The notes beneath the pieces were generated by a model, which searched no databases, was not told the DNA's origin, and saw only the letters and a program-made list of their open reading frames with translations. From Natrinema caseinilyticum (GTDB lineage Archaea > Halobacteriota > Halobacteria > Halobacteriales > Natrialbaceae), in the NCBI RefSeq assembly GCF_024227435.1, contig NZ_CP100445.1, positions 1,671,369 through 1,735,368 on the forward strand: a DNA stretch of 64,000 bases, given 5' to 3'. The position numbers and the translations under genes were made by a program. Shown here one piece after another: positions 1 through 64,000 of this stretch. The stretch's first letter is position 1. The number at the start of each line of letters is the position of its first letter.

Positions 1-1
1 C

Positions 2-244
2 CGCGTCGAACACCCCGAGGGCGACCATCCGGCGCTGGCGTCGGCCTATCGGGGGAGGGCGGCGCACGTGCTGTCGTACGACGAGCGGCTCCGATCGGCT
101 AGAGCGGGCCTCACGCTGCAGCCTCGCGTTGCGGTCAGCGTTCGTTCGCCCGACGCGTTCGCTACCCTGTTCGACGCGGCGAGTCTCTACGAGGTCGTCG
201 AGGGAGGCGAGTATCCGGGACCCGACCGAGATCCTCGCGGCTAA
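2..244 (+). CDS. C-terminal part of DUF7384-like (PIN-like) protein, 5' truncated by window
   Basis: An open frame enters from the left edge and stops at 242-244, giving about 80 residues. The segment reads EHPEGDHPALASAYRG, then HVLSYDERL, RAGLTLQPR, SPDAFATLFDAASLY and finally EYPGPDRDPRG. From memory this matches the C-terminus of a haloarchaeal uncharacterised family (DUF7384) with a PIN-like fold, but I could not search for it. Third codon positions are GC-rich, as in real haloarchaeal genes. The N-terminus lies outside the window, so catalytic acids cannot be judged. It is co-directional with the purine gene downstream, with a gap of about 136 bp. Confidence 0.6.
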   Translation, partial: RVEHPEGDHPALASAYRGRAAHVLSYDERLRSARAGLTLQPRVAVSVRSPDAFATLFDAASLYEVVEGGEYPGPDRDPRG

Positions 245-369
245 CCGCCCCGCGAAGATGGGAGTGGGGCTCGGTACGGAACACTCGGCGGAGAGCGCGG
301 AGGCGGTGCAGTATCGAGTCTCGTCTCGTGACCGCTCTCCGAGACTCTTATGTGACGAGAGCCCTGAAT

Positions 370-377
370 GAGGAGGG
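370..377 (+). promoter_or_regulatory. Shine-Dalgarno site for the IMPDH/GMPR gene
   Basis: A GAGGAGGG-type purine run lies 4-11 bp before ATG 381. It is a good anti-SD match, unusual in this window where many genes appear leaderless, and it fixes the start at 381. Confidence 0.6.
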
Positions 378-380
378 GTC

Positions 381-1505
381 ATGAACGATCTCCGCACCGG
401 TCTGAGCTACGGTGACGTCCTTCTCGTCCCGAACCGCTCGGCAGTCGATAGTCGCAGCGACGTGAGCCTCTCGACGAGGTTCACGCCGGCTCTCGAACTC
501 GAGACGCCCCTCGTCTCCGCCGCGATGGACACCGTGACGGAAGCCGAACTGGCGATCGAACTCTCGCGCGCCGGCGGGATCGGCGTCCTCCACCGGTTTC
601 TCACGCCGGACGAGCAAGCCGACCAGATAGCACAGGTGAACGCGGCGAACGAGCGGATCGCCGCCGCCGTCGGAATCAACGAGGACTACGTGGCCCGCAG
701 CGACGCCCTGGTGGCGGCCGGTGTCGACGCGCTCGTCGTCGACGTCGCTCACGGCCACCTGGAAGGCGCGCTCGAGGCCGTCGAACGCCTTCACGAGGAG
801 TTTCCGGAGACCGATCTGGTCGCCGGCAACGTCGCGACGCCCGCCGGCGTCGAGGATCTCGCGGCCGCCGGCGCCGACTGCGTGAAAGTCGGGATCGGTC
901 CCGGATCCCACTGTACGACTCGAAAAGTCGCCGGCGCGGGCGTCCCGCAACTGACCGCCGTCGACGACTGCGCGGCCGCCGCAGAAGACCTGGACGTGAC
1001 GATCTGTGCGGACGGCGGAATCCGCACCTCCGGCGACGCGGTGAAGGCGTTGATGGCCGGGGCGGACACCGTGATGCTCGGCAGTCTCTTCGCCGGCACC
1101 GAGGAGGCGCCCGGCGCCGTCGTCGAGGTCGAGGGGACGCGATACAAGCGTTCGCGCGGGATGGCGACGACGACCGCGGCCGAAAAGCGCGACGACAAGG
1201 ACGCCGAGGTTCGCGCCGACGAGGGCGTCGAGGCGCTGACGCCGTACAAGGGGCCGGTCGCGGACGTCGTCGACGAGTTCCGCGCCGGAATCCAGTCGGG
1301 CCTCTCCTATTGCGGCGGCCACACGATCCCGGAGGCGCGCGAAAAGGCCGAATTCATCCGCGTCGCACCGAGCGCCAAAGAGCGCGAGGGGTACCACGCG
1401 GACCAGGACTGGGAGGGCGTCAGCGTCGATAGCGAAGTCCCGGCCGTCGGCGAATCGGTGCTCTCTGACGGTGACCGATCGAACGAAGCCGAAAGCGACG
1501 ACTAG
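381..1505 (+). CDS. guaB: IMP dehydrogenase / GMP reductase family protein lacking CBS domains
   Basis: This 374-residue TIM-barrel enzyme of purine nucleotide metabolism has the family hallmarks. The N-terminus reads [13 protein letters not shown] and a [12 protein letters not shown] segment follows. The catalytic cysteine loop is [11 protein letters not shown] (around residue 175), then [16 protein letters not shown] and a flap ending in TPYKG. The usual Bateman (two-CBS) insertion after about residue 95 is absent, so the protein is about 120 residues shorter than ordinary archaeal GuaB. The cysteine loop (KVGIGPGS) and the flap ([15 protein letters not shown]) resemble GMP reductase at least as much as IMPDH, so the reaction is either IMP to XMP with NAD or GMP to IMP with NADPH. 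The family is certain; the direction of the reaction is not. A clear Shine-Dalgarno precedes the start. The last 25 residues are an acidic tail. Confidence 0.85.
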
Positions 1506-1538
1506 AGTCGCCCATCGCCCCGTCGACCCTCGATCACC

Positions 1539-1793
1539 TCACCCGTCGAGATCGGACTCGAGGGACAGCCACCAGAGTCGACCCTGACCCTCCAGCGTGC
1601 CGGCGTCGGCCATCGCCGCGAGTCGCTCGGCCATGTCGTCGAGCGGGACGGCGTGCTCGTCAGCCAGATATCGAGTATTCACGACCGGCACGTGGGCGGC
1701 CCGTATCGATTCGACGACCGCGCTCGACCCGTATCCGATCGCGACCGGAATCCGGGTCGCTATCGTTCGGCATACCGAACCACCTCCCCGCAC
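1539..1793 (-). CDS. Small winged-helix-like hypothetical protein
   Basis: This 84-residue frame runs opposite to its neighbours. Its C-terminal half, YLADEHAVPLDDMAERLAAMADAGTLEG then RLWWL, looks like the end of a haloarchaeal winged helix: a recognition helix, a loop, and a strand ending in WWL. The first about 25 residues look poor, so the true start may be an internal GTG near PVAIGYGSS. It could equally be a decayed regulator fragment. It sits between the IMPDH-family gene and a UspA gene with no obvious operon partner. Evidence is codon bias and a fold-like pattern only. Confidence 0.4.
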   Translation of the reverse strand: MRGGGSVCRTIATRIPVAIGYGSSAVVESIRAAHVPVVNTRYLADEHAVPLDDMAERLAAMADAGTLEGQGRLWWLSLESDLDG

Positions 1794-1929
1794 CCAGGTG
1801 AATCCCCGGTGACGTGCCGATGGCGACTACGACGGCCGTCCGCGACGGAATCGACGACCGCGCTCGAGTCGCCTCGTCGAACGTCGATGACCCGAGGGAT
1901 TGCCGCCCGACGAGAGGTGCCTCCAACGG

Positions 1930-1936
1930 TTTTATG
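1930..1936 (+). promoter_or_regulatory. TATA box of the UspA gene at 1959
   Basis: TTTTATG lies 23-29 bp before ATG 1959. The spacing fits a leaderless transcript starting at or next to the ATG. Confidence 0.5.
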
Positions 1937-1958
1937 AGTGGTCGTCGACTGAACGCGT

Positions 1959-2420
1959 ATGGCAAACCGGATTCTGGTCGCCTACGACGAATCGCCACAG
2001 GCAACCGCCGCGTTACGGCACGCGCTCTCGACCTACGAGGACGCCGACATCCACGTCCTCCACGTGAACGATCCGCGAGAGTGGTCTTCCGGGGACGGTA
2101 TCGACGGCTTCTTCTACTCCGAGGCCGCGTTCGAGCGGTCACAGGAGTCAGCCGAATCGCTGCTCGAGGAGGCGGCAGAAACGGCCCGGGAGTACGATAC
2201 GACGGTGACGACGGCGTCCGAGATCGGAATGGTCGCGGAATCGATCGTCGAGTACGCCGAAGACAACGACGTCGACCTTATCGTCCTCGGAAGCCACGGA
2301 CGGCGCGGAATCTCGCGGTTCCTCCTCGGCAGCGTCGCAGAGCGAGTCACCCGGCGAGCGCCCGGTTCTGTGACGGTCATCCGAGAAGCGGATGACGAAG
2401 AATCGAGCGACGAGGAGTAA
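1959..2420 (+). CDS. Universal stress protein (UspA family)
   Basis: This 153-residue single Usp domain starts ANRILVAYDESPQATAAL, the typical beta1 plus alpha1 with the conserved D. It carries the nucleotide-binding signature GSHGRRGISRFLLGSVAE followed by VTVIREAD. The G-2x-G-9x-G(S/T) pattern is present, so this is an ATP-binding type Usp. An acidic tail (DDEESSDEE) closes it. Roles in the family are stress survival or acting as an adaptor; no specific partner is visible. A TATA box just upstream suggests a leaderless mono-cistronic transcript. It is one of five Usp genes in the window. Confidence 0.92.
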   Translation: MANRILVAYDESPQATAALRHALSTYEDADIHVLHVNDPREWSSGDGIDGFFYSEAAFERSQESAESLLEEAAETAREYDTTVTTASEIGMVAESIVEYAEDNDVDLIVLGSHGRRGISRFLLGSVAERVTRRAPGSVTVIREADDEESSDEE

Positions 2421-2743
2421 GAGAAGTGCCACGGTGGTGGGAGCGAGACAGGGCGGTGGCACCGAGGGAGGCGAGAGAGCGAGCGGGCGATCCCGCGGTC
2501 GGCGGTCGACACGAGGTCTGCGGAGTCGGCGATCGACGTCCACGGGCGGAAGAGCGGCATCGACCGGGAACCCCGTTCGACGGCCCACCGGCTCCCGGTC
2601 CCGATTCCTCGGCTACCGTCACTCAGCCACCATCCCTCGGCTACCGTCACTCGAGCCCTTCGCACTCGTGCGACGAGGTGCCGCGGACGTGACACGGGTG
2701 AGCTCCGTCCTGTTTGCGTCCCCGACTGATCGAACGAGACGGA
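2421..2743. other. Intergenic region with a short direct repeat
   Basis: No credible gene was found in this 323 bp between UspA and the SOUL gene. The only structure is a 17-bp direct repeat, CTCGGCTACCGTCACTC, at about 2608 and 2636 (28-bp period). Short frames here have a composition unlike the neighbouring proteins. Confidence 0.5.
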
Positions 2744-3406
2744 CTACGACTCGATAGCGGTACGCTGCCCCTCGTCACGAGGTGGACTATCGGGCTCCTC
2801 GATCGTCACTTCGATTTCGTTCGTTCGCAGAAACGGTGGTGTCCACGGGTCGTTGTACTGGAGCAACACCGGCTGGCCGCGAGTCTCGATCTGCCGTTCC
2901 GAAAGCTGCTCGAGCAGCCGCGTGCGCTGGCGGTCGACCCGACCGTCGGTCGCGTACCACGAGAACCGCCGCACCGCGACCGTTCGCGGTGATTCGACGA
3001 CGAGTCGAACGTCCGGATCGGTCGGCGTCGGGGCCCGCTCCGGAGTGTACGTCGAGGGGAGGTAGAACGCCATCGTGACGGTGTCCCCATCGGCGTCCGT
3101 TCGAACCGGCGCGGTCATCGAAATCGACTCGCTTCGCGTCGCCACCGGTGCCGTCATCGCGACGTCCTCACTTCGAGCGTTCGAGCCCGATAGATAGCGA
3201 AACAGGCGCTGGAACGCGGTTCGTTCGGTTTCCGCCGTCGTCTCGACGAGAACGAGTTGCGGATAGCGCCGAATTTCGATTCCGTCGAATCGGTCTATCG
3301 TTTCCGAGGGAACGCGTTCGGTCGTCCGGGACGCGTAAACGCCCCACCCGATCCACACCGCAACCAGGGCGCCGATTCCGACCAGCATTCGCCGTATCGA
3401 TCGCAT
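2744..3406 (-). CDS. SOUL-family heme-binding protein, membrane-anchored
   Basis: This 220-residue protein has one N-terminal hydrophobic segment (about residues 7-26) followed by a SOUL domain. Recognisable parts are FDGIEIRRYPQLVLVET, then FQRLFRYLSGSN, MTAPVATRSESISMTAPV and the C-terminal LLQYNDPWTPPFLRTNEIEV. The duplicated MTAPV and the YNDPWTPPFLRTNE block are diagnostic of SOUL/HEBP proteins, which bind heme or tetrapyrrole. The domain should face outside, tethered by the N-terminal helix. No axial histidine can be assigned safely. It is transcribed divergently from the ABC ATPase gene that begins about 200 bp away. The function in archaea is not established. Confidence 0.9.
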   Translation of the reverse strand: MRSIRRMLVGIGALVAVWIGWGVYASRTTERVPSETIDRFDGIEIRRYPQLVLVETTAETERTAFQRLFRYLSGSNARSEDVAMTAPVATRSESISMTAPVRTDADGDTVTMAFYLPSTYTPERAPTPTDPDVRLVVESPRTVAVRRFSWYATDGRVDRQRTRLLEQLSERQIETRGQPVLLQYNDPWTPPFLRTNEIEVTIEEPDSPPRDEGQRTAIES

Positions 3407-3573
3407 ACGTCTCGTACTGGGACGACGGTCAAAGCCGTACAGGGCACGTTCAGCCGAATTAGAACGTCATCCAGATCGACGGATCGGATCGCGGTCCGCC
3501 CGGACGACCCGGATGCCGCTCGGGAACCGAACGTGACGACCGACGCACGAACACCGCGAGAGCGCCCTGTCAG

Positions 3574-3580
3574 CTATAAG
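3574..3580 (+). promoter_or_regulatory. TATA box deciding a GTG start for the ABC ATPase
   Basis: CTATAAG lies 25-31 bp before GTG 3605. The frame is open further upstream, but that part codes for low-quality sequence, so this box supports a leaderless start at 3605. Confidence 0.55.
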
Positions 3581-3604
3581 GCTCGAGCCACCGTCACACC
3601 AATC

Positions 3605-4594
3605 GTGCCCGGCACCGATCCACACCCCGTACTTGTCGATGGCCTGACAAAGTACTACGGAGACGTCCGCGGTGTGGAAGATCTCTCGTTCACCGTCGAA
3701 CGCGGGGAGATATTCGGCTTTCTCGGACCGAACGGGGCGGGCAAGTCGACGGCGATTCGCGTCCTGCTCGGCCTGTTGAAACCCACCGGCGGCGACGCCA
3801 CCGTGCTCGGGCGCGACGTGACCGATCGGTGGGAACTCCGCGATATGAAACGCCACATCGGCTACCTGCCGAGCGACGTGACCTTCTACGACCGGGTCAC
3901 GGGCGCGGAGATCCTCGCGTACTTCGGGCGATTGCGGGGCGACGAGCGCCGGGCGGAACTCCTCGATCGATTTCCCGTTCCCCTCGATCGGAACGTGAAG
4001 GCCTACTCGAGCGGGAACAAACAAAAACTCGCCATCGTCGCGACGTTCATGCACGATCCCGAACTGGCGATCATGGACGAACCGACGTCGGGGCTCGATC
4101 CGCTGGTCCAGAACGAGTTCTACGAACTGCTCGAGGAACGGGAAGAACGGGGACAGACGAGTTTCTTCTCCTCGCACGTCCTGAGCGAGGTCCGCCGCGT
4201 CTGCGATCGCGTCGGGATCATCAGGAAGGGGCGGTTGATCGAACTCGATAGCGTCGAGAACATCCTCGCGGAGGGCGGGACGATCGTCACCGTCCGACTG
4301 GCCGAGGAGCCGCCGACCGCCGACCTCGAGTTCCCCGGGACCGCACACGTCGAGCGGCGGGACGACAGGTACCGACTCGTGTTGTCACGGGAGTTCGATT
4401 CGCTGATCGATCGCCTCCACGAGTACACCGTGCTCGACCTGGAGGTCCGCGAGGCGTCCATCGAAGACGTGTTCATGCATTTCTACGGTGACACCGAGGA
4501 TACCGATGGAGAACCCGACGCGACCCGGATGGACCCCGACGCTGGAAGGGCCACCGGGAGCGGCGACTCCGGGCCGGCCGGAGACGCGTCCTGA
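3605..4594 (+). CDS. ABC transporter ATP-binding protein (ABC-2 exporter type)
   Basis: The product is 329 residues from GTG 3605. After PVLVDGLTKYYGD it has Walker A (GPNGAGKST), a Q-loop region, a modified signature YSSGNKQKLAI in place of LSGGQ, Walker B (LAIMDEPTSGLDP) and the H-loop in FFSSHVLSEV. About 80 C-terminal residues follow the nucleotide-binding domain, as in DrrA-type ATPases, and end in an acidic tail. It should power an ABC-2 permease. The most likely partner is the permease at 6072, on the same strand but separated by an oppositely oriented surface-protein gene. The substrate is unknown. The in-frame extension upstream to 3257 was rejected because of the TATA box and its non-haloarchaeal composition. 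Confidence 0.9.
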   Translation: MPGTDPHPVLVDGLTKYYGDVRGVEDLSFTVERGEIFGFLGPNGAGKSTAIRVLLGLLKPTGGDATVLGRDVTDRWELRDMKRHIGYLPSDVTFYDRVTGAEILAYFGRLRGDERRAELLDRFPVPLDRNVKAYSSGNKQKLAIVATFMHDPELAIMDEPTSGLDPLVQNEFYELLEEREERGQTSFFSSHVLSEVRRVCDRVGIIRKGRLIELDSVENILAEGGTIVTVRLAEEPPTADLEFPGTAHVERRDDRYRLVLSREFDSLIDRLHEYTVLDLEVREASIEDVFMHFYGDTEDTDGEPDATRMDPDAGRATGSGDSGPAGDAS

Positions 4595-4714
4595 TCGCCG
4601 GGCCCGAACGCCGAGCGATCCGGTCGCGATGCCGTCTCCGACAGATGACGCTCGATAGACGAAGCCGTCTCCCGCGGGAACGGACCGCCGCTCGAGGAGC
4701 CGAGGACGCCAGGC

Positions 4715-5899
<1,185 letters not shown>

Positions 5900-6030
5900 G
5901 TCCGCTCCGAGACGGACGAGAACGGAATAAAAGACCGCCCCCGTTCCGGCCTCAAACCGCCCGCTTACCCGGAGCGGTGTCGAGGCAACCGGTAGTTACC
6001 TCGAACGGTCGTCTCAGATCACACGCCACC

Positions 6031-6037
6031 TATAAGT
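6031..6037 (+). promoter_or_regulatory. TATA box upstream of the ABC permease
   Basis: TATAAGT lies 35-41 bp before ATG 6072. An in-frame GTG at 6036 overlaps this box and so cannot be the start; 6072 is preferred. Confidence 0.55.
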
Positions 6038-6071
6038 GACAGGCCCCCGTGGGACGGCAGCGACGAACCGA

Positions 6072-6872
6072 ATGCTCGAGATCACGTCGTTCGAGGCCGG
6101 TCGTCGGCTCCGAGGAGCCGTGTTACTCTCGGGTGCGCTGATCGCGCTGATCGCGCTCACCATCGGGCTCTTTCCGTCGATCCAGGAGACCGGCGTCGAC
6201 TTCGACGCCTACCTCGAGTCGCTACCGCCGGAGGCGAGGCGTGCGTTCGTCGGCAACGTGACGACGTTGACGACGATCGAGGGGTACCTCGTCTCTCAGC
6301 TCTACCAGTTCGGCTGGGTGTTGCTGCTCGCGATATACTACGCCTACGCCGCCGCCTCGACGGTCGCCGCGGAGGTAGAGCGGGGCACCGTGGGCCTGAT
6401 GCTCTCGTTGCCGGTGACGAGAACGCGTTTCGTCGTCGGGAAGTTCCTCTCGCTCGTCCCGGGACTCGTCCTGGTCAACGCGATCACGTTCCTCGCGGTC
6501 TATCTCGGCGTCAGGATCGTCGACGAGTCGATCGACGTGACCTACCTGTTCGCCGTCCACGCCGCTTCGATCCCCTATCTGCTCGCCTGCGCCGGCGTCG
6601 GGTTGCTGGCGTCCGTCGCGTTCGACTCGGTTCGGCGAGCGCAGACCGTCGGCGCCGGGGCGGTTTTCGGACTGTTCTTGCTCGATACGTTCACGTTCGA
6701 TACCGACTACGAGTGGCTCGGCGACGTCGCCGTCTCCCGGTACTTCGACCCAGGGGCGATTCTCGTCGACGGCGACATCTCGATGTCCGATCTCACGCTC
6801 CTCGTGGTCGTGGCGGTCGTCCTGGTCGTCGTCAGTAGCGAGTACTTCGAACGACGAGACGTCTCCGGGTGA
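6072..6872 (+). CDS. ABC-2 type transporter permease
   Basis: This 266-residue integral membrane protein has about six hydrophobic helices: residues about 20-40, 90-112, 140-165, 175-200, 210-225 and 240-258. A large loop after helix 1 (IQETGVDFDAYLESLPPEARRAF) and the cytoplasmic segment EVERGTVGLMLSLPVTRTRFVVGKF are typical of ABC-2/NosY-like permeases. It is the likely partner of the ATPase at 3605 and forms an exporter of unknown substrate. It has its own TATA box rather than an operon with the ATPase. Its stop at 6870-6872 directly abuts the stop of the convergent XTP pyrophosphatase gene, leaving no intergenic base. Confidence 0.85.
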   Translation: MLEITSFEAGRRLRGAVLLSGALIALIALTIGLFPSIQETGVDFDAYLESLPPEARRAFVGNVTTLTTIEGYLVSQLYQFGWVLLLAIYYAYAAASTVAAEVERGTVGLMLSLPVTRTRFVVGKFLSLVPGLVLVNAITFLAVYLGVRIVDESIDVTYLFAVHAASIPYLLACAGVGLLASVAFDSVRRAQTVGAGAVFGLFLLDTFTFDTDYEWLGDVAVSRYFDPGAILVDGDISMSDLTLLVVVAVVLVVVSSEYFERRDVSG

Positions 6873-7424
6873 TCACGCCTCTCGCTCCGCGTACCAGTCA
6901 GCGAATTTCGCCAGCGCCCGACCGCGATGGGAGATCGCGTTCTTCTCGTCGGTACTCATCTCGGCGAAGGTCTGCCCGTTGTACTCGAAGATCGGATCGT
7001 ACCCGAATCCGCCGTCCCCGCGGGGTGCGACCAGCGTCCCGGCGACCGCCCCTTCGAAGGTCTCCGTCCCGTCTTCGTCCGCGTACGCGATGACGGTGCG
7101 AAAACGTGCGCGACGGTCCTCTTCGTCCTTCGCGAGCCGCCAGAGCCGCTCGACGCCGACGGTGTCCTCGACGTACGCCGAGTACGGCCCGGGAAATCCG
7201 CCCAGCGCGTCGACGAACAACCCGCCGTCGTCGACGAGAACCGGTTCGTCACTCCCCAGTTCCGCGAACGCTTCCCGTGCACCGTAGGTCGCGATCGCTG
7301 CGAGCGAGTCGCTCTGAACCTCCGTGTAGTCGTACTCGAGTTGCTCGACGGGTTCGACCCCCTCGAGGTACGCTCGCGCCTCGCGGACCTTGCCCTCGTT
7401 CCCGGTGACGAATCGAATTGCCAT
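6873..7424 (-). CDS. XTP/dITP diphosphatase (Ham1/RdgB family)
   Basis: The product is 183 residues from ATG 7424. It begins MAIRFVTGNEGKVREA, the substrate-loop motif (TxNxxK-like) of Ham1 proteins, continues with PVLVDDGGLFVDALGGFPGPYS (catalytic acids) and GFGYDPIFEYNGQTFAEM, and ends in KNAISHRGRAL. It hydrolyses XTP, ITP and their deoxy forms to monophosphates and cleans the nucleotide pool. The open frame continues 72 codons upstream, but that stretch lacks family similarity and overlaps an intergenic region, so the start was set at 7424. In other haloarchaea it often sits near the Kae1-Bud32 gene; here three genes separate them (inference from memory). Confidence 0.93.
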   Translation of the reverse strand: MAIRFVTGNEGKVREARAYLEGVEPVEQLEYDYTEVQSDSLAAIATYGAREAFAELGSDEPVLVDDGGLFVDALGGFPGPYSAYVEDTVGVERLWRLAKDEEDRRARFRTVIAYADEDGTETFEGAVAGTLVAPRGDGGFGYDPIFEYNGQTFAEMSTDEKNAISHRGRALAKFADWYAEREA

Positions 7425-7569
7425 ATACGAGGCGGCGTTCCCGGGCGGAAAATAGGCGTCGGTGCGTCGGTGTCGACTGTCCGATTTCGAACGGACGGTT
7501 GGGTGAGGACTGTCTCGTGCCCACTCGACGAGACAGCGTCGCGTAGCGAGTTCGGCCGTCGAGCGAGCG

Positions 7570-8226
7570 CTACAGGTCCAGGGCCTCCATAACGGCCGAC
7601 TCGGCTTTCCGGAGGTGTTCGGCGGCCGTCCCGGGTGCACAGTCGAGTACCCCGGCGACGTCCTCGACGCTCGCCGACCGGGGGACGTCGAAATAGCCGA
7701 GGTCCCGGGCGACCCGGAGCGCCTCGCGCTGGCGGGCGGTCAGCGCACCGGCCGCGGCGTCGCTCCCGTCGTACTCACCGACGCGACCGACGGTCGTCTC
7801 GATTCCGTCCGGGACGTCCGCTAACGCCCGCCGGATGTCCTCGGATTCACCGACGACGGAGAATCGGACCGTCCAGTCGGACCGGTACTCGAGGGGCGGC
7901 AGGGCGACGAGACTCCCGCGCGTGAAGCTTTCGAGCAGTCGATCGTCGACGTTCGCGGGGGCGTCTCGCACGTACACGGTAAACGACCGATCGCCGGTCG
8001 GCGTGAGTTCGTACTCGTTCACTCGGCCGGTTTCGTCGAGGGCGGCCTCGTAGACGTCCGGATCGCCGACCACGTGAAAAATAAAGGCGTTGTCGTCTCC
8101 GTCGTCGCCGGTGAAGTTTCCGTGAACCATCCGATACTCGTCGAACGCGTCGCTATCGGCGACGAACCGGTGCATCGGATGGATCGTCTCGGCGTCGTAC
8201 CGGAGGATGAGCCGAACGGTCTTCAT
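7570..8226 (-). CDS. Bacterio-opsin activator-type HTH transcription regulator
   Basis: The product is 218 residues. The N-terminal about 155 residues form a sensor-like domain (KTVRLILRYDAETIHPMHRFV and following). The C-terminal domain is the HTH_10 of bacterio-opsin activator proteins: LTARQREALRVARDLGYFDVPR, then VEDVAGVLDCAPGTAAEHLRKAESAVM. Haloarchaea carry many paralogues controlling diverse genes; the ligand is not known. Its start lies about 85 bp from the divergent NuoCD gene, and a strong TATA box on the shared spacer makes regulation of NuoCD plausible. The TATA-to-ATG distance of about 22 bp suggests a leaderless transcript. Confidence 0.9.
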   Translation of the reverse strand: MKTVRLILRYDAETIHPMHRFVADSDAFDEYRMVHGNFTGDDGDDNAFIFHVVGDPDVYEAALDETGRVNEYELTPTGDRSFTVYVRDAPANVDDRLLESFTRGSLVALPPLEYRSDWTVRFSVVGESEDIRRALADVPDGIETTVGRVGEYDGSDAAAGALTARQREALRVARDLGYFDVPRSASVEDVAGVLDCAPGTAAEHLRKAESAVMEALDL

Positions 8227-8247
8227 GCCCTGGCAGTCAGGCGGCGA

Positions 8248-8257
8248 TATATAAATA
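8248..8257 (-). promoter_or_regulatory. TATA box in the spacer shared by the HTH regulator and NuoCD
   Basis: TATATAAATA is centred about 26 bp upstream of the regulator's ATG (8226, minus strand), the ideal distance for a leaderless start. It may also serve the plus-strand NuoCD gene (ATG 8310) with a leader of about 30 nt. Confidence 0.55.
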
Positions 8258-8309
8258 GCCTAGTGGCTGTCGCACCAGCGACTCGTCCGCGCCGCGAGAA
8301 CGGTCGCGT

Positions 8310-9968
8310 ATGTCGTCACGTTCGACGCACGAGTCCGGGACGGCGGAATCGGACCCGCGTCCCGACCTCGAGAGACTCCTCGGCGACGCCGTCAGGGCTC
8401 GCGACGACCACCTGAACGCCCCGGGCGTCGTGGTTCGGCCGGACGAGGTACAGTCCGTCCTCGCGACGCTCCGGGACGATTCGGGGTTCGATCACTGTTC
8501 CTGCGTCACCGCCCAGCAGTACCCGGATCGATTCGAGACCATCTATCACCTGAAGTCCTACGACGATCCGACTCGCGAGGTGAGCGTCGTCGTCCCGACG
8601 TCGGTCGACGACCCGGTCAGCGAATCCGCCGAACCCGTCTTTCGAACCGCGGAGTGGCACGAGCGCGAGGCCTTCGACCTCGTCGGGATCGAGTACGACG
8701 GCCACCCCGACCTCCGGCGGATCCTCCTTCCCGAAACCTGGCAGGGCCACCCCCTCTCGCCGTCGTACGACCGGGAACAGACCCAGATCGTGACCCTCTC
8801 CGAACACGCGAATCCGATCGCGGACGACGAACACGACGACGTCACCGACACGATGTTTCTCAACATCGGCCCGCATCACCCGTCGACCCACGGCGTCATG
8901 CACGTCGAAGCCGTCCTGGACGGCGAGACGGTCGTCGACGTCGATCCCGACGTCGGCTACATCCACCGTTGCGAGGAACAGATGTGTCAACAGGGGACCT
9001 ACCGCCACCAGATCATGCCCTATCCCGACCGCTGGGACTGGATGGCGGGACTGTGCAACGAGTGGGCCTACGCGCGCGCCGCCGAGGACCTGGCCGACCT
9101 CGACGTCCCCGACTACGCCCGGGTCATCAGAACGATGGGTGCCGAACTCTCGCGACTGGCCTCCCACTTCATCTCGCTCGGAACGTACGCACTCGACGTC
9201 TTCGGCGAGTTCACCGCCACCTTCCAGTACGCGATCCGCGACCGCGAACTCGTCCTCGACCTGCTCGAGGATCTGACCGGCCAGCGGATGATGTACAATT
9301 ACTTCCGGCTCGGCGGGGTCGCCTGGGACCTGCCCGAACCCCGCGAGGAGTTCGTCGAGCAGTGTCGCGACTTCCTCGACGGCCTCCCGGCAAAGATCGA
9401 CGAGTACCACGACCTGCTGGTCACGAACGAGATCTTTCAGCGTCGGTGTATGGACACCGGCATCCTGGAACCGGCGGTCGCCAAACAGTACGGCTGTACC
9501 GGTCCGGTCGCGCGGGGCTCCGGCATCGACTACGATCTTCGGCGCGACGATCCCTACGGCTACTACGAGAACATAGAGTGGGACGTCGTCACGGAAGACG
9601 GCTGTGACAACTTCGCTCGCGTACTCGTTCGGCTGCGGGAAGTCGAAGAATCCGCGAAGATCGTCGAACAGTGTCTCGACCTGCTCGCGGAGTGGCCCGA
9701 GGACGAGCGAACGGTCCAGAGCAACGTTCCCCGGACGCTCAAACCCGATCCCGGCACCGAAACGTACCGCGCCGTCGAAGGGGCAAAGGGAGAACTCGGG
9801 ATCTACGTTCGCTCAGACGGTACCGACACGCCGGCGCGATTCAAGATTCGCAGTCCGTGTTTCTCGAATCTCTCCGTGTTACCGACGGTTACGGACGGCG
9901 AATACGTCGCCGACCTGGTCGCCGCCATCGGGAGCCTCGACTGTATCATGGGCGAAGTCGACCGGTGA
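8310..9968 (+). CDS. nuoCD: NADH dehydrogenase-like subunit CD fusion (stand-alone copy)
   Basis: This 552-residue fusion has a NuoC (30 kDa) domain at about 20-165, with FRTAEWHEREAFDLVGI then HPDLRRILLPE. A NuoD (49 kDa) domain follows from about 180, with NIGPHHPSTHGVMHVE, then GYIHRCEEQMCQQGTYRH, LTGQRMMYNYFRLGG and the C-terminal RFKIRSPCFSNL. It would be part of the peripheral arm of complex I, near the quinone site. In haloarchaea nuoCD normally sits inside a long nuo operon; here no other nuo gene is nearby, so this is probably a second copy. An unusual HCSC motif occurs near residue 68. It faces an HTH_10 regulator across a short spacer. It could be a complex I isoform subunit or serve a different redox complex. 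Confidence 0.9.
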   Translation: MSSRSTHESGTAESDPRPDLERLLGDAVRARDDHLNAPGVVVRPDEVQSVLATLRDDSGFDHCSCVTAQQYPDRFETIYHLKSYDDPTREVSVVVPTSVDDPVSESAEPVFRTAEWHEREAFDLVGIEYDGHPDLRRILLPETWQGHPLSPSYDREQTQIVTLSEHANPIADDEHDDVTDTMFLNIGPHHPSTHGVMHVEAVLDGETVVDVDPDVGYIHRCEEQMCQQGTYRHQIMPYPDRWDWMAGLCNEWAYARAAEDLADLDVPDYARVIRTMGAELSRLASHFISLGTYALDVFGEFTATFQYAIRDRELVLDLLEDLTGQRMMYNYFRLGGVAWDLPEPREEFVEQCRDFLDGLPAKIDEYHDLLVTNEIFQRRCMDTGILEPAVAKQYGCTGPVARGSGIDYDLRRDDPYGYYENIEWDVVTEDGCDNFARVLVRLREVEESAKIVEQCLDLLAEWPEDERTVQSNVPRTLKPDPGTETYRAVEGAKGELGIYVRSDGTDTPARFKIRSPCFSNLSVLPTVTDGEYVADLVAAIGSLDCIMGEVDR

Positions 9969-10146
9969 TCGGAAACCGCGACTGTCTCGGTGGCGAAATC
10001 GGCCCGCAAACGACGCGTCGCAGGTCGACTCGAGAAATCCGTCGGAAAACACCCTCCAGCCGACCGATTCGGTTCGTCGGGAATCGGGTCACGTCTCGCT
10101 GTCACCGGTTCCGATCGTCGTACGGCGGTCGACGCTGGACCGTCGG

Positions 10147-10437
10147 TCAGTCGTCGGTTTCGCTGTCGTCGACGATGACCTCGACCGGTTCGTCAGCGCG
10201 GTCTTCGCCCCCTTCCGTCGACCCTTTCTCCTGTTGCCACAGGAGCCCACCCGCGACCAGGACGACGACCCAGGAGCGCCAGTTGGCGAGATTCAGGGTA
10301 TAGCCGACCCCGAACGGTTTCTCGACGAGCATTCCCTCACCGGGCTGCCAGTACGACGAGAGCATACGGCCGATGCTCGGTCGTTCGAAATTGTACGGTA
10401 CCCCGAGAATTTCACCGGAAGTCGGCTTCTCTGCCAT
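10147..10437 (-). CDS. DUF5808-like small membrane protein
   Basis: The product is 96 residues from ATG 10437. The N-terminus GVPYNFERPSIGRMLSSYWQ then VEKPFGVGYTLNLAN matches the haloarchaeal DUF5808 pattern as I remember it. One hydrophobic segment (about 53-66, WVVVLVAGGLLW) and an acidic tail (EVIVDDSETDD) follow. The function is unknown. The longer open frame upstream was rejected because it is the shadow of the Kae1-Bud32 gene region. It is monocistronic and lies between NuoCD and the KEOPS gene. Confidence 0.8.
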   Translation of the reverse strand: MAEKPTSGEILGVPYNFERPSIGRMLSSYWQPGEGMLVEKPFGVGYTLNLANWRSWVVVLVAGGLLWQQEKGSTEGGEDRADEPVEVIVDDSETDD

Positions 10438-10582
10438 GGCCGGTGATACGTCCTCCCCTGATAAGAGTATTGTGTGCCGTAACGATCGGTGCAATCGATC
10501 GACCGCAAACGCGCGAGAACGGCCGGCAGTGGCCCGCGAGACTCGGCGGTGATTCACGTGGGCCACGAGGGCCGTCGGCGGC

Positions 10583-12280
10583 TCACGATCGGTATCGGCC
10601 GCGTTCCTCGACGGCCCGCAATCGCTCGAGCACCCGTTCGTCGCCGATCTCGCGGTACCCCGAACGGACAGCCTCGCGGAGCGGTTCGGGGTCGTCGGCG
10701 GTGCCGACGAGACTCTGGTCGAAGACGTGCAAATCCATCGCGTAGTCCTCGACGTGGTCGGTGTGGTAGCCGAGCCCGAAATCGATGAGATACGTCCGCT
10801 CACCGTCCCCGGCCGCCTCGTCCCCCTCGCCGTCACGACCCGCACGCTCGGCGCGGGCGTCGTCGCCGTTCGGGCGACCGACGCGGACGTTCCGCGTCGT
10901 GGGATCCCCGTGGACGAACCCCGCCGCGTGGAGGCGCGCGAGGTGCCGGCCGACCTCGCGAACCCGCTCGACGGAGAGCCCGTCCCGCAGGTCGCGGTCA
11001 CCGACGTACTCGAGTTCGAGGCGCGCCTCGCGAGGATCGACGTCGGACAGGACCGGCGTCGGGACCCCTTCGCGGCGGGCCAGACTGGTGAGACGGGCCT
11101 CGAGCGTCGTCCGCTCGCTTCGGAGGCGGTCGTCGAGTCGAGGGGTGCGATAGCGCTTCGGCTCGCGGCGCTTGGTCACGCGGCCCGCTTCGGGCTCGAT
11201 ATCGACGAGCGCCTCGGCGCCGCGAACGTGCGCCTCGGCGACGCCACGCCCGACCGCGAGTTCGGGCTCGTCCGTCCGCCATGTCACCGGAACCTGGTCC
11301 GGGCGGAAATCGGGGTCGACTCGCGATTCCTCGAGCGCGAGCGTATCGTTCGCGTCGTACATCTTCGCGCCGAGGACGGCGATCATGCCCGCGTTGTCCC
11401 GCAGAAATGTGGGATCGGGCGCGTGGAACCGTGCCCCCCGTTGGTCGCACATCGCCGACAGCATCTCCCGGAGGCGTGCGTTCTGCCCGACGCCGCCGCC
11501 GAGGACGAGTTCGTCGCTCCCGGTCAGCGACAGGGCTCGCTCGGAGACCTCGGTCAGCATCCCGAAGATGTTCTCCTGGAGCGAGTAGCAGATGTCCGCG
11601 ATCGGCACGCCGTCGTCGGACGCCTGCTTGGCGGCGCTCATGATCCCCGAAAACGAGAAGTCCATCCCCTTGACGACGTACGGGAGATCCACGTACTCGC
11701 CGTCTTTCGCGGCCGCCTCGACCTTCGGGCCGCCGGGGTGGGACCAGCCGACGTGACGCGTGAACTTGTCGATCGCGTTCCCGACGCCGGTGTCCATCGT
11801 CTCTCCGAGGACGCGGTAGCGCCCGTTACGGTAGGCCAGCAAGTGTGCGTTCGCGCCGCTCGCGTTGAGACAGACCGGTGCCTCGAACCCGGACGTGTGG
11901 CGGCCGATCTCGAGGTGGGCGACCATGTGATTGACGCCGACGAGTGGCACCTCGAGGACCTGGCTCAGCGCCCGGGCGGCGGTACCGACGACGCGCAGAC
12001 AGGGGCCGAGACCGGGGCCGCGCGAAAACGCGATCGCGTCGACCGGAGACTCCGTCGCCGGGCCGTCGTGGGTCTCGCGGGCGTACTCGAGGGCCCGTCC
12101 GACGACCGTCGGGATGGCATCGTGCATGTGTTCGGCAGCCTCACGGGGGTGAATTCCCCCGGTTTCGGGCTGGTAGGCGTCGCTCTCGATGAAGACGTCG
12201 TCACACGCGGCGTCGAACAGGGCTGCACTGGCGGCCCAGGCGGTCCCTTCGATCCCCAGGATACGAACGTCAGTCGTCAC
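10583..12280 (-). CDS. Bifunctional Kae1-Bud32 (KEOPS complex; tRNA t6A synthesis)
   Basis: This 565-residue fusion has a Kae1/TsaD-like N-terminal domain (1 to about 335). It starts RILGIEGTAWAASAA, has the metal-binding histidines in NHMVAHLEIGRH (H118 and H122), and GGGVGQNARL near residue 262. The C-terminal Bud32/PRPK-type kinase domain (about 345-565) has FVHGDPTTRNVRV as catalytic loop and YLIDFGLGYHT as the DFG motif. The linker is rich in Arg and Glu. Together they transfer threonylcarbamoyl to A37 of ANN-decoding tRNAs; the Kae1-Bud32 fusion is a common archaeal arrangement. It follows S24e and S27ae on the same strand, with a gap of about 120 bp after S27ae. Confidence 0.96.
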   Translation of the reverse strand: MTTDVRILGIEGTAWAASAALFDAACDDVFIESDAYQPETGGIHPREAAEHMHDAIPTVVGRALEYARETHDGPATESPVDAIAFSRGPGLGPCLRVVGTAARALSQVLEVPLVGVNHMVAHLEIGRHTSGFEAPVCLNASGANAHLLAYRNGRYRVLGETMDTGVGNAIDKFTRHVGWSHPGGPKVEAAAKDGEYVDLPYVVKGMDFSFSGIMSAAKQASDDGVPIADICYSLQENIFGMLTEVSERALSLTGSDELVLGGGVGQNARLREMLSAMCDQRGARFHAPDPTFLRDNAGMIAVLGAKMYDANDTLALEESRVDPDFRPDQVPVTWRTDEPELAVGRGVAEAHVRGAEALVDIEPEAGRVTKRREPKRYRTPRLDDRLRSERTTLEARLTSLARREGVPTPVLSDVDPREARLELEYVGDRDLRDGLSVERVREVGRHLARLHAAGFVHGDPTTRNVRVGRPNGDDARAERAGRDGEGDEAAGDGERTYLIDFGLGYHTDHVEDYAMDLHVFDQSLVGTADDPEPLREAVRSGYREIGDERVLERLRAVEERGRYRS

Positions 12281-12400
12281 GGGTGAGAACGAGTTCGGTT
12301 ACGCTGGGAAACGACCGGTGGTTCCATAAATCGGGGGTCGCGGATCGATTCTCCTCGCGTGCGGGTCGACCGTGCCTCGCTCGCGCTCGGCACAGCACCG

Positions 12401-12535
12401 TTATTCCCACTCGGTGTAATTGCACTTCCCGCAGTGCTTGCGGTCGCCGTGGTCCGCGAGGAAGACGTCGCCACAGCGGGGGCAGAGTTCGCCTTCGGTG
12501 CTGCCGTCGTCGGCGTAGAGGTCGTAGCGCGCCAT
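12401..12535 (-). CDS. rps27ae: 30S ribosomal protein S27ae
   Basis: The 44-residue zinc-binding protein reads [15 protein letters not shown], then [14 protein letters not shown] and [12 protein letters not shown]. The four cysteines (CxxC ... CxxC) form the zinc ribbon of S27ae (eukaryotic S31/RPS27A tail). Its length fits the archaeal family. The ATG at 12535 lies directly after the S24e stop (12536-12538), so the two are certainly cotranscribed. Confidence 0.95.
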
Positions 12536-12868
12536 TTATGCTTCCTCCGCCTCCGCCTCGGCGTCCGCCTCCGACTCGTCCGCGTCTTCGGCACCGATCT
12601 TGTTTCGCTCGAGCATGTGGTCCTGTTCGACCTCGCGGGCGAAGTCGGCGGTGTCGTAGACCTTCGCCTGGCCGACGGTCTTTCGCATTCCGAACTTGGT
12701 GTCGAGTTTGCGGATGACGACCTCGTCGGCGTCCTTGTTGAGTTTCGCGGCGAGGCTGTCGCGAACCTGCAGACGGGAGGGCGTGGCGTCCTCGTGGACG
12801 AGTTCGAAGGTTACGTCGGTTCGATGCAACATGGGGTTCTCCTCCTCGGAGATGATGTCGACGTCCAT
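12536..12868 (-). CDS. rps24e: 30S ribosomal protein S24e
   Basis: This 110-residue protein starts MDVDIISEEENPMLHRTDVTFELVHE and has LNKDADEVVIRKLDTKFGMRKTVGQAKVYD, the core of S24e. A haloarchaeal acidic tail (ESEADAEAEAEEA) closes it. It is the first gene of the S24e-S27ae unit and is driven by a well-formed BRE-TATA promoter about 40-55 bp upstream. S24e is an archaeal/eukaryotic ribosomal protein, absent from bacteria. Confidence 0.96.
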   Translation of the reverse strand: MDVDIISEEENPMLHRTDVTFELVHEDATPSRLQVRDSLAAKLNKDADEVVIRKLDTKFGMRKTVGQAKVYDTADFAREVEQDHMLERNKIGAEDADESEADAEAEAEEA

Positions 12869-12903
12869 GATATCACTCAGTTACCCTACTATCCCCGTGT
12901 AGC

Positions 12904-12922
12904 GCCTAAAAGGATTTCGAAG
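12904..12922 (-). promoter_or_regulatory. BRE-TATA promoter of rps24e-rps27ae
   Basis: On the minus strand the sequence reads TTCGAAATCCTTTTAGGC: a purine-rich BRE followed by a TTTTA TATA box. It is almost identical in layout to the element before EF-1A. A leader of about 15-20 nt is expected. Confidence 0.6.
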
Positions 12923-13080
12923 CGACCACCCGCTCACAGCCGCCGCTCGTGGCTCGATCGGATGCGAATTCAGGCGCTTTCGGCGAGTACGGACCCGCGA
13001 TGGCTGCGAGCGACCGACCATTTTACTTTTCTATGTGACGTGTGATATAAACCCCGCCATCCGTAACGGAACGGTATCGA

Positions 13081-13430
13081 ATGCCCTCCAGACGACAGCT
13101 ACTCGCGGCCGCCAGCCTCGCAAGCGCCGGGCTGATCGGTGGTCACGCCGCGACCGCCGACCGACCGGACTCGTCGGCGCTCGACTGGCCGATGGTACGC
13201 TACGACGCAACCGGAACCGGCTACAATCCCGAGGCATCGGGACCGAAGGAGGACCCGCAGATCGCGTGGGCGGGCGACCTCGAGAGCACCGGCGGGTTCG
13301 CTCCCCCATCACCGGTGGTAGTCGACGACACCGTGTACGCCGGAAACGAACGACTCATCGCATTCGACGCAGAAACCGGAGAGAGACGATTCTCGTACGG
13401 AAACGACGTAAGCAGGTTCCCGTTCGACCC
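13081..13430 (+). pseudogene. Truncated PQQ-type beta-propeller protein, N-terminal fragment
   Basis: The first about 112 residues are coherent: an N-terminal signal (MPSRRQLLAAASLASAGLIGG, Tat-like), then SALDWPMVRYDATGTGYNPEA and a PQQ-like blade with VVDDTVYAGNERLIAFDAETGE. After about 13420 the frame turns into Arg-rich sequence while another frame becomes coding for a membrane protein. PQQ-propeller proteins of this type are about 380-450 residues long, so most of the propeller is missing. The frame stays open to 13725 but is unlikely to make a folded product. The simplest explanation is a deletion that fused two genes. Confidence 0.65.
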
Positions 13431-13435
13431 CCGCG

Positions 13436-14038
13436 TGTGCGTCCGCGCCGATCTACCGCACGAAGACGCTGGCGATCAGCGCGCCCGACGGGATCGTCGA
13501 CCTGAAACTGCCGTACCTCGCGTGGGGTATCGCTCTCGAGGCCGTCGCGTTGCTGGTCATCACGGTCGCCGGGACGGTCACGATCGCTCGAGCCCTCGAC
13601 GACGGCATCGGAACGGGCGCCGATCGATCGCACACCGGAGGGCGATCGAGCCGGCCGGTGGTCGCGTATCTCGGACTCGTCGTGCTGTTCGACGCGGGGG
13701 GTCGGCTGTTCGGCTCGCTCGGTGATATCGGGCTGTTCTTCGGGATCCCGTTGCTCGTCGCGGTCCTCTACGCGCTGGTGCGATTCTTCGTCGCCCCCGC
13801 TTTCGCGGTCACCGGTTCGGGGCCAATCGCAGCGTTGCGCCACAGCGCTCGTCTCACCCGCGGTTCGGGCCGGTCGATCTTCGTGCTCGTCCTCTCGCTC
13901 GGACTCGCCGCGTGGCTTCTCTCGATCGTCCCGTACGCGGGACCCGTCGTAAGCAGTGCGCTCGTCGCACCGACTCACGCCGTCGCGACCGCCGTCGCTC
14001 GAGAACGCGTCGACGGGGTAGCGCACCGACGCGACTGA
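13436..14038 (+). pseudogene. C-terminal fragment of a polytopic membrane protein
   Basis: In frame 2 the sequence from about 13436 reads ASAPIYRTKTLAISAPDG, then four hydrophobic stretches: LAWGIALEAVALLVITVAG, VVAYLGLVVLFDAGG, LFFGIPLLVAVLYALVRFFVAPAF and FVLVLSLGLAAWLLSIVP. The motif ALRHSARLTRGSGRSIF between the last helices is typical of haloarchaeal DUF7847/glycerophosphodiesterase-type membrane-domain proteins. The frame is closed by a stop at 13409-13411 just upstream, and there is no plausible start, so this is the 3' half of a gene joined to the propeller fragment. The only ATG-like starts are internal. Confidence 0.6.
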
Positions 14039-14243
14039 GAGATGTCAAAGGAGATCGACCACGAGGCGCCGTTCCGGCCCCACTCCGCCTCAGCCGACGC
14101 TCGAGTCGGCGCGTTTTCGATACGCGTCCGAATCGGCACTGCTCGCGCTGCGATGTCGTCTCCGCCAAAATATCGGACTGCAACCCCCACACTGCGAACC
14201 GTTGCGGGACGGATCGTTCCACAACCTCACCAACTGGTGTCGG

Positions 14244-15128
14244 TTAGCACCCGAGGTCGAAGTTCTGCGTCGCGTAGAGCCGACCGGACTCGTCGACGAC
14301 GACACCGAGACCTTCGCTGTCCCATCGCTCGTCGAGAATGTTTCGACGGTGTCCGCTGCTTCCCATCCAGCTCTCGACGCACGCTTTCGCCGCCGTCACC
14401 GGGTCGTCGGCGGCGGGCTGATAGAGGATGTTTTCGGCCATGGACCGGCAGACGAGTCCTTCTTCTTCGAATCTGTCACGGACGGTTTCGCCGTCGGGCG
14501 TCACGTGGCTGAAGAAGTCGTTCTCGGCCATATCCCTGCTATGGCCGCGCGCAACCGTGGCGACTCGCTCGTCGAACGCGAGCTGATTCAGACCTTCCTC
14601 GGCTCGGACCGCGTTCACCTCGTCGTGGATCGCGGCCTCGACCTTCCCACGATACGTCGAGTCGTTCGAGACGGGCGTGTCCGTTTCGGTGACGTCGGAG
14701 ACGGTGAGCGAAATCGAATCCTTGTCGTACTCACCGTTCGCGTCACGAACGGCGAGCACGGCAGTGTACTCTCCCGGCTCCGCGTACGTGTGAGCGACGC
14801 GGTCGTCCGACGTCGACATCGGATCGGTCCCGTCGCCGAACTCCCACGCATACACCTCGATGTCGCCCGTGGTACCGGTCGCGTCGAACGTGACTTCGGT
14901 GCCGGCTTCGACGGTCGTTTCGCTCGCGCCGATCTCCGCGACGGGTCCCCGCGATCGGGGCTCCGTCGCACGGTCGTCGGGGGCGGTTGGTGCGTCGCGA
15001 TCGGTTCGTGGACAGAAGCGACCCGGGCTGTCGAGCGGTTGTCCTTCTGCTGAGACACCAGCCGCGAGCGCAGCGTATCCGGTGACTCCTGTTGTAGTAT
15101 AGAGTATTCCGCGTCGGGTTCGTTTCAT
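14244..15128 (-). CDS. Secreted PKD + CAP (SCP/PR1) domain protein
   Basis: The product is 294 residues from ATG 15128. An N-terminal Tat-like signal (KRTRRGILYTTTGVTGYAALAAGVSA) precedes a PKD domain (about 65-150: VTFDATGTTGDIEVYAWEFGDG, then TYAEPGEYTAVLAVRD). A C-terminal CAP domain (about 170-290) has HDEVNAVRAEEGLNQLAF, HSRDMAENDFFSHV and WMGSSGHRRNIL. The CAP-type His/Glu pocket residues are present (H in FFSHV, E in MAENILY, H in GHRRNI). It is exported and probably folded before export. Function in archaea is unknown; bacterial CAP proteins are surface or stress proteins. A longer start at 15176 was rejected because 15128 gives the cleaner signal peptide. Confidence 0.9.
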   Translation of the reverse strand: MKRTRRGILYTTTGVTGYAALAAGVSAEGQPLDSPGRFCPRTDRDAPTAPDDRATEPRSRGPVAEIGASETTVEAGTEVTFDATGTTGDIEVYAWEFGDGTDPMSTSDDRVAHTYAEPGEYTAVLAVRDANGEYDKDSISLTVSDVTETDTPVSNDSTYRGKVEAAIHDEVNAVRAEEGLNQLAFDERVATVARGHSRDMAENDFFSHVTPDGETVRDRFEEEGLVCRSMAENILYQPAADDPVTAAKACVESWMGSSGHRRNILDERWDSEGLGVVVDESGRLYATQNFDLGC

Positions 15129-15424
15129 TCGTCGTTGGTGGTGGTTGTCGCAGTTGTCATACGGTTCGCGGAGCAACGAGCGGTTGCTCCGTGATCGACA
15201 TCGGCGGAGGGATTTAACCTTATTTTTCGTTTAATCGAGGGTGAAACCGTTTGGACGGGCGCAAGTATCGCGGGAACGAATCGGTCGTCCCACGCCGCCG
15301 CTGCGTCGAAGCCGATCCGGTTCGCCGGTTTGCCCCCCACCGACCGAGACTGTGGCCGAGACCGGCGAGATCCGGGGAATCGGCGAGCGTGGCGCCGACA
15401 TCCGGAACTCACGGCCGACCGGGC

Positions 15425-16489
15425 TCACACGACCGTCAGCCCGCGCGGCGTCTGACCCTCGAGTTCACGTCCCCAGTCGATACCCAGGCGACTCCACGAG
15501 TCGCCGAAATCACGGGTGCGGAACACCCCGCGGTTGTTGACGGCGTAGACGACGTCCGGCTCACCGGTGGTCGCGAATACGGTACGGACGACACCCTCTC
15601 CGGTCGGGAGACCACGGTCTTCGAGCCGTTCCCACGAATCGCCGCGTTTCCGATACACGGCCGAGTCTGCCCTGCTCGCGGTATGAGCCGTCCGCGGACC
15701 GCGCGCGCTCGAGAGCAAGACGCGGGCCGGATCTCTGGGGTCGGGAGCGACCGACCAGCAGTACCGGTGCTCGAGGCCGTCCTGCGGCCGTCGCCACGAC
15801 CGACCGCCGTCGTCGCTCTCGGCGTAGCCGTCGCCGGCCGCGGCGTAGACTCGACCCGCCTTCCTCGGGTGAATCGCGAGGGAGTGATTGTCCCGACGGG
15901 AACCCGGGGGCCGCTCGCGCCAGGTCTCGCCACCGTCGGGCGTGTAGACGAACGCACCGGCTTCGATCCCGACGTAGAGTCGCTCCGGATCGAACGGATC
16001 GACCGCCAGCCAGCGAACGTGATGCGTGTACGGCCGCGGCGGGAAGAACCACTCGTCGGCCGACGGGAGGTCGGTCAGTCCCTCGAGCCGAGACCAGGAA
16101 TCGCCGGCGTCGCTCGATCTGTAGATCCGACTGGGTTCGGTCCCGGCGTAAACGACCCGCGAGTCGTGCGGGCTGATGGCCACCGACATCACGGCATCGT
16201 CCTCGCGCCCGGAATCGCCCGCGGTTTCCCCGGCCATCGGAGCGGAAGGGGAGTCCATCGGGTCGAACGCCGGATCGAGACGCTCGAACGTCTCGCCGCC
16301 GTCGCTACTTCGAAGGAGGCCGTTCTCGACGGTCCCGACGAAGACTCGGTTCGGTGCGTCGGGGCGAGCGGCGACACACTCGAGGGCGCCTCCCTCGAGT
16401 GTGGTTCTGGTCGTCCACTCCTCGGGTTCGGTTCCGTCGTCGGTACAGACGAGAAGTCGGTCACGAAGCGCAACGATTACGGCAGTCAT
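15425..16489 (-). CDS. BNR/Asp-box beta-propeller protein (sialidase/VPS10-like fold)
   Basis: This 354-residue protein is built of repeating Asp-box blades: LLRSSDGGETFERL, IYRSSDAGDSWSRL, VYTPDGGETWRERP, AESDDGGRSWRRP and VFRTRDFGDSWSRL. Each S-x-D-x-G-x-T/S-W turn marks one propeller blade, giving about five to seven blades. There is no signal peptide and no glycosidase acid/base signature that I can assign, so it is likely a structural or binding propeller rather than a sialidase. Similar haloarchaeal proteins are annotated as WD40/YVTN/BNR-like or glycosyl hydrolase. It is monocistronic. Confidence 0.88.
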   Translation of the reverse strand: MTAVIVALRDRLLVCTDDGTEPEEWTTRTTLEGGALECVAARPDAPNRVFVGTVENGLLRSSDGGETFERLDPAFDPMDSPSAPMAGETAGDSGREDDAVMSVAISPHDSRVVYAGTEPSRIYRSSDAGDSWSRLEGLTDLPSADEWFFPPRPYTHHVRWLAVDPFDPERLYVGIEAGAFVYTPDGGETWRERPPGSRRDNHSLAIHPRKAGRVYAAAGDGYAESDDGGRSWRRPQDGLEHRYCWSVAPDPRDPARVLLSSARGPRTAHTASRADSAVYRKRGDSWERLEDRGLPTGEGVVRTVFATTGEPDVVYAVNNRGVFRTRDFGDSWSRLGIDWGRELEGQTPRGLTVV

Positions 16490-16878
16490 GTCGTCTGCAA
16501 CGCGGCCGACCGGGATACGTGTCGTGGCGTGCCGTCACATCGACCGGAAGAGTGGGATCGCCTGGTCGAAACGGTAACGGTCCCCCCGACGTATCCGCAG
16601 CCGTATTCGAACGGGCCCGCCGGGTGTTCGGTCGCGGTCTCGGTGTCACGGCCGGATCGCCTGTGGGGCGGGTGCGAATCCGGTGCTGTCCTCGCGTCCG
16701 AGGAGCGGCCGACGAGCGACACCCGGTCTCCGTCCCAGCCGGGCCGAGACGAATTGCTTATTCCACAACCGCGAGATCGGAAACTGTCCGTTCCGTGTGC
16801 CATATTTCGATATCATCATTTATTCGGATTTGAGGTACGAAAAAGACAAGGAGAGGGCAGTCATTTGCGAAATGGAGA
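16490..16878. other. Intergenic region upstream of Lrp gene
   Basis: No convincing gene was found in these 389 bp. The last about 80 bp turn AT-richer (TATTTCGATATCATCATTTA around 16802-16821) and probably hold the promoter of the Lrp/HalOD1 operon. Confidence 0.5.
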
Positions 16879-17358
16879 ATGGATTTAGACGAGACGAACA
16901 AAGCCGTCCTGTATCTCCTCCAGCGAGATGCGCGGCGACTTACTACCAGAGAGATGGCCGACAGAATTGGGGTGTCGGCCAGTACGGTGCGAAACCGAAT
17001 CGAACAACTCGAAGCGGAGGGAATCATCTCCGGATATCACCCGGTCGTCGATTACGACAAGGCCGGACTACAACTACACGTCCTCTTTATCTGTACGGCA
17101 CCGAATCCGCGACGCGAGCAGCTGGCGGTGGCGGCACGCGACGTCAGTGGCGTCGTTACGATCCAGGAGGTCCTCAACGGGAAAGAGAACGTTCAGGTCG
17201 AGGCCGTCGGAACGGAGACGGACGACATCGCCCGAATCAGCGACGAACTCTGCGATCTCGGGCTCGAGATCGTCAACTCGAAGATACTCAAAAGTTCACA
17301 CAAGCAGCCGTTCGACCACTTCGGAAAACACGTTCTCGACGACGAAACCGATGAGTGA
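16879..17358 (+). CDS. Lrp/AsnC family transcription regulator
   Basis: The product is 159 residues. The N-terminal winged HTH (about 1-50) reads MDLDETNKAVLYLLQRDARRLTTREMADRIGVSASTVRNRIEQLEAEGII, followed by the linker YHPVVDYDKAGL. A RAM-type ligand/oligomerisation domain (about 65-145) has GVVTIQEVLNGKENVQVEAVGTET. The start at 16879 gives the typical N-terminal LDETN. The gene overlaps the HalOD1 gene by 8 nt, so the two are translationally coupled. Lrp proteins act as amino-acid-responsive regulators. The C-terminal SSHKQPFDHFGKHVL extension is longer than the minimal family. Confidence 0.92.
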   Translation: MDLDETNKAVLYLLQRDARRLTTREMADRIGVSASTVRNRIEQLEAEGIISGYHPVVDYDKAGLQLHVLFICTAPNPRREQLAVAARDVSGVVTIQEVLNGKENVQVEAVGTETDDIARISDELCDLGLEIVNSKILKSSHKQPFDHFGKHVLDDETDE

Positions 17359-17662
17359 GCGAGTTGGACCGATCGAATTCGACGTCGAGACGAACACCTA
17401 TCGCGTTCGATACGATCCGCAGACGATTGCGCCGAGCGTAGCCGTGATCTCCGCGCTCGCGGAGATCACCGCGAGTGACACGACCGACCTTCCCCCGCTT
17501 TATCGGGCGATCGACCCGCGGGGACTCGACCGTCTCGTCGGGACCCCACGGCACGGCGCAGATGCTCGAGAGGTCCGGGTCAGCTTTCAGTATCAGCGAT
17601 GGTCGATATCCGTCTCTCGTACCGGCCACATAGAGATCCGAGCGACCGACCGAACCGCCTGA
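17351..17662 (+). CDS. HalOD1 output-domain protein
   Basis: The 103-residue product starts at ATG 17351, overlapping the Lrp stop by 8 nt. Its features fit the haloarchaeal HalOD1 domain: PSVAVISALAEITASDTTDLPPLYRAIDPRGLDRLV, then VSFQYQRWSISVSRTGHIEI. HalOD1 is a predicted output domain linked to signalling and usually stands alone in small proteins. Overlap with an Lrp regulator suggests the two act in one circuit, for example HalOD1 modulating the Lrp protein (inference). Confidence 0.85.
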   Translation: MSERVGPIEFDVETNTYRVRYDPQTIAPSVAVISALAEITASDTTDLPPLYRAIDPRGLDRLVGTPRHGADAREVRVSFQYQRWSISVSRTGHIEIRATDRTA

Positions 17663-18082
17663 AGAACCGTTTCGTCGTCGGTCCGCCCGTGCGAGCGATC
17701 GTTCGAGAGCGGCTGGCACGGGCTCGGACCGTTCTCCTCGAGTCCCGTGTCCCGGCAGGTGGAACCGGAGGTCGTCGGACCGATCGCTACGGTTTAAATG
17801 CTGAGGCGATGGAAAATGACGGACCACGGTAAGGTACCCGTCGGACAGCCGCAGACACCGATAGAACGGCCGTTGAGTGTATACTCTCTTTCGTATTATA
17901 TTAAAATAAATTTGTGATTGTTTAAATTTATATCGCTTGGGTGAACTACAGCAATTAGCATCGGTAAGCGATCTCGAGGAACCGAGTGCGGGTCGTCGCA
18001 CATACCCCGCACCGTTCGATCCGGACGACGGGAGTACGGACGCGGTCCTCTCCGTTCGCGGCCGATGTGGCAACACCAGACC
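17663..18082. other. AT-rich intergenic region before the pilin gene
   Basis: No gene was seen in these 420 bp. Positions 17878-17935 are strikingly AT-rich (runs such as TATTATATTAAAATAAATTT), unlike the flanks, and may hold the pilin promoter or mark the left edge of the accessory region. Confidence 0.5.
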
Positions 18083-18448
18083 ATGGATGGAAAATCGATC
18101 CGACAGAAACCGGGAGGAACAGCCGACGAGCGCGCCGTCTCACCCGTCGTGGGTGTCATCCTGATGATCGCGATTACAGTGATTCTCGCCGCCGTGATTG
18201 CGGCGTTCGTGATAGACATGGGAAGCGACCAGAGCGCGCCTGCCCAGGCCGGAGTCACGGTCAATCAGACCGCTACTCCCCACGAAGTGACGATTACGCA
18301 GCTCGGAGCGAATACCGAGACGGTACACTGCTCGAGCGGTGGTGGGTCGGCGGGAGCTGTCGGCGAAACGTTCACCTGTGCAGACGGTGAGAATATCGTC
18401 GCCGTCACCGGCGACGGCACGGAAACAGTCGTTCGGACGGGTATTTGA
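18083..18448 (+). CDS. Type IV pilin-like protein (Pilin_N)
   Basis: The 121-residue product from ATG 18083 carries the archaeal class III signal: a charged leader ending [14 protein letters not shown], then a hydrophobic stretch [20 protein letters not shown] that forms the pilin core helix. Prepilin peptidase cleavage would fall in the Ala-Val-Ser-Pro region before the helix. The mature part is short (about 75 residues) and contains two cysteines (VHCSSGG, FTCADG) that could form a disulfide. It fits the haloarchaeal adhesion-pilin family (DUF1628/Pilin_N). No other pil genes are nearby, so it is a stand-alone pilin, as often found. ATG 18065 is an alternative start. Confidence 0.85.
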
Positions 18449-18518
18449 GCGACCGGTCGCACACGACGCTCCACCGACCGAATTTTTCGTGGTGACGGTT
18501 CCGGTATCGGCGATGGCG

Positions 18519-18630
18519 ACTACTCCCGGCGAGGCCACGACTGAACGAGCGACGCGACGTGAAGGAGTGGTCTCGCCGAACATCGCAAACGCTTCGCGTT
18601 TGCTCAATCCCGGCGAGGCCACGACTGATC
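18519..18630 (+). repeat. Dispersed repeat, inverted relative to copy at 24372
   Basis: The block contains TCCCGGCGAGGCCACGACTGA twice (about 18524 and 18608) and the hairpin GCAAACGCTTCGCGTTTGC between them. The central part is the reverse complement of 24374-24420, and the arms (ACGACTGAACGAGCGA and following) are shared with it. The ends resemble the 3' end of a tRNA (CGGCGAG followed by TCCA-like). It is probably a mobile or tRNA-derived repeat. Confidence 0.7.
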
Positions 18631-18896
18631 GAATGAAACGACGAGTCACCGCGGCTGCCGCTGGCGGAGCGACCCACATCCCACGCTCGAGCAACACCTG
18701 CGCCGCCGAAGCCCAGCTATCGTGGACCGACTACAGCTGTCAAATCGACCGACGGTTCGATCACCAGGCGGGACCGTTCTCCGCTCGGAATTGTGTTCGG
18801 CAGTATCGTCACGGGTTTATTACGCTTCTCGTCCTCCGTTAGCGTGTGTCGGTCGGCGCAGTTCTGTCGTTCGAAACGGACACGCAGAGAGTATCC

Positions 18897-19232
18897 ATGA
18901 GCGAAGAAACAGCACATCCGACGGTAGAATCGATTTCCCAACCGAGAGAAGCCACGCAACCCGCAGCGAACCGGGAACCGGCTCGACTCGACCCGGACGC
19001 GTTCGGACTGGCGTGTGGACTGTTCTGGGCCGGCGCAGTCGCACTGCTCGGTCTTACGGCTCGATTCGGCTGGGGCGAGCGATGGGAACAGCTCCTCGCC
19101 GACATGTATCGCGGGTTCAGCGAAACGCTATCCGGACTCCTCATCGGGGCCGCCTGGGCGTTCGTCGACGCGTTTACCAGCGGATACGTCTTCGCCTGGT
19201 CGTACAATCGCCTCCTCGAGACCCGGCGATGA
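18897..19232 (+). CDS. Holin-like small membrane protein
   Basis: The product is 111 residues from ATG 18897. After about 45 polar residues come two hydrophobic segments: FGLACGLFWAGAVALLGLTARFGWG and LSGLLIGAAWAFVDAFTSGYVFAWSYNRLL. The sequence resembles proteins labelled bacteriophage holin in haloarchaeal genomes (memory, not searched). These are short proteins with two to three helices, present in chromosomes without a prophage, so the lytic role is doubtful; a channel or stress role is as likely. It lies in the accessory region next to the pilin. Confidence 0.75.
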   Translation: MSEETAHPTVESISQPREATQPAANREPARLDPDAFGLACGLFWAGAVALLGLTARFGWGERWEQLLADMYRGFSETLSGLLIGAAWAFVDAFTSGYVFAWSYNRLLETRR

Positions 19233-19424
19233 GAATCCGCGTCCCGGTCTCGTTCTCGGAGCGTTTCCTCGGGCGGCGTTCGTGAATCCGACACGACGGC
19301 GGCAGTATCGCGACGACGGCTCCGACGCTCCCGAACGAATCCGTGGCCGTCGATCGACCGTGATCGAAACCGACGCTCTCGTAGATGGGCAATTAGAAGT
19401 ACACTCGCAGAGTACGCGGCCCAC

Positions 19425-20207
19425 ATGGCCGACCCGGACGGGGAGTCGACTAACGAGTGGGAGTCGGATAAGTACGACGAGGGCCACTCCTTCGTCTTCG
19501 AGTACGGCGAAGGCGTCGTGGATCTTCTCGAGCCGGAACGGGGGGAACGGATCCTCGACCTCGGGTGTGGAACCGGCCACCTCACGGCGCGGATCTCCGA
19601 TTCGGGAGCGACTGCGGTCGGTCTCGACGCCTCGGACGAGATGATTTCGAAGGCTCGCGATACCTACCCCGAGTGCGAATTCGTTTGCGCGGACGCCCGC
19701 GACTTCTCGTTCGACGAGCCGTTCGACGCGGTGTTCTCCAATGCCGCACTTCACTGGATTCCGGACCAGGACGCCGTTCTCGAGTCGGTCGCCGACGCGC
19801 TCGATCCCGGTGGCCGGTTCGTCGCCGAACTCGGCGGGGCGGGTAACGTCGCGGCGATCGTCGACGCAGTCCGTGTCGAAGCAGCGGAACGCGGCTACGA
19901 CGTCGATGCCCCGTGGTACTTCCCGAGCATCGGCGACTACGCCTCGAAACTGGAATCGCACGGGCTCGAGACGCGATCCGCGACGCTCTTCGACCGACCG
20001 ACCGAACTCGAGAACGGGACGAACGGACTCGCGGACTGGCTCGAGATGTTCGGCGACAGTCTCCTCGCGCCGATCCCCGACGACGAACAGCCGTCGGTGA
20101 TCTCGGGGGTCGAGGACCGCCTCCGCGAGGACCTGTTTCAGAAAGGGACGTGGACCGCGGATTATCGACGACTTCGCGTCGTCGCCGCGATGTATAGTAG
20201 TCGTTGA
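19425..20207 (+). CDS. Class I SAM-dependent methyltransferase
   Basis: The product is 260 residues. Motif I is ILDLGCGTGHLTARI (about 41-55); an acidic residue ends the next strand in AVGLDASDEMI; post-motif regions VCADARDFSFDEPFDAVFSNAALHWI and LDPGGRFVAELGG complete a Methyltransf_11/trans-aconitate methyltransferase-like Rossmann fold. The C-terminal part (about 150-255) is the usual variable substrate cap. The substrate is unknown. The last five codons (MYSSR) and the stop codon are supplied by the left terminal repeat of a MITE at 20193, so the original C-terminus may have been longer or different. Confidence 0.92.
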   Translation: MADPDGESTNEWESDKYDEGHSFVFEYGEGVVDLLEPERGERILDLGCGTGHLTARISDSGATAVGLDASDEMISKARDTYPECEFVCADARDFSFDEPFDAVFSNAALHWIPDQDAVLESVADALDPGGRFVAELGGAGNVAAIVDAVRVEAAERGYDVDAPWYFPSIGDYASKLESHGLETRSATLFDRPTELENGTNGLADWLEMFGDSLLAPIPDDEQPSVISGVEDRLREDLFQKGTWTADYRRLRVVAAMYSSR

Positions 20208-20304
20208 AACGATTTACTCACCGCTCGCAGTGACGCGGCCAGCGAGTCTTCGCTGGCCGCGACTTCGCGAGCGGGGTGTGCACTGACTTTCAACGACTAC
20301 TATA
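20193..20304. mobile_element. MITE-like element with 17-bp terminal inverted repeats
   Basis: A 112-bp element starts TATAGTAGTCGTTGAAA and ends with its exact reverse complement TTTCAACGACTACTATA. Inside are two nested hairpins: CCGCTCGC ... GCGAGCGG around 20221, and GCGGCCAGCGA ... TCGCTGGCCGC with a tiny loop. No open frame is present. A clear target-site duplication is not visible. The left repeat overlaps the end of the methyltransferase gene. A decayed relative is at about 48666-48752. Confidence 0.8.
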
Positions 20305-20823
20305 GCGCTTCGGAACGCGGTCGACGAGTCGGATCGGCTCCGTTGCGATCGGCCCCGCCTTCCGAACCGTCTCCCTCGAGGGTCACGACTCGCGTCGATT
20401 CGTCTCGGCGTTCTTCAGGCGGTGCTCGAGGCCGCGGGCACCCGCAGTCGCGAGTGCGCCGTCCGCGGGGATGGAAAAGCGCGGGTGTGCCCGATCAGGA
20501 CTGCGTCGCACTCTTCAGAACGTTATCAGTGTCCGACTATAACCGCCTAAATTAGAGGGGGGAGGTTGGCGATGTGAACGAAATCGACCGGGTGGTGAGG
20601 CACCGGTCCTGTGTCCTCGCTTGCACTGATGACGATGTATACTCACACACGACCCACCGAAGGAATTTCGGATGGGCAGACCGATAAAACGTCCCGAGAG
20701 CCGCTGCATCGCGGTTTTATCGGATCACTCGAGCCGAAGGAGAGGTCGTCGCTCGAGGGTGTAACCGCGACGACAGGCGGGAAGACGGACCATGCCAGTG
20801 ACGGCTACCGGAGGCGGTCGCAG
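20305..20823. other. Intergenic region after the MITE
   Basis: No gene was recognised in these about 520 bp. An AT-leaning patch lies around 20520-20560 and could be a promoter for the small frame at 20824. Short frames present here lack haloarchaeal codon bias. Confidence 0.45.
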
Positions 20824-21009
20824 ATGACCGATAGCAGCCAGTTCACGCGTATTTGTCTCGAGGAAGTCCTTCGCGAGGTCGAGACGCTCGACACGCAACT
20901 TTCCGAGCCGATCACGTTGCGGCCGGCGATCACCACTCTCGAGACCACGGTCGAGTTGCTCGAACGAGTCGTTTCGAACTGCGCGGGAGGGCAGAAGCGG
21001 ACTCGGTGA
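20824..21009 (+). CDS. Small hypothetical protein
   Basis: The 61-residue frame MTDSSQFTRICLEEVLREVETLD followed by ITTLETTVELLERVV is mostly helical with a heptad-like pattern, which could make a short coiled coil. I do not recognise the family. The frame is open upstream to 20611, but that part is compositionally poor. It lies in the accessory region just before an integrase remnant. It may be a real small gene or part of a decayed element. Confidence 0.4.
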   Translation: MTDSSQFTRICLEEVLREVETLDTQLSEPITLRPAITTLETTVELLERVVSNCAGGQKRTR

Positions 21010-21078
21010 CGAAGGGACGGGGTTTCTACGTGAGTCCGCCGCTCCCGCATTCGGACTCCCGAAGTACGACACGCCACG

Positions 21079-21255
21079 AACGCAACGCGACCGCGCGACG
21101 TACTGACTCGATATCTGGAAGACAAGCCCTCCGACGTGAGCCGTTCCACCCTCTCGAACTACCAGACGCTGCTGAACGGGTTCCGCAACTGGCTTACCGA
21201 TACGAGCGGCGGTGAGCTGCCGGAGGCGTGCGCTCCGACGGAACGGCGATACTGA
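21079..21255 (+). pseudogene. Tyrosine recombinase (integrase) N-terminal remnant
   Basis: In frame 1 the translation around 21088-21200 reads RPRDVLTRYLEDKPSDVS, then RSTLSNYQTLLNGFRNWLTD: the SAM-like core-binding domain of XerC/phage-type integrases (the chain that grips DNA before the catalytic domain). It stops at 21253-21255 after a short unrelated tail, and no ATG or GTG precedes it in frame, so both ends are broken. The catalytic R...HxxR...Y domain is absent. It is too short for routine gene callers. It supports past integration of an element in this region, next to tRNA-Ala repeats at 24.4-24.7 kb. Confidence 0.6.
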
Positions 21256-21288
21256 CGAGAAAGCGCCTTCTCCCGGGAGAGGTGGCGG

Positions 21289-23028
21289 TCAGAATACCTG
21301 CTGGCGCCAGCTTCCGATGGACGACAGGACGGCGATCGGGTGGAGCGCGCTGTCGTCGCCGGATAGCACGTCGTCCTGTAGTTGCGTTACCGCGTTCGCA
21401 TCGATGAAGTCGAGATCGGTCATGGTTTCCAGGCGGTCGTCGACCGTCCGCCGGAGAGTGGTGTGAGAGCGATACCAGTTTGCTTTCATTCCGTACCTAT
21501 CGTGTGCGACTTTAACGTATGCGGCGCCGAGAAGCTGTATCGGTTGGGGCCACTTCGGCGAGAGGTTCGTTCGCTCGTATGTTACGTCGTCGAGCGAGTT
21601 CATTTGTTGGGCGAGTTTGAGTTTCAGTGGCGCGACTGCCTGCGGAATTTTTCCACCAGTCATGGGGAAGTGGTGTTGACGGAGCTTCGGCGGGAGAGCT
21701 GCGGTGTGTTCTAGAAGCGTGCGACTCGTCAGCGGCGCTCGAGTATCGACCTGAGAGCCGACGAGATCCCCTCGGTAGTGATTGCGGAAATAATTCGCGT
21801 AGAGGACATCTGAGCCGGTTTCGTAGACCGTGTTGCCAGTCGCGCCATCGACCGCCTTCGCGGTCGTCTGACGGCCGGAGTATGGCGCCGTAAGCACCTC
21901 ACTTGCGTCGAAAGTAGCTAAATCGTCGTAGAGCGCGTTGACCAAGGCCGCTTTGTTCGGTTGTTTGAGTGTCTCGGTAAAGATATCATCGCCGAACACC
22001 TCTCCCTGGCCCGAGATATCCAGCATGACATCAACGTGGTCCGAGAGTTCGCCAAAGATGAAATCGACACCGTGAATGTACCGCCACGTCTTCATTCCGT
22101 CCGTAAGCAGTGCGGCTTTGTCGAGATATTCGGCCGTCCCATTCGGAGTGAACTCACCGATTTCGTGGCTGATACCTAATGTAGCCGCGATCTCCTTTGC
22201 GGGTTCGAGATTCGTTCCGTCCGCCGGATTCCCATCATACGTAATGGTTCGAATGTTTTCTGCTGCATCGCTCAGTTCCTTCACTGCGAGTCGACTGTCG
22301 AGACCTCCGGAAAGCCACGTTCCGATACGATCGTCTCGATCCGCACTCTCGGTACACGATCTAACAGCGTCCCGGTATTCTGCTCTCACTCGACTAACGT
22401 ACGAGTTCGAACCGGCGTGCACCGACGAAACGTAGGAGGTATATCGGTGTGGAACAGGGTCGGACGCCTGGATGTAGCTCGCTATCGGTGCTGTATCTAC
22501 GCCCTTTACGAGCGAGTGGTCGTTCCAGGCGTAGCCGAACGTCAGGAGGTCACCGACTGTCCGGGGGTCGATCTCCGGGTCGGTCAGGTGGCTAGTGAGT
22601 GCTGCAAGTGACGAACTGACGATAACGGGATCCGATGACGAATACAGTCGTTTCGAGGCGAGGCGATCGGTGCCAACGACCAGATCCTCGTCATCGAAGG
22701 CACAGAGCAGAAAGGAGCCATCGAGCTGTGGCAATACCGTCTCGGGGCTTTCGAGCAGTTCAGTTGCCAGTTCTTCTTCGGAATCGTAGGGGGACTGACG
22801 GATAACCCCGTGGCGTAGATACCGAATCGATCCCGTTTCGATTGCTCGATGAGAGGTCGGTGCTCGATCGCCGTGATGGACGTGAATGGCGCTGAATTTG
22901 TCAGACTCCAGTATAGTAGATTCGTACCACGGCTCGGAAGCAAATTCTGTGAGATGGTCGTGATTAACGTTTTCTGCTTCCCCAGCGAGTATTCCACGCA
23001 TTAAATGCAGATAAGACTCTAAAGACAT
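21289..23028 (-). CDS. Asparagine synthase-related protein
   Basis: The product is 579 residues. The N-terminal region (1 to about 190) resembles a class II glutamine amidotransferase fold but starts MSLESYLHLM, so the required Cys2 nucleophile is missing. The C-terminal ATP-pyrophosphatase domain has the PP-loop WLSGGLDSRLAVKEL (about 246-260), followed by ITYDGNP and GKIPQAV segments. Such proteins use ATP to adenylate a carboxylate and amidate it; in haloarchaea many sit in surface-glycan or secondary-metabolite clusters. Here it stands alone. Codon use is clearly less GC-rich than its neighbours, which suggests transfer. The substrate is unknown and glutaminase activity is unlikely. Confidence 0.88.
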   Translation of the reverse strand: MSLESYLHLMRGILAGEAENVNHDHLTEFASEPWYESTILESDKFSAIHVHHGDRAPTSHRAIETGSIRYLRHGVIRQSPYDSEEELATELLESPETVLPQLDGSFLLCAFDDEDLVVGTDRLASKRLYSSSDPVIVSSSLAALTSHLTDPEIDPRTVGDLLTFGYAWNDHSLVKGVDTAPIASYIQASDPVPHRYTSYVSSVHAGSNSYVSRVRAEYRDAVRSCTESADRDDRIGTWLSGGLDSRLAVKELSDAAENIRTITYDGNPADGTNLEPAKEIAATLGISHEIGEFTPNGTAEYLDKAALLTDGMKTWRYIHGVDFIFGELSDHVDVMLDISGQGEVFGDDIFTETLKQPNKAALVNALYDDLATFDASEVLTAPYSGRQTTAKAVDGATGNTVYETGSDVLYANYFRNHYRGDLVGSQVDTRAPLTSRTLLEHTAALPPKLRQHHFPMTGGKIPQAVAPLKLKLAQQMNSLDDVTYERTNLSPKWPQPIQLLGAAYVKVAHDRYGMKANWYRSHTTLRRTVDDRLETMTDLDFIDANAVTQLQDDVLSGDDSALHPIAVLSSIGSWRQQVF

Positions 23029-23374
23029 AAATGTTCTCTTTCGGGCCAGTTAAAATTTTAAAGTTATAAACCAACTTTATCAGTGTTCGATATTATCCTC
23101 GAGTATATAAACAATTAATAATATCATTATATGATCATTCGGCTTCTCGCCGTTGGGAATTAGATTTGGTGCCAGCCGTAGACTGTGAATCGTATTCAGG
23201 GAAGGAATACCGTTGATGGCAACATCGGTACTAATCGAGTGCTGAAATCAGTTGTAGGCGATCTGTCTGTAGCGATAGCACGAGAGTTGCACCGATGACA
23301 CGCGATAGACGCCCCCAACGGGCGCGGACTGGCGTGACGGCTTCCCGTCGTGGTGTCCTGCGATCGGTGCTGGC
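23029..23374. other. AT-rich intergenic region, likely promoter of the asparagine-synthase-like gene
   Basis: Positions 23045-23140 are strongly AT-rich with several TATA-like strings (TTTAAAGTTATAAA, GTATATAAACAATTAA). One serves the gene at 23028. The composition differs sharply from the core chromosome. No gene recognised; a weak GC-rich frame on the minus strand (23248-23511) has good codon bias but no family I know. Confidence 0.5.
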
Positions 23375-23890
23375 GTGGCCGACAGCCTCCTGATCAGTTC
23401 GACGTCGGCCGAGGCCGCTCCGGCGACGACGAATCGGACGTCGATGCACGGACGACAGTCGAAACGCTCGTCGACGCCAGCGTCGGGGCCGTCGACCGAC
23501 AACACGAGCACCGAGACCGGTTCGACTGGCTGCTCGAGTCGGCCGGAACCGATACAGATCGTGATCGGTGGCTATGCCGACGACCCCGACGACATGGCCG
23601 AGCGAGAAGACGTCGGGGACGACGGCGACGTCCTGGCAAACGCGTCCAAATTCGTCTCCTCGTTGCACCGCAGCGAAGACGAGGCCGTCGCGACGCTCGT
23701 TTCGGTGTACCCCGATGGAGACCTGGAAGGAACGGAGGAAGACGCGATCGCCGAATTCGAAACGGACGCCGACGTCGAACGCACCGGCGAGACCGATCTC
23801 GTCGACGACCGGGAGACGAGCGCAGACGTCACCGTCACCGTCCAGTCAGATCGGGCCGCGATCACCGGCACGTGGGACAGCGAGAACTGA
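23375..23890 (+). CDS. Acidic hypothetical protein, N-terminus uncertain
   Basis: The second half (about 23555-23890) has clear haloarchaeal coding character and is very acidic: IVIGGYADDPDDMAEREDVG, then DVLANASKFVSSLHRSEDEAV, ETSADVTVTVQSDRAAITGTW. The first about 60 residues look like noise except for a possible lipobox-like TGC. The opposite strand of that 5' part has equally good codon bias (a second possible fragment, 23248-23511). The locus may therefore be the C-terminal piece of a secreted protein abutting another fragment. I do not recognise the family. Confidence 0.35.
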   Translation: MADSLLISSTSAEAAPATTNRTSMHGRQSKRSSTPASGPSTDNTSTETGSTGCSSRPEPIQIVIGGYADDPDDMAEREDVGDDGDVLANASKFVSSLHRSEDEAVATLVSVYPDGDLEGTEEDAIAEFETDADVERTGETDLVDDRETSADVTVTVQSDRAAITGTWDSEN

Positions 23891-24371
23891 GTTCCGAATT
23901 GTCGACGCGACGGTTTCGACAGCCCGGACGAGGCGCGTCACCGCAGCCCGCTTTCTTCTCGTCCAGAGCATGGTCGCCGTGTATATCCTTCGATGGGATT
24001 TATAATTCTTATGCACTCTTAAGTGAAAATACCCTCAGCTATATGGAGATCGTAAGTATACACTGTGGAAAAAATGAACAATCAAATATACAGGTAAGCC
24101 ATAAAGGACGATAATAACCGGTATCACAATTATATTCGGTGTCGTATTACCATCGCCATTTACGAACACAAGAGATGCTAAAAGAAATGTTATTATCGAT
24201 AGAAACCATTCGGAACGATTTATAATTGGATGTAGTGGTTATATTAATTTAATACTTCTCATTTTAGGGAATTACAATCATTGGCTCTACAATTTTCCCC
24301 GCCCGGGAATCTTAGACAATGGCTCTATTTCGGCGAAATCAATCTAATACTATTCGTACAATACAAAAATT
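23891..24371. other. AT-rich non-coding stretch inside the accessory region
   Basis: About 480 bp with low GC, many stops in all frames and no gene. Strings such as AATTATATTC and TTATATTAATTTAATACTT occur. This composition is foreign to the host and fits the right end of an integrated or decayed element. Confidence 0.55.
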
Positions 24372-24478
24372 GACTCGCCGGGATTGAGCAAACGCGAAGC
24401 GTTTGCGATGTTCGGCGAGTCCGCGACTGAACGAGCGAAGCGACGTGAAGGAGTGGACTCGTCGGGATTTGAACCCGA
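24372..24478. repeat. tRNA-3'-end-containing repeat cluster
   Basis: The block reads GACTCGCCGGGATTGAGC, then the hairpin GCAAACGCGAAGCGTTTGC, GTTCGGCGAGTCCGCGACTGA, and finally TGGACTCGTCGGGATTTGAA at 24453. The last part is, on the minus strand, the T-arm and acceptor end of a tRNA, a near copy of the true tRNA-Ala end at 24586. The block is inverted relative to 18519-18630. Possible att or recombination footprint. Confidence 0.7.
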
Positions 24479-24585
24479 AGGAAGACGGTCGCTCGCTTCG
24501 CTCGCGCTGCGACTTCCAGGGCTTCAAATCCCGTCTTCGACGACGATTCGCGCCGCTCGCGAATTTGCTCGCGCCGCAAGAATCA

Positions 24586-24657
24586 TGGACTCGCCGGGAT
24601 TTGAACCCGGGGCCTCTTCCTTGCGAAGGAAGCGATCTGCCACTGATCTACGAGCCC
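24586..24657 (-). tRNA. tRNA-Ala (anticodon CGC)
   Basis: A 72-nt cloverleaf on the minus strand starts GGGCTCG and ends CGAGTCC plus discriminator A. The acceptor pairs fully, with the G3-U70 wobble that identifies alanine tRNA. The anticodon stem is CTTCC/GGAAG with loop TTCGCAA, so the anticodon is CGC (reads GCG). The T arm is CCGGG TTCAAAT CCCGG. Only the A discriminator is encoded; a full CCA tail is not. The 3' end faces the accessory region to the left, the usual side for element integration. Confidence 0.96.
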
Positions 24658-24786
24658 TCGCACGTTCCTACCCCCGGTTTCTATTTGAGGCTTGTGTTTC
24701 GGGGCCGCTTCGAGACGCGCCCACAAGCCTCGCCAGGCCGACTCCGTCTCGAGTTCGGTTCCTTTTCTCGCGTCTCATCGTCCGGT

Positions 24787-25467
24787 TCAGCCCGAAACCC
24801 GATCGCTGGAACCGCGGGCGGAGACGGCGAGGACGCCGGCGCGGCCGGCGAACAGTCCGACGAGCAAGCCCGTGAAGTGGGCGATCAGGGCGACACCCGG
24901 CGAGGCGGTCGCGAACGTAACAGCGATTGCGAGGACGACGAACGTCAGGATCGACGCCCAGCGCGGGACGCCGACGAACGAAGCGAGGCCGGACGAGAGC
25001 CGGTTGGAGGCGATGAGATAGCCGAGGAGAGCGAAGACGGCGCCGCTGGCACCGAGAACTCCCGGGTTCGGGACGAACAGTCCGGTGACGACGATCTGGG
25101 AGACGCCCGCGATCGCCCCCGTCGCGACGAAGAAGGCGTGAAAGCGGAGCCGCGTCGTCGCTCGAGCCACGGGCCACCCGAAGACGATGAGGGCGACGCT
25201 GTTCGAGACGAGGTGGCTGACCCCATTGTGTGCGTAGACGCTCGTCACGATCGTCCACGGGTTGGTCGCCAACGGCGGTGTGAGGACGAACAGTCCGGCC
25301 ATCACGCCCGCAAAATAGGTGAGACCCTGGACGACGAAGACGAGGACGAAGACGACGAGCAACTCGAGGATCGGGCTGCCCGTCCCGGGCTCCGAGCCGT
25401 CGGTTCGCCCCGAATCGGACCGCAGGTAGGTGTCCGACTGTGACCGTGACCGCGAGCGCCGCGCCAT
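24787..25467 (-). CDS. Rhomboid family intramembrane serine protease
   Basis: The product is 226 residues with about six membrane helices. The catalytic serine sits in GASGAVFALLGYL (GxSG, about residue 141) and the catalytic histidine in AHFTGLLVG (about 195). The oxyanion-side HNGVSHLVSNSVALIVFG (about 80-97) also matches the family. An Arg/Ser-rich cytosolic N-terminus of about 30 residues precedes helix 1. Rhomboids cut membrane proteins within or near a helix; targets in haloarchaea are unknown. It lies between tRNA-Ala and the S10/EF-1A operon. Codon use is like the core genome. Confidence 0.93.
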   Translation of the reverse strand: MARRSRSRSQSDTYLRSDSGRTDGSEPGTGSPILELLVVFVLVFVVQGLTYFAGVMAGLFVLTPPLATNPWTIVTSVYAHNGVSHLVSNSVALIVFGWPVARATTRLRFHAFFVATGAIAGVSQIVVTGLFVPNPGVLGASGAVFALLGYLIASNRLSSGLASFVGVPRWASILTFVVLAIAVTFATASPGVALIAHFTGLLVGLFAGRAGVLAVSARGSSDRVSG

Positions 25468-25710
25468 ACGGATAATGAGACGCGGAGCGACAAAAGTTCC
25501 GGCACGGACTGGTCATGCCGCCGGGAAATCGAACGGTCCGCGTCCCCTGTTGCTGTCGTCCGTCACCGTGACGCTTGCTGTCGTTCGTGACCGTGACCGT
25601 GGAGTGGTCACAGCACGGTCGACGGACGCGGCCGCCGCTGGCGGATCACCACTCGCGACTGCAAAAACGATGAAAACTCCTCCTCGCACTCGAGTCCGAT
25701 CGAACGGGCC

Positions 25711-26019
25711 TCAGTCTTCGAGGACGATCTCGATCGAAACGTCGTTGGGCACCTGAATGCGCATGAGCTGTCGGAGTGCGCGTTCGTCGGCGTCCAGATC
25801 GATCAGGCGCTTGTGGACGCGCATCTCCCAGTGCTCCCACGTGGCGGTGCCCTCGCCGTCGGGCGATTTCCGGGTCGGCACCTCGAGGGTCTTCGTCGGC
25901 AGCGGGATCGGACCGCTCAGGTTGACGCCGGTGTTGTTCGCGATCTCGCGGACGTCGTCACAGATGTCGTCCAGGTCGTCGGGACTGGTGCCCGCGAGTC
26001 GAACGCGTGCTTGCTGCAT
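25711..26019 (-). CDS. rps10: 30S ribosomal protein S10
   Basis: The 102-residue protein has the S10 core: [22 protein letters not shown], then [18 protein letters not shown] and [20 protein letters not shown]. The length and the archaeal PLPTK loop fit. It directly follows the EF-1A stop (26020) with no spacer, as in most archaea where tuf and rps10 form an operon. Confidence 0.97.
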
Positions 26020-27282
26020 TTATTTCTCGTTGACGTCGAGGACCTTGCCGGCGGCGATGGTCTGACCCATGTCGCGGATTGCGAAGCTCCCGAGTTCGGG
26101 AATCTCGCTGGACGGCTCGATGCTGAGGGGCTTTTGCGGTCGGATGGTGACCACAGCAGCGTCGCCCGACTGGATGAAGTCGGGGTTCTCCTCGGCGACC
26201 TCGCCGCTCGAGGGGTCCATCTTCTTGTCGATGGACTCGATCGTACAGGCGACCTGCGCCGTGTGGGCGTGGAAGACCGGCGTGTAGCCGGCGGTGATCA
26301 CGGACGGGTGCTGCATGACGACGATCTGGGCCTGGAACGTCTCGGCGACGCTCGGCGGGTCGTCGGCGGGGCCACAGACGTCACCGCGGCGGATGTCGTC
26401 TTTGCCGATGCCGCGGACGTTGAATCCGACGTTGTCACCGGGCTCGGCTTTGGGCACCTCTTCGTGGTGCATCTCGATCGTCTTGACCTCGCCGCCCACG
26501 TCGCTGGGCTGGAAGGAGACGTTGTCGCCCGTGTTCATGACACCGGTCTCGATACGTCCGACGGGGACGGTACCGATACCCGAAATCGTGTAGACGTCCT
26601 GAATCGGGAGTCGGAGCGGCGCGTCCGTCGGCGGCTCCGGCTCCGGCAGGTCGTTCAGGGCCTCGAGCAGGATTTCGCCGTCGTACCAGGACGTGTTGTC
26701 CGACCGCTCGGCGATGTTGTCGCCCTCGAACGCCGAGATCGGGATGAACGACGCGTCGTCGGTGTTGAACTGGACCTGCTTGAGCAGTTGCTCGACTTCG
26801 GTGACGACCTCGTCGTACGTCGACTCCTCGTAGTCGACGACGTCCATCTTGTTGATGCCGATGATGAGTTCGTCGATACCGAGGGTGCGAGCCAGGAAGA
26901 CGTGCTCCTGGGTCTGGGGCGCGACACCGTCGTCGGCGGCGACGACGAGGACGGCGTTGTCCGCCTGGGATGCGCCCGTAATCATGTTCTTGACGAAGTC
27001 GCGGTGACCGGGACAGTCGACGATCGTGAAGTCGTACTCGTCGGTCGAGAACTCCTGGTGGGCGATGTCGATGGTCACACCGCGTTCGCGCTCTTCGGCG
27101 AGGTTGTCCATGACGTAGGCGAACTCGAAGCCGCCTTTGCCTTTCTCCTCGGCTTCCTCGCGGTGCTGTTCGATGACGTGCTCGGGTACGCTCCCTGTCT
27201 CGTAGAGGAGTCGTCCCACGAGCGTGCTCTTCCCGTGGTCAACGTGACCGATGATGGCCAGGTTCTGGTGTCGTTCGCTCAT
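26020..27282 (-). CDS. tef1a: Translation elongation factor EF-1 alpha
   Basis: The 420-residue GTPase has G1 GHVDHGKST (12-20), G3 DCPGHRDF and G4 NKMD, then beta-barrel domains 2 and 3 ending [11 protein letters not shown]. It delivers aminoacyl-tRNA to the ribosome. It is the first gene of the tef1a-rps10 operon, with a BRE-TATA element about 50-70 bp upstream. Length and motifs are typical for archaea. Confidence 0.98.
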
Positions 27283-27331
27283 TGTTGTAGCTCACGCGCA
27301 GAGGCGCTTATATCGGTGTCCTTGGCTCGTT

Positions 27332-27354
27332 GCGGTTAAAACCATTTCGAAAGC
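27332..27354 (-). promoter_or_regulatory. BRE-TATA promoter of tef1a-rps10
   Basis: On the minus strand: TTTCGAAATGGTTTTAACC. The BRE (CGAAAT) and TATA box (TTTTAAC) match those of the rps24e promoter at 12904. A second TATA-like GATATAAG lies closer, at about 27306-27315. Confidence 0.55.
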
Positions 27355-27540
27355 GTATTCAGGAGAACCCGCCGCTGTCTTGCGGTTTGCCTAGTATTCA
27401 CACGCCACGGAAGGTCCGGCTGACGGATATCGCCTGCACGAACGCCGGGCGACGCTCGCTCGAGTGGGACCCGAAGCGACTCGAGCGAACCGACACGAGG
27501 AGACGGGAGGCGGCGAAGAACGGAAGCGCCGGAGTCGGGT

Positions 27541-28488
27541 TTACAGGGGCGGGAGGCGGCCGACGTCGGAGAGCACCGCGGTCGCCGTCTCCGGCCCACC
27601 AGCGCCGCGACCGCTCGAGTGGAGCGACCCGGCGTTGCGGGTTTCTATCTGGACGATGTTTCGGGTGCCGGACACGGCGAGAGCGCCGTTTTCGGCGACG
27701 AGCCGCGGTCCGACGCGAACGCCGTCGCGGGTCGCTTCGCCGATGAGCCTGATCGTGCGGCCGTCCTCCGCGGCGAGGTCGAGCGCGCTGCCGGGGATGG
27801 TCTGGATGCCCTCGACCGTCGCGTCGTCGAGTGCGAAGCCGCCGTCGGCCAGTACGTTGGCCAGGATGACGAACTTCAGTGCGGCGTCGGTGCCGTCGAC
27901 GTCGAACGTCGGATCGGCCTCGGCGACGCCCAGGTCCTGGGCCTCCGCGAGGACGTGCTCGTAGTCGAGGCCCTCGGCGGCCATCCGAGTGAGAATGAAG
28001 TTCGCGGTGCCGTTCAAGACCCCGCGGACCGCGGTGACCGCCTGTGGCGTACAGTCCTCGATCGTCGAGAGGATCGGGATCGCACCGCCGACGGTCGCCT
28101 CGAACCGGATCGAGCCGGCGCTCTCCGATTCGAGCGCGCGGAGTTCCGCGTACCGCTCGGCCACCGGGCCCTTGTTCGCGAGGACGACGTGGCGGTCGTC
28201 CTCGAGCGCGCGCCGGACGTGCGAAAAGCCGGGCTCGGCGTCGTCGAGCGTCGTCGGCGTCGCCTCGACGAGGACGTCGTAGTCCGTTTCGAAGACGGCC
28301 CCGGGATCGCGGGTACCGAGCGCCTCACCGCCGACCTTACGCTCGAGGACGTCCGCGACGGCGATGCCGTTGGGATCGGTCGCGGCGTCCGTCGAGTCGG
28401 CGATGGCGACGACCTCGTGACCGTACTCGCCCGCGAGGTCGGCGACCGAACGGCCGACGTCACCGGCGCCGAGAATCGCGAGACGCAT
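27541..28488 (-). CDS. hom: Homoserine dehydrogenase
   Basis: The 315-residue enzyme has an N-terminal NAD(P)-binding Rossmann fold (LAILGAGDVGRSVADLAG), VLVEATPTTL and VVLANKGPVA, and the catalytic domain with GGAIPILSTIEDC, GVLNGTANFILTRM and DPTFDVDGTDAALKFVIL. It reduces aspartate semialdehyde to homoserine in threonine/methionine synthesis. No C-terminal ACT domain is present, but a stand-alone ACT protein gene overlaps the start by 1 nt and could supply allosteric control. The two form an operon. Confidence 0.95.
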   Translation of the reverse strand: MRLAILGAGDVGRSVADLAGEYGHEVVAIADSTDAATDPNGIAVADVLERKVGGEALGTRDPGAVFETDYDVLVEATPTTLDDAEPGFSHVRRALEDDRHVVLANKGPVAERYAELRALESESAGSIRFEATVGGAIPILSTIEDCTPQAVTAVRGVLNGTANFILTRMAAEGLDYEHVLAEAQDLGVAEADPTFDVDGTDAALKFVILANVLADGGFALDDATVEGIQTIPGSALDLAAEDGRTIRLIGEATRDGVRVGPRLVAENGALAVSGTRNIVQIETRNAGSLHSSGRGAGGPETATAVLSDVGRLPPL

Positions 28489-29063
28489 CAGGCCTCACCT
28501 CCCAGCAGGGGTTCGACAACGGTCAGATCCTTGTCCGTCCCGATCGAACGGATGGCTGCGAGCGCCTCCGCCGACCGACCGGAGTCGATCGCCAGCCGGG
28601 CGCGAGCGCTCGCGACACCCGCAGTCCCGTCCGGGGCGGCCAGCGAGAGGTCGAGAACGACGGCGTCGGCCTCGTCTTCGATCCGAGAGAGCGTGTTCGA
28701 GAGGTCGGTCTCGACGAGGTGTCCGACCAGCACGACGTTTACTTCCTCGCCGTAGTGTTCTTCGCCGGCCTGAATGACGTTGACGCCGGCGTCGCGCAGC
28801 GCCTGAACGATGCCGTCGAAGCGGTCCGGGGGACACTCGAGGTCGACCTCGACGGGGATGTGCCCGCGAGGCGTAATGTTGCCGCGTTCGTGGTGGATGC
28901 TCAGCAGATTGCCGCCGCTGTCGGCGATCGGTGTGAGCGCGCGAAGTAATTCGCCGGGCTCGTCGACGAGTTCGAGTCGGACGGTATAGGCGCGCACGCC
29001 GCCGTCGGTCTCGGCGTCGGGATCGTCCTCGTCGGATTCGGGTCCGTCACCCATCGCCGACAC
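28488..29063 (-). CDS. ACT-domain regulatory protein paired with homoserine dehydrogenase
   Basis: The product is 191 residues. After an acidic leader the ACT domain reads AYTVRLELVDEPGELLRALTPIADSGGNLLSIHHERG, a textbook first beta-alpha-beta of amino-acid-binding ACT. A second half (about 105-185) may be a degenerate repeat (VVLVGHLVETDLSNTL then AVVLDLSLAAPDG). It overlaps hom by 1 nt (TGATG), so translation is coupled. Likely role: amino-acid (Thr) sensing for homoserine dehydrogenase, inferred from context. The start may be ATG 29063 or 29054. A TATA-like CCTTTTAC lies at 29115-29122. Confidence 0.88.
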   Translation of the reverse strand: MSAMGDGPESDEDDPDAETDGGVRAYTVRLELVDEPGELLRALTPIADSGGNLLSIHHERGNITPRGHIPVEVDLECPPDRFDGIVQALRDAGVNVIQAGEEHYGEEVNVVLVGHLVETDLSNTLSRIEDEADAVVLDLSLAAPDGTAGVASARARLAIDSGRSAEALAAIRSIGTDKDLTVVEPLLGGEA

Positions 29064-29209
29064 CTCCTGCCTGCGGGCATCTACTCGTCATGATGTACGG
29101 TTCCGTAATGGGCGCGTAAAAGGATATAGGACTTGCCAAAACGCGCCGGCCCTGTCAACGATGGGCACATGACACGTCGCTGTCGCCGAATCGTGGTGCC
29201 GTCGGCGCC

Positions 29210-29575
29210 TCACAGGTGGTCTTTTCCCGGATTCGACGATCCCCAGTCGCCGCGGCCGCCTTCGGTACGGTCGACTCCCATGATCGACTCGGGCTGGTCC
29301 GGTCCGCCGAGACTGTCGCGCGCGTCGGGCACTCGGACCGTGACCGTCTCGATTTCCGGCCAGGTGATGAGTTCGGCCTCGATGTTACCCGTCGTGACGT
29401 CGCTGACCGAACACCCCGTACATCCGCCGCCGAGTTCGATGACGACCTCCCCGGTCTCGGGGTCGGCCGCTCGCACCGCGCTGGTTCCACCGTGCATCTG
29501 GATGATCGGCATCTCGCGTGCCAACCACGCCTCGACGCGTTCCCGGAGGGACGGATCGTCGTCGGAATCGGTCAT
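29210..29575 (-). CDS. NifU-like iron-sulfur scaffold protein
   Basis: The 121-residue protein has LREMPI-like helix 1, then MHGGTSAVRAADPETGEVVIELGGGCTGCSVSDVT. The CxxC in GGCTGCS ligates a bridging Fe-S cluster in NifU C-terminal-type proteins. The C-terminal about 35 residues (SIMGVDRTEGGRGDWGSSNPG) are a haloarchaeal extension. It would assemble or deliver Fe-S clusters. No suf or isc neighbour is visible in the window. Confidence 0.92.
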   Translation of the reverse strand: MTDSDDDPSLRERVEAWLAREMPIIQMHGGTSAVRAADPETGEVVIELGGGCTGCSVSDVTTGNIEAELITWPEIETVTVRVPDARDSLGGPDQPESIMGVDRTEGGRGDWGSSNPGKDHL

Positions 29576-29635
29576 TGCTACCTGTAGGAACTCGAGCGGT
29601 GAATAAGTTAGGTTACGCGGTCCGAATCCGCCGAA

Positions 29636-31102
29636 TTAATCCTGAACGTTCTCGCGGCGGCGGCGAAGCCACTCCAGTGCAACCGCTCCGCCTGCCAGCC
29701 CCGCAACGCCGGTGAATCCCGGGATCGAATCGTCGTTCTCCCCGCGCTGTCCGCCGGTGTCGTTCGGCATCCCACCGCCGGTATCGGTCGTCTCGTTCGT
29801 CCCGTTTGCCGCGCCGCGCCAGCTCTCCGGGTCCCGTACCGACGGCGGGTCAGCCTGCTCGCCGGCCTCGATCGGGAACGTATAGAGCGCACCCTCGAGC
29901 GACGTGTCGGGAATCGCCTCCGTGCTGGACGCGAGAAACGTCTCGCCGGGCGAGAGAACGCGAGCCGTCCAGAACGCTGTCTCGGCGGGATCGCGCCACC
30001 AGGCGAGCCGTTTCGGGTTCTCGGGATCGGACACGTCGTGGATCTTCACCCCGGCCCGGTACCACGACGAGTAGAGACGCTCGCCGCGAAGCTCGAAATT
30101 GTGCGACGTGGTCCACAGTCCGGCTCGGTAGGACTCGTCGGTCGTTCGCGGGGGATCGATACGTCCCCGCTCGACGGGGTCCGTCGGATCGGACACGTCG
30201 TAGAGGTCGATCCCACCCGGTCTGTCCGGCTCGTCGGCGCCCGTCGCCCAGGCCTCCCGACCGACCGCCACGAGCCCCCCGGTGTCGTCGACCGCGGCGT
30301 AATGATCGTTGCCCGGAAGTCCGTACACTGCGGTCCGCCAGTCGGCGATGGCTCGCTGCTCCTCGAGCGTGGTGTCGGCGACGTGAGTGACGTACGCGGG
30401 GTCGGTCGGGTCGGAGACGTCGACCAGATACGTACCGGCGTTCCAGTGGGGAAGATACGCCGTCTCGTCACGAACGGAGACGTCGTGGAGGTAGCGCGCG
30501 AGCATGTCGATTTCTCCCCAGCCCGGCTCGCGCTCGAGAAGCGACCAGTAGCCGAGTTGCGCGATCTCGTCGCCGCCGACGTCGAATATCACGAGTGGGT
30601 TTTCCGATCGCGTATTCGCGACGACGTACAGCCGGTCGCCCTCGAGAACGCAGTTGTGGATGTGGTAGTCCGTCTCGAAGTCGGCGATCGAGACGGGATC
30701 GGCGGGATCGCTCACGTCGTACAGACGAACGCCCGCGACGCCGAACCCCGGATTGGCCGGCCCCGCGACGACCAGTCGGTCGCCGTCGACGCTCACGTCG
30801 AGGATCTGGGTCAGCGGCGAGCCGCCGATCTCGACGTCGCGTTCCTCGGCGAGCAGCGCGGGCTCGGCGGGGTCGCTCACGTCGACGGTGACCAAGCCGG
30901 TCGTCGCCGCAACGTAGGCGGTCTCGCCGTCGTCGCCGGCGACCGCCTCCGCCGCGCCCGTAATCGCGAGGCTGCCCAGCGGCTCGTAGGCCCCCTGCCC
31001 GTCGGTCGCGGCGACCGCTCGAGACGCCGTCGACGAGATCGATAGGGGTGCGAGACCGGCAGCGCCACTCGCTCGAAGGAACGCTCTCCGCTCCATGGTC
31101 AC
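29636..31102 (-). CDS. Secreted LVIVD-repeat beta-propeller protein with PGF-CTERM-like tail
   Basis: The 488-residue protein begins with a Tat signal (MERRAFLRASGAAGLAP). Repeats of the type LYDVSDPADPVSIADFE, YLVDVSDPTDPAYVTHVA, IDLYDVSDPTDPVERG and IHDVSDPENPKRLAWW are LVIVD repeats that build a beta-propeller. A Thr/Asn/Gly-rich spacer leads to the C-terminal IPGFTGVAGLAGGAVALEWLRRRR: a PGF motif, a hydrophobic helix and Arg cluster, like PGF-CTERM substrates of archaeosortase A. So it is probably exported folded and then lipid-anchored at the surface. Function unknown. No partner gene overlaps. Confidence 0.9.
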   Translation of the reverse strand: MTMERRAFLRASGAAGLAPLSISSTASRAVAATDGQGAYEPLGSLAITGAAEAVAGDDGETAYVAATTGLVTVDVSDPAEPALLAEERDVEIGGSPLTQILDVSVDGDRLVVAGPANPGFGVAGVRLYDVSDPADPVSIADFETDYHIHNCVLEGDRLYVVANTRSENPLVIFDVGGDEIAQLGYWSLLEREPGWGEIDMLARYLHDVSVRDETAYLPHWNAGTYLVDVSDPTDPAYVTHVADTTLEEQRAIADWRTAVYGLPGNDHYAAVDDTGGLVAVGREAWATGADEPDRPGGIDLYDVSDPTDPVERGRIDPPRTTDESYRAGLWTTSHNFELRGERLYSSWYRAGVKIHDVSDPENPKRLAWWRDPAETAFWTARVLSPGETFLASSTEAIPDTSLEGALYTFPIEAGEQADPPSVRDPESWRGAANGTNETTDTGGGMPNDTGGQRGENDDSIPGFTGVAGLAGGAVALEWLRRRRENVQD

Positions 31103-31310
31103 AGCAGTGCGATGCAGCTACAAAGACGTGATTACTCGTATCCGTGGCTGAGCGTGCACCCGTCGGTGCGAGGCTACTCGAGGACGTCAGTAGTGCCGAG
31201 TCGACCGAGAAAACCGGAATCGGGCACTGTGACGACGATATCGTCGATCGTCGATGGCCGGAACGGGGAGGAATTGGAGACCGCCGTCGAGATCGGCAGG
31301 TCCCAGCGGT

Positions 31311-32288
31311 TCAGCCGCGCAGCCGCCGCCGGTCGCCGGTTCCCTCGGTCATGGCGCTGGCGAGCGCGCCCTCGACGACGACGTCGTCGCCGAGATCGGT
31401 GACGCGGATCTCGGGGACGTTGGTCATCACCATCTCCGCGACGCGCTCGCGGATCGGGTCGACGACGAGTTCCTCGTTGTGCAGCGCGACCGCACCGCCG
31501 AAGGAGACGACGATCGGCGCGAACGCGTGGACGATATTGGTGACGCCGACCGCGTTCCAGTGTGCCAGCTGTTCGATGACGTAGTCCGCGAGCTCGTCCT
31601 CGCCCGCGAGGTCGAAGACATCTTTCGCCGTGAAGTCCGGCCCGTCGAGCGGGAGGGCCGTCGTGATTGTCGGGTCGTCTTCGGCGAGCAGTCGAGCGTA
31701 GTTCGGGATGCCGTTCCCGGAACAGTAGGCCTCCCAGTGGCCGTCGCGACCGCAGCCGCAGGTCAATCGGCCGCACGGGTCGACGACGTAGTGACCGACC
31801 TCGCCGGCGTTGCCGTCCCAGCCGCCCATGATCTCCCCGTCGCAGCAGACGCCGGCTCCGATCCCGGAGGAGATAGTGACGTAAACCATGTCGTCAGGGT
31901 TGCTGGCGGCGTGAAACCGCTCTCCGATGACGCCCGCCGTCGTGTCGTTGTGAAGGTGCACGTCGTCGCTGTCGATCAGCTTCGCGATCGGCCCCGTCAG
32001 CGGAATCCGATCGATCGAATCGGGCAGGTTCGCCGGATCGATCACGGTCCCTTCCGCGAGGTCGAACGGGCCGATCGACCCGATCCCGGCGGCCGCGATC
32101 CGCTCGGGGTCGATCCCCGCCTGTCCGCACGCCTCGCGAAGCGTTCGGAGCACCCCTTCCGTTACGTCGATACCTGTCGGCCCGCGCGGCGTGGATCGGC
32201 GACTCGAGCCGATCGTCGTCCCATCGGGCTCGGCGACGATGGCCCGGACGTTGGTCGCGCCGAGATCGACGCCCGCATAGTAGACCAT
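31311..32288 (-). CDS. ROK family protein, probable glucokinase
   Basis: The 325-residue protein has the ATP-binding DLGATNVRAIVAEPDG, the sugar-binding ENDTTAG-type segment LHNDTTAGVIGE, GIGAGVCCDGEIMGGWDGNAGEVGH and the ROK zinc-binding cluster CGRLTCGCGRDGHWEAYCSG, where one position is His. It phosphorylates glucose or a similar sugar; in haloarchaea this family includes glucokinases. Length matches. The C-terminal FGGAVALHNEELVVDPI is the second phosphate-binding loop. It stands alone, so sugar specificity is not certain. Confidence 0.9.
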   Translation of the reverse strand: MVYYAGVDLGATNVRAIVAEPDGTTIGSSRRSTPRGPTGIDVTEGVLRTLREACGQAGIDPERIAAAGIGSIGPFDLAEGTVIDPANLPDSIDRIPLTGPIAKLIDSDDVHLHNDTTAGVIGERFHAASNPDDMVYVTISSGIGAGVCCDGEIMGGWDGNAGEVGHYVVDPCGRLTCGCGRDGHWEAYCSGNGIPNYARLLAEDDPTITTALPLDGPDFTAKDVFDLAGEDELADYVIEQLAHWNAVGVTNIVHAFAPIVVSFGGAVALHNEELVVDPIRERVAEMVMTNVPEIRVTDLGDDVVVEGALASAMTEGTGDRRRLRG

Positions 32289-32629
32289 GTTATCCTAGTG
32301 GACGAACGCGGCCGTACTTAACTACCCAGATTATACTCGGCAACGAGTAGCGATTTCGATACGTTACGGACACGGTGGAAATCGCGACGGGAACCGCAGA
32401 CAGAAAGGGGAGCGAAAGGGGGACGGAGGGAGGAAGCGATGGTGAGTGCAGAGAGGAAAAGGAGGGATGAGGGCGACGAGGGAGGGGGAGGGATGAGGAT
32501 GAAGAGAAGAGGGGGAAAGGAGAACGAAAGCGGTGTGGCGACGAGCGCCACCGAAACGCGGCTCACCTGCAGGCGGGAAGCGAAATCGGGCCCGCGGAGC
32601 GAACGGGGAATCGGCGGCGGCTCGCGTCG
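32289..32629. repeat. Intergenic region with a long purine-rich strand tract
   Basis: This 341-bp region has no gene. From about 32396 to 32536 the plus strand is almost all purines (GACAGAAAGGGGAGCGAAAG, then GGAGGGAGGAAG, GGGAGGGGGAGGG and GAAGAGAAGAGGGGG), with the complementary strand rich in pyrimidines. This strong strand asymmetry is not seen elsewhere in the window and could form unusual DNA structure, or act as a terminator/barrier. Confidence 0.6.
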
Positions 32630-33094
32630 TCACTCCATGACGTCGAGATCGCGGAAGTACGTGACCGGACAGGGCGCCTGGAGGATAATTTCCTGCGAGA
32701 CGGAGCCGAGAACGGCCTTTTCCGCGGGCGAGCGGCGGCGGCCGCCGACGACCATTCGATCCGCGTTCACGTCGATCGCCATGTCGACGACTTCGTCACC
32801 GACTTCGCCGAGTGCTCCTTTGATCTCGTACTCGACACCGGCCTCCTCGAACCGTTCGGCAAGTTCGGGAACCGGGGAACGGCGAGCCGCGACCTCGTCC
32901 GGATCCACGTCCGCCGCACGCGCCGTGAAGCCGAGATCGTCGTGGACGTCCTCGTATTCGTCTTCGGTGAAGGCGTGACCGATCACGACTTTCGCGCCGA
33001 GGGGGTCCGCGATCTCGAGAACCGTCTCCGCGAGTTCCGGTGCGCGCACTGTGTCCATCGGCCCGACGGCGAGTAATACTGTATCGATTGCCAT
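32630..33094 (-). CDS. Universal stress protein (UspA family)
   Basis: The 154-residue protein starts AIDTVLLAVGPMDTVRAPELAETVLEIADPLGAKVVIGH and has RMVVGGRRRSPAEKAVLGSVSQEIILQAPCPVTYF. The loop reads VGGRRRSPAEKAVLGSVS instead of the ATP-binding GxxGxG, so it may not bind ATP. It is a paralogue of the protein at 33233, which has the same GGRRRSP signature, so the two arose by tandem duplication. A TATA-like CCTTAAGC lies about 25 bp upstream on the minus strand. The role is stress-related but not specific. Confidence 0.92.
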   Translation of the reverse strand: MAIDTVLLAVGPMDTVRAPELAETVLEIADPLGAKVVIGHAFTEDEYEDVHDDLGFTARAADVDPDEVAARRSPVPELAERFEEAGVEYEIKGALGEVGDEVVDMAIDVNADRMVVGGRRRSPAEKAVLGSVSQEIILQAPCPVTYFRDLDVME

Positions 33095-33232
33095 ACCGGC
33101 ACAGTGGTCGGGCCACCCGCTTAAGGGTTCTCGTGAGTGCAGTATTCCCGGAACGATGCGCGTTCGTCACAGCGGAGTCGCGTCCGCTCCGACTCGAGGT
33201 CGACGGCAGACCGGGAATCCGCCGACCCGTGG

Positions 33233-33697
33233 TCAATCGGCGTGTTCGTCGCTCCGGACGAACGTGACCGGACAGGGTGCCGACAGCAACACTTCCTGGG
33301 CCGTCGAGCCGAAGACGGCTTTCCCGGTCGGCGACCGACGCCGTCCGCCGACGACGACGCGATCGGCGCCGGAACTCGACGCCAGATCGACGATCGACGA
33401 CCCGTGGTCGCCGACCGCCCCACGGATCTCGTACTCGACGTCGTGTTCGTCGAAGACGTCACGGAGCTCGTGAATCGTCGAGTGGCGCGCCGCGACGGCG
33501 TCGGGGTCGATTTCGTCGACGGTTCGATCGAACTCGAGGCGATCGAGCACGTCGTTGTATTCGTCGCTGGTGAAGACGTGAGCGAGAACGACGGTCGCGT
33601 CGGCGGGCGTTGCTACCTCGAGGACCGCTTCGGCCAGTTTACCGCTCCGGTCCGCGTCGCTGGGTCCGACGGCGAGGAGCACGGTTTCTAACTTCAT
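33233..33697 (-). CDS. Universal stress protein (UspA family), tandem paralogue
   Basis: This is a 154-residue Usp domain: KLETVLLAVGPSDADRSGKLAEAVLEVATPADATVVLAH, then DRVVVGGRRRSPTGKAVFGSTAQEVLLSAPCPVTFV. Sequence and length pair it with the gene at 32630, about 140 bp away on the same strand. The SPTGKAVFGS loop is again a variant of the nucleotide-binding motif. Together they form a two-gene Usp tandem between the ROK gene and a divergent SDR gene. Individual functions cannot be told apart from sequence. Confidence 0.92.
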   Translation of the reverse strand: MKLETVLLAVGPSDADRSGKLAEAVLEVATPADATVVLAHVFTSDEYNDVLDRLEFDRTVDEIDPDAVAARHSTIHELRDVFDEHDVEYEIRGAVGDHGSSIVDLASSSGADRVVVGGRRRSPTGKAVFGSTAQEVLLSAPCPVTFVRSDEHAD

Positions 33698-33801
33698 AGT
33701 ACCAACTACTGACTCGGAATGATGTAAATCCCTATTCTCGAAACATTCAACGGTGTTTCAGTTCCAGATGTTTTTTCCACACAGTCGACCAGGAGGGATG
33801 C

Positions 33802-34542
33802 ATGGACGGACCAGATCTCTCCGATCGAACGGTGCTCGTCACGGGCAGCGCGAGCGGCGTCGGTCGCGAACTGTTGCTGGCGACGGCCGACTGTGGCGCA
33901 CGGACGGCGGTTCACTACCGAACGAGCGCCGAGGCGGCCCGCGACGTCGCCGCGGCGGCGCTCGAGCGCGGGGCACCCGAGGCGGTGACGGTACAGGGCG
34001 ACGTGACCGACCCGGACGACGTCGACGACCTCTTCGCCGTCGTCGAATCCGAACTCGGACCGGTCGACGTGCTGGTGAACAACGTCGGCGATTTCGCGCC
34101 GTCACACTGGTCGGATCTCGAGTTCGAGACCTGGAACCGGGTCATCGAGACCAACCTCAACGGAACGTACCTCTGTTCGAAGCGAGCGCTTCCCGGGATG
34201 CGAGAGACCGGGTACGGCCGAATCGTAAACCTCGGGTACGCCTCGAGCGAGAGGGGACTCGTGAGTCCGAAGAACTTCCCCTACTTCGTCGCAAAGACCG
34301 GCGTGATGATGTTCACGCGCATGCTCGCGGCGGATACGTGCGACGACGGGATAACCGTCAACGCCATCTCGCCGTACGTCGTCGAAAACTCCGACGAGTT
34401 CCCCGAGGAACTGCCCCGCGGGCGACCCGCGAGCTTCGACGATCTCGTTCAGCCGCTGTATTTCTTCCTCGACCCGGATACTGGGTACGTCAGCGGGGAG
34501 AATATCGAAGTCGACGGCGGCTGGTTACCCGAGCGGGTGTGA
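33802..34542 (+). CDS. Short-chain dehydrogenase/reductase
   Basis: The 246-residue SDR has the cofactor motif TVLVTGSASGVGRELLL (TGxxxGxG), NNVGDF, a catalytic Y-x3-K in YFVAKTG (about 170), and the C-terminal VSGENIEVDGGWLPE. The Ser expected before the YxxxK is replaced by the GYASSERG stretch. It reduces or oxidises an alcohol/ketone with NAD(P); the substrate is unknown. The cofactor motif is the classical NAD(P)H form. It is the first of several plus-strand genes, but spacing to the MOSC gene (about 70 bp) is compatible with either a short operon or separate units. Confidence 0.92.
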   Translation: MDGPDLSDRTVLVTGSASGVGRELLLATADCGARTAVHYRTSAEAARDVAAAALERGAPEAVTVQGDVTDPDDVDDLFAVVESELGPVDVLVNNVGDFAPSHWSDLEFETWNRVIETNLNGTYLCSKRALPGMRETGYGRIVNLGYASSERGLVSPKNFPYFVAKTGVMMFTRMLAADTCDDGITVNAISPYVVENSDEFPEELPRGRPASFDDLVQPLYFFLDPDTGYVSGENIEVDGGWLPERV

Positions 34543-34613
34543 CGAGCGTGGGTAGCCGAGCCGGGCGGAGTACGATCGGGGGAGTTAACCCGGACGGGTG
34601 CCCCGACGACGGT

Positions 34614-35072
34614 ATGACCGGTCGAGTTCGATCGATCCATCTCGCGCCCGAACGGGGGGAATCGATGCGACACGTCGATAGCGTGAGCGCGGTCGCGAAC
34701 CGGGGACTCGAGGGCGATCGCTACTACAGCGACGAGGGAACGTTCGCCGAGCGCACCGGAAGCGACGTCACGCTCATCGAGAGCGAGACCCTGGACGCGG
34801 TCGAGCGCGACTACGACATCGACCTCGAGCCCGGCGTCCACCGGCGAAACCTGACGACCGAGGGGGTCGCGTTGAACCACCTGGTCGACCGCCGGTTCCG
34901 CATCGGCGAGGTCGTCTGCGAGGGCACGGAGCTCTGCGAGCCGTGTTCGTACCTCGAGCGTTACCTCGAGAAACGAGGGATCCGCGACGCGCTCGTCCAC
35001 CGCGGCGGGCTCCGAGCCCGGATTCACGAGGGTGGGGCCGTGACGACTGGAGACGACGTCGAACCGATCTGA
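34614..35072 (+). CDS. MOSC domain protein
   Basis: The 152-residue product from ATG 34614 starts TGRVRSIHLAPERGE and has the MOSC core GLEGDRYYSDEGTF, VTLIESETLDAVERDYDIDL, the conserved GVHRRNLTTEGV and the cysteine motif GTELCEPCSYLERYLEKRG. MOSC domains bind or carry sulfur for molybdenum cofactor enzymes or detoxification. The cysteine in ELCEPC is the expected sulfur-carrying position. A longer open frame covering the SDR gene in another phase was rejected; 34614 gives the full family N-terminus. Confidence 0.9.
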   Translation: MTGRVRSIHLAPERGESMRHVDSVSAVANRGLEGDRYYSDEGTFAERTGSDVTLIESETLDAVERDYDIDLEPGVHRRNLTTEGVALNHLVDRRFRIGEVVCEGTELCEPCSYLERYLEKRGIRDALVHRGGLRARIHEGGAVTTGDDVEPI

Positions 35073-35147
35073 CCCGAGTTCGCACGCGGAACGCCGACGC
35101 CTCGAGCGGAACGCAAATTACATTTCCGCGAGCACCAAGGGCAATTC

Positions 35148-35945
35148 ATGAACGAGCCGGGTATCCAGTCGCTGATGGATCAGGCGACGCTGGATCGGCG
35201 GGTTCGGACCGGTGACGCGCCGGCGTGGGTCGGCGACCACTGGGAAACGTTTCGAGAGGGATTGCTCGGGGAGCGAAACGGATCGCCGTTTCCCTGTTTC
35301 TTCGGCGTCGAATCGGTTCAACAAGGTGAGCCGCTGTACACCGCAGTGCCCTCGATGAGCGACGCGGAGGCGTTGCTGACGTTGCGGGATCGGATTCTCG
35401 AGTACCTCGATAGCTATCGGGATCACTCGGATCGAGCCTCGCTCGTGACCTTCTTCAAGCCGCCCGAGCGGCCGCTCTCGGAGGCCTCGTATCACGACGC
35501 CCTCTGGCACATCTTGCAGACGCTGCACCTCCACGATCCCGAGCCGTGGCCCGACGACATTCCCACCGATCCCGACGACCCACACTGGGAATTCTGTCTC
35601 GGCGGCGAGCCGATGTTTCCGACCTGCCGGGCCCCGTTCTACGAGACGCGAAAGAGCCGGTACTGTCCCGTCGGTCTCGAAATTACGTTTCAGCCGCGCG
35701 CACTGTTCGAAGATCTCGACGTGACAGCCGACACGCCGGCCGGCCAGCGCGCCCGCGACGTCATCCAGGACCGCCTCGAGGAGTACGACGGGGTCTGTCC
35801 GCACGCCGATCTCGGCGACTGGGGCGTCGAGGGAGACCGCGAGTGGCCGCAGTACATGTTCTCGGAGGACGAATCGCAAGCGCCGTCGACGTGTCCGATC
35901 ACGATCACCCGAACGCACCCGAAATCCGCCGCGCGCCTCCCATGA
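35148..35945 (+). CDS. YqcI/YcgG family protein
   Basis: The 265-residue protein has [23 protein letters not shown] near the N-terminus, [71 protein letters not shown] and a C-terminal CPITITRTH. These match the YqcI/YcgG family, which is of unknown function (one member relates to heme or redox handling, uncertain). Conserved Cys and His residues suggest a metal or redox site. It overlaps the next gene by 4 nt (ATGA), so it is coupled with the cysteine hydrolase. Confidence 0.85.
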
Positions 35946-36541
35946 CGGCCGCCGAACGCGCCGTCGACGCGAGCGTCGCGAACCGCGCTCGAATCGAGGA
36001 CGCCGTCCTCGTCCTGATCGACTTCCAGCGGGGGTTCGACGATCCCTCCTGGGGGAACCGAAACAATCCCGACGCGGAAGCGAACGCGGCGCGGTTGCTC
36101 GAGCGCTGGCGCGATCGAAATCGGCCCGTCGTCCACGTTCGACACGACTCGACGGAGCCCGACTCGCCGCTTCGGGGCGACGACCCCGGCTTCGCGTTCA
36201 AACCGGAGACGGCGCCCAGAGAGCGCGAGACGACCGTGGAAAAGTCGGTCAATAGCGCGTTCATCGGAACCGATCTCGAGGAGTGGCTCCGTAAACGGGA
36301 CCACGAGACGCTCGTTATCGCGGGGCTCACGACGGACCACTGCGTTTCGACGAGCGCGCGAATGGCCGAGAATCTCGGCTTCGATCCCATCGTGGTCGGC
36401 GACGCGACCGCGACCTTCGATCGGACCTACGACGGCGAGACGTTCGACGCGGAGACGGTCCACCGCACCGCGCTGGCTCACCTCGCCGGCGAGTTCGCGA
36501 CGGTGGCGACGACGGCGGGTCTTCTCGAGGACGGGTCCTGA
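35942..36541 (+). CDS. Isochorismatase-like cysteine hydrolase
   Basis: The 199-residue protein from ATG 35942 has the catalytic Asp in [13 protein letters not shown] (about residue 26), a Lys in [19 protein letters not shown], and the cysteine loop [24 protein letters not shown] (about 133-140). This is the D-K-C triad of nicotinamidase/isochorismatase-type hydrolases. The substrate is unknown. The start overlaps the YqcI stop (ATGA), so the two genes are a bicistron and may act in one pathway (inference). Confidence 0.92.
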
Positions 36542-36633
36542 ATCCGGACTCGCTCTGGCGGCAGATTCGACCGTCCCACGGTGTCCGGGATTTCACACCA
36601 CAATTATGGGAATCCCCGTACTCGAGTACCGGT

Positions 36634-37101
36634 ATGCGAGTCGCAGTCGCCGGCACGTTTGGGCCGCTTCACGACGGACATCGGGCGCTGTTCGAACACG
36701 CACTTCGATTCGGCGACGACGGCGTCGTCGTGGCGCTGACGAGTGACGAGCTGGCGGTCGAGACGCGCCACGAGCCCCGTCCGATTCCCACGTTCGGCGA
36801 ACGAACGCGATCCGTGGCCGACGCGATAGCAGAGATCGACGAGTGGAATCGGGAGATCGAAATCCGGGAACTCGAGACCGAACGCGGGATCGCGACCGAC
36901 GATCCGTCGATCGACGCGCTCGTCGTCTCCCCCGAGACGGCCCCGGAACTCGAGGAGATCAACGACGAGCGGCGCGAACGCGGGCTGGACCCGCTGTCCG
37001 GAATCGTCGCACCCTACGTCCTCGACGACGACGGCGAGCGTATTTCATCGACGCGAATCGTCAGGGGGGAGATCGACGAACACGGGCACGTTCTCGAGTA
37101 A
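36634..37101 (+). CDS. coaD: Phosphopantetheine adenylyltransferase (archaeal type)
   Basis: The 155-residue nucleotidyltransferase starts RVAVAGTFGPLHDGHRALFEHAL, with the HxGH motif (HDGH), and has VVALTSDEL, VVSPETAPELEEINDERRERGLDP and the ISSTRIVRGEID motif near the C-terminus. It transfers AMP to 4'-phosphopantetheine to make dephospho-CoA, a step of CoA synthesis. Length and motifs fit archaeal PPAT rather than bacterial CoaD. It is monocistronic. Confidence 0.95.
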   Translation: MRVAVAGTFGPLHDGHRALFEHALRFGDDGVVVALTSDELAVETRHEPRPIPTFGERTRSVADAIAEIDEWNREIEIRELETERGIATDDPSIDALVVSPETAPELEEINDERRERGLDPLSGIVAPYVLDDDGERISSTRIVRGEIDEHGHVLE

Positions 37102-37221
37102 CTCGAGTCTGGCGAGTCCGGACCGTCGCTCGGGACCTCGAGTTCCGGCCGCTCGAAGCCGGGTGCGTGCGATCCGTCGACGACAAAATAGTAATGGACG
37201 ACGAGACAGTCAGTGTACCTG

Positions 37222-37632
37222 ATGAACGGTGACCGACGACCGCTGTTGTACGTGCTGCTCGGTAGTGCGCTGCTCGTGACGCTGGTGCTTCATATCGTAT
37301 TCGTTCCGCGATATCTCCCCGGCGACGTGTTGTTGACCGTGCTGACGCTCGGTGCCGGCTGGATAACGTACACGCTCGTGTTCTACGCGCTCGGTCGGGC
37401 GGGAGCCGAACACGACCGCGAGGAGTTCCCCAGCATGCGGTTCGCCGATATCGGTATCGCGCTCCTTCTCGTCTCGTTGTTGATCATGCTGGCCTTCGAC
37501 GCGATCGGGATTCCCCTCGAGGGAATCGTCGGAATCTACGCCCTGCCTGCGATCGGAGTCTACGCCGGGCTCGCGCTCCTCGGCTGGTCGATCGGCCGCC
37601 GGACCGAGGCGATCAACGAGATCGCCGGATGA
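37222..37632 (+). CDS. Four-helix membrane protein of unknown function
   Basis: The product is 136 residues from ATG 37222 (GTG 37213 is possible). Four hydrophobic segments: LLYVLLGSALLVTLVLHIVFV, VLLTVLTLGAGWITYTLVFYAL, IGIALLLVSLLIMLAFDAIGI and IYALPAIGVYAGLALLGWSIG. The short acidic loop AEHDREEFPSM separates pairs. No family was recognised. It is convergent with the Usp gene at 37699. Confidence 0.75.
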   Translation: MNGDRRPLLYVLLGSALLVTLVLHIVFVPRYLPGDVLLTVLTLGAGWITYTLVFYALGRAGAEHDREEFPSMRFADIGIALLLVSLLIMLAFDAIGIPLEGIVGIYALPAIGVYAGLALLGWSIGRRTEAINEIAG

Positions 37633-37698
37633 CGATGGGGATCGACGTCCCCGCAGAACGACGATCGGTACCGGACGGGAGCCCCGCCGAAACGACGC

Positions 37699-38142
37699 TC
37701 ACTCCGTCTGCGGTCCCGAGTTCGCGACGAAGACCGGTATATCGCCGAATCGAATGACGTGATCGGTGACGCTTCCCAGCGCCATCCGGTGGACGCCGCC
37801 GCGACCGCGGGTTCCCATGACGACGAGGTCGGCATCGATATCCCGGGCGTACTCGAGGAGTTCGCTCTCGGGCGGGCCCTCGAGTACGACGCCGGTAACG
37901 TCGAGGTCGGCGGCGGCGGCCCGATCGACGACCGCGTCGACGTGTTCCCGGGCACGACCGCGCATCGCGTCTTCGGCGCTCGCGGCGTCACCCGGGAGTC
38001 GGAGATCCCCCAGCGGGCCGGTGTCGGCGACGCACGCGACGTGAACCGCCGCATCGTGGACGGCCGCGAGTTCGAGGCCGGTCTCGGCGGCGGCCTCGGC
38101 GTGGTCGCTGCCGTCGGTCGGAATCAGGATGGTATCGAACAT
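37699..38142 (-). CDS. Universal stress protein (UspA family)
   Basis: The 147-residue product from ATG 38142 starts MFDTILIPTDGSDHAEAAAETGLELAAVHDAAVHVACV and has the full nucleotide-binding signature VVMGTRGRGGVHRMALGSVTDHVIRFGDIPVFVAN (G-2x-G-9x-G-S). It is therefore an ATP-binding type Usp. The frame upstream of 38142 is open but codes for an Arg-rich shadow of the ZIP transporter gene. It lies between a membrane protein and the ZIP gene. Confidence 0.93.
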   Translation of the reverse strand: MFDTILIPTDGSDHAEAAAETGLELAAVHDAAVHVACVADTGPLGDLRLPGDAASAEDAMRGRAREHVDAVVDRAAAADLDVTGVVLEGPPESELLEYARDIDADLVVMGTRGRGGVHRMALGSVTDHVIRFGDIPVFVANSGPQTE

Positions 38143-38228
38143 TTCCCGGAACGTACGGCGAGACCCGTGAAATGACTGGCGAAAGGACAGGTCGCGGTGC
38201 GCCCCGGTCCCGGCATCTCGGTCGGTGC

Positions 38229-39026
38229 TCAGACGAACGCCAGCGGCACCATGACGAGGATTCCGACGACGACGCCGGCCGCGAGTTCGGGCTTGCCACC
38301 TCGGGGCAACTCCGCGCCGATATCGAGCGCTTCGGGGACGAACTCGGTGAGAACGAGGTAGATCATCGCGCCGGCGGCGAAGCCGAAGCCGTAGGGGAGA
38401 AACTCGCGCGCGTACCGGACGAACCCGAACGCGAGGACGGCGCCGATCGGCTGGGGAAGGCTCGAGAAGACGGCCCACCAGACCATCTTCCACTCGGAGA
38501 CGCCCATCGACTTCAGCGGGATCGAGATCGCGGTTCCCTCGGGGATATTGTGGATCGAGATCGCGATCGTCATAAAGATCGCCAGCAACGGGACGGTAAA
38601 GCCGAGGAGTTCGGCTCCGCCTTCGAGCCCGAGATCGGCAAAGGAGACGCCGATAGCGACTCCTTCCGGGAAACTGTGAACGGTCAGGATGCCGAGGATG
38701 AGAATCAGTTTCTTGAAATCGGCTTCCTCGTACTCCCGTGGATCGACATCGGCGTCCATCAGGACGTCGTGAGCCACGACGACGAGCGCGACCCCGGCGG
38801 CGATGCCGATCGCGATCTCGAGGGGCGTTCCCTCGGCCAGCCCCTCCTCGACGAGGCCGAAGGTCGACGCCGAGAGCATGATGCCCGACGAGAGCCCCCA
38901 GAGGACGACGTTCCGACGGTCGCTGATCCCCTCGAAGAAGAAAAACGGTATCGCGCCGAGTCCAGTCGCGAGGGCTGTGATCAGCCCGGCGACGAACACC
39001 AGTGTGAGATTCTCGAGGAGCGCCAT
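38229..39026 (-). CDS. ZIP family metal transporter
   Basis: The 265-residue product from ATG 39026 has eight hydrophobic segments and the two ZIP metal motifs: VHSFPEGVAIGVSFADLG (HSFPEG, helix IV) and SIHNIPEGTAISIPLKSMG (HNIPEG, helix V). It imports divalent metals such as zinc or iron; specificity is not clear. An acidic loop VLMDADVDPREYEEADFKK follows helix III. A TATA box 24-30 bp upstream supports the start and suggests a leaderless message. Confidence 0.93.
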   Translation of the reverse strand: MALLENLTLVFVAGLITALATGLGAIPFFFFEGISDRRNVVLWGLSSGIMLSASTFGLVEEGLAEGTPLEIAIGIAAGVALVVVAHDVLMDADVDPREYEEADFKKLILILGILTVHSFPEGVAIGVSFADLGLEGGAELLGFTVPLLAIFMTIAISIHNIPEGTAISIPLKSMGVSEWKMVWWAVFSSLPQPIGAVLAFGFVRYAREFLPYGFGFAAGAMIYLVLTEFVPEALDIGAELPRGGKPELAAGVVVGILVMVPLAFV

Positions 39027-39049
39027 CGACTGTCGTATCGGCCTCGGGA

Positions 39050-39056
39050 TATAAAT
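39050..39056 (-). promoter_or_regulatory. TATA box of the ZIP transporter gene
   Basis: On the minus strand ATTTATA lies 24-30 bp before ATG 39026, ideal for a leaderless start. It rules out the upstream in-frame start at 39146. Confidence 0.55.
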
Positions 39057-39199
39057 CGACGGCGAAGGCGGCCTTCGGGCCACGTTTTCGCGATGACACC
39101 CTGCGTATGACGGGAGAGGCGCTCGCAACGCGGTCGACCGTCCCATCGTCAGTTCGATCGACCGATACCATCAACAGCCGTCCGTCGGTTAGGTAGCGT

Positions 39200-40840
39200 A
39201 TGCCACTGTGGAGATCACGCCGCACCCGCCACTATTTCGTCCTCGTGGTCGTGACGACCGTCGGCGCGACGTTGCTGTACAATTACGGGATGGCAACGTG
39301 GGAGAACGACCCACAGCCGCTTTTCCGGTCGCTGGGCATCGTCTTTCAATCGTTCACGACGACCGGCTACGGCGAGGATGCGGGATGGGCGACGCCGCAG
39401 ATGTACGTGCTGACGATCGGCCTGCAACTGATGGGGATCGGCCTGATCCTCACCGCGGCGGACGTCTTCGCCGTTCCGTGGCTCCGGAACACGCTGGCGA
39501 TCACCCCCCCGACGGCGGCCACGGAACTCGAGGATCACGTCGTCATCTGCGAGTACACGCCTCGCGGTGAGGCGTTCATCGAGGAACTCGAGTCCCGCGG
39601 GCGGGAGTACGTCGTCGTCGAACCGGACGAGGAGACGGCGACCGCCCTCCACGAGGCCGAGTACAGGGTGATCCACGGCGATCCGGAGTCGACGGCGGTC
39701 CTCGAGAACGCCGGGATCGAGCGGGCGACGGCGGTCGTGGCCGATTCGGCCGACGATACGAACGCGAGCATCGTCCTCTCCGCCCGGGAGGCGAATCCGG
39801 ACGTGCGGATCGTGACGCTGGTCGAGGACCAGCGCCTCGGTGAGTATCACAGAATCGCGGGCGCGGACGAGGTGCTGTCACCGCGTCAGTTGCTCGGCGA
39901 GAGTCTCGCACACCGCGTGCCGACGGCGGTGACGACGGCAGTCGAAGACGGGGTCGAGATCGGCGACGACCTGGAACTGGTCGAGCTCTCGATCGCCGAG
40001 GGAAGCGACCTCGCCGGCCGGACGGCGGGCGAGATCCGGCTCCGGGAGAAGTACGGCGTGGACGGCATCGGGGTGTGGTTCGACGGATCGTTCGAGAGCC
40101 CGATCCCGGGAGACCGGGAGATCGACGTCGGGACGCGCCTTCTCGTCGCGGGGGAACCGGAGCGGATCGATGCGTTACGCGCGAAAGCGTTGTCGACGGT
40201 CCACCCCTTCGCCGCCCAGCACGTGGTGATCGCCGGGTACGGCGAGTCGGGTGCGGCGGCCGGTGACGCGCTCGCGGCGACGAATTCTCGAGTGACCGTT
40301 CTCGACACCGTCGACAAAGACGGCGTCAACGTGGTCGGGGACGCTCGCGATCCGGCGGCCATCCGCGAGGCCGGGGTCGACGACGCGTCCGCGGTGATCG
40401 TCACCCTCGACGACGACACGACTGCGATCTTCACGACGCTCGTCGTCCGGGACCTGAATCCGTCGGTCGACATCATCGTCCGCGCGAACGACGCCGAGAG
40501 CGTTCAGAAACTCTACCGGGCGGGTGCGGACTACATCCAGTCGCTCGCGACGGTCAGCGGCCGGATGCTCGCCTCGACCGTCTTCGAAGACGCGGAGGTG
40601 CTGGCTGTCGACCGGCAGATCGAGGTCGTGAAGCTTCCCGTCGGTCGACTCGCCGGGCGAACGGTCGTCGACGCGGACGTCCGCTCGAGAACGGGCTGTA
40701 CGGTCCTCGCCGTCGCCAGAGGAGACGAGACGGTCACCGAATTCGATCCGACGTCGTTCGTCCTCGAGGCGGACGACGAGGTCGTCCTCGCCGGCACCGA
40801 CGAGAGCGTACAATCGTTCGAGGCGCAATTTCTGGCGTGA
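39200..40840 (+). CDS. RCK-regulated potassium channel / TrkA-N protein
   Basis: The 546-residue protein has a pore module (about 12-93) with two membrane helices and a selectivity filter FTTTGYGED (T53-E59), the K+ channel signature. Two RCK repeats follow: TrkA_N at about 112-225 (DHVVICEYTPRGEAFIEEL) plus TrkA_C at about 240-320, and a second TrkA_N at about 343-455 (QHVVIAGYGESGAAAGDAL) plus TrkA_C at about 465-545. The layout resembles MthK with tandem RCK domains in one chain. It gates K+ flux in response to nucleotides or ions, important for salt-in osmoadaptation. The first RCK lacks the full GxGxxG (CEYTPRG), the second has GYGESG. Confidence 0.93.
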   Translation: MPLWRSRRTRHYFVLVVVTTVGATLLYNYGMATWENDPQPLFRSLGIVFQSFTTTGYGEDAGWATPQMYVLTIGLQLMGIGLILTAADVFAVPWLRNTLAITPPTAATELEDHVVICEYTPRGEAFIEELESRGREYVVVEPDEETATALHEAEYRVIHGDPESTAVLENAGIERATAVVADSADDTNASIVLSAREANPDVRIVTLVEDQRLGEYHRIAGADEVLSPRQLLGESLAHRVPTAVTTAVEDGVEIGDDLELVELSIAEGSDLAGRTAGEIRLREKYGVDGIGVWFDGSFESPIPGDREIDVGTRLLVAGEPERIDALRAKALSTVHPFAAQHVVIAGYGESGAAAGDALAATNSRVTVLDTVDKDGVNVVGDARDPAAIREAGVDDASAVIVTLDDDTTAIFTTLVVRDLNPSVDIIVRANDAESVQKLYRAGADYIQSLATVSGRMLASTVFEDAEVLAVDRQIEVVKLPVGRLAGRTVVDADVRSRTGCTVLAVARGDETVTEFDPTSFVLEADDEVVLAGTDESVQSFEAQFLA

Positions 40841-40890
40841 GACGAAGGGGCAGAGTCCCCGGCGCTCGACTCGCCGAGCGTTTCGAGAAC

Positions 40891-42144
40891 CTACGACAGC
40901 AAGCCGCCGAGGTCGAGGCCGAACTGCTGTTTCGCGAACCGGGCGAGCAGGGGCCCGTCCTCGAGGTCGAGCAACCGGGCGATGGCCAGTGGCTTCCCGT
41001 TGTTCGCGTCGGCGAGCGTTTCGTCGTCGAGACGTTGCAGATCCCGCATGAGCCTGTCGTAGCGGTCGTTAGGGGCGAGATAGAGCAGTTGCGTCATCAG
41101 CAGTCGGGTTTTCGCGCTCGGCGCGACGTCGCGGTGCCAGAGCGTCTCGTAGACCGCGAGATTCTCGGCAGTCGGCTCGAGGTTCCCGTGTTTGAGACAG
41201 CTGTCGGCGGCGGCCGCGGCCACGCGACCGGACTGCATACACTTGTTAATTCCTTCGCCCCAGAGCGGATCGACGGTCGGGACCGTGTCGCCGATGGCCA
41301 TGAACCGGTCGGTGTGGAGTTTCCCGGGTGCCTGGATGTGGGCCGACCCGCGGTGTTGTTTGCCCTCGATTCGCTCGGCGTCCCGGAACCGCGGGTCGGT
41401 CTCGAGCCAGTGGGACAGATAATCGTCGATGCTGAAGTCGTCCCGGCTGTACTGGGCGTGACTGTCGTTCTGAATGTAACAGAGGCCGACCTTTGCGGTG
41501 TCTTCGCCCGTGTGGAAGATCCAGGAGTACCCCCCGGGCGCGATGTCGTGGTCCAGACGCAGCATCATCGCGTCGCGCAAATCCGCGAATCCCGGTCGAT
41601 CGATATCGATTCCTTCGAACTCGTACTCGATGCCGATCGCGTGGTTCTCGCGTTTGAGGTCGACCACGCCGAGTTTCTTCGCGAGGGGAGCGGCCGGTCC
41701 CGTCGCATCGACGACGATGTCGCCGTAGACTTCCTCGTCACCGTTGTAAGTGACGCCGACGATCTCGCCACCGTCCATGATCGGGGCCGTGACGCGGGCG
41801 TCGAACCGATACTCTGCGCCGTCGTCACGGCCGTCTCGCACGAGATAGCGCTTGAAGTCGGCGAACTCGAGTACCGCGCCGGGTTGCTCGCGAACGTAGT
41901 GTTCCATCGGCGACTCGAGGACGACGCTGTCCGTGTACTGCATCACGACGTCGTCCGGAATGCCGAAAGACGCCATCATGGAGGGGAAAGTTCCCGCGGT
42001 AGACTTGTTACTCTGGCGAGGGAACTCGTCCTCCGCTTCGGTCTCGAGGACGACGACGTCGTACCCTCTGGCGGCGAGATCGCGGGCACACTGCGCACCG
42101 GCGGGACCGGCACCGGCGATGACTACGTCGTAGCAGTCGTTCAT
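40891..42144 (-). CDS. Digeranylgeranylglycerophospholipid reductase-like flavoprotein
   Basis: The 417-residue product from ATG 42144 starts with an FAD-binding motif (YDVVIAGAGPAGAQCARDLA, GxGxxG), then VVVLETEAEDEFPRQSNKS, VVDATGPAAPLAKKLG and the second FAD motif MAIGDTVPTVDPLWGEGI. It belongs to the geranylgeranyl reductase family, which saturates isoprenoid chains of archaeal membrane lipids (or of chlorophyll/quinone precursors in other lineages). The C-terminal about 110 residues hold the lipid-side domain. An upstream extension to 42324 was rejected as low quality. Alone on its strand. Confidence 0.92.
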   Translation of the reverse strand: MNDCYDVVIAGAGPAGAQCARDLAARGYDVVVLETEAEDEFPRQSNKSTAGTFPSMMASFGIPDDVVMQYTDSVVLESPMEHYVREQPGAVLEFADFKRYLVRDGRDDGAEYRFDARVTAPIMDGGEIVGVTYNGDEEVYGDIVVDATGPAAPLAKKLGVVDLKRENHAIGIEYEFEGIDIDRPGFADLRDAMMLRLDHDIAPGGYSWIFHTGEDTAKVGLCYIQNDSHAQYSRDDFSIDDYLSHWLETDPRFRDAERIEGKQHRGSAHIQAPGKLHTDRFMAIGDTVPTVDPLWGEGINKCMQSGRVAAAAADSCLKHGNLEPTAENLAVYETLWHRDVAPSAKTRLLMTQLLYLAPNDRYDRLMRDLQRLDDETLADANNGKPLAIARLLDLEDGPLLARFAKQQFGLDLGGLLS

Positions 42145-42415
42145 GTAACCGTGACTGTGGTGGACCGTAATTAGTCTGTCCTGTTCGGTCGATCGTACGT
42201 GATCGAGTCCCTTCAGTGTCTCTCCAGCGCGAACGAGCCACGTTCCCGCTGCAAGCGGTGGCCGCCGGCGACGTGCTGTCGAACGTAACCGAACGACGCT
42301 CCTGAAACCCTCACCACCTGACAAAACATGCCTGTTAGTTCATCGCGCGTATGCAGCACGGACTGCATCGAAATCCCCTCCTCAGCAAGCAGACGTTCTC
42401 ACTAACTGGCTTCGT

Positions 42416-42902
42416 GAATCGCCTCGGGGTCACGCCCCGAGGCTTCCTGCTTCTATGACGCGCTTTGCAGACACCGACGTGGTGTCCGTAGGGAGCGCAG
42501 TCTCCACGGGCGTTGATTCGGGCCATCCCAGCCCTAACTCCTGAAAACCACTCTGCAAGACGTTCAACGATGCGTTTGCATCACGGTCACACTCAAACCC
42601 ACAACTCGGACAGGAGTGTTCCCTGACCCAGATTGGTTTCACCGTCTCCACACCACATTGAACGCACTCTTTCGTCGTGCCTCGTGCTTCAACCTGAACG
42701 ACACGCGTGCCGTACAGGTCGCCCTTGTATTCGAGCAACGTGAATGTGATAGTCCAGTCGTTCCGCTACTGCTTGTGTCGGGCAATCGTGGTAACGGTGA
42801 CTGTATTCCATCGCTGCCTACTGGTTAAGAGTGTGTTGACTTACTGGCTTGTTACACGGAGTGTCTGATTCAACCCCGAAGTCAAGCCTCGGGGCATTCT
42901 CC
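42416..42902 (-). mobile_element. Deletion derivative of an IS200/IS605-type element
   Basis: One end carries the hairpin CCTCGGGGTCACGCCCCGAGG at about 42421-42441. The other end has TCAACCCCGAAGTCAAGCCT followed by CGGGGCATTCTCC at about 42870-42893, a subterminal palindrome of the same type. Between them lies only a gutted tnpB (see separate entry); tnpA is absent. The hairpin overlaps the tnpB 3' end, the position where a guide RNA scaffold is encoded in intact elements. Boundaries are estimated. Confidence 0.65.
42430..42811 (-). pseudogene. tnpB: TnpB pseudogene: N-terminus joined out of frame to C-terminus
   Basis: The C-terminal about 102 residues (42430-42738) hold the zinc ribbon EARGTTKECVQCGVETV then HSCPSCGFECDRDANASLN, whose DRDxNAS carries the last RuvC acid. 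On the minus strand at 42811 the typical start MEYSHRYHDCPTQAVAERLD is present, but after about 25 residues it runs directly into the C-terminal part in a different frame. So most of the protein (RuvC I and II, about 280 residues) is deleted, with a frameshift at the junction. No active nuclease is possible. TnpB proteins are the RNA-guided ancestors of Cas12. Confidence 0.75.
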
Positions 42903-42926
42903 TTGCACTTCTGTAAAGTACTGATT

Positions 42927-43460
42927 CTATGCATTCACTCCTTCTTCGTTCATTCGTTCAGCGGTCTTGTAGGCGTCCCAGACACTGTAGACCCAGGTAA
43001 TGGGGAACGTGATTAGGCCAATCAGAACGAACATTAGAATCACATTGATGACCTGAACGACCATTAGCAAGATGCCCTTGGCGAGTTCGCCGTTATAGAT
43101 TTGGCCACCGCCAGTGATAACGGCTGATGCAAGAGCAGCAAGCCCAGGATTCTTTTCAACCGAGTTCGAATCCGCACTCGAATTGACAGCGACACCACAG
43201 TTCGTACAGACCGCTGCCTGTTCCGAAATCTCCTCACCACAGTTCATACAGAACTGAGTGTTCGTATTCGTTCGTGCAGGGTCATATCCCCCGCTCGTGC
43301 CATTGGTCGGTTCTGAACCCGTCTCTACTTCTACGCCAGATTCGTCTTCTGCTCCTGAATCCATCTTGACTTCCGCGTCTGCTTCAGATTCTCTGTCTGA
43401 GTCTGTGTCGTCGAACTGTTCGTCTCGATCGTCGGCTACTGCGTCGGTGGATTCTGTCAT
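42927..43460 (-). CDS. Zinc-ribbon membrane protein with acidic N-terminus
   Basis: The 177-residue protein has about 65 very acidic residues, then a zinc ribbon FCMNCGEEISEQAAVCTNCGVAV (four Cys) and two hydrophobic segments (AALASAVITGGG, then ILLMVVQVINVILMFVLIGLITFPITW) and the C-terminal WVYSVWDAYKTAERMNEEG, as in TM2-like proteins. It is translated right after the FxLYD lipoprotein gene (3-nt gap), so the two are an operon. Codon use is less GC-rich than the host core. The role is unknown; zinc ribbon plus TM2 suggests a membrane sensor or scaffold (inference). Confidence 0.85.
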   Translation of the reverse strand: MTESTDAVADDRDEQFDDTDSDRESEADAEVKMDSGAEDESGVEVETGSEPTNGTSGGYDPARTNTNTQFCMNCGEEISEQAAVCTNCGVAVNSSADSNSVEKNPGLAALASAVITGGGQIYNGELAKGILLMVVQVINVILMFVLIGLITFPITWVYSVWDAYKTAERMNEEGVNA

Positions 43461-43463
43461 TGA

Positions 43464-43913
43464 TCAGAATGGGGAAGTGCTCGTTTCGAGTTCGTATTCC
43501 GCGAACTCGTTCGGCTCGAGTGTGGTCATGATTTCGAAGCGAAGCGTCTCTCCGTTTGCAACATCCGTGAAGTTAGTGAACGCGTCGTCAACGCGAGTAC
43601 CATCCTCGTCACGGAATCGTGCCCGAATCTCGACGTAGGACTGCTCTTCGCCCGTATTGTTCTGGATTTCGCCGTGGATTTCGACGTAGCTGCCGATATC
43701 GGACTCGACAACGTTGTGGGTCAGAATTTCAACTCCGCTTGACCCATCTCCGCCGTCGCCGTTATCATTACCATTGCCGTTGCCACCAGTATCTTCGTTA
43801 GTATTTCTGTCACCCGACGCGGTGTCAGAATCGTCCTCACTGGATGCGCAACCAGCAAGAGCGGCGATAGTTCCAGTCGATGCAGCGATCGTGATGAATT
43901 TTCGTCGGTTCAT
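43464..43913 (-). CDS. FxLYD-domain lipoprotein
   Basis: The 149-residue protein starts MNRRKFITIAASTGTIAALAGCAS: a Tat motif plus lipobox LAGC, so it is a lipoprotein. A Asn/Gly/Asp-rich linker (GNGNGNDNGDGGDG) leads to a FxLYD-like beta-sandwich: ILTHNVVESDIGSYVEIHGEIQNNTGEEQSYVEIRARF then TTLEPNEFAEYELE. FxLYD domains are extracellular and often next to zinc-ribbon proteins. It is the first gene of a bicistron with the zinc-ribbon protein, and the pair is bracketed by IS200/IS605 remnants. Confidence 0.88.
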   Translation of the reverse strand: MNRRKFITIAASTGTIAALAGCASSEDDSDTASGDRNTNEDTGGNGNGNDNGDGGDGSSGVEILTHNVVESDIGSYVEIHGEIQNNTGEEQSYVEIRARFRDEDGTRVDDAFTNFTDVANGETLRFEIMTTLEPNEFAEYELETSTSPF

Positions 43914-44059
43914 AATTGACTCTATTCTGAACCCGGTTCAATCTCGACAGTACGTAACTAGTATATAAATTGATAGAGAGGGTTTCTGGTGGCGAGTTAC
44001 CGACCTCTAAAATTCATGATTATCATTAGTTGTTTACTCTGATTCAATGGGCTTGCTTC

Positions 44060-44480
44060 TGATATGTGGATGTGTGACATCCTCCTCGCCGCAAACGGAG
44101 AGGGATCGAAGATCCCTCAGGCAGTCAGGAATGAGTGGTCTGCGCAACGTTTGAATCACGTTGTCGCCGAAACTGGGCTCGACGATATGAAGGGCGCAGC
44201 TTGTAGACCTGGGTCGTTCAAAGGGTACGCCAATCACTCCGCTGATTCACCCGCTGACCGGACAGTCTCGGATGGGCCATGAGGTTGGTTGGTTTTCTCT
44301 ACGAGAATCGACGTCACGAGGGACGTCTGACGTCCGTGTTCGTGGACTCTCAGCCAGACGCGAGTGGTGCCGTCACACCGCCTGTATGTGGTATGTCACG
44401 ACATACTTGGGCGAGTCACCGAGTATCGGCTTCATCCACGGGGTTAAACCCCGTGGCAGGCACTGTGACCACCTGTAAAT
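44060..44480. mobile_element. Probable second IS200/IS605-type remnant
   Basis: This stretch carries palindromes typical of such element ends: ATCCTCCTCGCCGCAAACGG around 44080, and the hairpin CCACGGGGTTAAACCCCGTGG at about 44438-44458. The interior contains short frames with mixed phases (for example YENRRHEGRLTSVF) but no intact gene. No tnpB core is visible, so the call rests on hairpins and context. It lies on the other side of the FxLYD/zinc-ribbon pair from the tnpB remnant. Confidence 0.4.
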
Positions 44481-44764
44481 CTAGCAAGAATTGCGAGACG
44501 TCAACGGATTAGAGGGTGTGAGCTGTTGGATCTCGTTACACAGTATATTGTGTTTTCGCTCACGCGCCTATTTTACATCCACGTGAGCAATGAGTCAGGA
44601 TGTTCAATACAAATTGGCCAGAAATATCTTGCCGCATCTTCCGGTTTTCTCTAGATGTAACAGTGCCACAGAGCTAATCGAACAGAATGGGGCAACAGGT
44701 TCGCCAGATTGGCAGGTACGCGATCGACGACACGACGGTCGAATCCACCGCTGCCAAACGGTCA

Positions 44765-45181
44765 CTACCTCACGATCGTCACCGGGACGGGCGCCTGTCG
44801 ACCGACCCGTTCGGCCACGCTCCCCAGCAACACTCTCGAGAACCCGGTTCGGCCGTGGCTCCCGACGACGATCAGGTCGACGTCGTTGTCCGCGGCGTAG
44901 GAGACGATTTCGTCCGCGGGCTGGCCGACGGCCACCGCCGTCTCGACAGCGCAGTCGTCTTCCGCCGCGCGCTCCTCGGCGTCGGCGAGTAACTCCGTCG
45001 CCTCGTCGCGCAGTCGCTCGAGTAGCGCATCCGCTCCGAGGTGTGCGACCTCACCGTAACTGCTGTTCGTCGGGTCGACGGCGTGAAGTACCGTCAGTTC
45101 GTCGTCAGCGTGTTCCGTACACGCGAACTCGAGCGCCGCCCATCCCGGCTCCGAGTCCTCGAGGGCGACCAGCAGGTGCAT
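44765..45181 (-). CDS. Universal stress protein (UspA family)
   Basis: The 138-residue product from ATG 45181 starts MHLLVALEDSEPGWAALEFACTEHADDELTVLHAVDP and has VDLIVVGSHGRTGFSRVLLGSVAERVGRQAPVPVTIVR, the complete nucleotide-binding motif. It is the fifth Usp of the window. It stands alone after the IS-rich segment. An in-frame start 7 codons upstream is possible. Confidence 0.92.
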   Translation of the reverse strand: MHLLVALEDSEPGWAALEFACTEHADDELTVLHAVDPTNSSYGEVAHLGADALLERLRDEATELLADAEERAAEDDCAVETAVAVGQPADEIVSYAADNDVDLIVVGSHGRTGFSRVLLGSVAERVGRQAPVPVTIVR

Positions 45182-45357
45182 ACCGACCGATACGCGCACC
45201 AACTACTTGAGTGTCATCCCTTGTCACAGTCTGTGGACGGTCGGAGCGGCGCGCCGGGTGTGAAAACGCGAGCGATACCGACGGCTGGCAATCCGATCGA
45301 TTCGAGCAGAGCGATTTCTACGCGGCCGACGAGGATGCCTTCGAATCCGTCCCCGTT

Positions 45358-45507
45358 TCACTCGGAGTAGCCTTCCTGCAGGAAGGCGCCCTCCGTTTCG
45401 TACATCGAAACCAGTTCTTCGATGAGTTCCTCGTGGGATTGTCCCTCCTCACAGTGGGCGTCGAGTCGCTCCATCAGATCGTCGCTTATCTCGAGTGTAT
45501 TTGTCAT
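45358..45507 (-). CDS. DUF7557-like small protein
   Basis: The 49-residue protein MTNTLEISDDLMERLDAHCE, then EGQSHEELIEELVSMYETEG has the look of a ribbon-helix-helix antitoxin-like family (haloarchaeal DUF7557, from memory). It has a beta-strand start, an alpha helix and a second helix. It stands alone without a visible toxin gene. Such proteins may be DNA-binding or orphan antitoxins (inference). Confidence 0.65.
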   Translation of the reverse strand: MTNTLEISDDLMERLDAHCEEGQSHEELIEELVSMYETEGAFLQEGYSE

Positions 45508-45691
45508 GATAGGTGGCGCGTGGGAGCGCGTCCTACCGTCAGTGGCGAGCAACAAATAGCCCCGGGACGCGTACGCAGCCTCGAGCGACCAGTCGCCGCC
45601 GAGAGCGGGACGAGACCGATTTACCGGGGGTGCGTTCGAACCGGCACGGGACGGCCGTCGCCTTACCCGGACGGGTACCGTAGCCGCCGGT

Positions 45692-45931
45692 ATGACCGCA
45701 CCATTGACCGACGACGAGGTCGGAAAGACGGTCGTCGACGTCGAAGGGAAGGAACTCGGCATCGTCGCCGACGTCGAGGACGACAGAGCGTACGTCGATC
45801 CCAACCCGAGTCTGGCGGAACAGGCGCTCGCTGCCGTCGGGTGGGAGAATCGAGACGACGAGGACTACGTCGTCACCGAGGACATGCTCGAGCGAGTCGA
45901 CAGCGAGGTCATCCTGCGCGGCGAACTCTGA
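45692..45931 (+). CDS. Small PRC-barrel-like protein
   Basis: The 79-residue protein MTAPLTDDEVGKTVVDVEGKELGIVADVEDDRAYVDPNP, then VVTEDMLERVDSEVILRGEL fits the PRC-barrel beta-barrel pattern: the LGIVADV strand and a final VDSEVILR strand. The central VGWENRDDEDY loop is highly acidic. PRC-barrel proteins bind other proteins or RNA; one class shapes archaeal division (CdpB), but this short one is not clearly of that type. Alone on its strand. Confidence 0.75.
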   Translation: MTAPLTDDEVGKTVVDVEGKELGIVADVEDDRAYVDPNPSLAEQALAAVGWENRDDEDYVVTEDMLERVDSEVILRGEL

Positions 45932-46057
45932 GGGGGAACCGACGGATCCGAACGCACCGGCCGTCGGCCGTCCGGCTCCGGCCGAACCGACGGCCGCGCG
46001 GAGGTGGACGCACGACGGCGTTTCCGGGTTCGCGAACGCTCGCTCGAGCGACCGGGT

Positions 46058-46849
46058 TCACTCGGCTGACCGATCGTCGAACGTCTGTTCGCGCCACGTG
46101 GTCCAGTCGTAGAGCCGCTCGAGTTCGCCGCCTTGCTGGCGGATCGCGACGGCGGTATTGAACAGGAACGCCGCGACCAGCGTCGTCCCGACGAGCCAGG
46201 TGGCGTCGGCGAGCGCGCTGTAGCCGGACAGATAGCCCGTCACGAGGTCGACGAAGACGACCGCGACGACACAGACGATCGCCGGCAACAGGTGACGCGT
46301 CAGCGCGGCGAAGGTCGTCCCTTCGTGGACGCTGACGGCGCGGACGCCGTAGAACACCGCCCAGGCGGACGTGACGATCCAGCCGACGGCGACGACCAAT
46401 CGCGTGGACGAACTCTCGACGAGGAAGGTCCCCCACCAGGCGGCAACGAAGATACCGATGACCACGTAGTCGACCCACGCGGGCACCAATCGGGTCCGAT
46501 CGCCCGCCGTCGGCTGCTCGTGATACATCGCGCGGATCGCCAGCGCGAGAAAGAGGATGAAAAAGAGCACCGCTCCGTCGACGAACCGAGTGATCCACTC
46601 GGGCTCGAGCAATATCGAGGCGACTCCGGCGACGGCGTAGACGATCGCCGCACCGATCCCGATCACGAGATACCACAGTTCGGTGCCGGCCTCGACCGCG
46701 AGGACGTCTCGAACGTAGACGATCGCGTAGTAGAGGAGGATCACCGCGGCGATACCGATCGCGAGATACGCGAACAGCCGTCCGATCGCGACCGTCGTCG
46801 CCGGATCGCTCGCGTCGAACGCGATCGACGGACTCGAGGGGAACATCAC
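46058..46849 (-). CDS. Polytopic membrane protein of unknown function
   Basis: The 263-residue protein has about seven hydrophobic segments: IGRLFAYLAIGIAAVILLYYAIVYV, LWYLVIGIGAAIVYAVAGVAS, VDGAVLFFILFLALAIRAM, YVVIGIFVAAWWGTFL, VVAVGWIVTSAWAVFYGV, LLPAIVCVVAVVFVDLVTGYL and TWLVGTTLVAAFLFNTAVAI. The tail LERLYDWTTWREQTFDD is cytoplasmic. Seven helices recall the bacteriorhodopsin layout, but the retinal Lys and signature motifs are missing, so I do not call it a rhodopsin. Function unknown. Confidence 0.75.
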   Translation of the reverse strand: MMFPSSPSIAFDASDPATTVAIGRLFAYLAIGIAAVILLYYAIVYVRDVLAVEAGTELWYLVIGIGAAIVYAVAGVASILLEPEWITRFVDGAVLFFILFLALAIRAMYHEQPTAGDRTRLVPAWVDYVVIGIFVAAWWGTFLVESSSTRLVVAVGWIVTSAWAVFYGVRAVSVHEGTTFAALTRHLLPAIVCVVAVVFVDLVTGYLSGYSALADATWLVGTTLVAAFLFNTAVAIRQQGGELERLYDWTTWREQTFDDRSAE

Positions 46850-46892
46850 AGCCTGAGACTGGCGTCCGAACTGGCTTAAGAATACACCTCTG

Positions 46893-47192
46893 TTACTGGC
46901 GATCGGGAAGGAAACGAGCGCGTCGTGTCAGCGAAACCGAATCGGAGCGCGGACGGACGGGCGGACGGGTTCGGATCTCGGGACGAAACGAATGCGGTCC
47001 GGTCGGAGGTGAGCGGGATCGAAGAGGGGCCGGTCGCAGGCGGGGTCGACGGTGTGCCGACAGTCCCTCATCGCCCGCCGGCTGATCGGTGTTCGCGCTG
47101 TTCACCTGTCCATTGCTCTCGAGACAGCCGGCCACGGCGAGCGCGCCGGTCGCCTGCAGTACGTGTCGTCGGTGGAATCGGGTTTCGGCCAT
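46893..47192 (-). pseudogene. Truncated lipoprotein, signal region only
   Basis: From ATG 47192 the frame reads MAETRFHRRHVLQATGALAVAGCLESNGQ: a Tat motif (RRHVLQ) and lipobox (VAGC). After about 40 residues (TDQPAGDEGL) the composition changes to an Arg/Pro/Ser-rich shadow, and no domain follows. This looks like the 5' end of a lipoprotein gene cut by a deletion or frameshift. The remaining gene cannot be found nearby in another frame. Confidence 0.45.
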
Positions 47193-47275
47193 CGTTCTTC
47201 TCCTCATTTACCGATTTGGTGGACATACGTTCAGCAGTATCGACGACTCCCGGCCCATGGTAACTGAGTTGACCA

Positions 47276-47304
47276 TTCCCACCATATCGTGGGAATTTAT
47301 ATAT
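47276..47304. promoter_or_regulatory. Inverted repeat next to a TATA box (possible operator)
   Basis: TTCCCAC-CATATC-GTGGGAA (7-bp arms, 6-bp spacer) at 47276-47295 is followed by TTTATATAT at 47296-47304. The operator-like repeat touches the TATA box, which could act in either direction: plus to the aminotransferase gene at 47478, or minus to the lipoprotein remnant at 47192. Confidence 0.5.
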
Positions 47305-47477
47305 CCAATTTCGAAACGCGGCCATCAGTGGACGGACACGCGGAGAGACCGGGATCGGGCCCGCCGGACGAACTGACGCCGCACGGCAGTCGTACCTCTT
47401 CGAAGTGTGTCTACGTGGGCCGTTTCCACGCGGCCCGACCGGCAGAACGAACACGGAAGCGTGCGAACGATCGGGTG

Positions 47478-48584
47478 ATGGAGCCACGTGATCTCCGCGA
47501 GACGATGCCCGCTCTGGAGTCGAGCGTCTACTGCAACTGGGGTGCCGGCGGACCGAGCCCCCGCCGCGTCGTCGAAGCGGCCGAATCTGCACTCGAGTAT
47601 CACGAATACGAAGCGCCCGCGGCGGAGGGGATGTATCCCGCGGCGGTCGACGTGTACGACGACGCGCGAGCGGCGGTCGCCGACCTGCTCGGGTGCGCGC
47701 CGAGCGAGATCGCGCTCACGCAGAGTACGACCGACGGGATCAACCGGGTCGCGGGCGCGCTCGAGTGGACCGAAGACGACGTCGTCGTCAGGACCGACCT
47801 CGAGCACTCGGCGGGCGTTCTGCCGTGGCAGCGTCTCGAACGCGAAGCGGGGGTCGACGTGCGAGTTCTCGAGACCGAGGCGGGGCGACTCGCGCTCGAC
47901 GACGTGAAGGCCGTCGCGGCGGAAGCGACGCTGATCTGCGTGAGTTCGGTGACGTGGACCCACGGCACCCGACTGCCGATCGGCGAAATCGTCGACATCG
48001 CCCACGACGAGGACGCGCTGGTGCTGGTCGACGCCGTGCAATCGCCCGGCCAGGGCCCGGTCGACGTCCGCGAGTGGGGCGCCGACTTCGTCGTCGCGGC
48101 GGGCCACAAGTGGCTGCTCGGGCCGTTCGGCGCGGGCTTTCTCTTCGTCCGCGACGGGGTCGAGCGGGACCTCGTTCCGGCAGCGATCGGCTACCGGAGC
48201 GTCGCGGACGAAGACGACGGCGACTACCGCTACGCTGCCGGAGCACAGCGGTTCGAAATCGGAACGGCGAGTCCGGCGCCGCACGCCGGGCTCACGGAAG
48301 CCATCGACGTGCTCGAGGACGTCGGAATCGACGCGATCCAGCGGCGAGTCGAAGCCCTCACCGATCGGCTCAAAGACGGCCTGACGGACGACCGACTGCT
48401 CAGTCCCCGATCGTACGAATCGGGACTGATAACGATCGACGTCGCCGAGCCCGAGCAGGAGGTGGACAGACTCGCCGACCGCGGGATCGTCGTCAGATCC
48501 CTCCCGAAGCCGGACGCGATCCGCGCGTCGATTCACGCCTACAACACCAGCGAGGACGTAGACGCGGTGCTCGAGGCGCTGTGA
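47478..48584 (+). CDS. Class V aminotransferase (cysteine desulfurase-like)
   Basis: The 368-residue product from ATG 47478 has YCNWGAGGPSPRRVVEAAESAL, LTQSTTDGINRVAGAL, a PLP-binding ASAV-type region DALVLVDAVQSPGQGPVDV (Asp for the pyridine N) and the Schiff-base lysine in AAGHKWLLGPFGAGFLFV (about residue 210). The C-terminal part ends VVRSLPKPDAIRASIHAYNTSED. It belongs to fold-type I, class V enzymes such as cysteine desulfurases or isopenicillin epimerase-like proteins. No cysteine active-site loop is obvious, so desulfurase activity is not certain. The frame is open upstream to 47289, rejected because it lacks family similarity. Confidence 0.9.
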   Translation: MEPRDLRETMPALESSVYCNWGAGGPSPRRVVEAAESALEYHEYEAPAAEGMYPAAVDVYDDARAAVADLLGCAPSEIALTQSTTDGINRVAGALEWTEDDVVVRTDLEHSAGVLPWQRLEREAGVDVRVLETEAGRLALDDVKAVAAEATLICVSSVTWTHGTRLPIGEIVDIAHDEDALVLVDAVQSPGQGPVDVREWGADFVVAAGHKWLLGPFGAGFLFVRDGVERDLVPAAIGYRSVADEDDGDYRYAAGAQRFEIGTASPAPHAGLTEAIDVLEDVGIDAIQRRVEALTDRLKDGLTDDRLLSPRSYESGLITIDVAEPEQEVDRLADRGIVVRSLPKPDAIRASIHAYNTSEDVDAVLEAL

Positions 48585-48665
48585 GTCGGATAGACGCCTC
48601 ACTCGAGGCACTGGTCACGGTAAGACGGCCGAGAACGGCGGAGTGAGTCGGACGACGACGGAACG

Positions 48666-48752
48666 AGGCGCTCGCAGTGACGCGGTCAGCGAAGACTCGC
48701 CGGCCGCGGATTCGCGAGCGGGGCGTACACTGACGTTCGACGTCTGTTAGAG
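48666..48752. mobile_element. Decayed MITE related to the element at 20193
   Basis: The sequence GAGGCGCTCGCAGTGACGCG, then GGATTCGCGAGCGGGGCGTA and CACTGACGTTCGACGTCTGT matches most of the inner part and right end of the 20193 element, with scattered changes and a lost left terminal repeat. It lies in the convergent gap between the aminotransferase and R2lox-like genes and ends two bases before the R2lox-like stop codon. Its hairpin could serve as a terminator. Confidence 0.7.
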
Positions 48753-48754
48753 CG

Positions 48755-49684
48755 TCAGTCGGCAGCCTGCTGTTTCTTCATCGCGGCCCGAACGTCGTCG
48801 TACCGGTCGAACTGATCGGCACCGATGTAGTCGATGGTGTCCTGTAAATACTGGACGACCTGTTTGCCGATCTTGTGCTGATCGTAGCCCTCGAAGGGCT
48901 GGTCCTCGTAGAGGGGCCCGGAGAGCAGCCGGTTTTCGACGTACTCCTCGATGCGCGGTTCGTAGACGTCCGCGACGATGTCGGGTTCGGCTTCGGTCAG
49001 TTGCTGGAGGATCCAGCGGCCGTTCTCGATGTGGCGCGTCTCGTCCTGGCGGACCTTCCCGATCGACTCCTGGAACGACTCGAGGACGACGTCTCGACCC
49101 ATCTGCTCGGCTTTCAGTTCGATCATCTGGTCGAAACTGAGGTAGCCACCGCGGGCGAGTTGGGCCTCGACGATGCCCATGTAATTCAGATACGCCTCGC
49201 CGAGTGCGTAGACGAGTTCGGTTCGGTCGCCACTGTCAATCGCGGCCATCAGGTCGTCCGCGGTGTCGTAGAGGTTGTCCGTGCTGTAGCCCTGCTCTTG
49301 ATACCCACCCTCACGGTACGGCGCGGTCTCTTGCGTGTCGAAGACTTCCTCGAAGTACCGACTGAACAGGTCGGTGTGCTTGGCCTCCTCGTAGACCTGC
49401 TGAGCCAGGTACATCTCCTCCTGGACGGTGTCGAAGGGCATCTCCTCGTTCGGGAGGGCGTCCAGCGCCATCATGTACGGTGCGAGCGTCCGCGTAACGT
49501 CCTCCTCGCCGTCGTAAAATCCCGAACACGTCGCGAGGAATCGGTGTTGCTCCTCGTCGGAGAACTGCTGCCAGTCGGCTCGGTCTCCCTCGAGGTCGTA
49601 ATCGTCCGGGTCCCACGTTCCCTCTCGCTTTCCTTTCCGATACAGTTCGTAGGACTTCTCGCGCTGGCTGTATTCGATTGGCAT
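48755..49684 (-). CDS. R2-like ligand-binding oxidase-type protein (R2lox / RNR beta-like)
   Basis: The 309-residue helical protein has WDPDDYDLEGDRADWQQFSDEEQ, YDGEEDVTRTLAPYM, EEMYLAQQVYEEAKHTDLFSRYFEEV and GKVRQDETRHIENGRWIL. These are the Glu and ExxH metal ligands of the ferritin-like R2 superfamily (EE in DGEED, EEAKH, later E, DETRH). The N-terminal pattern resembles mycobacterial R2lox (WDP...D...RADW then GEE and EEAKH) more than class I RNR beta. Many databases would call it ribonucleotide reductase subunit beta. No NrdA-like gene is near. It probably binds a dinuclear Fe or Mn-Fe centre and a long-chain ligand. Confidence 0.82.
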   Translation of the reverse strand: MPIEYSQREKSYELYRKGKREGTWDPDDYDLEGDRADWQQFSDEEQHRFLATCSGFYDGEEDVTRTLAPYMMALDALPNEEMPFDTVQEEMYLAQQVYEEAKHTDLFSRYFEEVFDTQETAPYREGGYQEQGYSTDNLYDTADDLMAAIDSGDRTELVYALGEAYLNYMGIVEAQLARGGYLSFDQMIELKAEQMGRDVVLESFQESIGKVRQDETRHIENGRWILQQLTEAEPDIVADVYEPRIEEYVENRLLSGPLYEDQPFEGYDQHKIGKQVVQYLQDTIDYIGADQFDRYDDVRAAMKKQQAAD

Positions 49685-49802
49685 GATTTAACGTGACGTA
49701 ACAACCACAAATCAATATTCGGAATAGTACGTCTCCTGACACATGCGGAGCAGCGGCGACCCCAGACCGGAGACGGAGGCCACGACGAGCGGATCGGTCC
49801 GG

Positions 49803-50303
49803 TTACTCGTCCTCGTCGTTCTGTGACATCGCAGCTTCGACCATCGTCTGGCGCTCGTCGAAGTACGCCGGCGCGTCGGCGTCGGCCTCGAATTCGACGA
49901 TGCGAGTCAGCGCTTCGGCACCGTCGTCCGCCGCGGACGGCAACTCCTCGGCGAGTTCGGTATAGCCCGCTGCCAGATCCTGAAAGGCTTGCATCCGGGC
50001 CTGTTTCGCCTCGACGAGGAGTTGCTTTTCCTCGAGTTCGCGTTGCAGTTTCTCGATCGCCGCGACGTCGGCCTCGCTCGTATCGGGTACGTCCGCGGTC
50101 GACGGCGTTTCGGTCGCCGGCACCTCGTCCGGCAGCGCCTCGAGGCGCGACCGAATGTCGGCCATTTCCTGGTCGATCTCGTCGAGGAGTTCGTCGGCCT
50201 CCTCGCTCATCGTTTCGACGGACCCGGACAGAAGTCCCGCCTGCGTTCGGCAGTACTCGACGAATTCGTCGACCGCGAGTTCGTCCGCGGCGTCGTCGCT
50301 CAT
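49803..50303 (-). CDS. Coiled-coil protein of unknown function
   Basis: The product is 166 residues from ATG 50303. The sequence is acidic and mostly helical: EEADELLDEIDQEMADIRSRLEALP, a Thr/Pro hinge (PATETPSTADVPDTSEADVA), then AIEKLQRELEEKQLLVEAKQARMQAFQDLAAGYTELAEEL. The heptad pattern in the last part suggests a coiled coil. I do not recognise a function; it resembles a haloarchaeal family of small uncharacterised proteins (DUF5798 from memory, not verified). It is divergent to the CDF transporter gene, starts 156 bp apart. Confidence 0.75.
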   Translation of the reverse strand: MSDDAADELAVDEFVEYCRTQAGLLSGSVETMSEEADELLDEIDQEMADIRSRLEALPDEVPATETPSTADVPDTSEADVAAIEKLQRELEEKQLLVEAKQARMQAFQDLAAGYTELAEELPSAADDGAEALTRIVEFEADADAPAYFDERQTMVEAAMSQNDEDE

Positions 50304-50458
50304 ATGATTCCCTTGGGGCTTCCTGCCGAAGTTACTTTGGGCACGGACCAGTCGTCCGGTGGCCGCCGAGTCGAGCCCGATCCGTCTCGTCGGTGGCTCG
50401 AGGGGCAGACTGTCGGCCGAGCACAAGCGCTTTCGACGCACGGGTAGAAACACCGACG

Positions 50459-51370
50459 ATGGATCGACGGGGTGCCGTCCGGCGCGTCGGCGCTGTGGTG
50501 CTCGCCGTGAACCTCGTGCTGGCCGCTGCGAAGGGCGCGGTATGGTGGACGACCGGAAGCTACGCGGTCGGCTCGGAGGCGGTCAACAGCGCCGCCGACG
50601 CCCTCTACAGCGTCGTCGTACTCGCCGGGCTCTACGTCACTACGCAGCCACCGGACTTCGGACATCCGCACGGACACGAACGCATCGAGCCGTTCGTCTC
50701 GCTGTTCGTCGCCGCGGGGGTGTTCGCCGCGGGCGGTACACTCATCTACGGGTCGGCCACGACGCTCCTGGCCGGCGAGTACGCCGTCGTCGTCGGTCCG
50801 TGGGCGGTCGGCGTGCTCGCCGCGAGCGCGGTGGCGAAGTACGGGCTCTACCGCTACTGTCTGCGAGTCGCCGACGCGTACAACTCGCCCGCTATGACCG
50901 CGACGGCGCTCGATAACCGAACCGACATCCTCACCGCGGTCGCGGCGCTGTCGGGCGTGCTCGGCGCGATAGCGGGATATCCCCTTCTCGATCCGCTCGC
51001 GGGCTCCGTCGTCGCGGTGGGCGTTCTCTACACGGGGTACGACATCGTGAGGGACAACGTCGATTACCTCGTCGGTGCCGCGCCGCCACCGGAACTCCGC
51101 GAGGAGATACTCCGGCGGACGTTCACCCATCCGGGGGTCCGCGGTGCCCACGACATCGTCGCCCATTACGTCGGCCCGGAGGTCGACGTCAGTCTTCACA
51201 TCGAGGTCGCGGGCGACCTCACGCTCCAGGAGGCACACGACCTCGAGTCTGCGGTCGCAGCGACCATCCGTACCATCCCGGAAGTCGACGACGTGTTCGT
51301 CCACGTCGATCCGCAGGACGTCGACGAACCGAACGATGGCGGACGGCCGGAGCACCTCGATCGGGAGTGA
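50459..51370 (+). CDS. Cation diffusion facilitator family transporter
   Basis: The 303-residue product from ATG 50459 has about six helices: VRRVGAVVLAVNLVLAAAKGAVWW, YSVVVLAGLYV, FVSLFVAAGVFAAGGTL, VVVGPWAVGVLAASAVAKYG and ILTAVAALSGVLGAIAG. The metal site motifs are NSAADALYSVVV (N-x-x-x-D) and NRTDILTA, and HPHGHERIEPFVS follows helix 2. The C-terminal about 85 residues form the cytoplasmic ZT-dimer domain (DIVAHYVGPEVDVSLHIEV). It exports divalent metals (Zn, Mn, Fe) against protons. An acidic tail with HV/DP motifs follows. Start chosen at the Met just before helix 1. Confidence 0.92.
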   Translation: MDRRGAVRRVGAVVLAVNLVLAAAKGAVWWTTGSYAVGSEAVNSAADALYSVVVLAGLYVTTQPPDFGHPHGHERIEPFVSLFVAAGVFAAGGTLIYGSATTLLAGEYAVVVGPWAVGVLAASAVAKYGLYRYCLRVADAYNSPAMTATALDNRTDILTAVAALSGVLGAIAGYPLLDPLAGSVVAVGVLYTGYDIVRDNVDYLVGAAPPPELREEILRRTFTHPGVRGAHDIVAHYVGPEVDVSLHIEVAGDLTLQEAHDLESAVAATIRTIPEVDDVFVHVDPQDVDEPNDGGRPEHLDRE

Positions 51371-51579
51371 CGCCGCCAGCGGAGCGAGTCCCCGGCCGAA
51401 CCGGTCGCCAGTTCGGCCAGCCGTCGTTTCGGAGCGGATCCGACCGTCGGTCAACGAATGCTAGCATCCCGCTTGGCATTGGTCTTTCAGACTCGTTAAG
51501 TCCCTCGGGCCACTGATGCAGATACGATGAATCCGGTACCGTATCGACGAACGAAACAGTCCACAGTCGCGACCGAACG

Positions 51580-54543
<2,964 letters not shown>

Positions 54544-54569
54544 GACGGTCCAGCAGGTCGGAAAGTACG

Positions 54570-55130
54570 TTATGCCGCATCGTCGATCAATCGCTCCGCA
54601 CGACGAAGCAGGCGGACACTAAGTCGTGCACCGACCTCGTCCATGGCTTCCAGTTTGCCTTTCGCCGTGGCAGGGTCGAGATCACCGCGTTCGACGGCGC
54701 GAATGAGAATCCCGAGGGAGCCGGTGACGGGGATCGACAGAACCTTGCAGGTCTTTCGGAGGGGCTTATCGTCAGTAACGATCACCAGTTCCTCGTGAGA
54801 GAGAGCCGCTGCCAATAACGGGACGTCACCGCCCCAATCTTCAGGATTCGATGATCTGTCGAGGTGAATCGCAGCCGTCTCGAGGTGGTCAGCCCGCTCA
54901 TCGATACCCGTACCGTCCTCGACCAGCGTCGCTGTCGTCACCCACTCGCCTGTTGCGTTCTCGAGTTCGCTCGCGGCGGGTTCCGAGGTTACTTCAGCGA
55001 CGACAGTCGTTGGCATCGACACGTGTCCATCCGCATTTCGAAGGTACTCGAGAGACTCGGTGTCAGCCAATGTGATGAATACGCTCGCATCGACGAGAAG
55101 CGTCCGACGTTCGGCCCCGGATCCGGTCAT
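54570..55130 (-). CDS. PIN-domain toxin (VapC-like ribonuclease)
   Basis: The 186-residue protein starts RRTLLVDASVFITLADTESLEYL, with the first acid (LVDAS, D14), a conserved Glu in VVAEVTSEP, and two acids in LAAALSHEELVIVTDDKPLRKTCK. These form the Mg-dependent PIN nuclease site seen in VapC toxins and predicted RNA-cutting enzymes. The C-terminal about 50 residues (GDLDPATAKGKLEAMDEVGARL) are an extra helical part. The gene overlaps its antitoxin by 4 nt (ATGA). The pair sits tail-to-tail with uvrA. All four acids appear intact. Confidence 0.88.
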   Translation of the reverse strand: MTGSGAERRTLLVDASVFITLADTESLEYLRNADGHVSMPTTVVAEVTSEPAASELENATGEWVTTATLVEDGTGIDERADHLETAAIHLDRSSNPEDWGGDVPLLAAALSHEELVIVTDDKPLRKTCKVLSIPVTGSLGILIRAVERGDLDPATAKGKLEAMDEVGARLSVRLLRRAERLIDDAA

Positions 55131-55423
55131 CGGAGGGCGTCCACGTCTTCCGCCAGATCGGCTTCGTCGTAGTTCGAGAGGACGTTTCGGTCGTTCGCTT
55201 CGGACATCATCCGCGAGATCGACACGCCGGCGATTTCCGCAGCACCGCGCATTCCGACATCGCCCTCACGGTAGCGCTCGAGGGCGATCCGAACGAGTTC
55301 CTCGCGTGCTCCGCGTCGGACCGCTTCTCGTATCGCGTCGCTTCGCCCGCTGCCGCGTTGTTCGGCGAGCCGGTCGAGGAGATCGAGTTCCTCGTCGCTC
55401 ATTCGTGCCGTGACGTTCTCCAT
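55127..55423 (-). CDS. UPF0175 / RHH-type antitoxin
   Basis: The 98-residue protein from ATG 55423 has an N-terminal ribbon-helix-helix-like part (ENVTARMSDEELDLLDRLAEQRGSGRSDAIREAVRRGAREEL). A UPF0175-like C-terminal part follows: IALERYREGDVGMRGAAEIAGVSISRMMSEANDRNV. This combination is typical of antitoxins paired with PIN toxins in archaea. It is the upstream gene and overlaps the toxin start by 4 nt. A palindromic operator lies between the TATA box and the start. The start at 55423 gives MENVTAR; an alternative start lies 8 codons upstream. Confidence 0.88.
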   Translation of the reverse strand: MENVTARMSDEELDLLDRLAEQRGSGRSDAIREAVRRGAREELVRIALERYREGDVGMRGAAEIAGVSISRMMSEANDRNVLSNYDEADLAEDVDALR

Positions 55424-55430
55424 GAGTATT

Positions 55431-55457
55431 GCATCGCAATGCATTGCAATAAGAGTG
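55431..55457 (-). promoter_or_regulatory. Palindromic operator and TATA box of the toxin-antitoxin operon
   Basis: The perfect palindrome GCAATGCATTGC (55437-55448), extended by further TTGCA/TGCAA half sites, lies between a TATA-like CTCTTATT (minus strand, about 55450-55457) and the antitoxin start at 55423. The location suits autorepression by the RHH antitoxin. Confidence 0.65.
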
Positions 55458-55467
55458 ACTTCTGTAC

Positions 55468-55550
55468 GGCCGACCTCGAGGGACCGCGCGGCGAGCGCGT
55501 CGAACCCGTGTCGGCGCCGATGGACGACTGATCGCACGGCAGGTCGACGA
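55468..55550 (+). repeat. uvrA 3'-end duplication, right copy
   Basis: CGACCTCGAGGGACCGCGCG and following bases code for DLEGPRGERVEPVSAPMDD and stop (55529-55531), the same as the uvrA tail, then match the post-stop CAGGTCG. No uvrA body precedes it, so it is a displaced copy of the gene end. Confidence 0.88.
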
Positions 55551-55646
55551 GGCGGGTTCGAGCAGGCCCGCGCGAGCGGACGGTCGACGCGCCGAACTCG
55601 CCGCCGACGGGATACACCAAAGATGTAGCGTGAACAAGGAATACGC

Positions 55647-56036
55647 ATGCCGGACGACGACCGGAACGGGCCGGAAGAGCCGACTTCGATCGAGGAGAAT
55701 CCGACGGACTCGTTCGATCTCGAGCACCCCGAGCGAGTCGAGATCGGCGTCACGCGCGGCGAAACCGACCTCGAGATAGGACCGCCGCGGGACTACCCGG
55801 ACCGGGCCGATATCTCGGTCCGACCGGAATCGGACGGGGGCCACCGCGTGATCGTGAGCATCGACGCGATGGCCGGCGACCACGGAACGGGCCACGCGGA
55901 CGTCGCACTGACGCCGGCGGAGGCTCGCGCGTTTCGTGATCACCTCGACGACACGGTCCGCTGGATGGCCGAGGGCGACCGCGAGCGGACCGACGACCCC
56001 GCTCGCGACGCCGACAGCGACTGCGACGGGGAGTGA
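55647..56036 (+). CDS. Haloarchaeal hypothetical protein, acidic
   Basis: The 129-residue protein has an acidic leader, ERVEIGVTRGETDLEIGPPRDYPDRADISVRPESDGGHRVIVSIDAMAG, then ALTPAEARAFRDHLDDTVRWM and a Glu/Asp tail. The central part looks like a small beta-sandwich followed by a helix. No function is known to me. It is probably the original neighbour of uvrA before the toxin-antitoxin cassette arrived. It runs in the same direction. Confidence 0.7.
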   Translation: MPDDDRNGPEEPTSIEENPTDSFDLEHPERVEIGVTRGETDLEIGPPRDYPDRADISVRPESDGGHRVIVSIDAMAGDHGTGHADVALTPAEARAFRDHLDDTVRWMAEGDRERTDDPARDADSDCDGE

Positions 56037-56238
56037 CCGACGGTGGCGAGTCGCGACGAACCGACCGGTCGGGGAGACGAGGAGCGCGGACCGTTACTCG
56101 CCGGTCTCGAGCGCTCGAGACGGCGTGACTGCGGCCGAAACGATTCGGTTCGCTGTCACGGGCGTTCCGAACGTGGGACCGGCTACGACGACCGCTTCGT
56201 CGTCGGGGTCTCGAAAACCGGCGTCCGAATCGCACCGC

Positions 56239-56646
56239 CTACTCGCTGGGACTCGGCGCCTGAACGCGCGAGAGGTAGCCGGCCAGATCGGACGTCGTGA
56301 CCATCCCGATGACGCCTTCCTCGTCGTCGACCACGGGGATGTGGTGGAAGTCGTGATCGACCATCGTGTCCGCCGCGTCTCGAATGCGATCCTGTGCCGA
56401 GGTCGTGATCACGTCCGTACTCATGTACGTCGAAACCGGCGTCTGATCTTTCGGCTGTCGCTCGGAGACGATCCGGACGAAGTCCGTCGTCGTCAGTATC
56501 CCCTCGAGTCGGTTGTCGTCGTCGACGACGACGACCGAACCGATTCCCTTGTCGAGCATCACCTGGGCGGCCGTTTCGACGAGCGTGTCCGGTGTCACGG
56601 TGTGCACCGTCGTGGACATGACTCGAGCGACGAAAATATCCTCCAT
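56239..56646 (-). CDS. CBS-domain pair protein
   Basis: The 135-residue protein consists of two CBS motifs. CBS1 reads VMSTTVHTVTPDTLVETAAQVMLDKGIGSVVVVDDDNRLEGILTTTDF. CBS2 reads YMSTDVITTSAQDRIRDAADTMVDHDFHHIPVVDDEEGVIGMVTTSDLAGYL. Together they form a Bateman module that binds adenine nucleotides and usually controls another protein. Stand-alone pairs are common in haloarchaea; the partner is unknown. The starting MEDIFVARVMS is typical. Confidence 0.93.
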   Translation of the reverse strand: MEDIFVARVMSTTVHTVTPDTLVETAAQVMLDKGIGSVVVVDDDNRLEGILTTTDFVRIVSERQPKDQTPVSTYMSTDVITTSAQDRIRDAADTMVDHDFHHIPVVDDEEGVIGMVTTSDLAGYLSRVQAPSPSE

Positions 56647-56784
56647 ACCGAATGGTATTGGTTATACACTATAAGGGTTGTTGGCTCAGGTCCGCCGACA
56701 CGAACGCGCCGGTCGAACGGCGATTCGGATACGCCGAACACCGATCCCTCCAGTCCCATCAGCCGAACACTACCGTCCGGCGGG

Positions 56785-57522
56785 TCAGTCGACGTTCAGC
56801 GACCGCTCGAGCTGTGCGGCGTACACCTGGCTGGCACCGTTCTCCTCGCGGCGCGCGTGCTGGATGGCCTGCATGTACTCGCTCGTGAGCCCGTGCTGGC
56901 GGTCGTATTCGGCGATGACGCCGGCCATCTCGCGGACGGTGTCGTCCACGTCCTCGGCGGGGACGACCCGGTTGACGAGCCCGAGCGTGTGCGCCTCCTC
57001 TGCGGTGAGCTTCGCCTCGTCACCCATGAGGATGGTCTCGGTCGCCTTCGGTGCGCCGAGGGCCGAGACGAGAAAGACCGCCTCCCCGTACGCCTTCATT
57101 CCGAGCTGGTTCTCCGGCCACCAGATGCCGACGTCCTCACCCACCACGCGGATGTCCGAGCGCGCGAGGAGGATGGCCCCCGCGCCGGGTGCCGCACCGG
57201 TCGCCCCCGTGACAACTGGGAGCGTGCTCTCGGAGAGCCAGTTCCTGGCGGCACCGAGGTTCTGCCGGAGTGCGTCGAGCGCGGCCGGGTCGTCGCCCTG
57301 CACGATGTCGAGGTCGAGTCCGGCACAGAAGGTGGAGCCCTCGGCGGTGAGCGCGACCGCCGAGACGTCTTCCCGATCCCCGACCTCCTCGAAGTGGGCC
57401 AGAAGGTCCTCCGACAGCCTGGGTGAGAAGACGTTGTATCGATCAGGGTCTTCGAGCCGAATCTCGGCGACGCCGTCGTCGATTGCGAGCGATACCGTGT
57501 CGTTGGGACCGTAGGTCGCCAT
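56785..57522 (-). CDS. Enoyl-CoA hydratase/isomerase family protein
   Basis: The 245-residue crotonase has VSLAIDDGVAEIRLEDPDRYNVFSPRLSEDLLAHFEEV, the oxyanion-hole region STFCAGLDLDIVQGD, LPVVTGATGAAPGAGAILLARSDIRV (second oxyanion glycine) and LGAPKATETILMGDEAKLTAEEAHTLGLVNRVVPAED. The usual catalytic Glu pair around residues 110-140 is not clear (WWPENQLGMKAY), so it may be a hydratase or another crotonase-type enzyme. It acts on CoA thioesters. It stands alone. Confidence 0.9.
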   Translation of the reverse strand: MATYGPNDTVSLAIDDGVAEIRLEDPDRYNVFSPRLSEDLLAHFEEVGDREDVSAVALTAEGSTFCAGLDLDIVQGDDPAALDALRQNLGAARNWLSESTLPVVTGATGAAPGAGAILLARSDIRVVGEDVGIWWPENQLGMKAYGEAVFLVSALGAPKATETILMGDEAKLTAEEAHTLGLVNRVVPAEDVDDTVREMAGVIAEYDRQHGLTSEYMQAIQHARREENGASQVYAAQLERSLNVD

Positions 57523-57823
57523 ACTGGTGACCTGTCAGCGGCCCGGATAGCTGTTCGGGTCGCGGCAGCGGTGTTCAGATACGGTTGAAAGACGAGGCGA
57601 AGCGGTTTTCTCGTGTCCTGTGCCAGGAGACGCCCGCGTCGACGGTTGGTTGGACGGGATCGAGCGAAGGTTCGTGGAGCGAGAAGAAACACCCCGACCG
57701 TTGATGAAGCGCAGTCTTCAGCGATTTCTCCCCCAACTATCAATTTCAAATATTGTTTCAGCTATTGAGTAATTCGGTGTCGGACGATCTCGCTCGACCG
57801 TGTGAAACCGGATACACGGGGCC
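57523..57823. other. Intergenic region before the IS6 fragment
   Basis: No gene was seen in these about 300 bp. An AT-rich patch (TCAATTTCAAATATTGTTTC around 57740-57759) may be the promoter remnant or end of the insertion sequence. Confidence 0.45.
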
Positions 57824-58255
57824 GATCGGCAGCCCGAGGAGGGACGAAGCCCGGATCAGGTTGCGGTCGACGAGCCGGTGAGCCGCCTCGACGACGAGAA
57901 CTATCGGCCGGACGCCGCCGTCGATTCCGAGTCGAACGAATTACTCCAGACACCGCTCGAGCCGACGAGGACCAACGGTATTGCACACGGATTCTTTCAC
58001 GAGTCGCGTGAGAAACACGACGTCGATGACACCGTGTTCCACGTCGATGGTGTGGTTCCGCTAAAAGAGGCCTGCCAGCAACACGGCCTCGATTTCGGAT
58101 ACGAACCAGCTGGAAATCGGAATAGCGCCGGAAGTGTCTTTCGAGAGGTAAAACGACAAATCTCGTCGTTCCCGAACTGTTTCAGACACGCTCGGAAAGA
58201 AACTGCTGACGAGTGGTCGCGAGCACTCGCCTTCGCATGGAATCAGCGGATCTGA
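57824..58255 (+). pseudogene. IS6-family transposase fragment (C-terminal part)
   Basis: The frame reads QPEEGRSPDQVAVDEPVSRL, then LLQTPLEPTRTNGIAHGFFHESREKHDVDDTVFHVDG, GLDFGYEPAGNRNSAGSVFREVKRQ and ADEWSRALAFAWNQRI. The first Asp (AVDE), second Asp (HVDG) and Glu (REVKR) of the DDE triad are present, but the N-terminal HTH and zinc-binding part (about 80-90 residues) are missing, and no start codon fits the domain. Several positions differ from the usual sequence. It is therefore a dead fragment. It lies directly upstream of the AddAB-like operon. Confidence 0.75.
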
Positions 58256-58280
58256 ACACGACCCCCACGAAGGTGCCCAC

Positions 58281-58290
58281 ATTTAAATAC
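58281..58290 (+). promoter_or_regulatory. TATA box of the AddAB-like operon
   Basis: ATTTAAATAC lies about 33-42 bp before ATG 58323 and 18-27 bp before GTG 58308. Transcription would begin near 58310-58312, so the ATG at 58323 is the preferred start. Confidence 0.5.
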
Positions 58291-58322
58291 CAACTCCGCA
58301 ATACTCGGTGACGTATCAATCG

Positions 58323-60590
58323 ATGATCTCGTCGCCGCCCACCCTCGAGGGAACGTGTGTGCTCCTTCCCGCACCGGCACAGAGTACGGACGTGTTCGCG
58401 GCGATCGCGGCGGAGTACGCCGACCTCGTCGACGAGTACGGGCCGCGAAACGTGCTGGTCCTGAAGCGGCATCCGGCGGGCCTCGAGTCGGTATCCGCGG
58501 CGCTGGCCGACGCCGACCGCGAGCGGACCGACGGCGTGGCGCGCTCGCCCCGCGTCGAGTCGCTGCCCGAACACGCCTCGAAGTTCGTCGAGGAGTACGA
58601 TCCGACGCTGTCCCGCCTCGAGTACGAAGAACGGATCGAGCTCATTTCGCTCGTTATCGACGGCGCCAGTCGGACGGTGCCGGCGTACCTCCGAGGCGCC
58701 GCCGACCACGAGAGTTTCGCTCGCGACGTCGGACAACTGTTGCTCGAGGCGACCCGCCAGGGGATTCGTCTCGAGGATCTCGAGGATCCCCACGACTGTC
58801 TGGCCTTCCTGTACGCGATGAACGACCGGTTCCACGCGGAAATCGACGACCGCGGCTACGTCGAGCGGGCGGACGTGATCCCGCAGGCCGTCGCGTTGCT
58901 CGAGGCGGACGCGGACGGACTCCGAAGCCGCACTGCCGCCTCGTTCGACGCCGTCCTCGCCGTCGAGTTCGAGGAGTACCGCGGGCTCGACCGCCGGTAT
59001 CTCGCCGCGCTGACCGACGACGCCGAACTCGTCTGCTTCGGCGAGCGCCACGCCAGCGTCGAGCGAACACGCATCGAACCAGGCGGGGTCGCCGCGACCG
59101 CGAGCGCGGCGGGCCTCGACGTCGAGGTGCGCGAGTCCGACGCGACCGACCGCGGGGAGACCCCGCCGCACCGACCGATAACGGCGTTTCTCGCTACGGG
59201 CCGGTCACCGGACCGGGCGACGGACGCCGAAGACGAAACCGAGCGACCAGTCGAGAACGCCAGGGCCGCCGATCCGATCGGACGGGCCAGACGCATCCAC
59301 ACCGGAACCGCCCGCGAACAGGTCCGTGCGGTCGCCACCGAAATCCAGTCGCTTCGGGACCGCCGCGGCTGGTCCTTCGACGAATTCGCCGTGGCGGTTC
59401 CGCGGATCGAACGGGTCCCACAGACGAGACGACGGCTCCGGGAAACCGGCGTGCCGACCGCCACGATCGGAACCCCCTCGCTCGCGGAAGACCCCGCGGT
59501 GAACGAACTCTACGCGGTCGTCACGATCCAGCGCGAACGCGAGCGCGATGGTAACTGGAGCGCGCGGATCGAGCCCGCAAACCCCGCGGGCGACGCGAGC
59601 GAACCGGTAGAGCGGGCGATGGACCGGCTTCGGACGCGAGTCCCGGCGTTCTCCTCGGCGCTGCTCGAGAAAACCGACGGGGCGAGCGTCCGACGTTCGC
59701 TCGAGCGATGGATCAGCAACACGGATCTGAAGGGGCGTATCGCCCGCGAGGAGGACTGGGTCGACGCTCGCGAACAGTACGAGGGCGTCCGGCGCGTGCT
59801 GGAAATCGCCCAGTTCGTCGAGGAGACGGACCTCGTCGGTCCGGATTGGCAGGGATTACACCGAATGCTGCGCCGGACCATCCAGTACGATGCACCGTAC
59901 GTCCACGCGGTAGAGACCACGCCGCCGACGGGCGGCGTCGCCGTCTGTGCCGTCGACGATCTGAAGTACGACTCGCGGAACGCGGTGTTCCTGCTCGATC
60001 TGATCGACGAGACCTATCCGGGCGAGCAGTTCCTCACGCAGCTCTTTCCGACGGCGTGGCTCCGCGAGATGACGGCGTACCCCGCGGTCACCGACCCGAC
60101 CGTCGACGAGGTCACCGAGACGTTCGAACCGATCGACGCGGCCGCCGTCGGCGACCCGTTCGAGGCCTACCACGCCCAGCGGTCCCGCCGACGGCTCGCG
60201 CTCGGGTCCCGCGCGGCCGAGCGCGTCCTCTACTGTTGCTCGTACGAGCGCGGTGCCGGCGGTCTGCGCCGAACCTACGACCAGTCGCGCTACCTGAAAC
60301 TGATCGAATCGGTCCCCGGATTGGAACTCGAGGACGTCGACGCCCACGCGGACGCGGCGATTCACGGCGAGACGAACGCGCTCGAGGCGCTGCTCGACCA
60401 GCCCCGCGGCGAACTCGAGCGGGTGCTTCGCGAGGCCAGCACCGGCGGAGCGGCCGACCTCGGCGAGACGGAGGGGCTGTTCGAGGAAATCGCGGTCGTC
60501 CTCGAAGACGGCGACGTCGACGAAGAACTCGTCGAGGCGGTCCGCTCGCAGTTCGAGTTCGCCGCGGGCGAGGTGGTACGCGATGGCTGA
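58323..60590 (+). CDS. AddB/RecC-like protein, first gene of a DNA-end processing operon
   Basis: The product is 755 residues from ATG 58323. It has the layout of an AddB-type SF1 helicase fold: a nucleotide-binding-like N-terminus (CVLLPAPAQSTDVFAAIAAEY), SRLEYEERIELISLVIDG, VLAVEFEEYRGLDRRYLAAL (helicase-motif-II position), FDEFAVAVPRIERVPQTRRRLRETGVPT (motif IV-like) and KYDSRNAVFLLDLIDETYPGE (motif V-like). Where AddB has GxxxxGKT, this protein reads LLPAPAQST, so Walker A is absent and ATPase activity unlikely; it may be a RecC-like scaffold. It shares 8 nt with the next gene. Similarity is by pattern only; another helicase-like family is possible. Confidence 0.7.
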   Translation: MISSPPTLEGTCVLLPAPAQSTDVFAAIAAEYADLVDEYGPRNVLVLKRHPAGLESVSAALADADRERTDGVARSPRVESLPEHASKFVEEYDPTLSRLEYEERIELISLVIDGASRTVPAYLRGAADHESFARDVGQLLLEATRQGIRLEDLEDPHDCLAFLYAMNDRFHAEIDDRGYVERADVIPQAVALLEADADGLRSRTAASFDAVLAVEFEEYRGLDRRYLAALTDDAELVCFGERHASVERTRIEPGGVAATASAAGLDVEVRESDATDRGETPPHRPITAFLATGRSPDRATDAEDETERPVENARAADPIGRARRIHTGTAREQVRAVATEIQSLRDRRGWSFDEFAVAVPRIERVPQTRRRLRETGVPTATIGTPSLAEDPAVNELYAVVTIQRERERDGNWSARIEPANPAGDASEPVERAMDRLRTRVPAFSSALLEKTDGASVRRSLERWISNTDLKGRIAREEDWVDAREQYEGVRRVLEIAQFVEETDLVGPDWQGLHRMLRRTIQYDAPYVHAVETTPPTGGVAVCAVDDLKYDSRNAVFLLDLIDETYPGEQFLTQLFPTAWLREMTAYPAVTDPTVDEVTETFEPIDAAAVGDPFEAYHAQRSRRRLALGSRAAERVLYCCSYERGAGGLRRTYDQSRYLKLIESVPGLELEDVDAHADAAIHGETNALEALLDQPRGELERVLREASTGGAADLGETEGLFEEIAVVLEDGDVDEELVEAVRSQFEFAAGEVVRDG

Positions 60591-61647
60591 GGCCGACTCG
60601 AGCGTCGCGTCGCTCTCCGTCGACGGGATCCGGACCGCCCTGCACTGCCCTCGTCGGTACGAGTTCGCCCACGTCGACGGACTCGAGGGCCGTGACGACG
60701 AGGGGACGGTCGAAGAGCGCGTCGATCTGTTGCGAACCGCGCTCTGTGATGGGCTCCGAAGCGGCGAAACGAATCGCGAGGGCCTCGAGACCGTCGCCCG
60801 CGACCGACTCGCGAGCCTCTGGTCGGATCACGACGAGCGCTTCCACTCCGTCGCCCAGCGACGCCACGAACGGCGCGTCCTCGAGGCGACGGTCGACGCC
60901 TACGTCCACCACGTGGGGACCGACCACGCCGCGGGAATCGAGCGATTGGCCGCCGCGACACCCCGCGACGAACTGACGGGGCCGGGGCTGTCGCTCTCGA
61001 GCACGATCGACCTGACGGAACCGGGGGAGACAGCGCGGACCACGGAAACGGACCCTGCAGCGGAGACGGTGACGATAGACGCGACGGTCGACTACGTCAC
61101 GAGCGACGGGTCGTCGATCGTCGGCGTCCGGTTCGTCCCCACGCTCGCGCCGCTCGGACACCTCCGCTACCGGTCCGACTGGGACGGTGACGTCGCGACC
61201 CGCTTTACCGACCACTTCGCGGGCGAGACGGACGTCTTCGAACCGGACCCGGTGGGAGCGCTCTTCGAGACTGCCGTCGTCCTCGACGGACTGCGCGGCT
61301 TCCGCGAGCGACACGACCTCGCCGATCGCACCTGTCGATACGTCCAGGTTCCGCTGGCCGACCGATCCACGTTGTCGGTGAACTGGATCCAGAACGCGGT
61401 CGAGACGAGCCTCGAGGTCGTCGATCTGACCGACGTCTACGTCGACCACCACACGTTCGGCATGACCCACGACCATCGAAACGAAACCGTCGACAGTCGG
61501 CTCGCATCGGTCGCGGCCACCCTCGTCTCGGAGTCGTTCGATCCCGCCGGGCGGTGGGCGGAGATCGAAGCGAACGCCTGTCCGAACTGCGGCTACACCG
61601 TCTGCTGTCAGGAGTACCTCGCACGGGAGGTTCGCTTCGATGGCTGA
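60583..61647 (+). CDS. Cas4/AddB-like Fe-S PD-(D/E)XK protein, possibly nuclease-dead
   Basis: The 354-residue protein starts MAEADSS and has SLSVDGIRTALHCPRRYEFAHVDGLEG, like the N-terminus of RecB-family Cas4/AddB nucleases with the first Fe-S cysteine. The last cysteines lie in ACPNCGYTVCCQEYLAREV, completing a 4Fe-4S pattern. Between, the strand TIDATVDYVTSDGSSIVGVRFV should carry the D...(D/E)xK site, but it reads VGVR instead of (D/E)xK, so the metal-binding catalytic residues look lost. It may act as a structural Fe-S clamp. It overlaps the genes before and after by 8 nt each, so the three are translated together. Confidence 0.78.
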   Translation: MAEADSSVASLSVDGIRTALHCPRRYEFAHVDGLEGRDDEGTVEERVDLLRTALCDGLRSGETNREGLETVARDRLASLWSDHDERFHSVAQRRHERRVLEATVDAYVHHVGTDHAAGIERLAAATPRDELTGPGLSLSSTIDLTEPGETARTTETDPAAETVTIDATVDYVTSDGSSIVGVRFVPTLAPLGHLRYRSDWDGDVATRFTDHFAGETDVFEPDPVGALFETAVVLDGLRGFRERHDLADRTCRYVQVPLADRSTLSVNWIQNAVETSLEVVDLTDVYVDHHTFGMTHDHRNETVDSRLASVAATLVSESFDPAGRWAEIEANACPNCGYTVCCQEYLAREVRFDG

Positions 61648-64000
61648 GGACTCACGACCGGACCGCCCCGCCGAGCCGGCGTCCCCGTCCGACGTCGAGC
61701 CCAAGGGAAACCAGCAGGCCGTCATCGACAGCGCCGCGACGTGTACCTCGGTCGACGCGGGTGCCGGAACGGGAAAGACGACGACGATGCTCGTTCGCCT
61801 CGAGCGAGCGATCGACCGGGGCGCGGTCGAGCCGGACGACGTTCTCGTCTTGACGTTCGCGAACGAGGCCGCCGCGAGCATCCGCACGGCGATCACCGAG
61901 CGACTCGACCCCGACGACGCGGCAGCGATCGACGTCTTCACCTACCACTCGTTCTGTTACCGGCTCGTCCGCGAGTACGCGTACTACCTGGGATACTCGC
62001 CGGAATTCGACGTCGTCACCGAGCGAACCCGCCGGCGGATCATCGGACGGCTGCTCGCCGAAACCGACTACGAGTTCGCGGCCGCGGCGACCCGCGACGA
62101 CGGTTCGCCGGCCGACCTCGCCGCGTCGGTCGATCGATTCATTCGGGCGATGAGCCGGGAGAACATCACGCCCGACCAACTACGGGACGGCCTGCCGCCG
62201 GTTCGAACGCTCGAACTGTGCAACGAGTTCGTCCTGTGGCTCGAACGAACCGCGGCGGAGGAACTGTCGTTCGACAACGAGGCGCTCCGGTACTTCAATC
62301 GGGACGAACACGTAGACGGCGCCCGGGAGTCGCTGGTCGACTACGGCAAACTCATCTCGTACTGCCGGGAGAAGATCGCCGAGGCGCCGGCGGCCTTCCG
62401 CGACGAGGCGGTGGTTCGCGACGTGGATCGCTACCTCAGAGTCCTGCAACAGTGCGTCACGAACACCATCGAGGCGCTCACGCTCGAGGACCCGAGCACG
62501 AAGCACCTGCCGCGGGCGCTGTTCGGCAACGAAATCTGGGGACGGGCCACGAACAGAATCGAACAGACCCCGTTCGGCCGCCTGAAACAGTACGTCGAGT
62601 TCCTCCGGCTGGCACGTCACTACGCCGACGTCTACGCTGACTACCACGAGCACCTCGCGGCCGAGCGGACGATGGACTTCGACGAACTGGTGCGGACGGC
62701 GACCGAACTACTGGCGGACGACTCGATCGCGGACGAGATCACCGGCCAGTGGACGCAGGTCTACTGCGACGAATTCCAGGACACCGACAGGACGCAGTTC
62801 GCACTGCTCACTCGACTCACGGACGGCCGCGACCGGCCGGATCTGCTCGCGATCGGCGACAAGGATCAGGCGATATACGGCTGGCGCGGCACCGACCGCG
62901 AGGGACTGGATAGACTGGCCGACGCCTCCGACGACCACGAAGCGATCGAACTCGAGCTCAACTTTCGCTCGAGACAGGAGATTCTCGACCTGACGAACGG
63001 GTGTGATTACGGACCCCAGGCCTCGAAGACGCTTCGCGAGGACGGGCGGACGCCCGGAACGTACGACGAGGACGAGCCGCCGGACCGCGTGGTCAAGATC
63101 GAAAGCGAGGGGGTGGCTCAGTCGACGGCCGAACAGGTGGCGACGACTGTCTCACGGCTGTTGAACGGCGCAGCCGAGAACGTTCCTCGGCGGTCGCTGG
63201 GCGATATCGCCGTCATCGTCCGGACAAACCGTCACGCACAGACGATCGCGGACGAACTCCGGGAACTGCAGATACCCCACGAGATATCCGGCTCGCCGCG
63301 GGGAGAGATTTCCCCGGGGATGCAGACGGTCCTCTCGTACCTCCGGGTGCTCGTCGACCCGGACGCCGATGCACACCTCCGGCGCGTGCTCCTCTACCGC
63401 TACCGGCTCACCGAAGGCGATCTGCGGACGCTTCACGCGCGGGACGGCTCGCTGTACGAGGCAGTGATGAACGCGGAGACGACGACGGGCGAAGCGACCG
63501 AGGCGGACGGACGGCCGGATCGACTCGAGCGGCCGGACAGCGTCGAGCGGGCTCGAGACCACCTCGCTGCGCTCGAGCGGTTCCGGGACGTCTACCCGCT
63601 CTCGGGGTTCGTCCGCCGGTTCCGAGAGCTCACTCGAATCGAGTGGTTCTGCTCGAGCGAGGAACGGGCCGAATTCGACCGCCTCGAGCGATTCGTCGAG
63701 GCGTACGATTCCGATGGCGTCGTCCAGTCGCTCTCGACGGAGTTCGTCGAGGCGCTCGCACAGACGCTGCGAAGCGGCGGGAGCGACCGCACCCGCGGGA
63801 CCCGATCCGCCGACAGCGTCGACGTCATGACGGTCCACCAGGCCAAGGGCCTCGAGTTCGACACCGTCCTCGTTCCATACCTCTCCGACGAGGAGTGGTG
63901 CGTCGACGGGGATTACGTCGAGCGAGCGCGCTACGGGCTGTTAGCCGCCACGCTCGACGAGGACGTCACGTCTCCGCTGCTCGCCGATCTGTCCGCCGAG
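61640..64000 (+). CDS. UvrD/AddA-type SF1 DNA helicase, 3' truncated by window
   Basis: The frame starts at ATG 61640 (8 nt inside the previous gene) and is still open at the window end after 787 codons. Helicase motifs are intact: GAGTGKTTTM (motif I, about 41-50), VLVLTFANEAA (Ia), YCDEFQDTDRTQ (II, about 375), GDKDQAIYGWRG (III), ELNFRSRQEI (IV) and VMTVHQAKGLEFDTVL (V). The motif-II region DFDELVRTATELL resembles AddA/UvrD. It would unwind DNA from ends with 3'-5' polarity. Whether a C-terminal RecB-type nuclease domain follows cannot be seen. It is the motor of the three-gene operon. Confidence 0.93.
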   Translation, partial: MAEDSRPDRPAEPASPSDVEPKGNQQAVIDSAATCTSVDAGAGTGKTTTMLVRLERAIDRGAVEPDDVLVLTFANEAAASIRTAITERLDPDDAAAIDVFTYHSFCYRLVREYAYYLGYSPEFDVVTERTRRRIIGRLLAETDYEFAAAATRDDGSPADLAASVDRFIRAMSRENITPDQLRDGLPPVRTLELCNEFVLWLERTAAEELSFDNEALRYFNRDEHVDGARESLVDYGKLISYCREKIAEAPAAFRDEAVVRDVDRYLRVLQQCVTNTIEALTLEDPSTKHLPRALFGNEIWGRATNRIEQTPFGRLKQYVEFLRLARHYADVYADYHEHLAAERTMDFDELVRTATELLADDSIADEITGQWTQVYCDEFQDTDRTQFALLTRLTDGRDRPDLLAIGDKDQAIYGWRGTDREGLDRLADASDDHEAIELELNFRSRQEILDLTNGCDYGPQASKTLREDGRTPGTYDEDEPPDRVVKIESEGVAQSTAEQVATTVSRLLNGAAENVPRRSLGDIAVIVRTNRHAQTIADELRELQIPHEISGSPRGEISPGMQTVLSYLRVLVDPDADAHLRRVLLYRYRLTEGDLRTLHARDGSLYEAVMNAETTTGEATEADGRPDRLERPDSVERARDHLAALERFRDVYPLSGFVRRFRELTRIEWFCSSEERAEFDRLERFVEAYDSDGVVQSLSTEFVEALAQTLRSGGSDRTRGTRSADSVDVMTVHQAKGLEFDTVLVPYLSDEEWCVDGDYVERARYGLLAATLDEDVTSPLLADLSAE

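Follow-up and report, generated by a model that had tools for sequence, protein, structure and literature searches.

We found that a methyltransferase gene in the window (the 64,000-nucleotide stretch of DNA analysed here) ends inside a MITE. The reading we favor, at a probability of about 92%, is that the MITE split the gene's own TAG stop codon, that the protein thereby gained the four residues YSSR, and that the same event recurs throughout the MITE's family. In the mechanism that we propose, the MITE would insert at the TA of a TAG stop, duplicating the TA (ATG TAG to ATG TA-[108 bp]-TA G), and the ribosome would read TAT AGT AGT CGT TGA, adding YSSR and stopping on the TGA of the terminal repeat. 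Insertions favor CTAG sites, whose central TA is duplicated and which can be provided by a TAG stop codon; both ends of the element offer a stop five codons in, in the frame opened by a split TAG or TAA. The event would recur across the family because of this CTAG/TA preference and the in-frame stop at both ends. The host would pay with four extra residues only, a low cost that would let such insertions persist.

The product of the gene matched Methyltransf_25 in a profile search (Table 1), and none of the 25 best of 41 NCBIfam matches to the methyltransferase query reached the cut-off. The C-terminus reads VVAAM-YSSR-TGA, with the stop lying within the left arm of the element. In the new tyrosine codon, TAT, the first two bases are the target TA of the old stop, and the remainder of 20193-20207 belongs to the element. 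The open reading frame bears out the initial annotation, according to which the left repeat encodes YSSR and the TGA of the methyltransferase.

Repeat search of the window showed that the 17-bp arms at 20193-20209 and 20288-20304 are a perfect inverted match and the sole matches in the window at up to three mismatches (0.01 expected from shuffles), and the nested hairpins between them fold at -74.2 kcal/mol (z -6.3), with none of 200 shuffles equally stable. The inverted repeats and inner hairpins of the initial annotation were thus confirmed. Its 112-bp boundaries stand if both TAs are included, but the mobile unit is 108 bp long (20195-20302) with 15-bp perfect terminal repeats, because the outermost TA on each side is the target duplication. 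Most copies start with TAGTAGTC and end with GACTACTA, with TA outside. The element is a non-autonomous IS630-related MITE, a known kind: it is short and non-coding, has inverted-repeat ends, and occurs as dispersed copies with target duplication and with empty sites, and it displays the TA duplication and CTAG preference of the IS630 type.

Table 1. Coordinates of the methyltransferase gene and of the inserted element in the window.
Feature	Position	Strand	Basis
Class I SAM-dependent methyltransferase ORF, 260 aa, ends YSSR	19425..20207	+	ORF list; Methyltransf_25 E 1.1e-22; tail-less orthologues
New coding end TAT AGT AGT CGT TGA (Y S S R stop)	20193..20207	+	Sequence; empty-site comparison
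Left copy of duplicated TA target	20193..20194	.	Copy comparison; empty-site comparison
MITE, 108 bp	20195..20302	+	Own-genome copies; matches in 24/29 genomes of genus
Left terminal repeat TAGTAGTCGTTGAAA; TGA 20205-20207 is the gene's present stop	20195..20209	+	Sequence; repeat search
Middle hairpin, 5' arm CCGCTCGC	20221..20228	+	Consensus fold, 30 copies
Inner hairpin, arms 20235-20244 and 20251-20260	20235..20260	+	Window fold; consensus fold
Middle hairpin, 3' arm	20267..20274	+	Consensus fold, 30 copies
Right terminal repeat, perfect inverted copy of left	20288..20302	-	Repeat search
Right duplicated TA (20303-20304) and G (20305) completing ancestral TAG	20303..20305	.	Empty sites G004, G005

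We investigated the end of the methyltransferase in relatives. The search gave some match in 29 of 29 genomes and a near-full-length orthologue in four besides the genome of the window, with identities of 88% (G005), 87% (G004), 80% (G027) and 66% (G020); G028 contained a short, broken piece of the gene. The protein ends with ...RRLRVVAAT in G004 and with ...RRLRVVAVR in G005, each followed by TAG, with ...RRLRVVARKIRR and then TAG, three residues farther on, in G027, and with ...MGDRLPHGD in G020, and all four ends are without YSSR. In G004 and G005, the flanking homology is uninterrupted across the TAG at the exact position of the element, where a single TA is found; the homology runs through the TAG, and the element therefore split that stop codon. 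Comparison of sequences in this way shows the stop-codon empty site, the added tail and the TA duplication. The view that insertion reshaped the protein end was upheld by G004, G005 and G027, which lack the element and end on TAG without YSSR, and the contrary pattern, element-free relatives with the same YSSR and stop, was not seen in these three genomes.

The genome-wide repeat search suggested in the initial annotation yielded 53 matches in the same genome, many of them the two orientations of one palindromic copy, and 27 distinct places were aligned. The 108-bp family had matches in 24 of the 29 genomes that we compared from the genus, and in most of its copies TA lies outside the element. 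In a sister family, 63 of 64 copies have 80 bp between the TAs and 59 of 64 have TA on both sides. Several further forms were observed. A short family in G015 (e.g. C1:578257-578340) has the ends TATAGTAGCTCTTGAA, from which a YSSS tail followed by a stop would be read. In G025, 80-bp elements are paired head to tail with a few bases between them (C49:27970-28144, C5:50920-51091 and C48:137695-137865), as if one had inserted at the TA beside the other. Matches in G018 and G019 (e.g. G019:C20:727376-727450) have both ends within ~75 bp and no match in the middle, and we read them as copies that lost the central hairpin; a place in the genome of the window (L061 5596-5620) resembles a still smaller remnant.

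To place the insertions relative to genes, we took gene calls from a codon-usage script that had been trained on the sequences analysed and reconstructed an empty site for every copy. From 186 copies of the 108-bp and 80-bp families of this one haloarchaeal genus (three sets of 77, 64 and 45), we removed eight without TA on either side, two of wrong length and one duplicate, leaving 175 insertions. At a calling threshold of 20, 130 of these were intergenic, 22 lay inside a called gene and 23 lay in a stop codon, the last count varying with the threshold from 18 to 25. As the 22 insertions inside called genes show, members of the family also occur outside harmless sites. Across the first two sets, stop-codon insertions numbered 18 of 131 with the threshold set to 12 and 12 of 131 with it set to 30; the corresponding counts for the third set, a replicate that was fetched later, were 7 of 44 and 6 of 44. 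The non-coding TA sites predict 4.0 stop-codon insertions among the 175. A first-pass estimate of enrichment, made against 13 of 590 non-coding TA sites of the window, was superseded by matching for sequence context, which removes much of it. All 24 gene ends produced by the 23 insertions (one insertion, L242, served a convergent pair) stop at the fifth codon, and their tails are YSSR (12), YSSH (5), YSSN (4) and, once each, YSSL, YSRR and NGSR; the recurrence, too, is shown by comparison. At L242 (G015:C1:750600-753700), a single CTAG insertion sits at a possible shared stop of two convergent called genes, both of which may have gained four-residue tails, YSSR and YSRR; the gene on the + strand scored only 39.

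We examined whether orthologues free of the element lack the tail. For the 14 strongly scored tail genes, the joined C-terminal pieces of 13 were searched in 12 genomes and the gene of the window was searched separately; the orthologue loci read were the 30 returned and three found earlier. Seven of the genes had element-free orthologues, at 20 loci in total, and the tail was present at none of the 20. Twelve of these loci end exactly at the predicted residue, and the other eight end from 5 residues shorter to 10 residues longer. For the remaining seven genes, none of the loci read was an orthologue free of the element, and these genes do not count as negative. An HD-domain protein provides the clearest example: four relatives end with ...CQL or ...CRL on TAG, and the L258 copy ends with ...CQL-YSSN-TGA. 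For two tail genes, the insertion is common to G014 and the tail persists there. At L227 and L353, an insertion shared by two genomes, the four residues and the stop were kept, and the tail of L353 has drifted to DSSS. By family match, the tail genes include an IF-2B/NUDIX protein, a second methyltransferase, a rhodanese/metallo-beta-lactamase-fold protein, a CAAX-protease-like membrane protein, a CoA transferase (L227) and a PGF-CTERM protein. In the last of these (L246 554-1516), the sorting domain covers residues 290-315 of 320 and YSSR follows the sorting signal, and the tail might be removed on processing.

The insertions could be concentrated in stop codons purely as a by-product of the choice of CTAG as target, the built-in stop and the survival of harmless insertions being irrelevant, an explanation to which we give slightly less than an even chance. 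Comparison of the sites revealed a strong preference, with CTAG at 75 of 132 insertion sites versus 154 of 8998 background TA sites; the copy in the window lies in GTAG instead. Haloarchaeal genomes contain few CTAG sites, about one per 4000 bases (PMC6471742), and a preference of IS630 for the TA in CTAG is on record (Tenzen and Ohtsubo 1991, cited in PMC2170065). Matching the flanking bases raises the expected number of stop-codon insertions from 4.0 to 10.5, and among CTAG sites only, the excess is weak, at 15 stop to 82 intergenic versus a background ratio of 6 to 100 (overall P 0.019, subsets 0.04 to 0.27). Target choice accounts for much of the stop-codon excess, but 23 insertions were observed against the matched expectation of 10.5 (P 6e-5), and the replicate set alone gave context-matched P values of 0.014 to 0.06, depending on threshold and margin.

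Other readings concern what the element or its tail may do. It is improbable that the element acts mainly as a terminator of transcription, or as a hairpin for mRNA processing, at the 3' end of the methyltransferase gene. The nested hairpin is very stable, and in the consensus fold of 30 copies, 8 of 28 pairs have changes on both sides in some copy, but a MITE is expected to contain palindromes, and covariation contributes little to the energy (-0.74 of -41.01 kcal/mol). A scan of 19900-20700 that models bacterial-type terminators found no site and there is no T-run after the hairpin, leaving the suggestion of the initial annotation that the hairpins may terminate transcription unsupported; in Rfam, no match reached the gathering score, the best being Xoo5 at 20.5 bits versus a cut-off of 50. 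On the terminator scan and the sub-cut-off Rfam score, the terminator or structured-RNA reading was rejected. Less likely still, and to our minds very hard to sustain, is the idea that the YSSR tail has a function of its own, for example as a tag for stability or interaction, and has been retained on that account. The same tail does appear on unrelated proteins, and the insertion shared at L227/L353 retains its four residues and stop in two genomes; the repeat sequence dictates the tail, however, and the drift to DSSS argues against a sequence-specific tag. A doubtful but somewhat better candidate is that the ends of this IS630/MITE lineage are under selection for a codon-five stop in the split-stop frame, with host stops as safe harbours. 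The fifth codon is TGA in the MITEs and TAG or, rarely, TAA in the IS elements, and the codon before it is variable; three different stops at one codon after a variable one are suggestive of adaptation of the built-in stop. The stop bases could, however, be no more than a part of the site that the transposase binds, and the stop was kept in 21 of 21 ends facing a stop-site gene, not clearly more often than in other ends (234 of 257). Our preferred reading remains that the MITE splits the stop codons of host genes and that translation re-terminates on its terminal repeat.

We looked for the element that may move the MITE. Six DDE_3 matches were found in the genome of the window, three of them within 1055-bp elements that have TA outside and ends such as TAGTATCCGTTAGAA. 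This 1055-bp IS630-family element recurs in other genomes and genera. The best IS630-family end, TAGTAGTCGTTAGAA (L210), is identical to the MITE end at 13 of 15 bases and differs at two, and CTA precedes the IS630-family elements of the same genomes. When the best pair of ends was forced at 51 IS630-family loci, a stop at codon five was present in 85 of 102 ends, a count that includes the 17 ends without it; these fall mostly at L200-L205, L213, L214 and L216, where the forced pair is probably not the 1055-bp element. The codon-five stop was not supported as a rule for all IS630 groups: in another group of G004 (L277-L279), the stop comes at the fourth codon at one end and is absent from the stretch examined at the other, and the remaining groups compared (L280-L296) are without the TA-flanked end type. 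We infer that the MITE was moved by an IS630-family transposase, of which that of the 1055-bp element is the likely candidate.

An autonomous element with the exact MITE end was not found in this genome or in relatives, and the parent transposase with the same ends that the initial annotation had proposed to seek is represented at closest by the 13-of-15 match. Searching this genome with the end pattern at up to two mismatches returned MITE copies, and the solo matches inspected were fragments or collapsed copies; by eye, no end pair at transposon spacing was seen in seven relatives and the listed part of 153 matches in G015. G015 and G018 contain MITEs and gave no DDE_3 match. At L124 of the genome of the window (C2:464004-464962), a 108-bp element lies ~360 bp past the end of an IS630-family element. 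In the element at L123 (935-1989, on C2), the IS630-family transposase is divided between two frames that overlap, one of 161 and one of 178 residues; because a second frame with 178 residues is found again in many genomes, programmed frameshifting is conceivable.

IS630 and ISY100, of the IS630/Tc1-mariner family, duplicate a TA target at insertion (PMC2170065). The MITE has this TA duplication and the CTAG preference in common with them but carries no transposase, and the splitting of a host stop with re-termination goes unmentioned for IS630 and ISY100 in the relevant parts of that source. For IS870, generation of a stop codon at a CTAG target is reported (Fournier 1993, cited in PMC6471742); the stop that it completes is that of its own ORF, whereas the MITE splits and replaces the stop of a host gene. 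RUP of pneumococcus (107 bp) is similar to the MITE in size, in its TA target and in having ends like those of an IS630 element, IS630-Spn1, but the passages on it describe it as intergenic or in IS elements and mention no uniform C-terminal tail (PMC2229807, PMC3049150). Repeats that supply gene ends are already known, according to the accounts cited here: BOX provides the stop codon in 36 of 58 overlapping genes (PMC3049150), RU-2 extends a protein by four residues (PMC2759123) and QMITE2 extends one by 33 residues (PMC5896051). Like the MITE, these repeats overlap the 3' ends of genes and supply a stop or an extension, but the portions of these papers that treat them describe no defined stop-codon insertion yielding the same tail in many genes. 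MITEs of Haloquadratum walsbyi, likewise haloarchaeal, have only their ends in common with a transposon, sometimes with no intact transposase in the genome, and the corresponding section describes no stop-codon insertion (PMC3119063). A literature search that reached a minority of subscription journals returned no description of stop-codon insertion with a uniform tail, and we found no account of a MITE that recurrently interrupts stop codons in this way, with a new stop after four codons.

The mechanism proposed here would amount to a simple rule by which a selfish element enters genes at almost no cost, adding the same residues to unrelated proteins. It would tie the long-known CTAG target preference to stop codons and predict which genes are affected, and it would account for odd C-termini of the YSSR type in annotations of haloarchaea. 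If selection favored the built-in stop, the MITE would offer a rare example of transposon ends that evolved to spare the reading frames of the host.

Follow-up and report, generated by a model that had tools for sequence, protein, structure and literature searches.

A three-gene operon in Natrinema caseinilyticum

The window that we analyzed is a stretch of 64,000 nucleotides from the 4.77-Mb genome of Natrinema caseinilyticum. Reading its sequence, we found three genes, all on the + strand and at the place given in a preliminary description of this DNA: P1 (58323..60590; 755 aa), P2 (60583..61647; 354 aa) and P3 (61640..64000). P3 continues past the window end to the window-equivalent position 65383 (L002:4009-7752; 1247 aa overall), and its 3' remainder was taken from the same genome. 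The same 8-bp overlap, ATGGCTGA, joins P1 to P2 at 60583-60590 and P2 to P3 at 61640-61647. A TATA-like box, TTTAAATA (58282..58289, + strand), lies 41 bp 5' of the ATG of P1, for which an alternative GTG start at 58308 is possible; to judge by its position, this box is probably the single promoter of the operon. The motifs of the three proteins were then counted across a survey set of 125 distinct loci of Halobacteria.

The first protein, P1, did not match any family of Pfam or NCBIfam. The Walker A motif, GxxxxGK[S/T], is absent from the window P1 over its entire length and from 125 of 125 homologues, and its motif II region reads VEFEE(F/Y), as against CDEFQD in P3. A profile built from 26 homologues and searched against the PDB presented Bacillus subtilis AddB as its best match (3u44_B; E = 2.1e-8), followed by UvrD1 and AdnA. 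The AlphaFold2 model of P1 (pLDDT 80) has a complete UvrD-type helicase fold, for which Foldseek returned UvrD, PcrA and AddB with E-values of about 1e-20 to 1e-22 (4.4e-21 for AddB 4cej_B). Judging from these motifs, P1 is a dead SF1A helicase, a putative scaffold of the AddB/RecC type; the corresponding helicase domains of AddB and RecC are likewise dead (PMC4824097).

The second protein, P2, appears to be an AddB-type Fe-S nuclease domain encoded as a separate protein whose catalytic site has been lost. It is matched by PF12705 (PDDEXK_1) above the curated cut-off (E = 1.8e-5), and the top PDB fold match of its AlphaFold2 model (pLDDT 87.8) is AddB 4cej_B (probability 1.00), ahead of weaker matches to RecE, Cas4, AddA and RecC. 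Searching P2 profiles against the PDB by sequence gave no real match; weak hits to lysozyme and channel proteins were judged to be due to chance. The four predicted Fe-S ligands are all retained, namely Cys22 (60646..60648, + strand) and Cys333, Cys336 and Cys342 (61579..61608, + strand), and the window P2 contains no (D/E)xK. The preliminary description had recognized the missing Walker A of P1 and the cysteine frame of P2, both of which we recovered, and had read VGVR where (D/E)xK is expected. The site is indeed lost, but this register was slightly off, because active relatives and two transitional copies (L117 and L124, reading DYR or EYR for DYK) align D-Y-K with Arg183-Phe184-Val185 (61129..61137, + strand). 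On the same strand, Arg51 (60733..60735) occupies the position of the motif-I His, Glu229 (61267..61269) replaces the motif Gln and Asp170 (61090..61092) is the sole retained acid of the metal site. The opposite charges of these conserved, charge-swapped residues (R51, D170, R183 and E229; 60733-61269) suggest that they likely form a salt-bridge cluster in place of the metal.

The third protein, P3, holds every SF1A motif of a UvrD-type helicase, as had been reported. The preliminary description envisaged a machine whose two helper subunits are structural and which has no nuclease, unless one lay in the C-terminus of the helicase. Such a domain is found past the window end: P3 carries an intact PD-(D/E)XK nuclease (H1041, D1126, D1140-x-K1142, Q1155 and Y1159) with the Fe-S cysteines C991, C1222, C1225 and C1232, which rules out a nuclease-free machine. 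Helicase motifs and nuclease residues are invariant in 17 diverse copies of P3. In the survey set, the catalytic residues are present in 119-120 of 125 copies, and the exceptions are nearly all truncated, with few copies departing at a single residue. The nuclease alone gave no match by phmmer; the P3 profile matches AdnB and AdnA strongly.

Intact and ruined P2 across Halobacteria

The P1-P2-P3 series is unbroken in 135 of 135 loci and the gene order is constant in every locus read. P1 was found in 50 of the 61 genomes sampled from the family of the window organism and in 58 of the 195 sampled from its order. The named organisms with P1 are Halobacteria without exception, and a search of phages and viral contigs for P1 yielded none. 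Because each of the operon features is conserved across the clade, they are not due to chance.

Across the 125 distinct loci, the P2 site is intact in 51 and ruined in 74. Intact copies present the His, the Asp, D-Y-K, the Gln, the Tyr and the four cysteines, with one exception at the His and one at a single Cys (Cys22 is kept in 51/51). In the ruined copies, the His is replaced by Arg in 70, the second Asp by Arg in 58, the Lys by Val in 63, the Gln by Glu in 57 and the Tyr by Val in 54, while the first Asp (74/74), Cys22 (74/74) and all four cysteines (73 of 73 complete copies) are kept. The loss noticed in the window is therefore conserved across a whole haloarchaeal clade. The preliminary description had further proposed an AddB split into two structural parts. 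P1 and P2 do match the two halves of AddB and their catalytic residues are lost clade-wide, but P2 is intact in the sister clade, and its inactivity is thus not inherent in the design of the operon.

In the tree of P1 and P3, the operons with intact P2 form one group, and in the trees that include outgroups the operons with ruined P2 form one clade for both P1 and P3. A single ancient inactivation of P2 would therefore suffice. The intact state is likely ancestral, since it is common to AddB and P3. These paired active and dead clades constitute a natural experiment on why scaffolds of the RecC type drop catalysis and retain the Fe-S fold. In one genome of the window's genus (G022, locus L084), a different, distantly related nuclease-dead operon replaces the usual version.

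Conservation of Asp170 and of the replaced positions R51, R183 and E229 might indicate that P2 still cuts DNA through other residues, for instance Asp170 with a non-canonical site. However, PD-(D/E)XK cleavage requires an acid and a Lys, and the His, the second Asp/Glu, the Lys, the Gln and the Tyr are lost in nearly every dead copy; the putative R51/R183/D170/E229 salt-bridge cluster in place of the metal would also account for this conservation. We therefore regard residual cutting by P2 as very unlikely.

Dead P2 is under purifying selection in Natrinema, although weaker than that acting on active P2: within the genus, dN/dS is 0.27 for dead P2, 0.20 for P1, 0.19 for P3 and 0.09 for active P2. 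This value and the cysteines retained in 73/73 copies rule out a pseudogene. That P2 evolves faster than P1 and P3 could also reflect a simple decay toward loss, but this constraint, the conserved cysteines, the single old loss and the presence of the gene in all complete loci of the whole family make such a decay highly improbable. For bacterial AddAB, it has been reported that broken DNA cannot be bound without the Fe-S cluster (Yeeles 2009, cited in both PMC4824097 and PMC8514734). This provides a reason to retain the cysteines of P2 without cutting.

The two clades also differ in P3. In the active clade, 141-144 residues separate its helicase from its nuclease; in the main dead clade this tether is longer, at 172-200 residues, and in minor dead lineages it has 139-169, so that the trend is weak there. 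For the other spans, the medians of dead and active operons are no more than about 10 apart. RecBCD carries its single nuclease on a mobile linker (PMC5030088). The longer tether of P3 may serve one nuclease that has to reach two strands, although this is a correlation only.

Relation to known helicase-nucleases and origin of P1 and P2

The operon resembles the AddAB of bacteria and methanogens in having adjacent genes, one SF1A motor with a C-terminal nuclease and a partner that combines a dead helicase with a Fe-S nuclease fold of the AddB type. In contrast, AddB is one chain, which is split here into P1 and P2 in every halobacterial locus read, and the two nucleases of AddAB are active, whereas P2 is dead in the window's clade and active in the sister clade. 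The nuclease of AddA also lacks Fe-S cysteines (as checked in a methanogen AddA), whereas that of P3 has four. Relative to the NCBIfam cut-offs for AddA and AddB, P3, tested without its C-terminus, scored 124 bits versus 707.65 and neither P1 nor P2 matched. With RecBCD the operon shares, by its motifs, one nuclease tethered to the motor subunit and a dead RecC-like scaffold, but this scaffold is made of two proteins and retains the Fe-S cysteines, and a RecD-like ORF was found neither in the operon nor among the neighboring ORFs that we read. Mycobacterial AdnAB likewise combines a UvrD-like motor with a nuclease, but AdnA and AdnB each fuse helicase and nuclease, whereas P1 and P2 are separate. 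Finally, UvrD-Cas4 fusions resemble P3 in joining a UvrD helicase to a C-terminal Cas4-like Fe-S nuclease with four cysteines, but the published description (PMC5704561) is of stand-alone proteins associated with restriction-modification, with no accompanying P1 and P2.

P1 and P2 together look like an AddB cut in two. Some methanogen-class genomes of the same phylum encode an ordinary two-gene AddAB with a single-chain AddB; at loci L223-L227, this AddB lacks Walker A and its Fe-S nuclease is intact. P1 scores 82 bits against UvrD-Cas4 fusions versus 43 bits against methanogen AddB, and P2 also scores higher against methanogen UvrD-Cas4 fusions than against single-chain AddB. Because the fusion scores exceed the AddB scores, the descent of P1 from AddB is unsure. 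P1 and P2 could instead derive from a duplicated UvrD-Cas4 fusion similar to P3, which has the same Fe-S nuclease as these fusions, and the likeness to AddAB would then be convergent, with an origin similar to that of AdnAB. Conversely, the best PDB matches of both proteins are AddB, and P1 groups with AddB in the helicase tree, although on long branches flagged by the program. (The nuclease tree wrongly took in the neighboring ORFs L222 and L228 as fusions, which was corrected in the helicase tree.) Since these long branches prevent a firm choice, we give the duplication origin serious weight, somewhat below even; it is compatible with the functional explanation that we favor.

Genomic neighborhoods and proposed function

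These results are best read as describing an AddAB-like complex for end processing that is split and that has, on one occasion, turned RecBC-like. We consider it probable that the products of the three genes form an AddAB/RecBCD-type complex with a single motor and a single nuclease, in which P1 and P2 constitute the scaffold and P2 was inactivated in one ancient event. The assembly of P1, P2 and P3 into one complex is suggested by the conserved operon. P3 would translocate 3'->5' and cut the unwound strands with the Fe-S nuclease tethered at its C-terminus, while P1 and P2 would jointly be equivalent to RecC or to a dead AddB. P1 would guide a strand, and may scan it, and P2, through its Fe-S fold, would hold on to the broken DNA end and the path of the strand. 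The ancestor would have carried a second active nuclease in P2, whose inactivation would have led to the present RecBC-like form. In Natrinema, the complex would probably act next to HerA-NurA, either to repair chromosomal breaks or to clear DNA; NurA is encoded in the same genome, and the complex would therefore not be the sole such enzyme. End resection has been credited to Mre11-Rad50 in haloarchaea and to HerA-NurA elsewhere in archaea (PMC7776575). A conserved AddAB/RecBC-like complex would, if true, add another route of end resection in haloarchaea.

The surroundings of the dead operon are conserved, chromosomal and of the housekeeping type: a CBS protein, uvrA, folC/folP and prolyl-tRNA synthetase (the latter names were read from sequence). 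The intact operon presents a patchy distribution across several families, 16 plasmids carry one, and it often lies in defence islands, where its neighbors include a cluster of BREX-5 and methyltransferase genes, a pair resembling Mre11 and Rad50, and Mrr-type, methylase and restriction genes. Two of these plasmid copies illustrate such contexts: in Natrinema zhouii, an Mre11-like exonuclease and a large AAA ATPase lie directly 5' of the sister operon (L231:4230-8475), and in a Haloplanus plasmid the operon lies beside a BREX-5 pglZ, several DNA methyltransferases and a restriction endonuclease (L233:1-7862). RecBCD itself performs both antiviral/anti-plasmid and repair work. The chromosomal nuclease-dead operon could accordingly still be an antiviral or anti-plasmid machine, as its active sisters with BREX-5, restriction genes, pAgo, PLD and plasmids suggest, and not a repair enzyme. 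We consider this unlikely, because defence neighbors were found in 0/49 dead loci, which present the conserved chromosomal genes instead.

A pAgo gene was found in 10 of 32 neighborhoods of intact operons versus 0 of 49 dead ones (Fisher test, P = 3e-5, kinship ignored), its identity being backed by Piwi and PADLOC models. In 7 of these 10, the series ago-PLD-P1-P2-P3 is uninterrupted. The ago-PLD pairs beside the intact operon are APAP systems. According to the available text of the paper describing them, these haloarchaeal pAgo-PLD systems restrict plasmids and a virus, and 'a helicase-encoding gene' is mentioned nearby (PMC11442185). The active sister operon thus resembles APAP in often having ago and PLD 5' of P1-P2-P3, but the same available text describes no three-subunit helicase-nuclease, and the window operon is without pAgo. 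The proteins that a survey of pAgos recorded from their operons already included UvrD helicases, Cas4 nucleases and PLD proteins (PMC6299218), and the production of pAgo guides is shaped by RecBCD (PMC10269773). Our search of open-access papers on archaeal AddAB did not find this operon. That a helicase occurs near pAgo-PLD operons of haloarchaea was already known. In the open-access papers that we read, this helicase was not identified with the present complex, and the sister lineage with a dead nuclease was not described.

These associations allow a tentative scenario, which we rate as possible but doubtful. A mobile split-AddAB module with two active Fe-S nucleases would form, together with pAgo and PLD, a five-gene defence operon in which its role, comparable to that of RecBCD toward pAgos, is to feed or clear Ago targets. 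The chromosomal copy of Natrialbaceae would have been domesticated: having lost one nuclease, it would have turned into a repair enzyme of the RecBC type, and the transition from AddAB to RecBCD would have been repeated in archaea. The pAgo-linked sister allows a direct test of the cooperation of pAgo with an adjacent break-processing enzyme. At loci L198, L202, L206, L208, L212, L214 and L234, we observed a recurrent order of genes: a divergent AAA ATPase, a pAgo of ~890 aa, a PLD protein of ~706 aa, P1, an intact P2 and P3.
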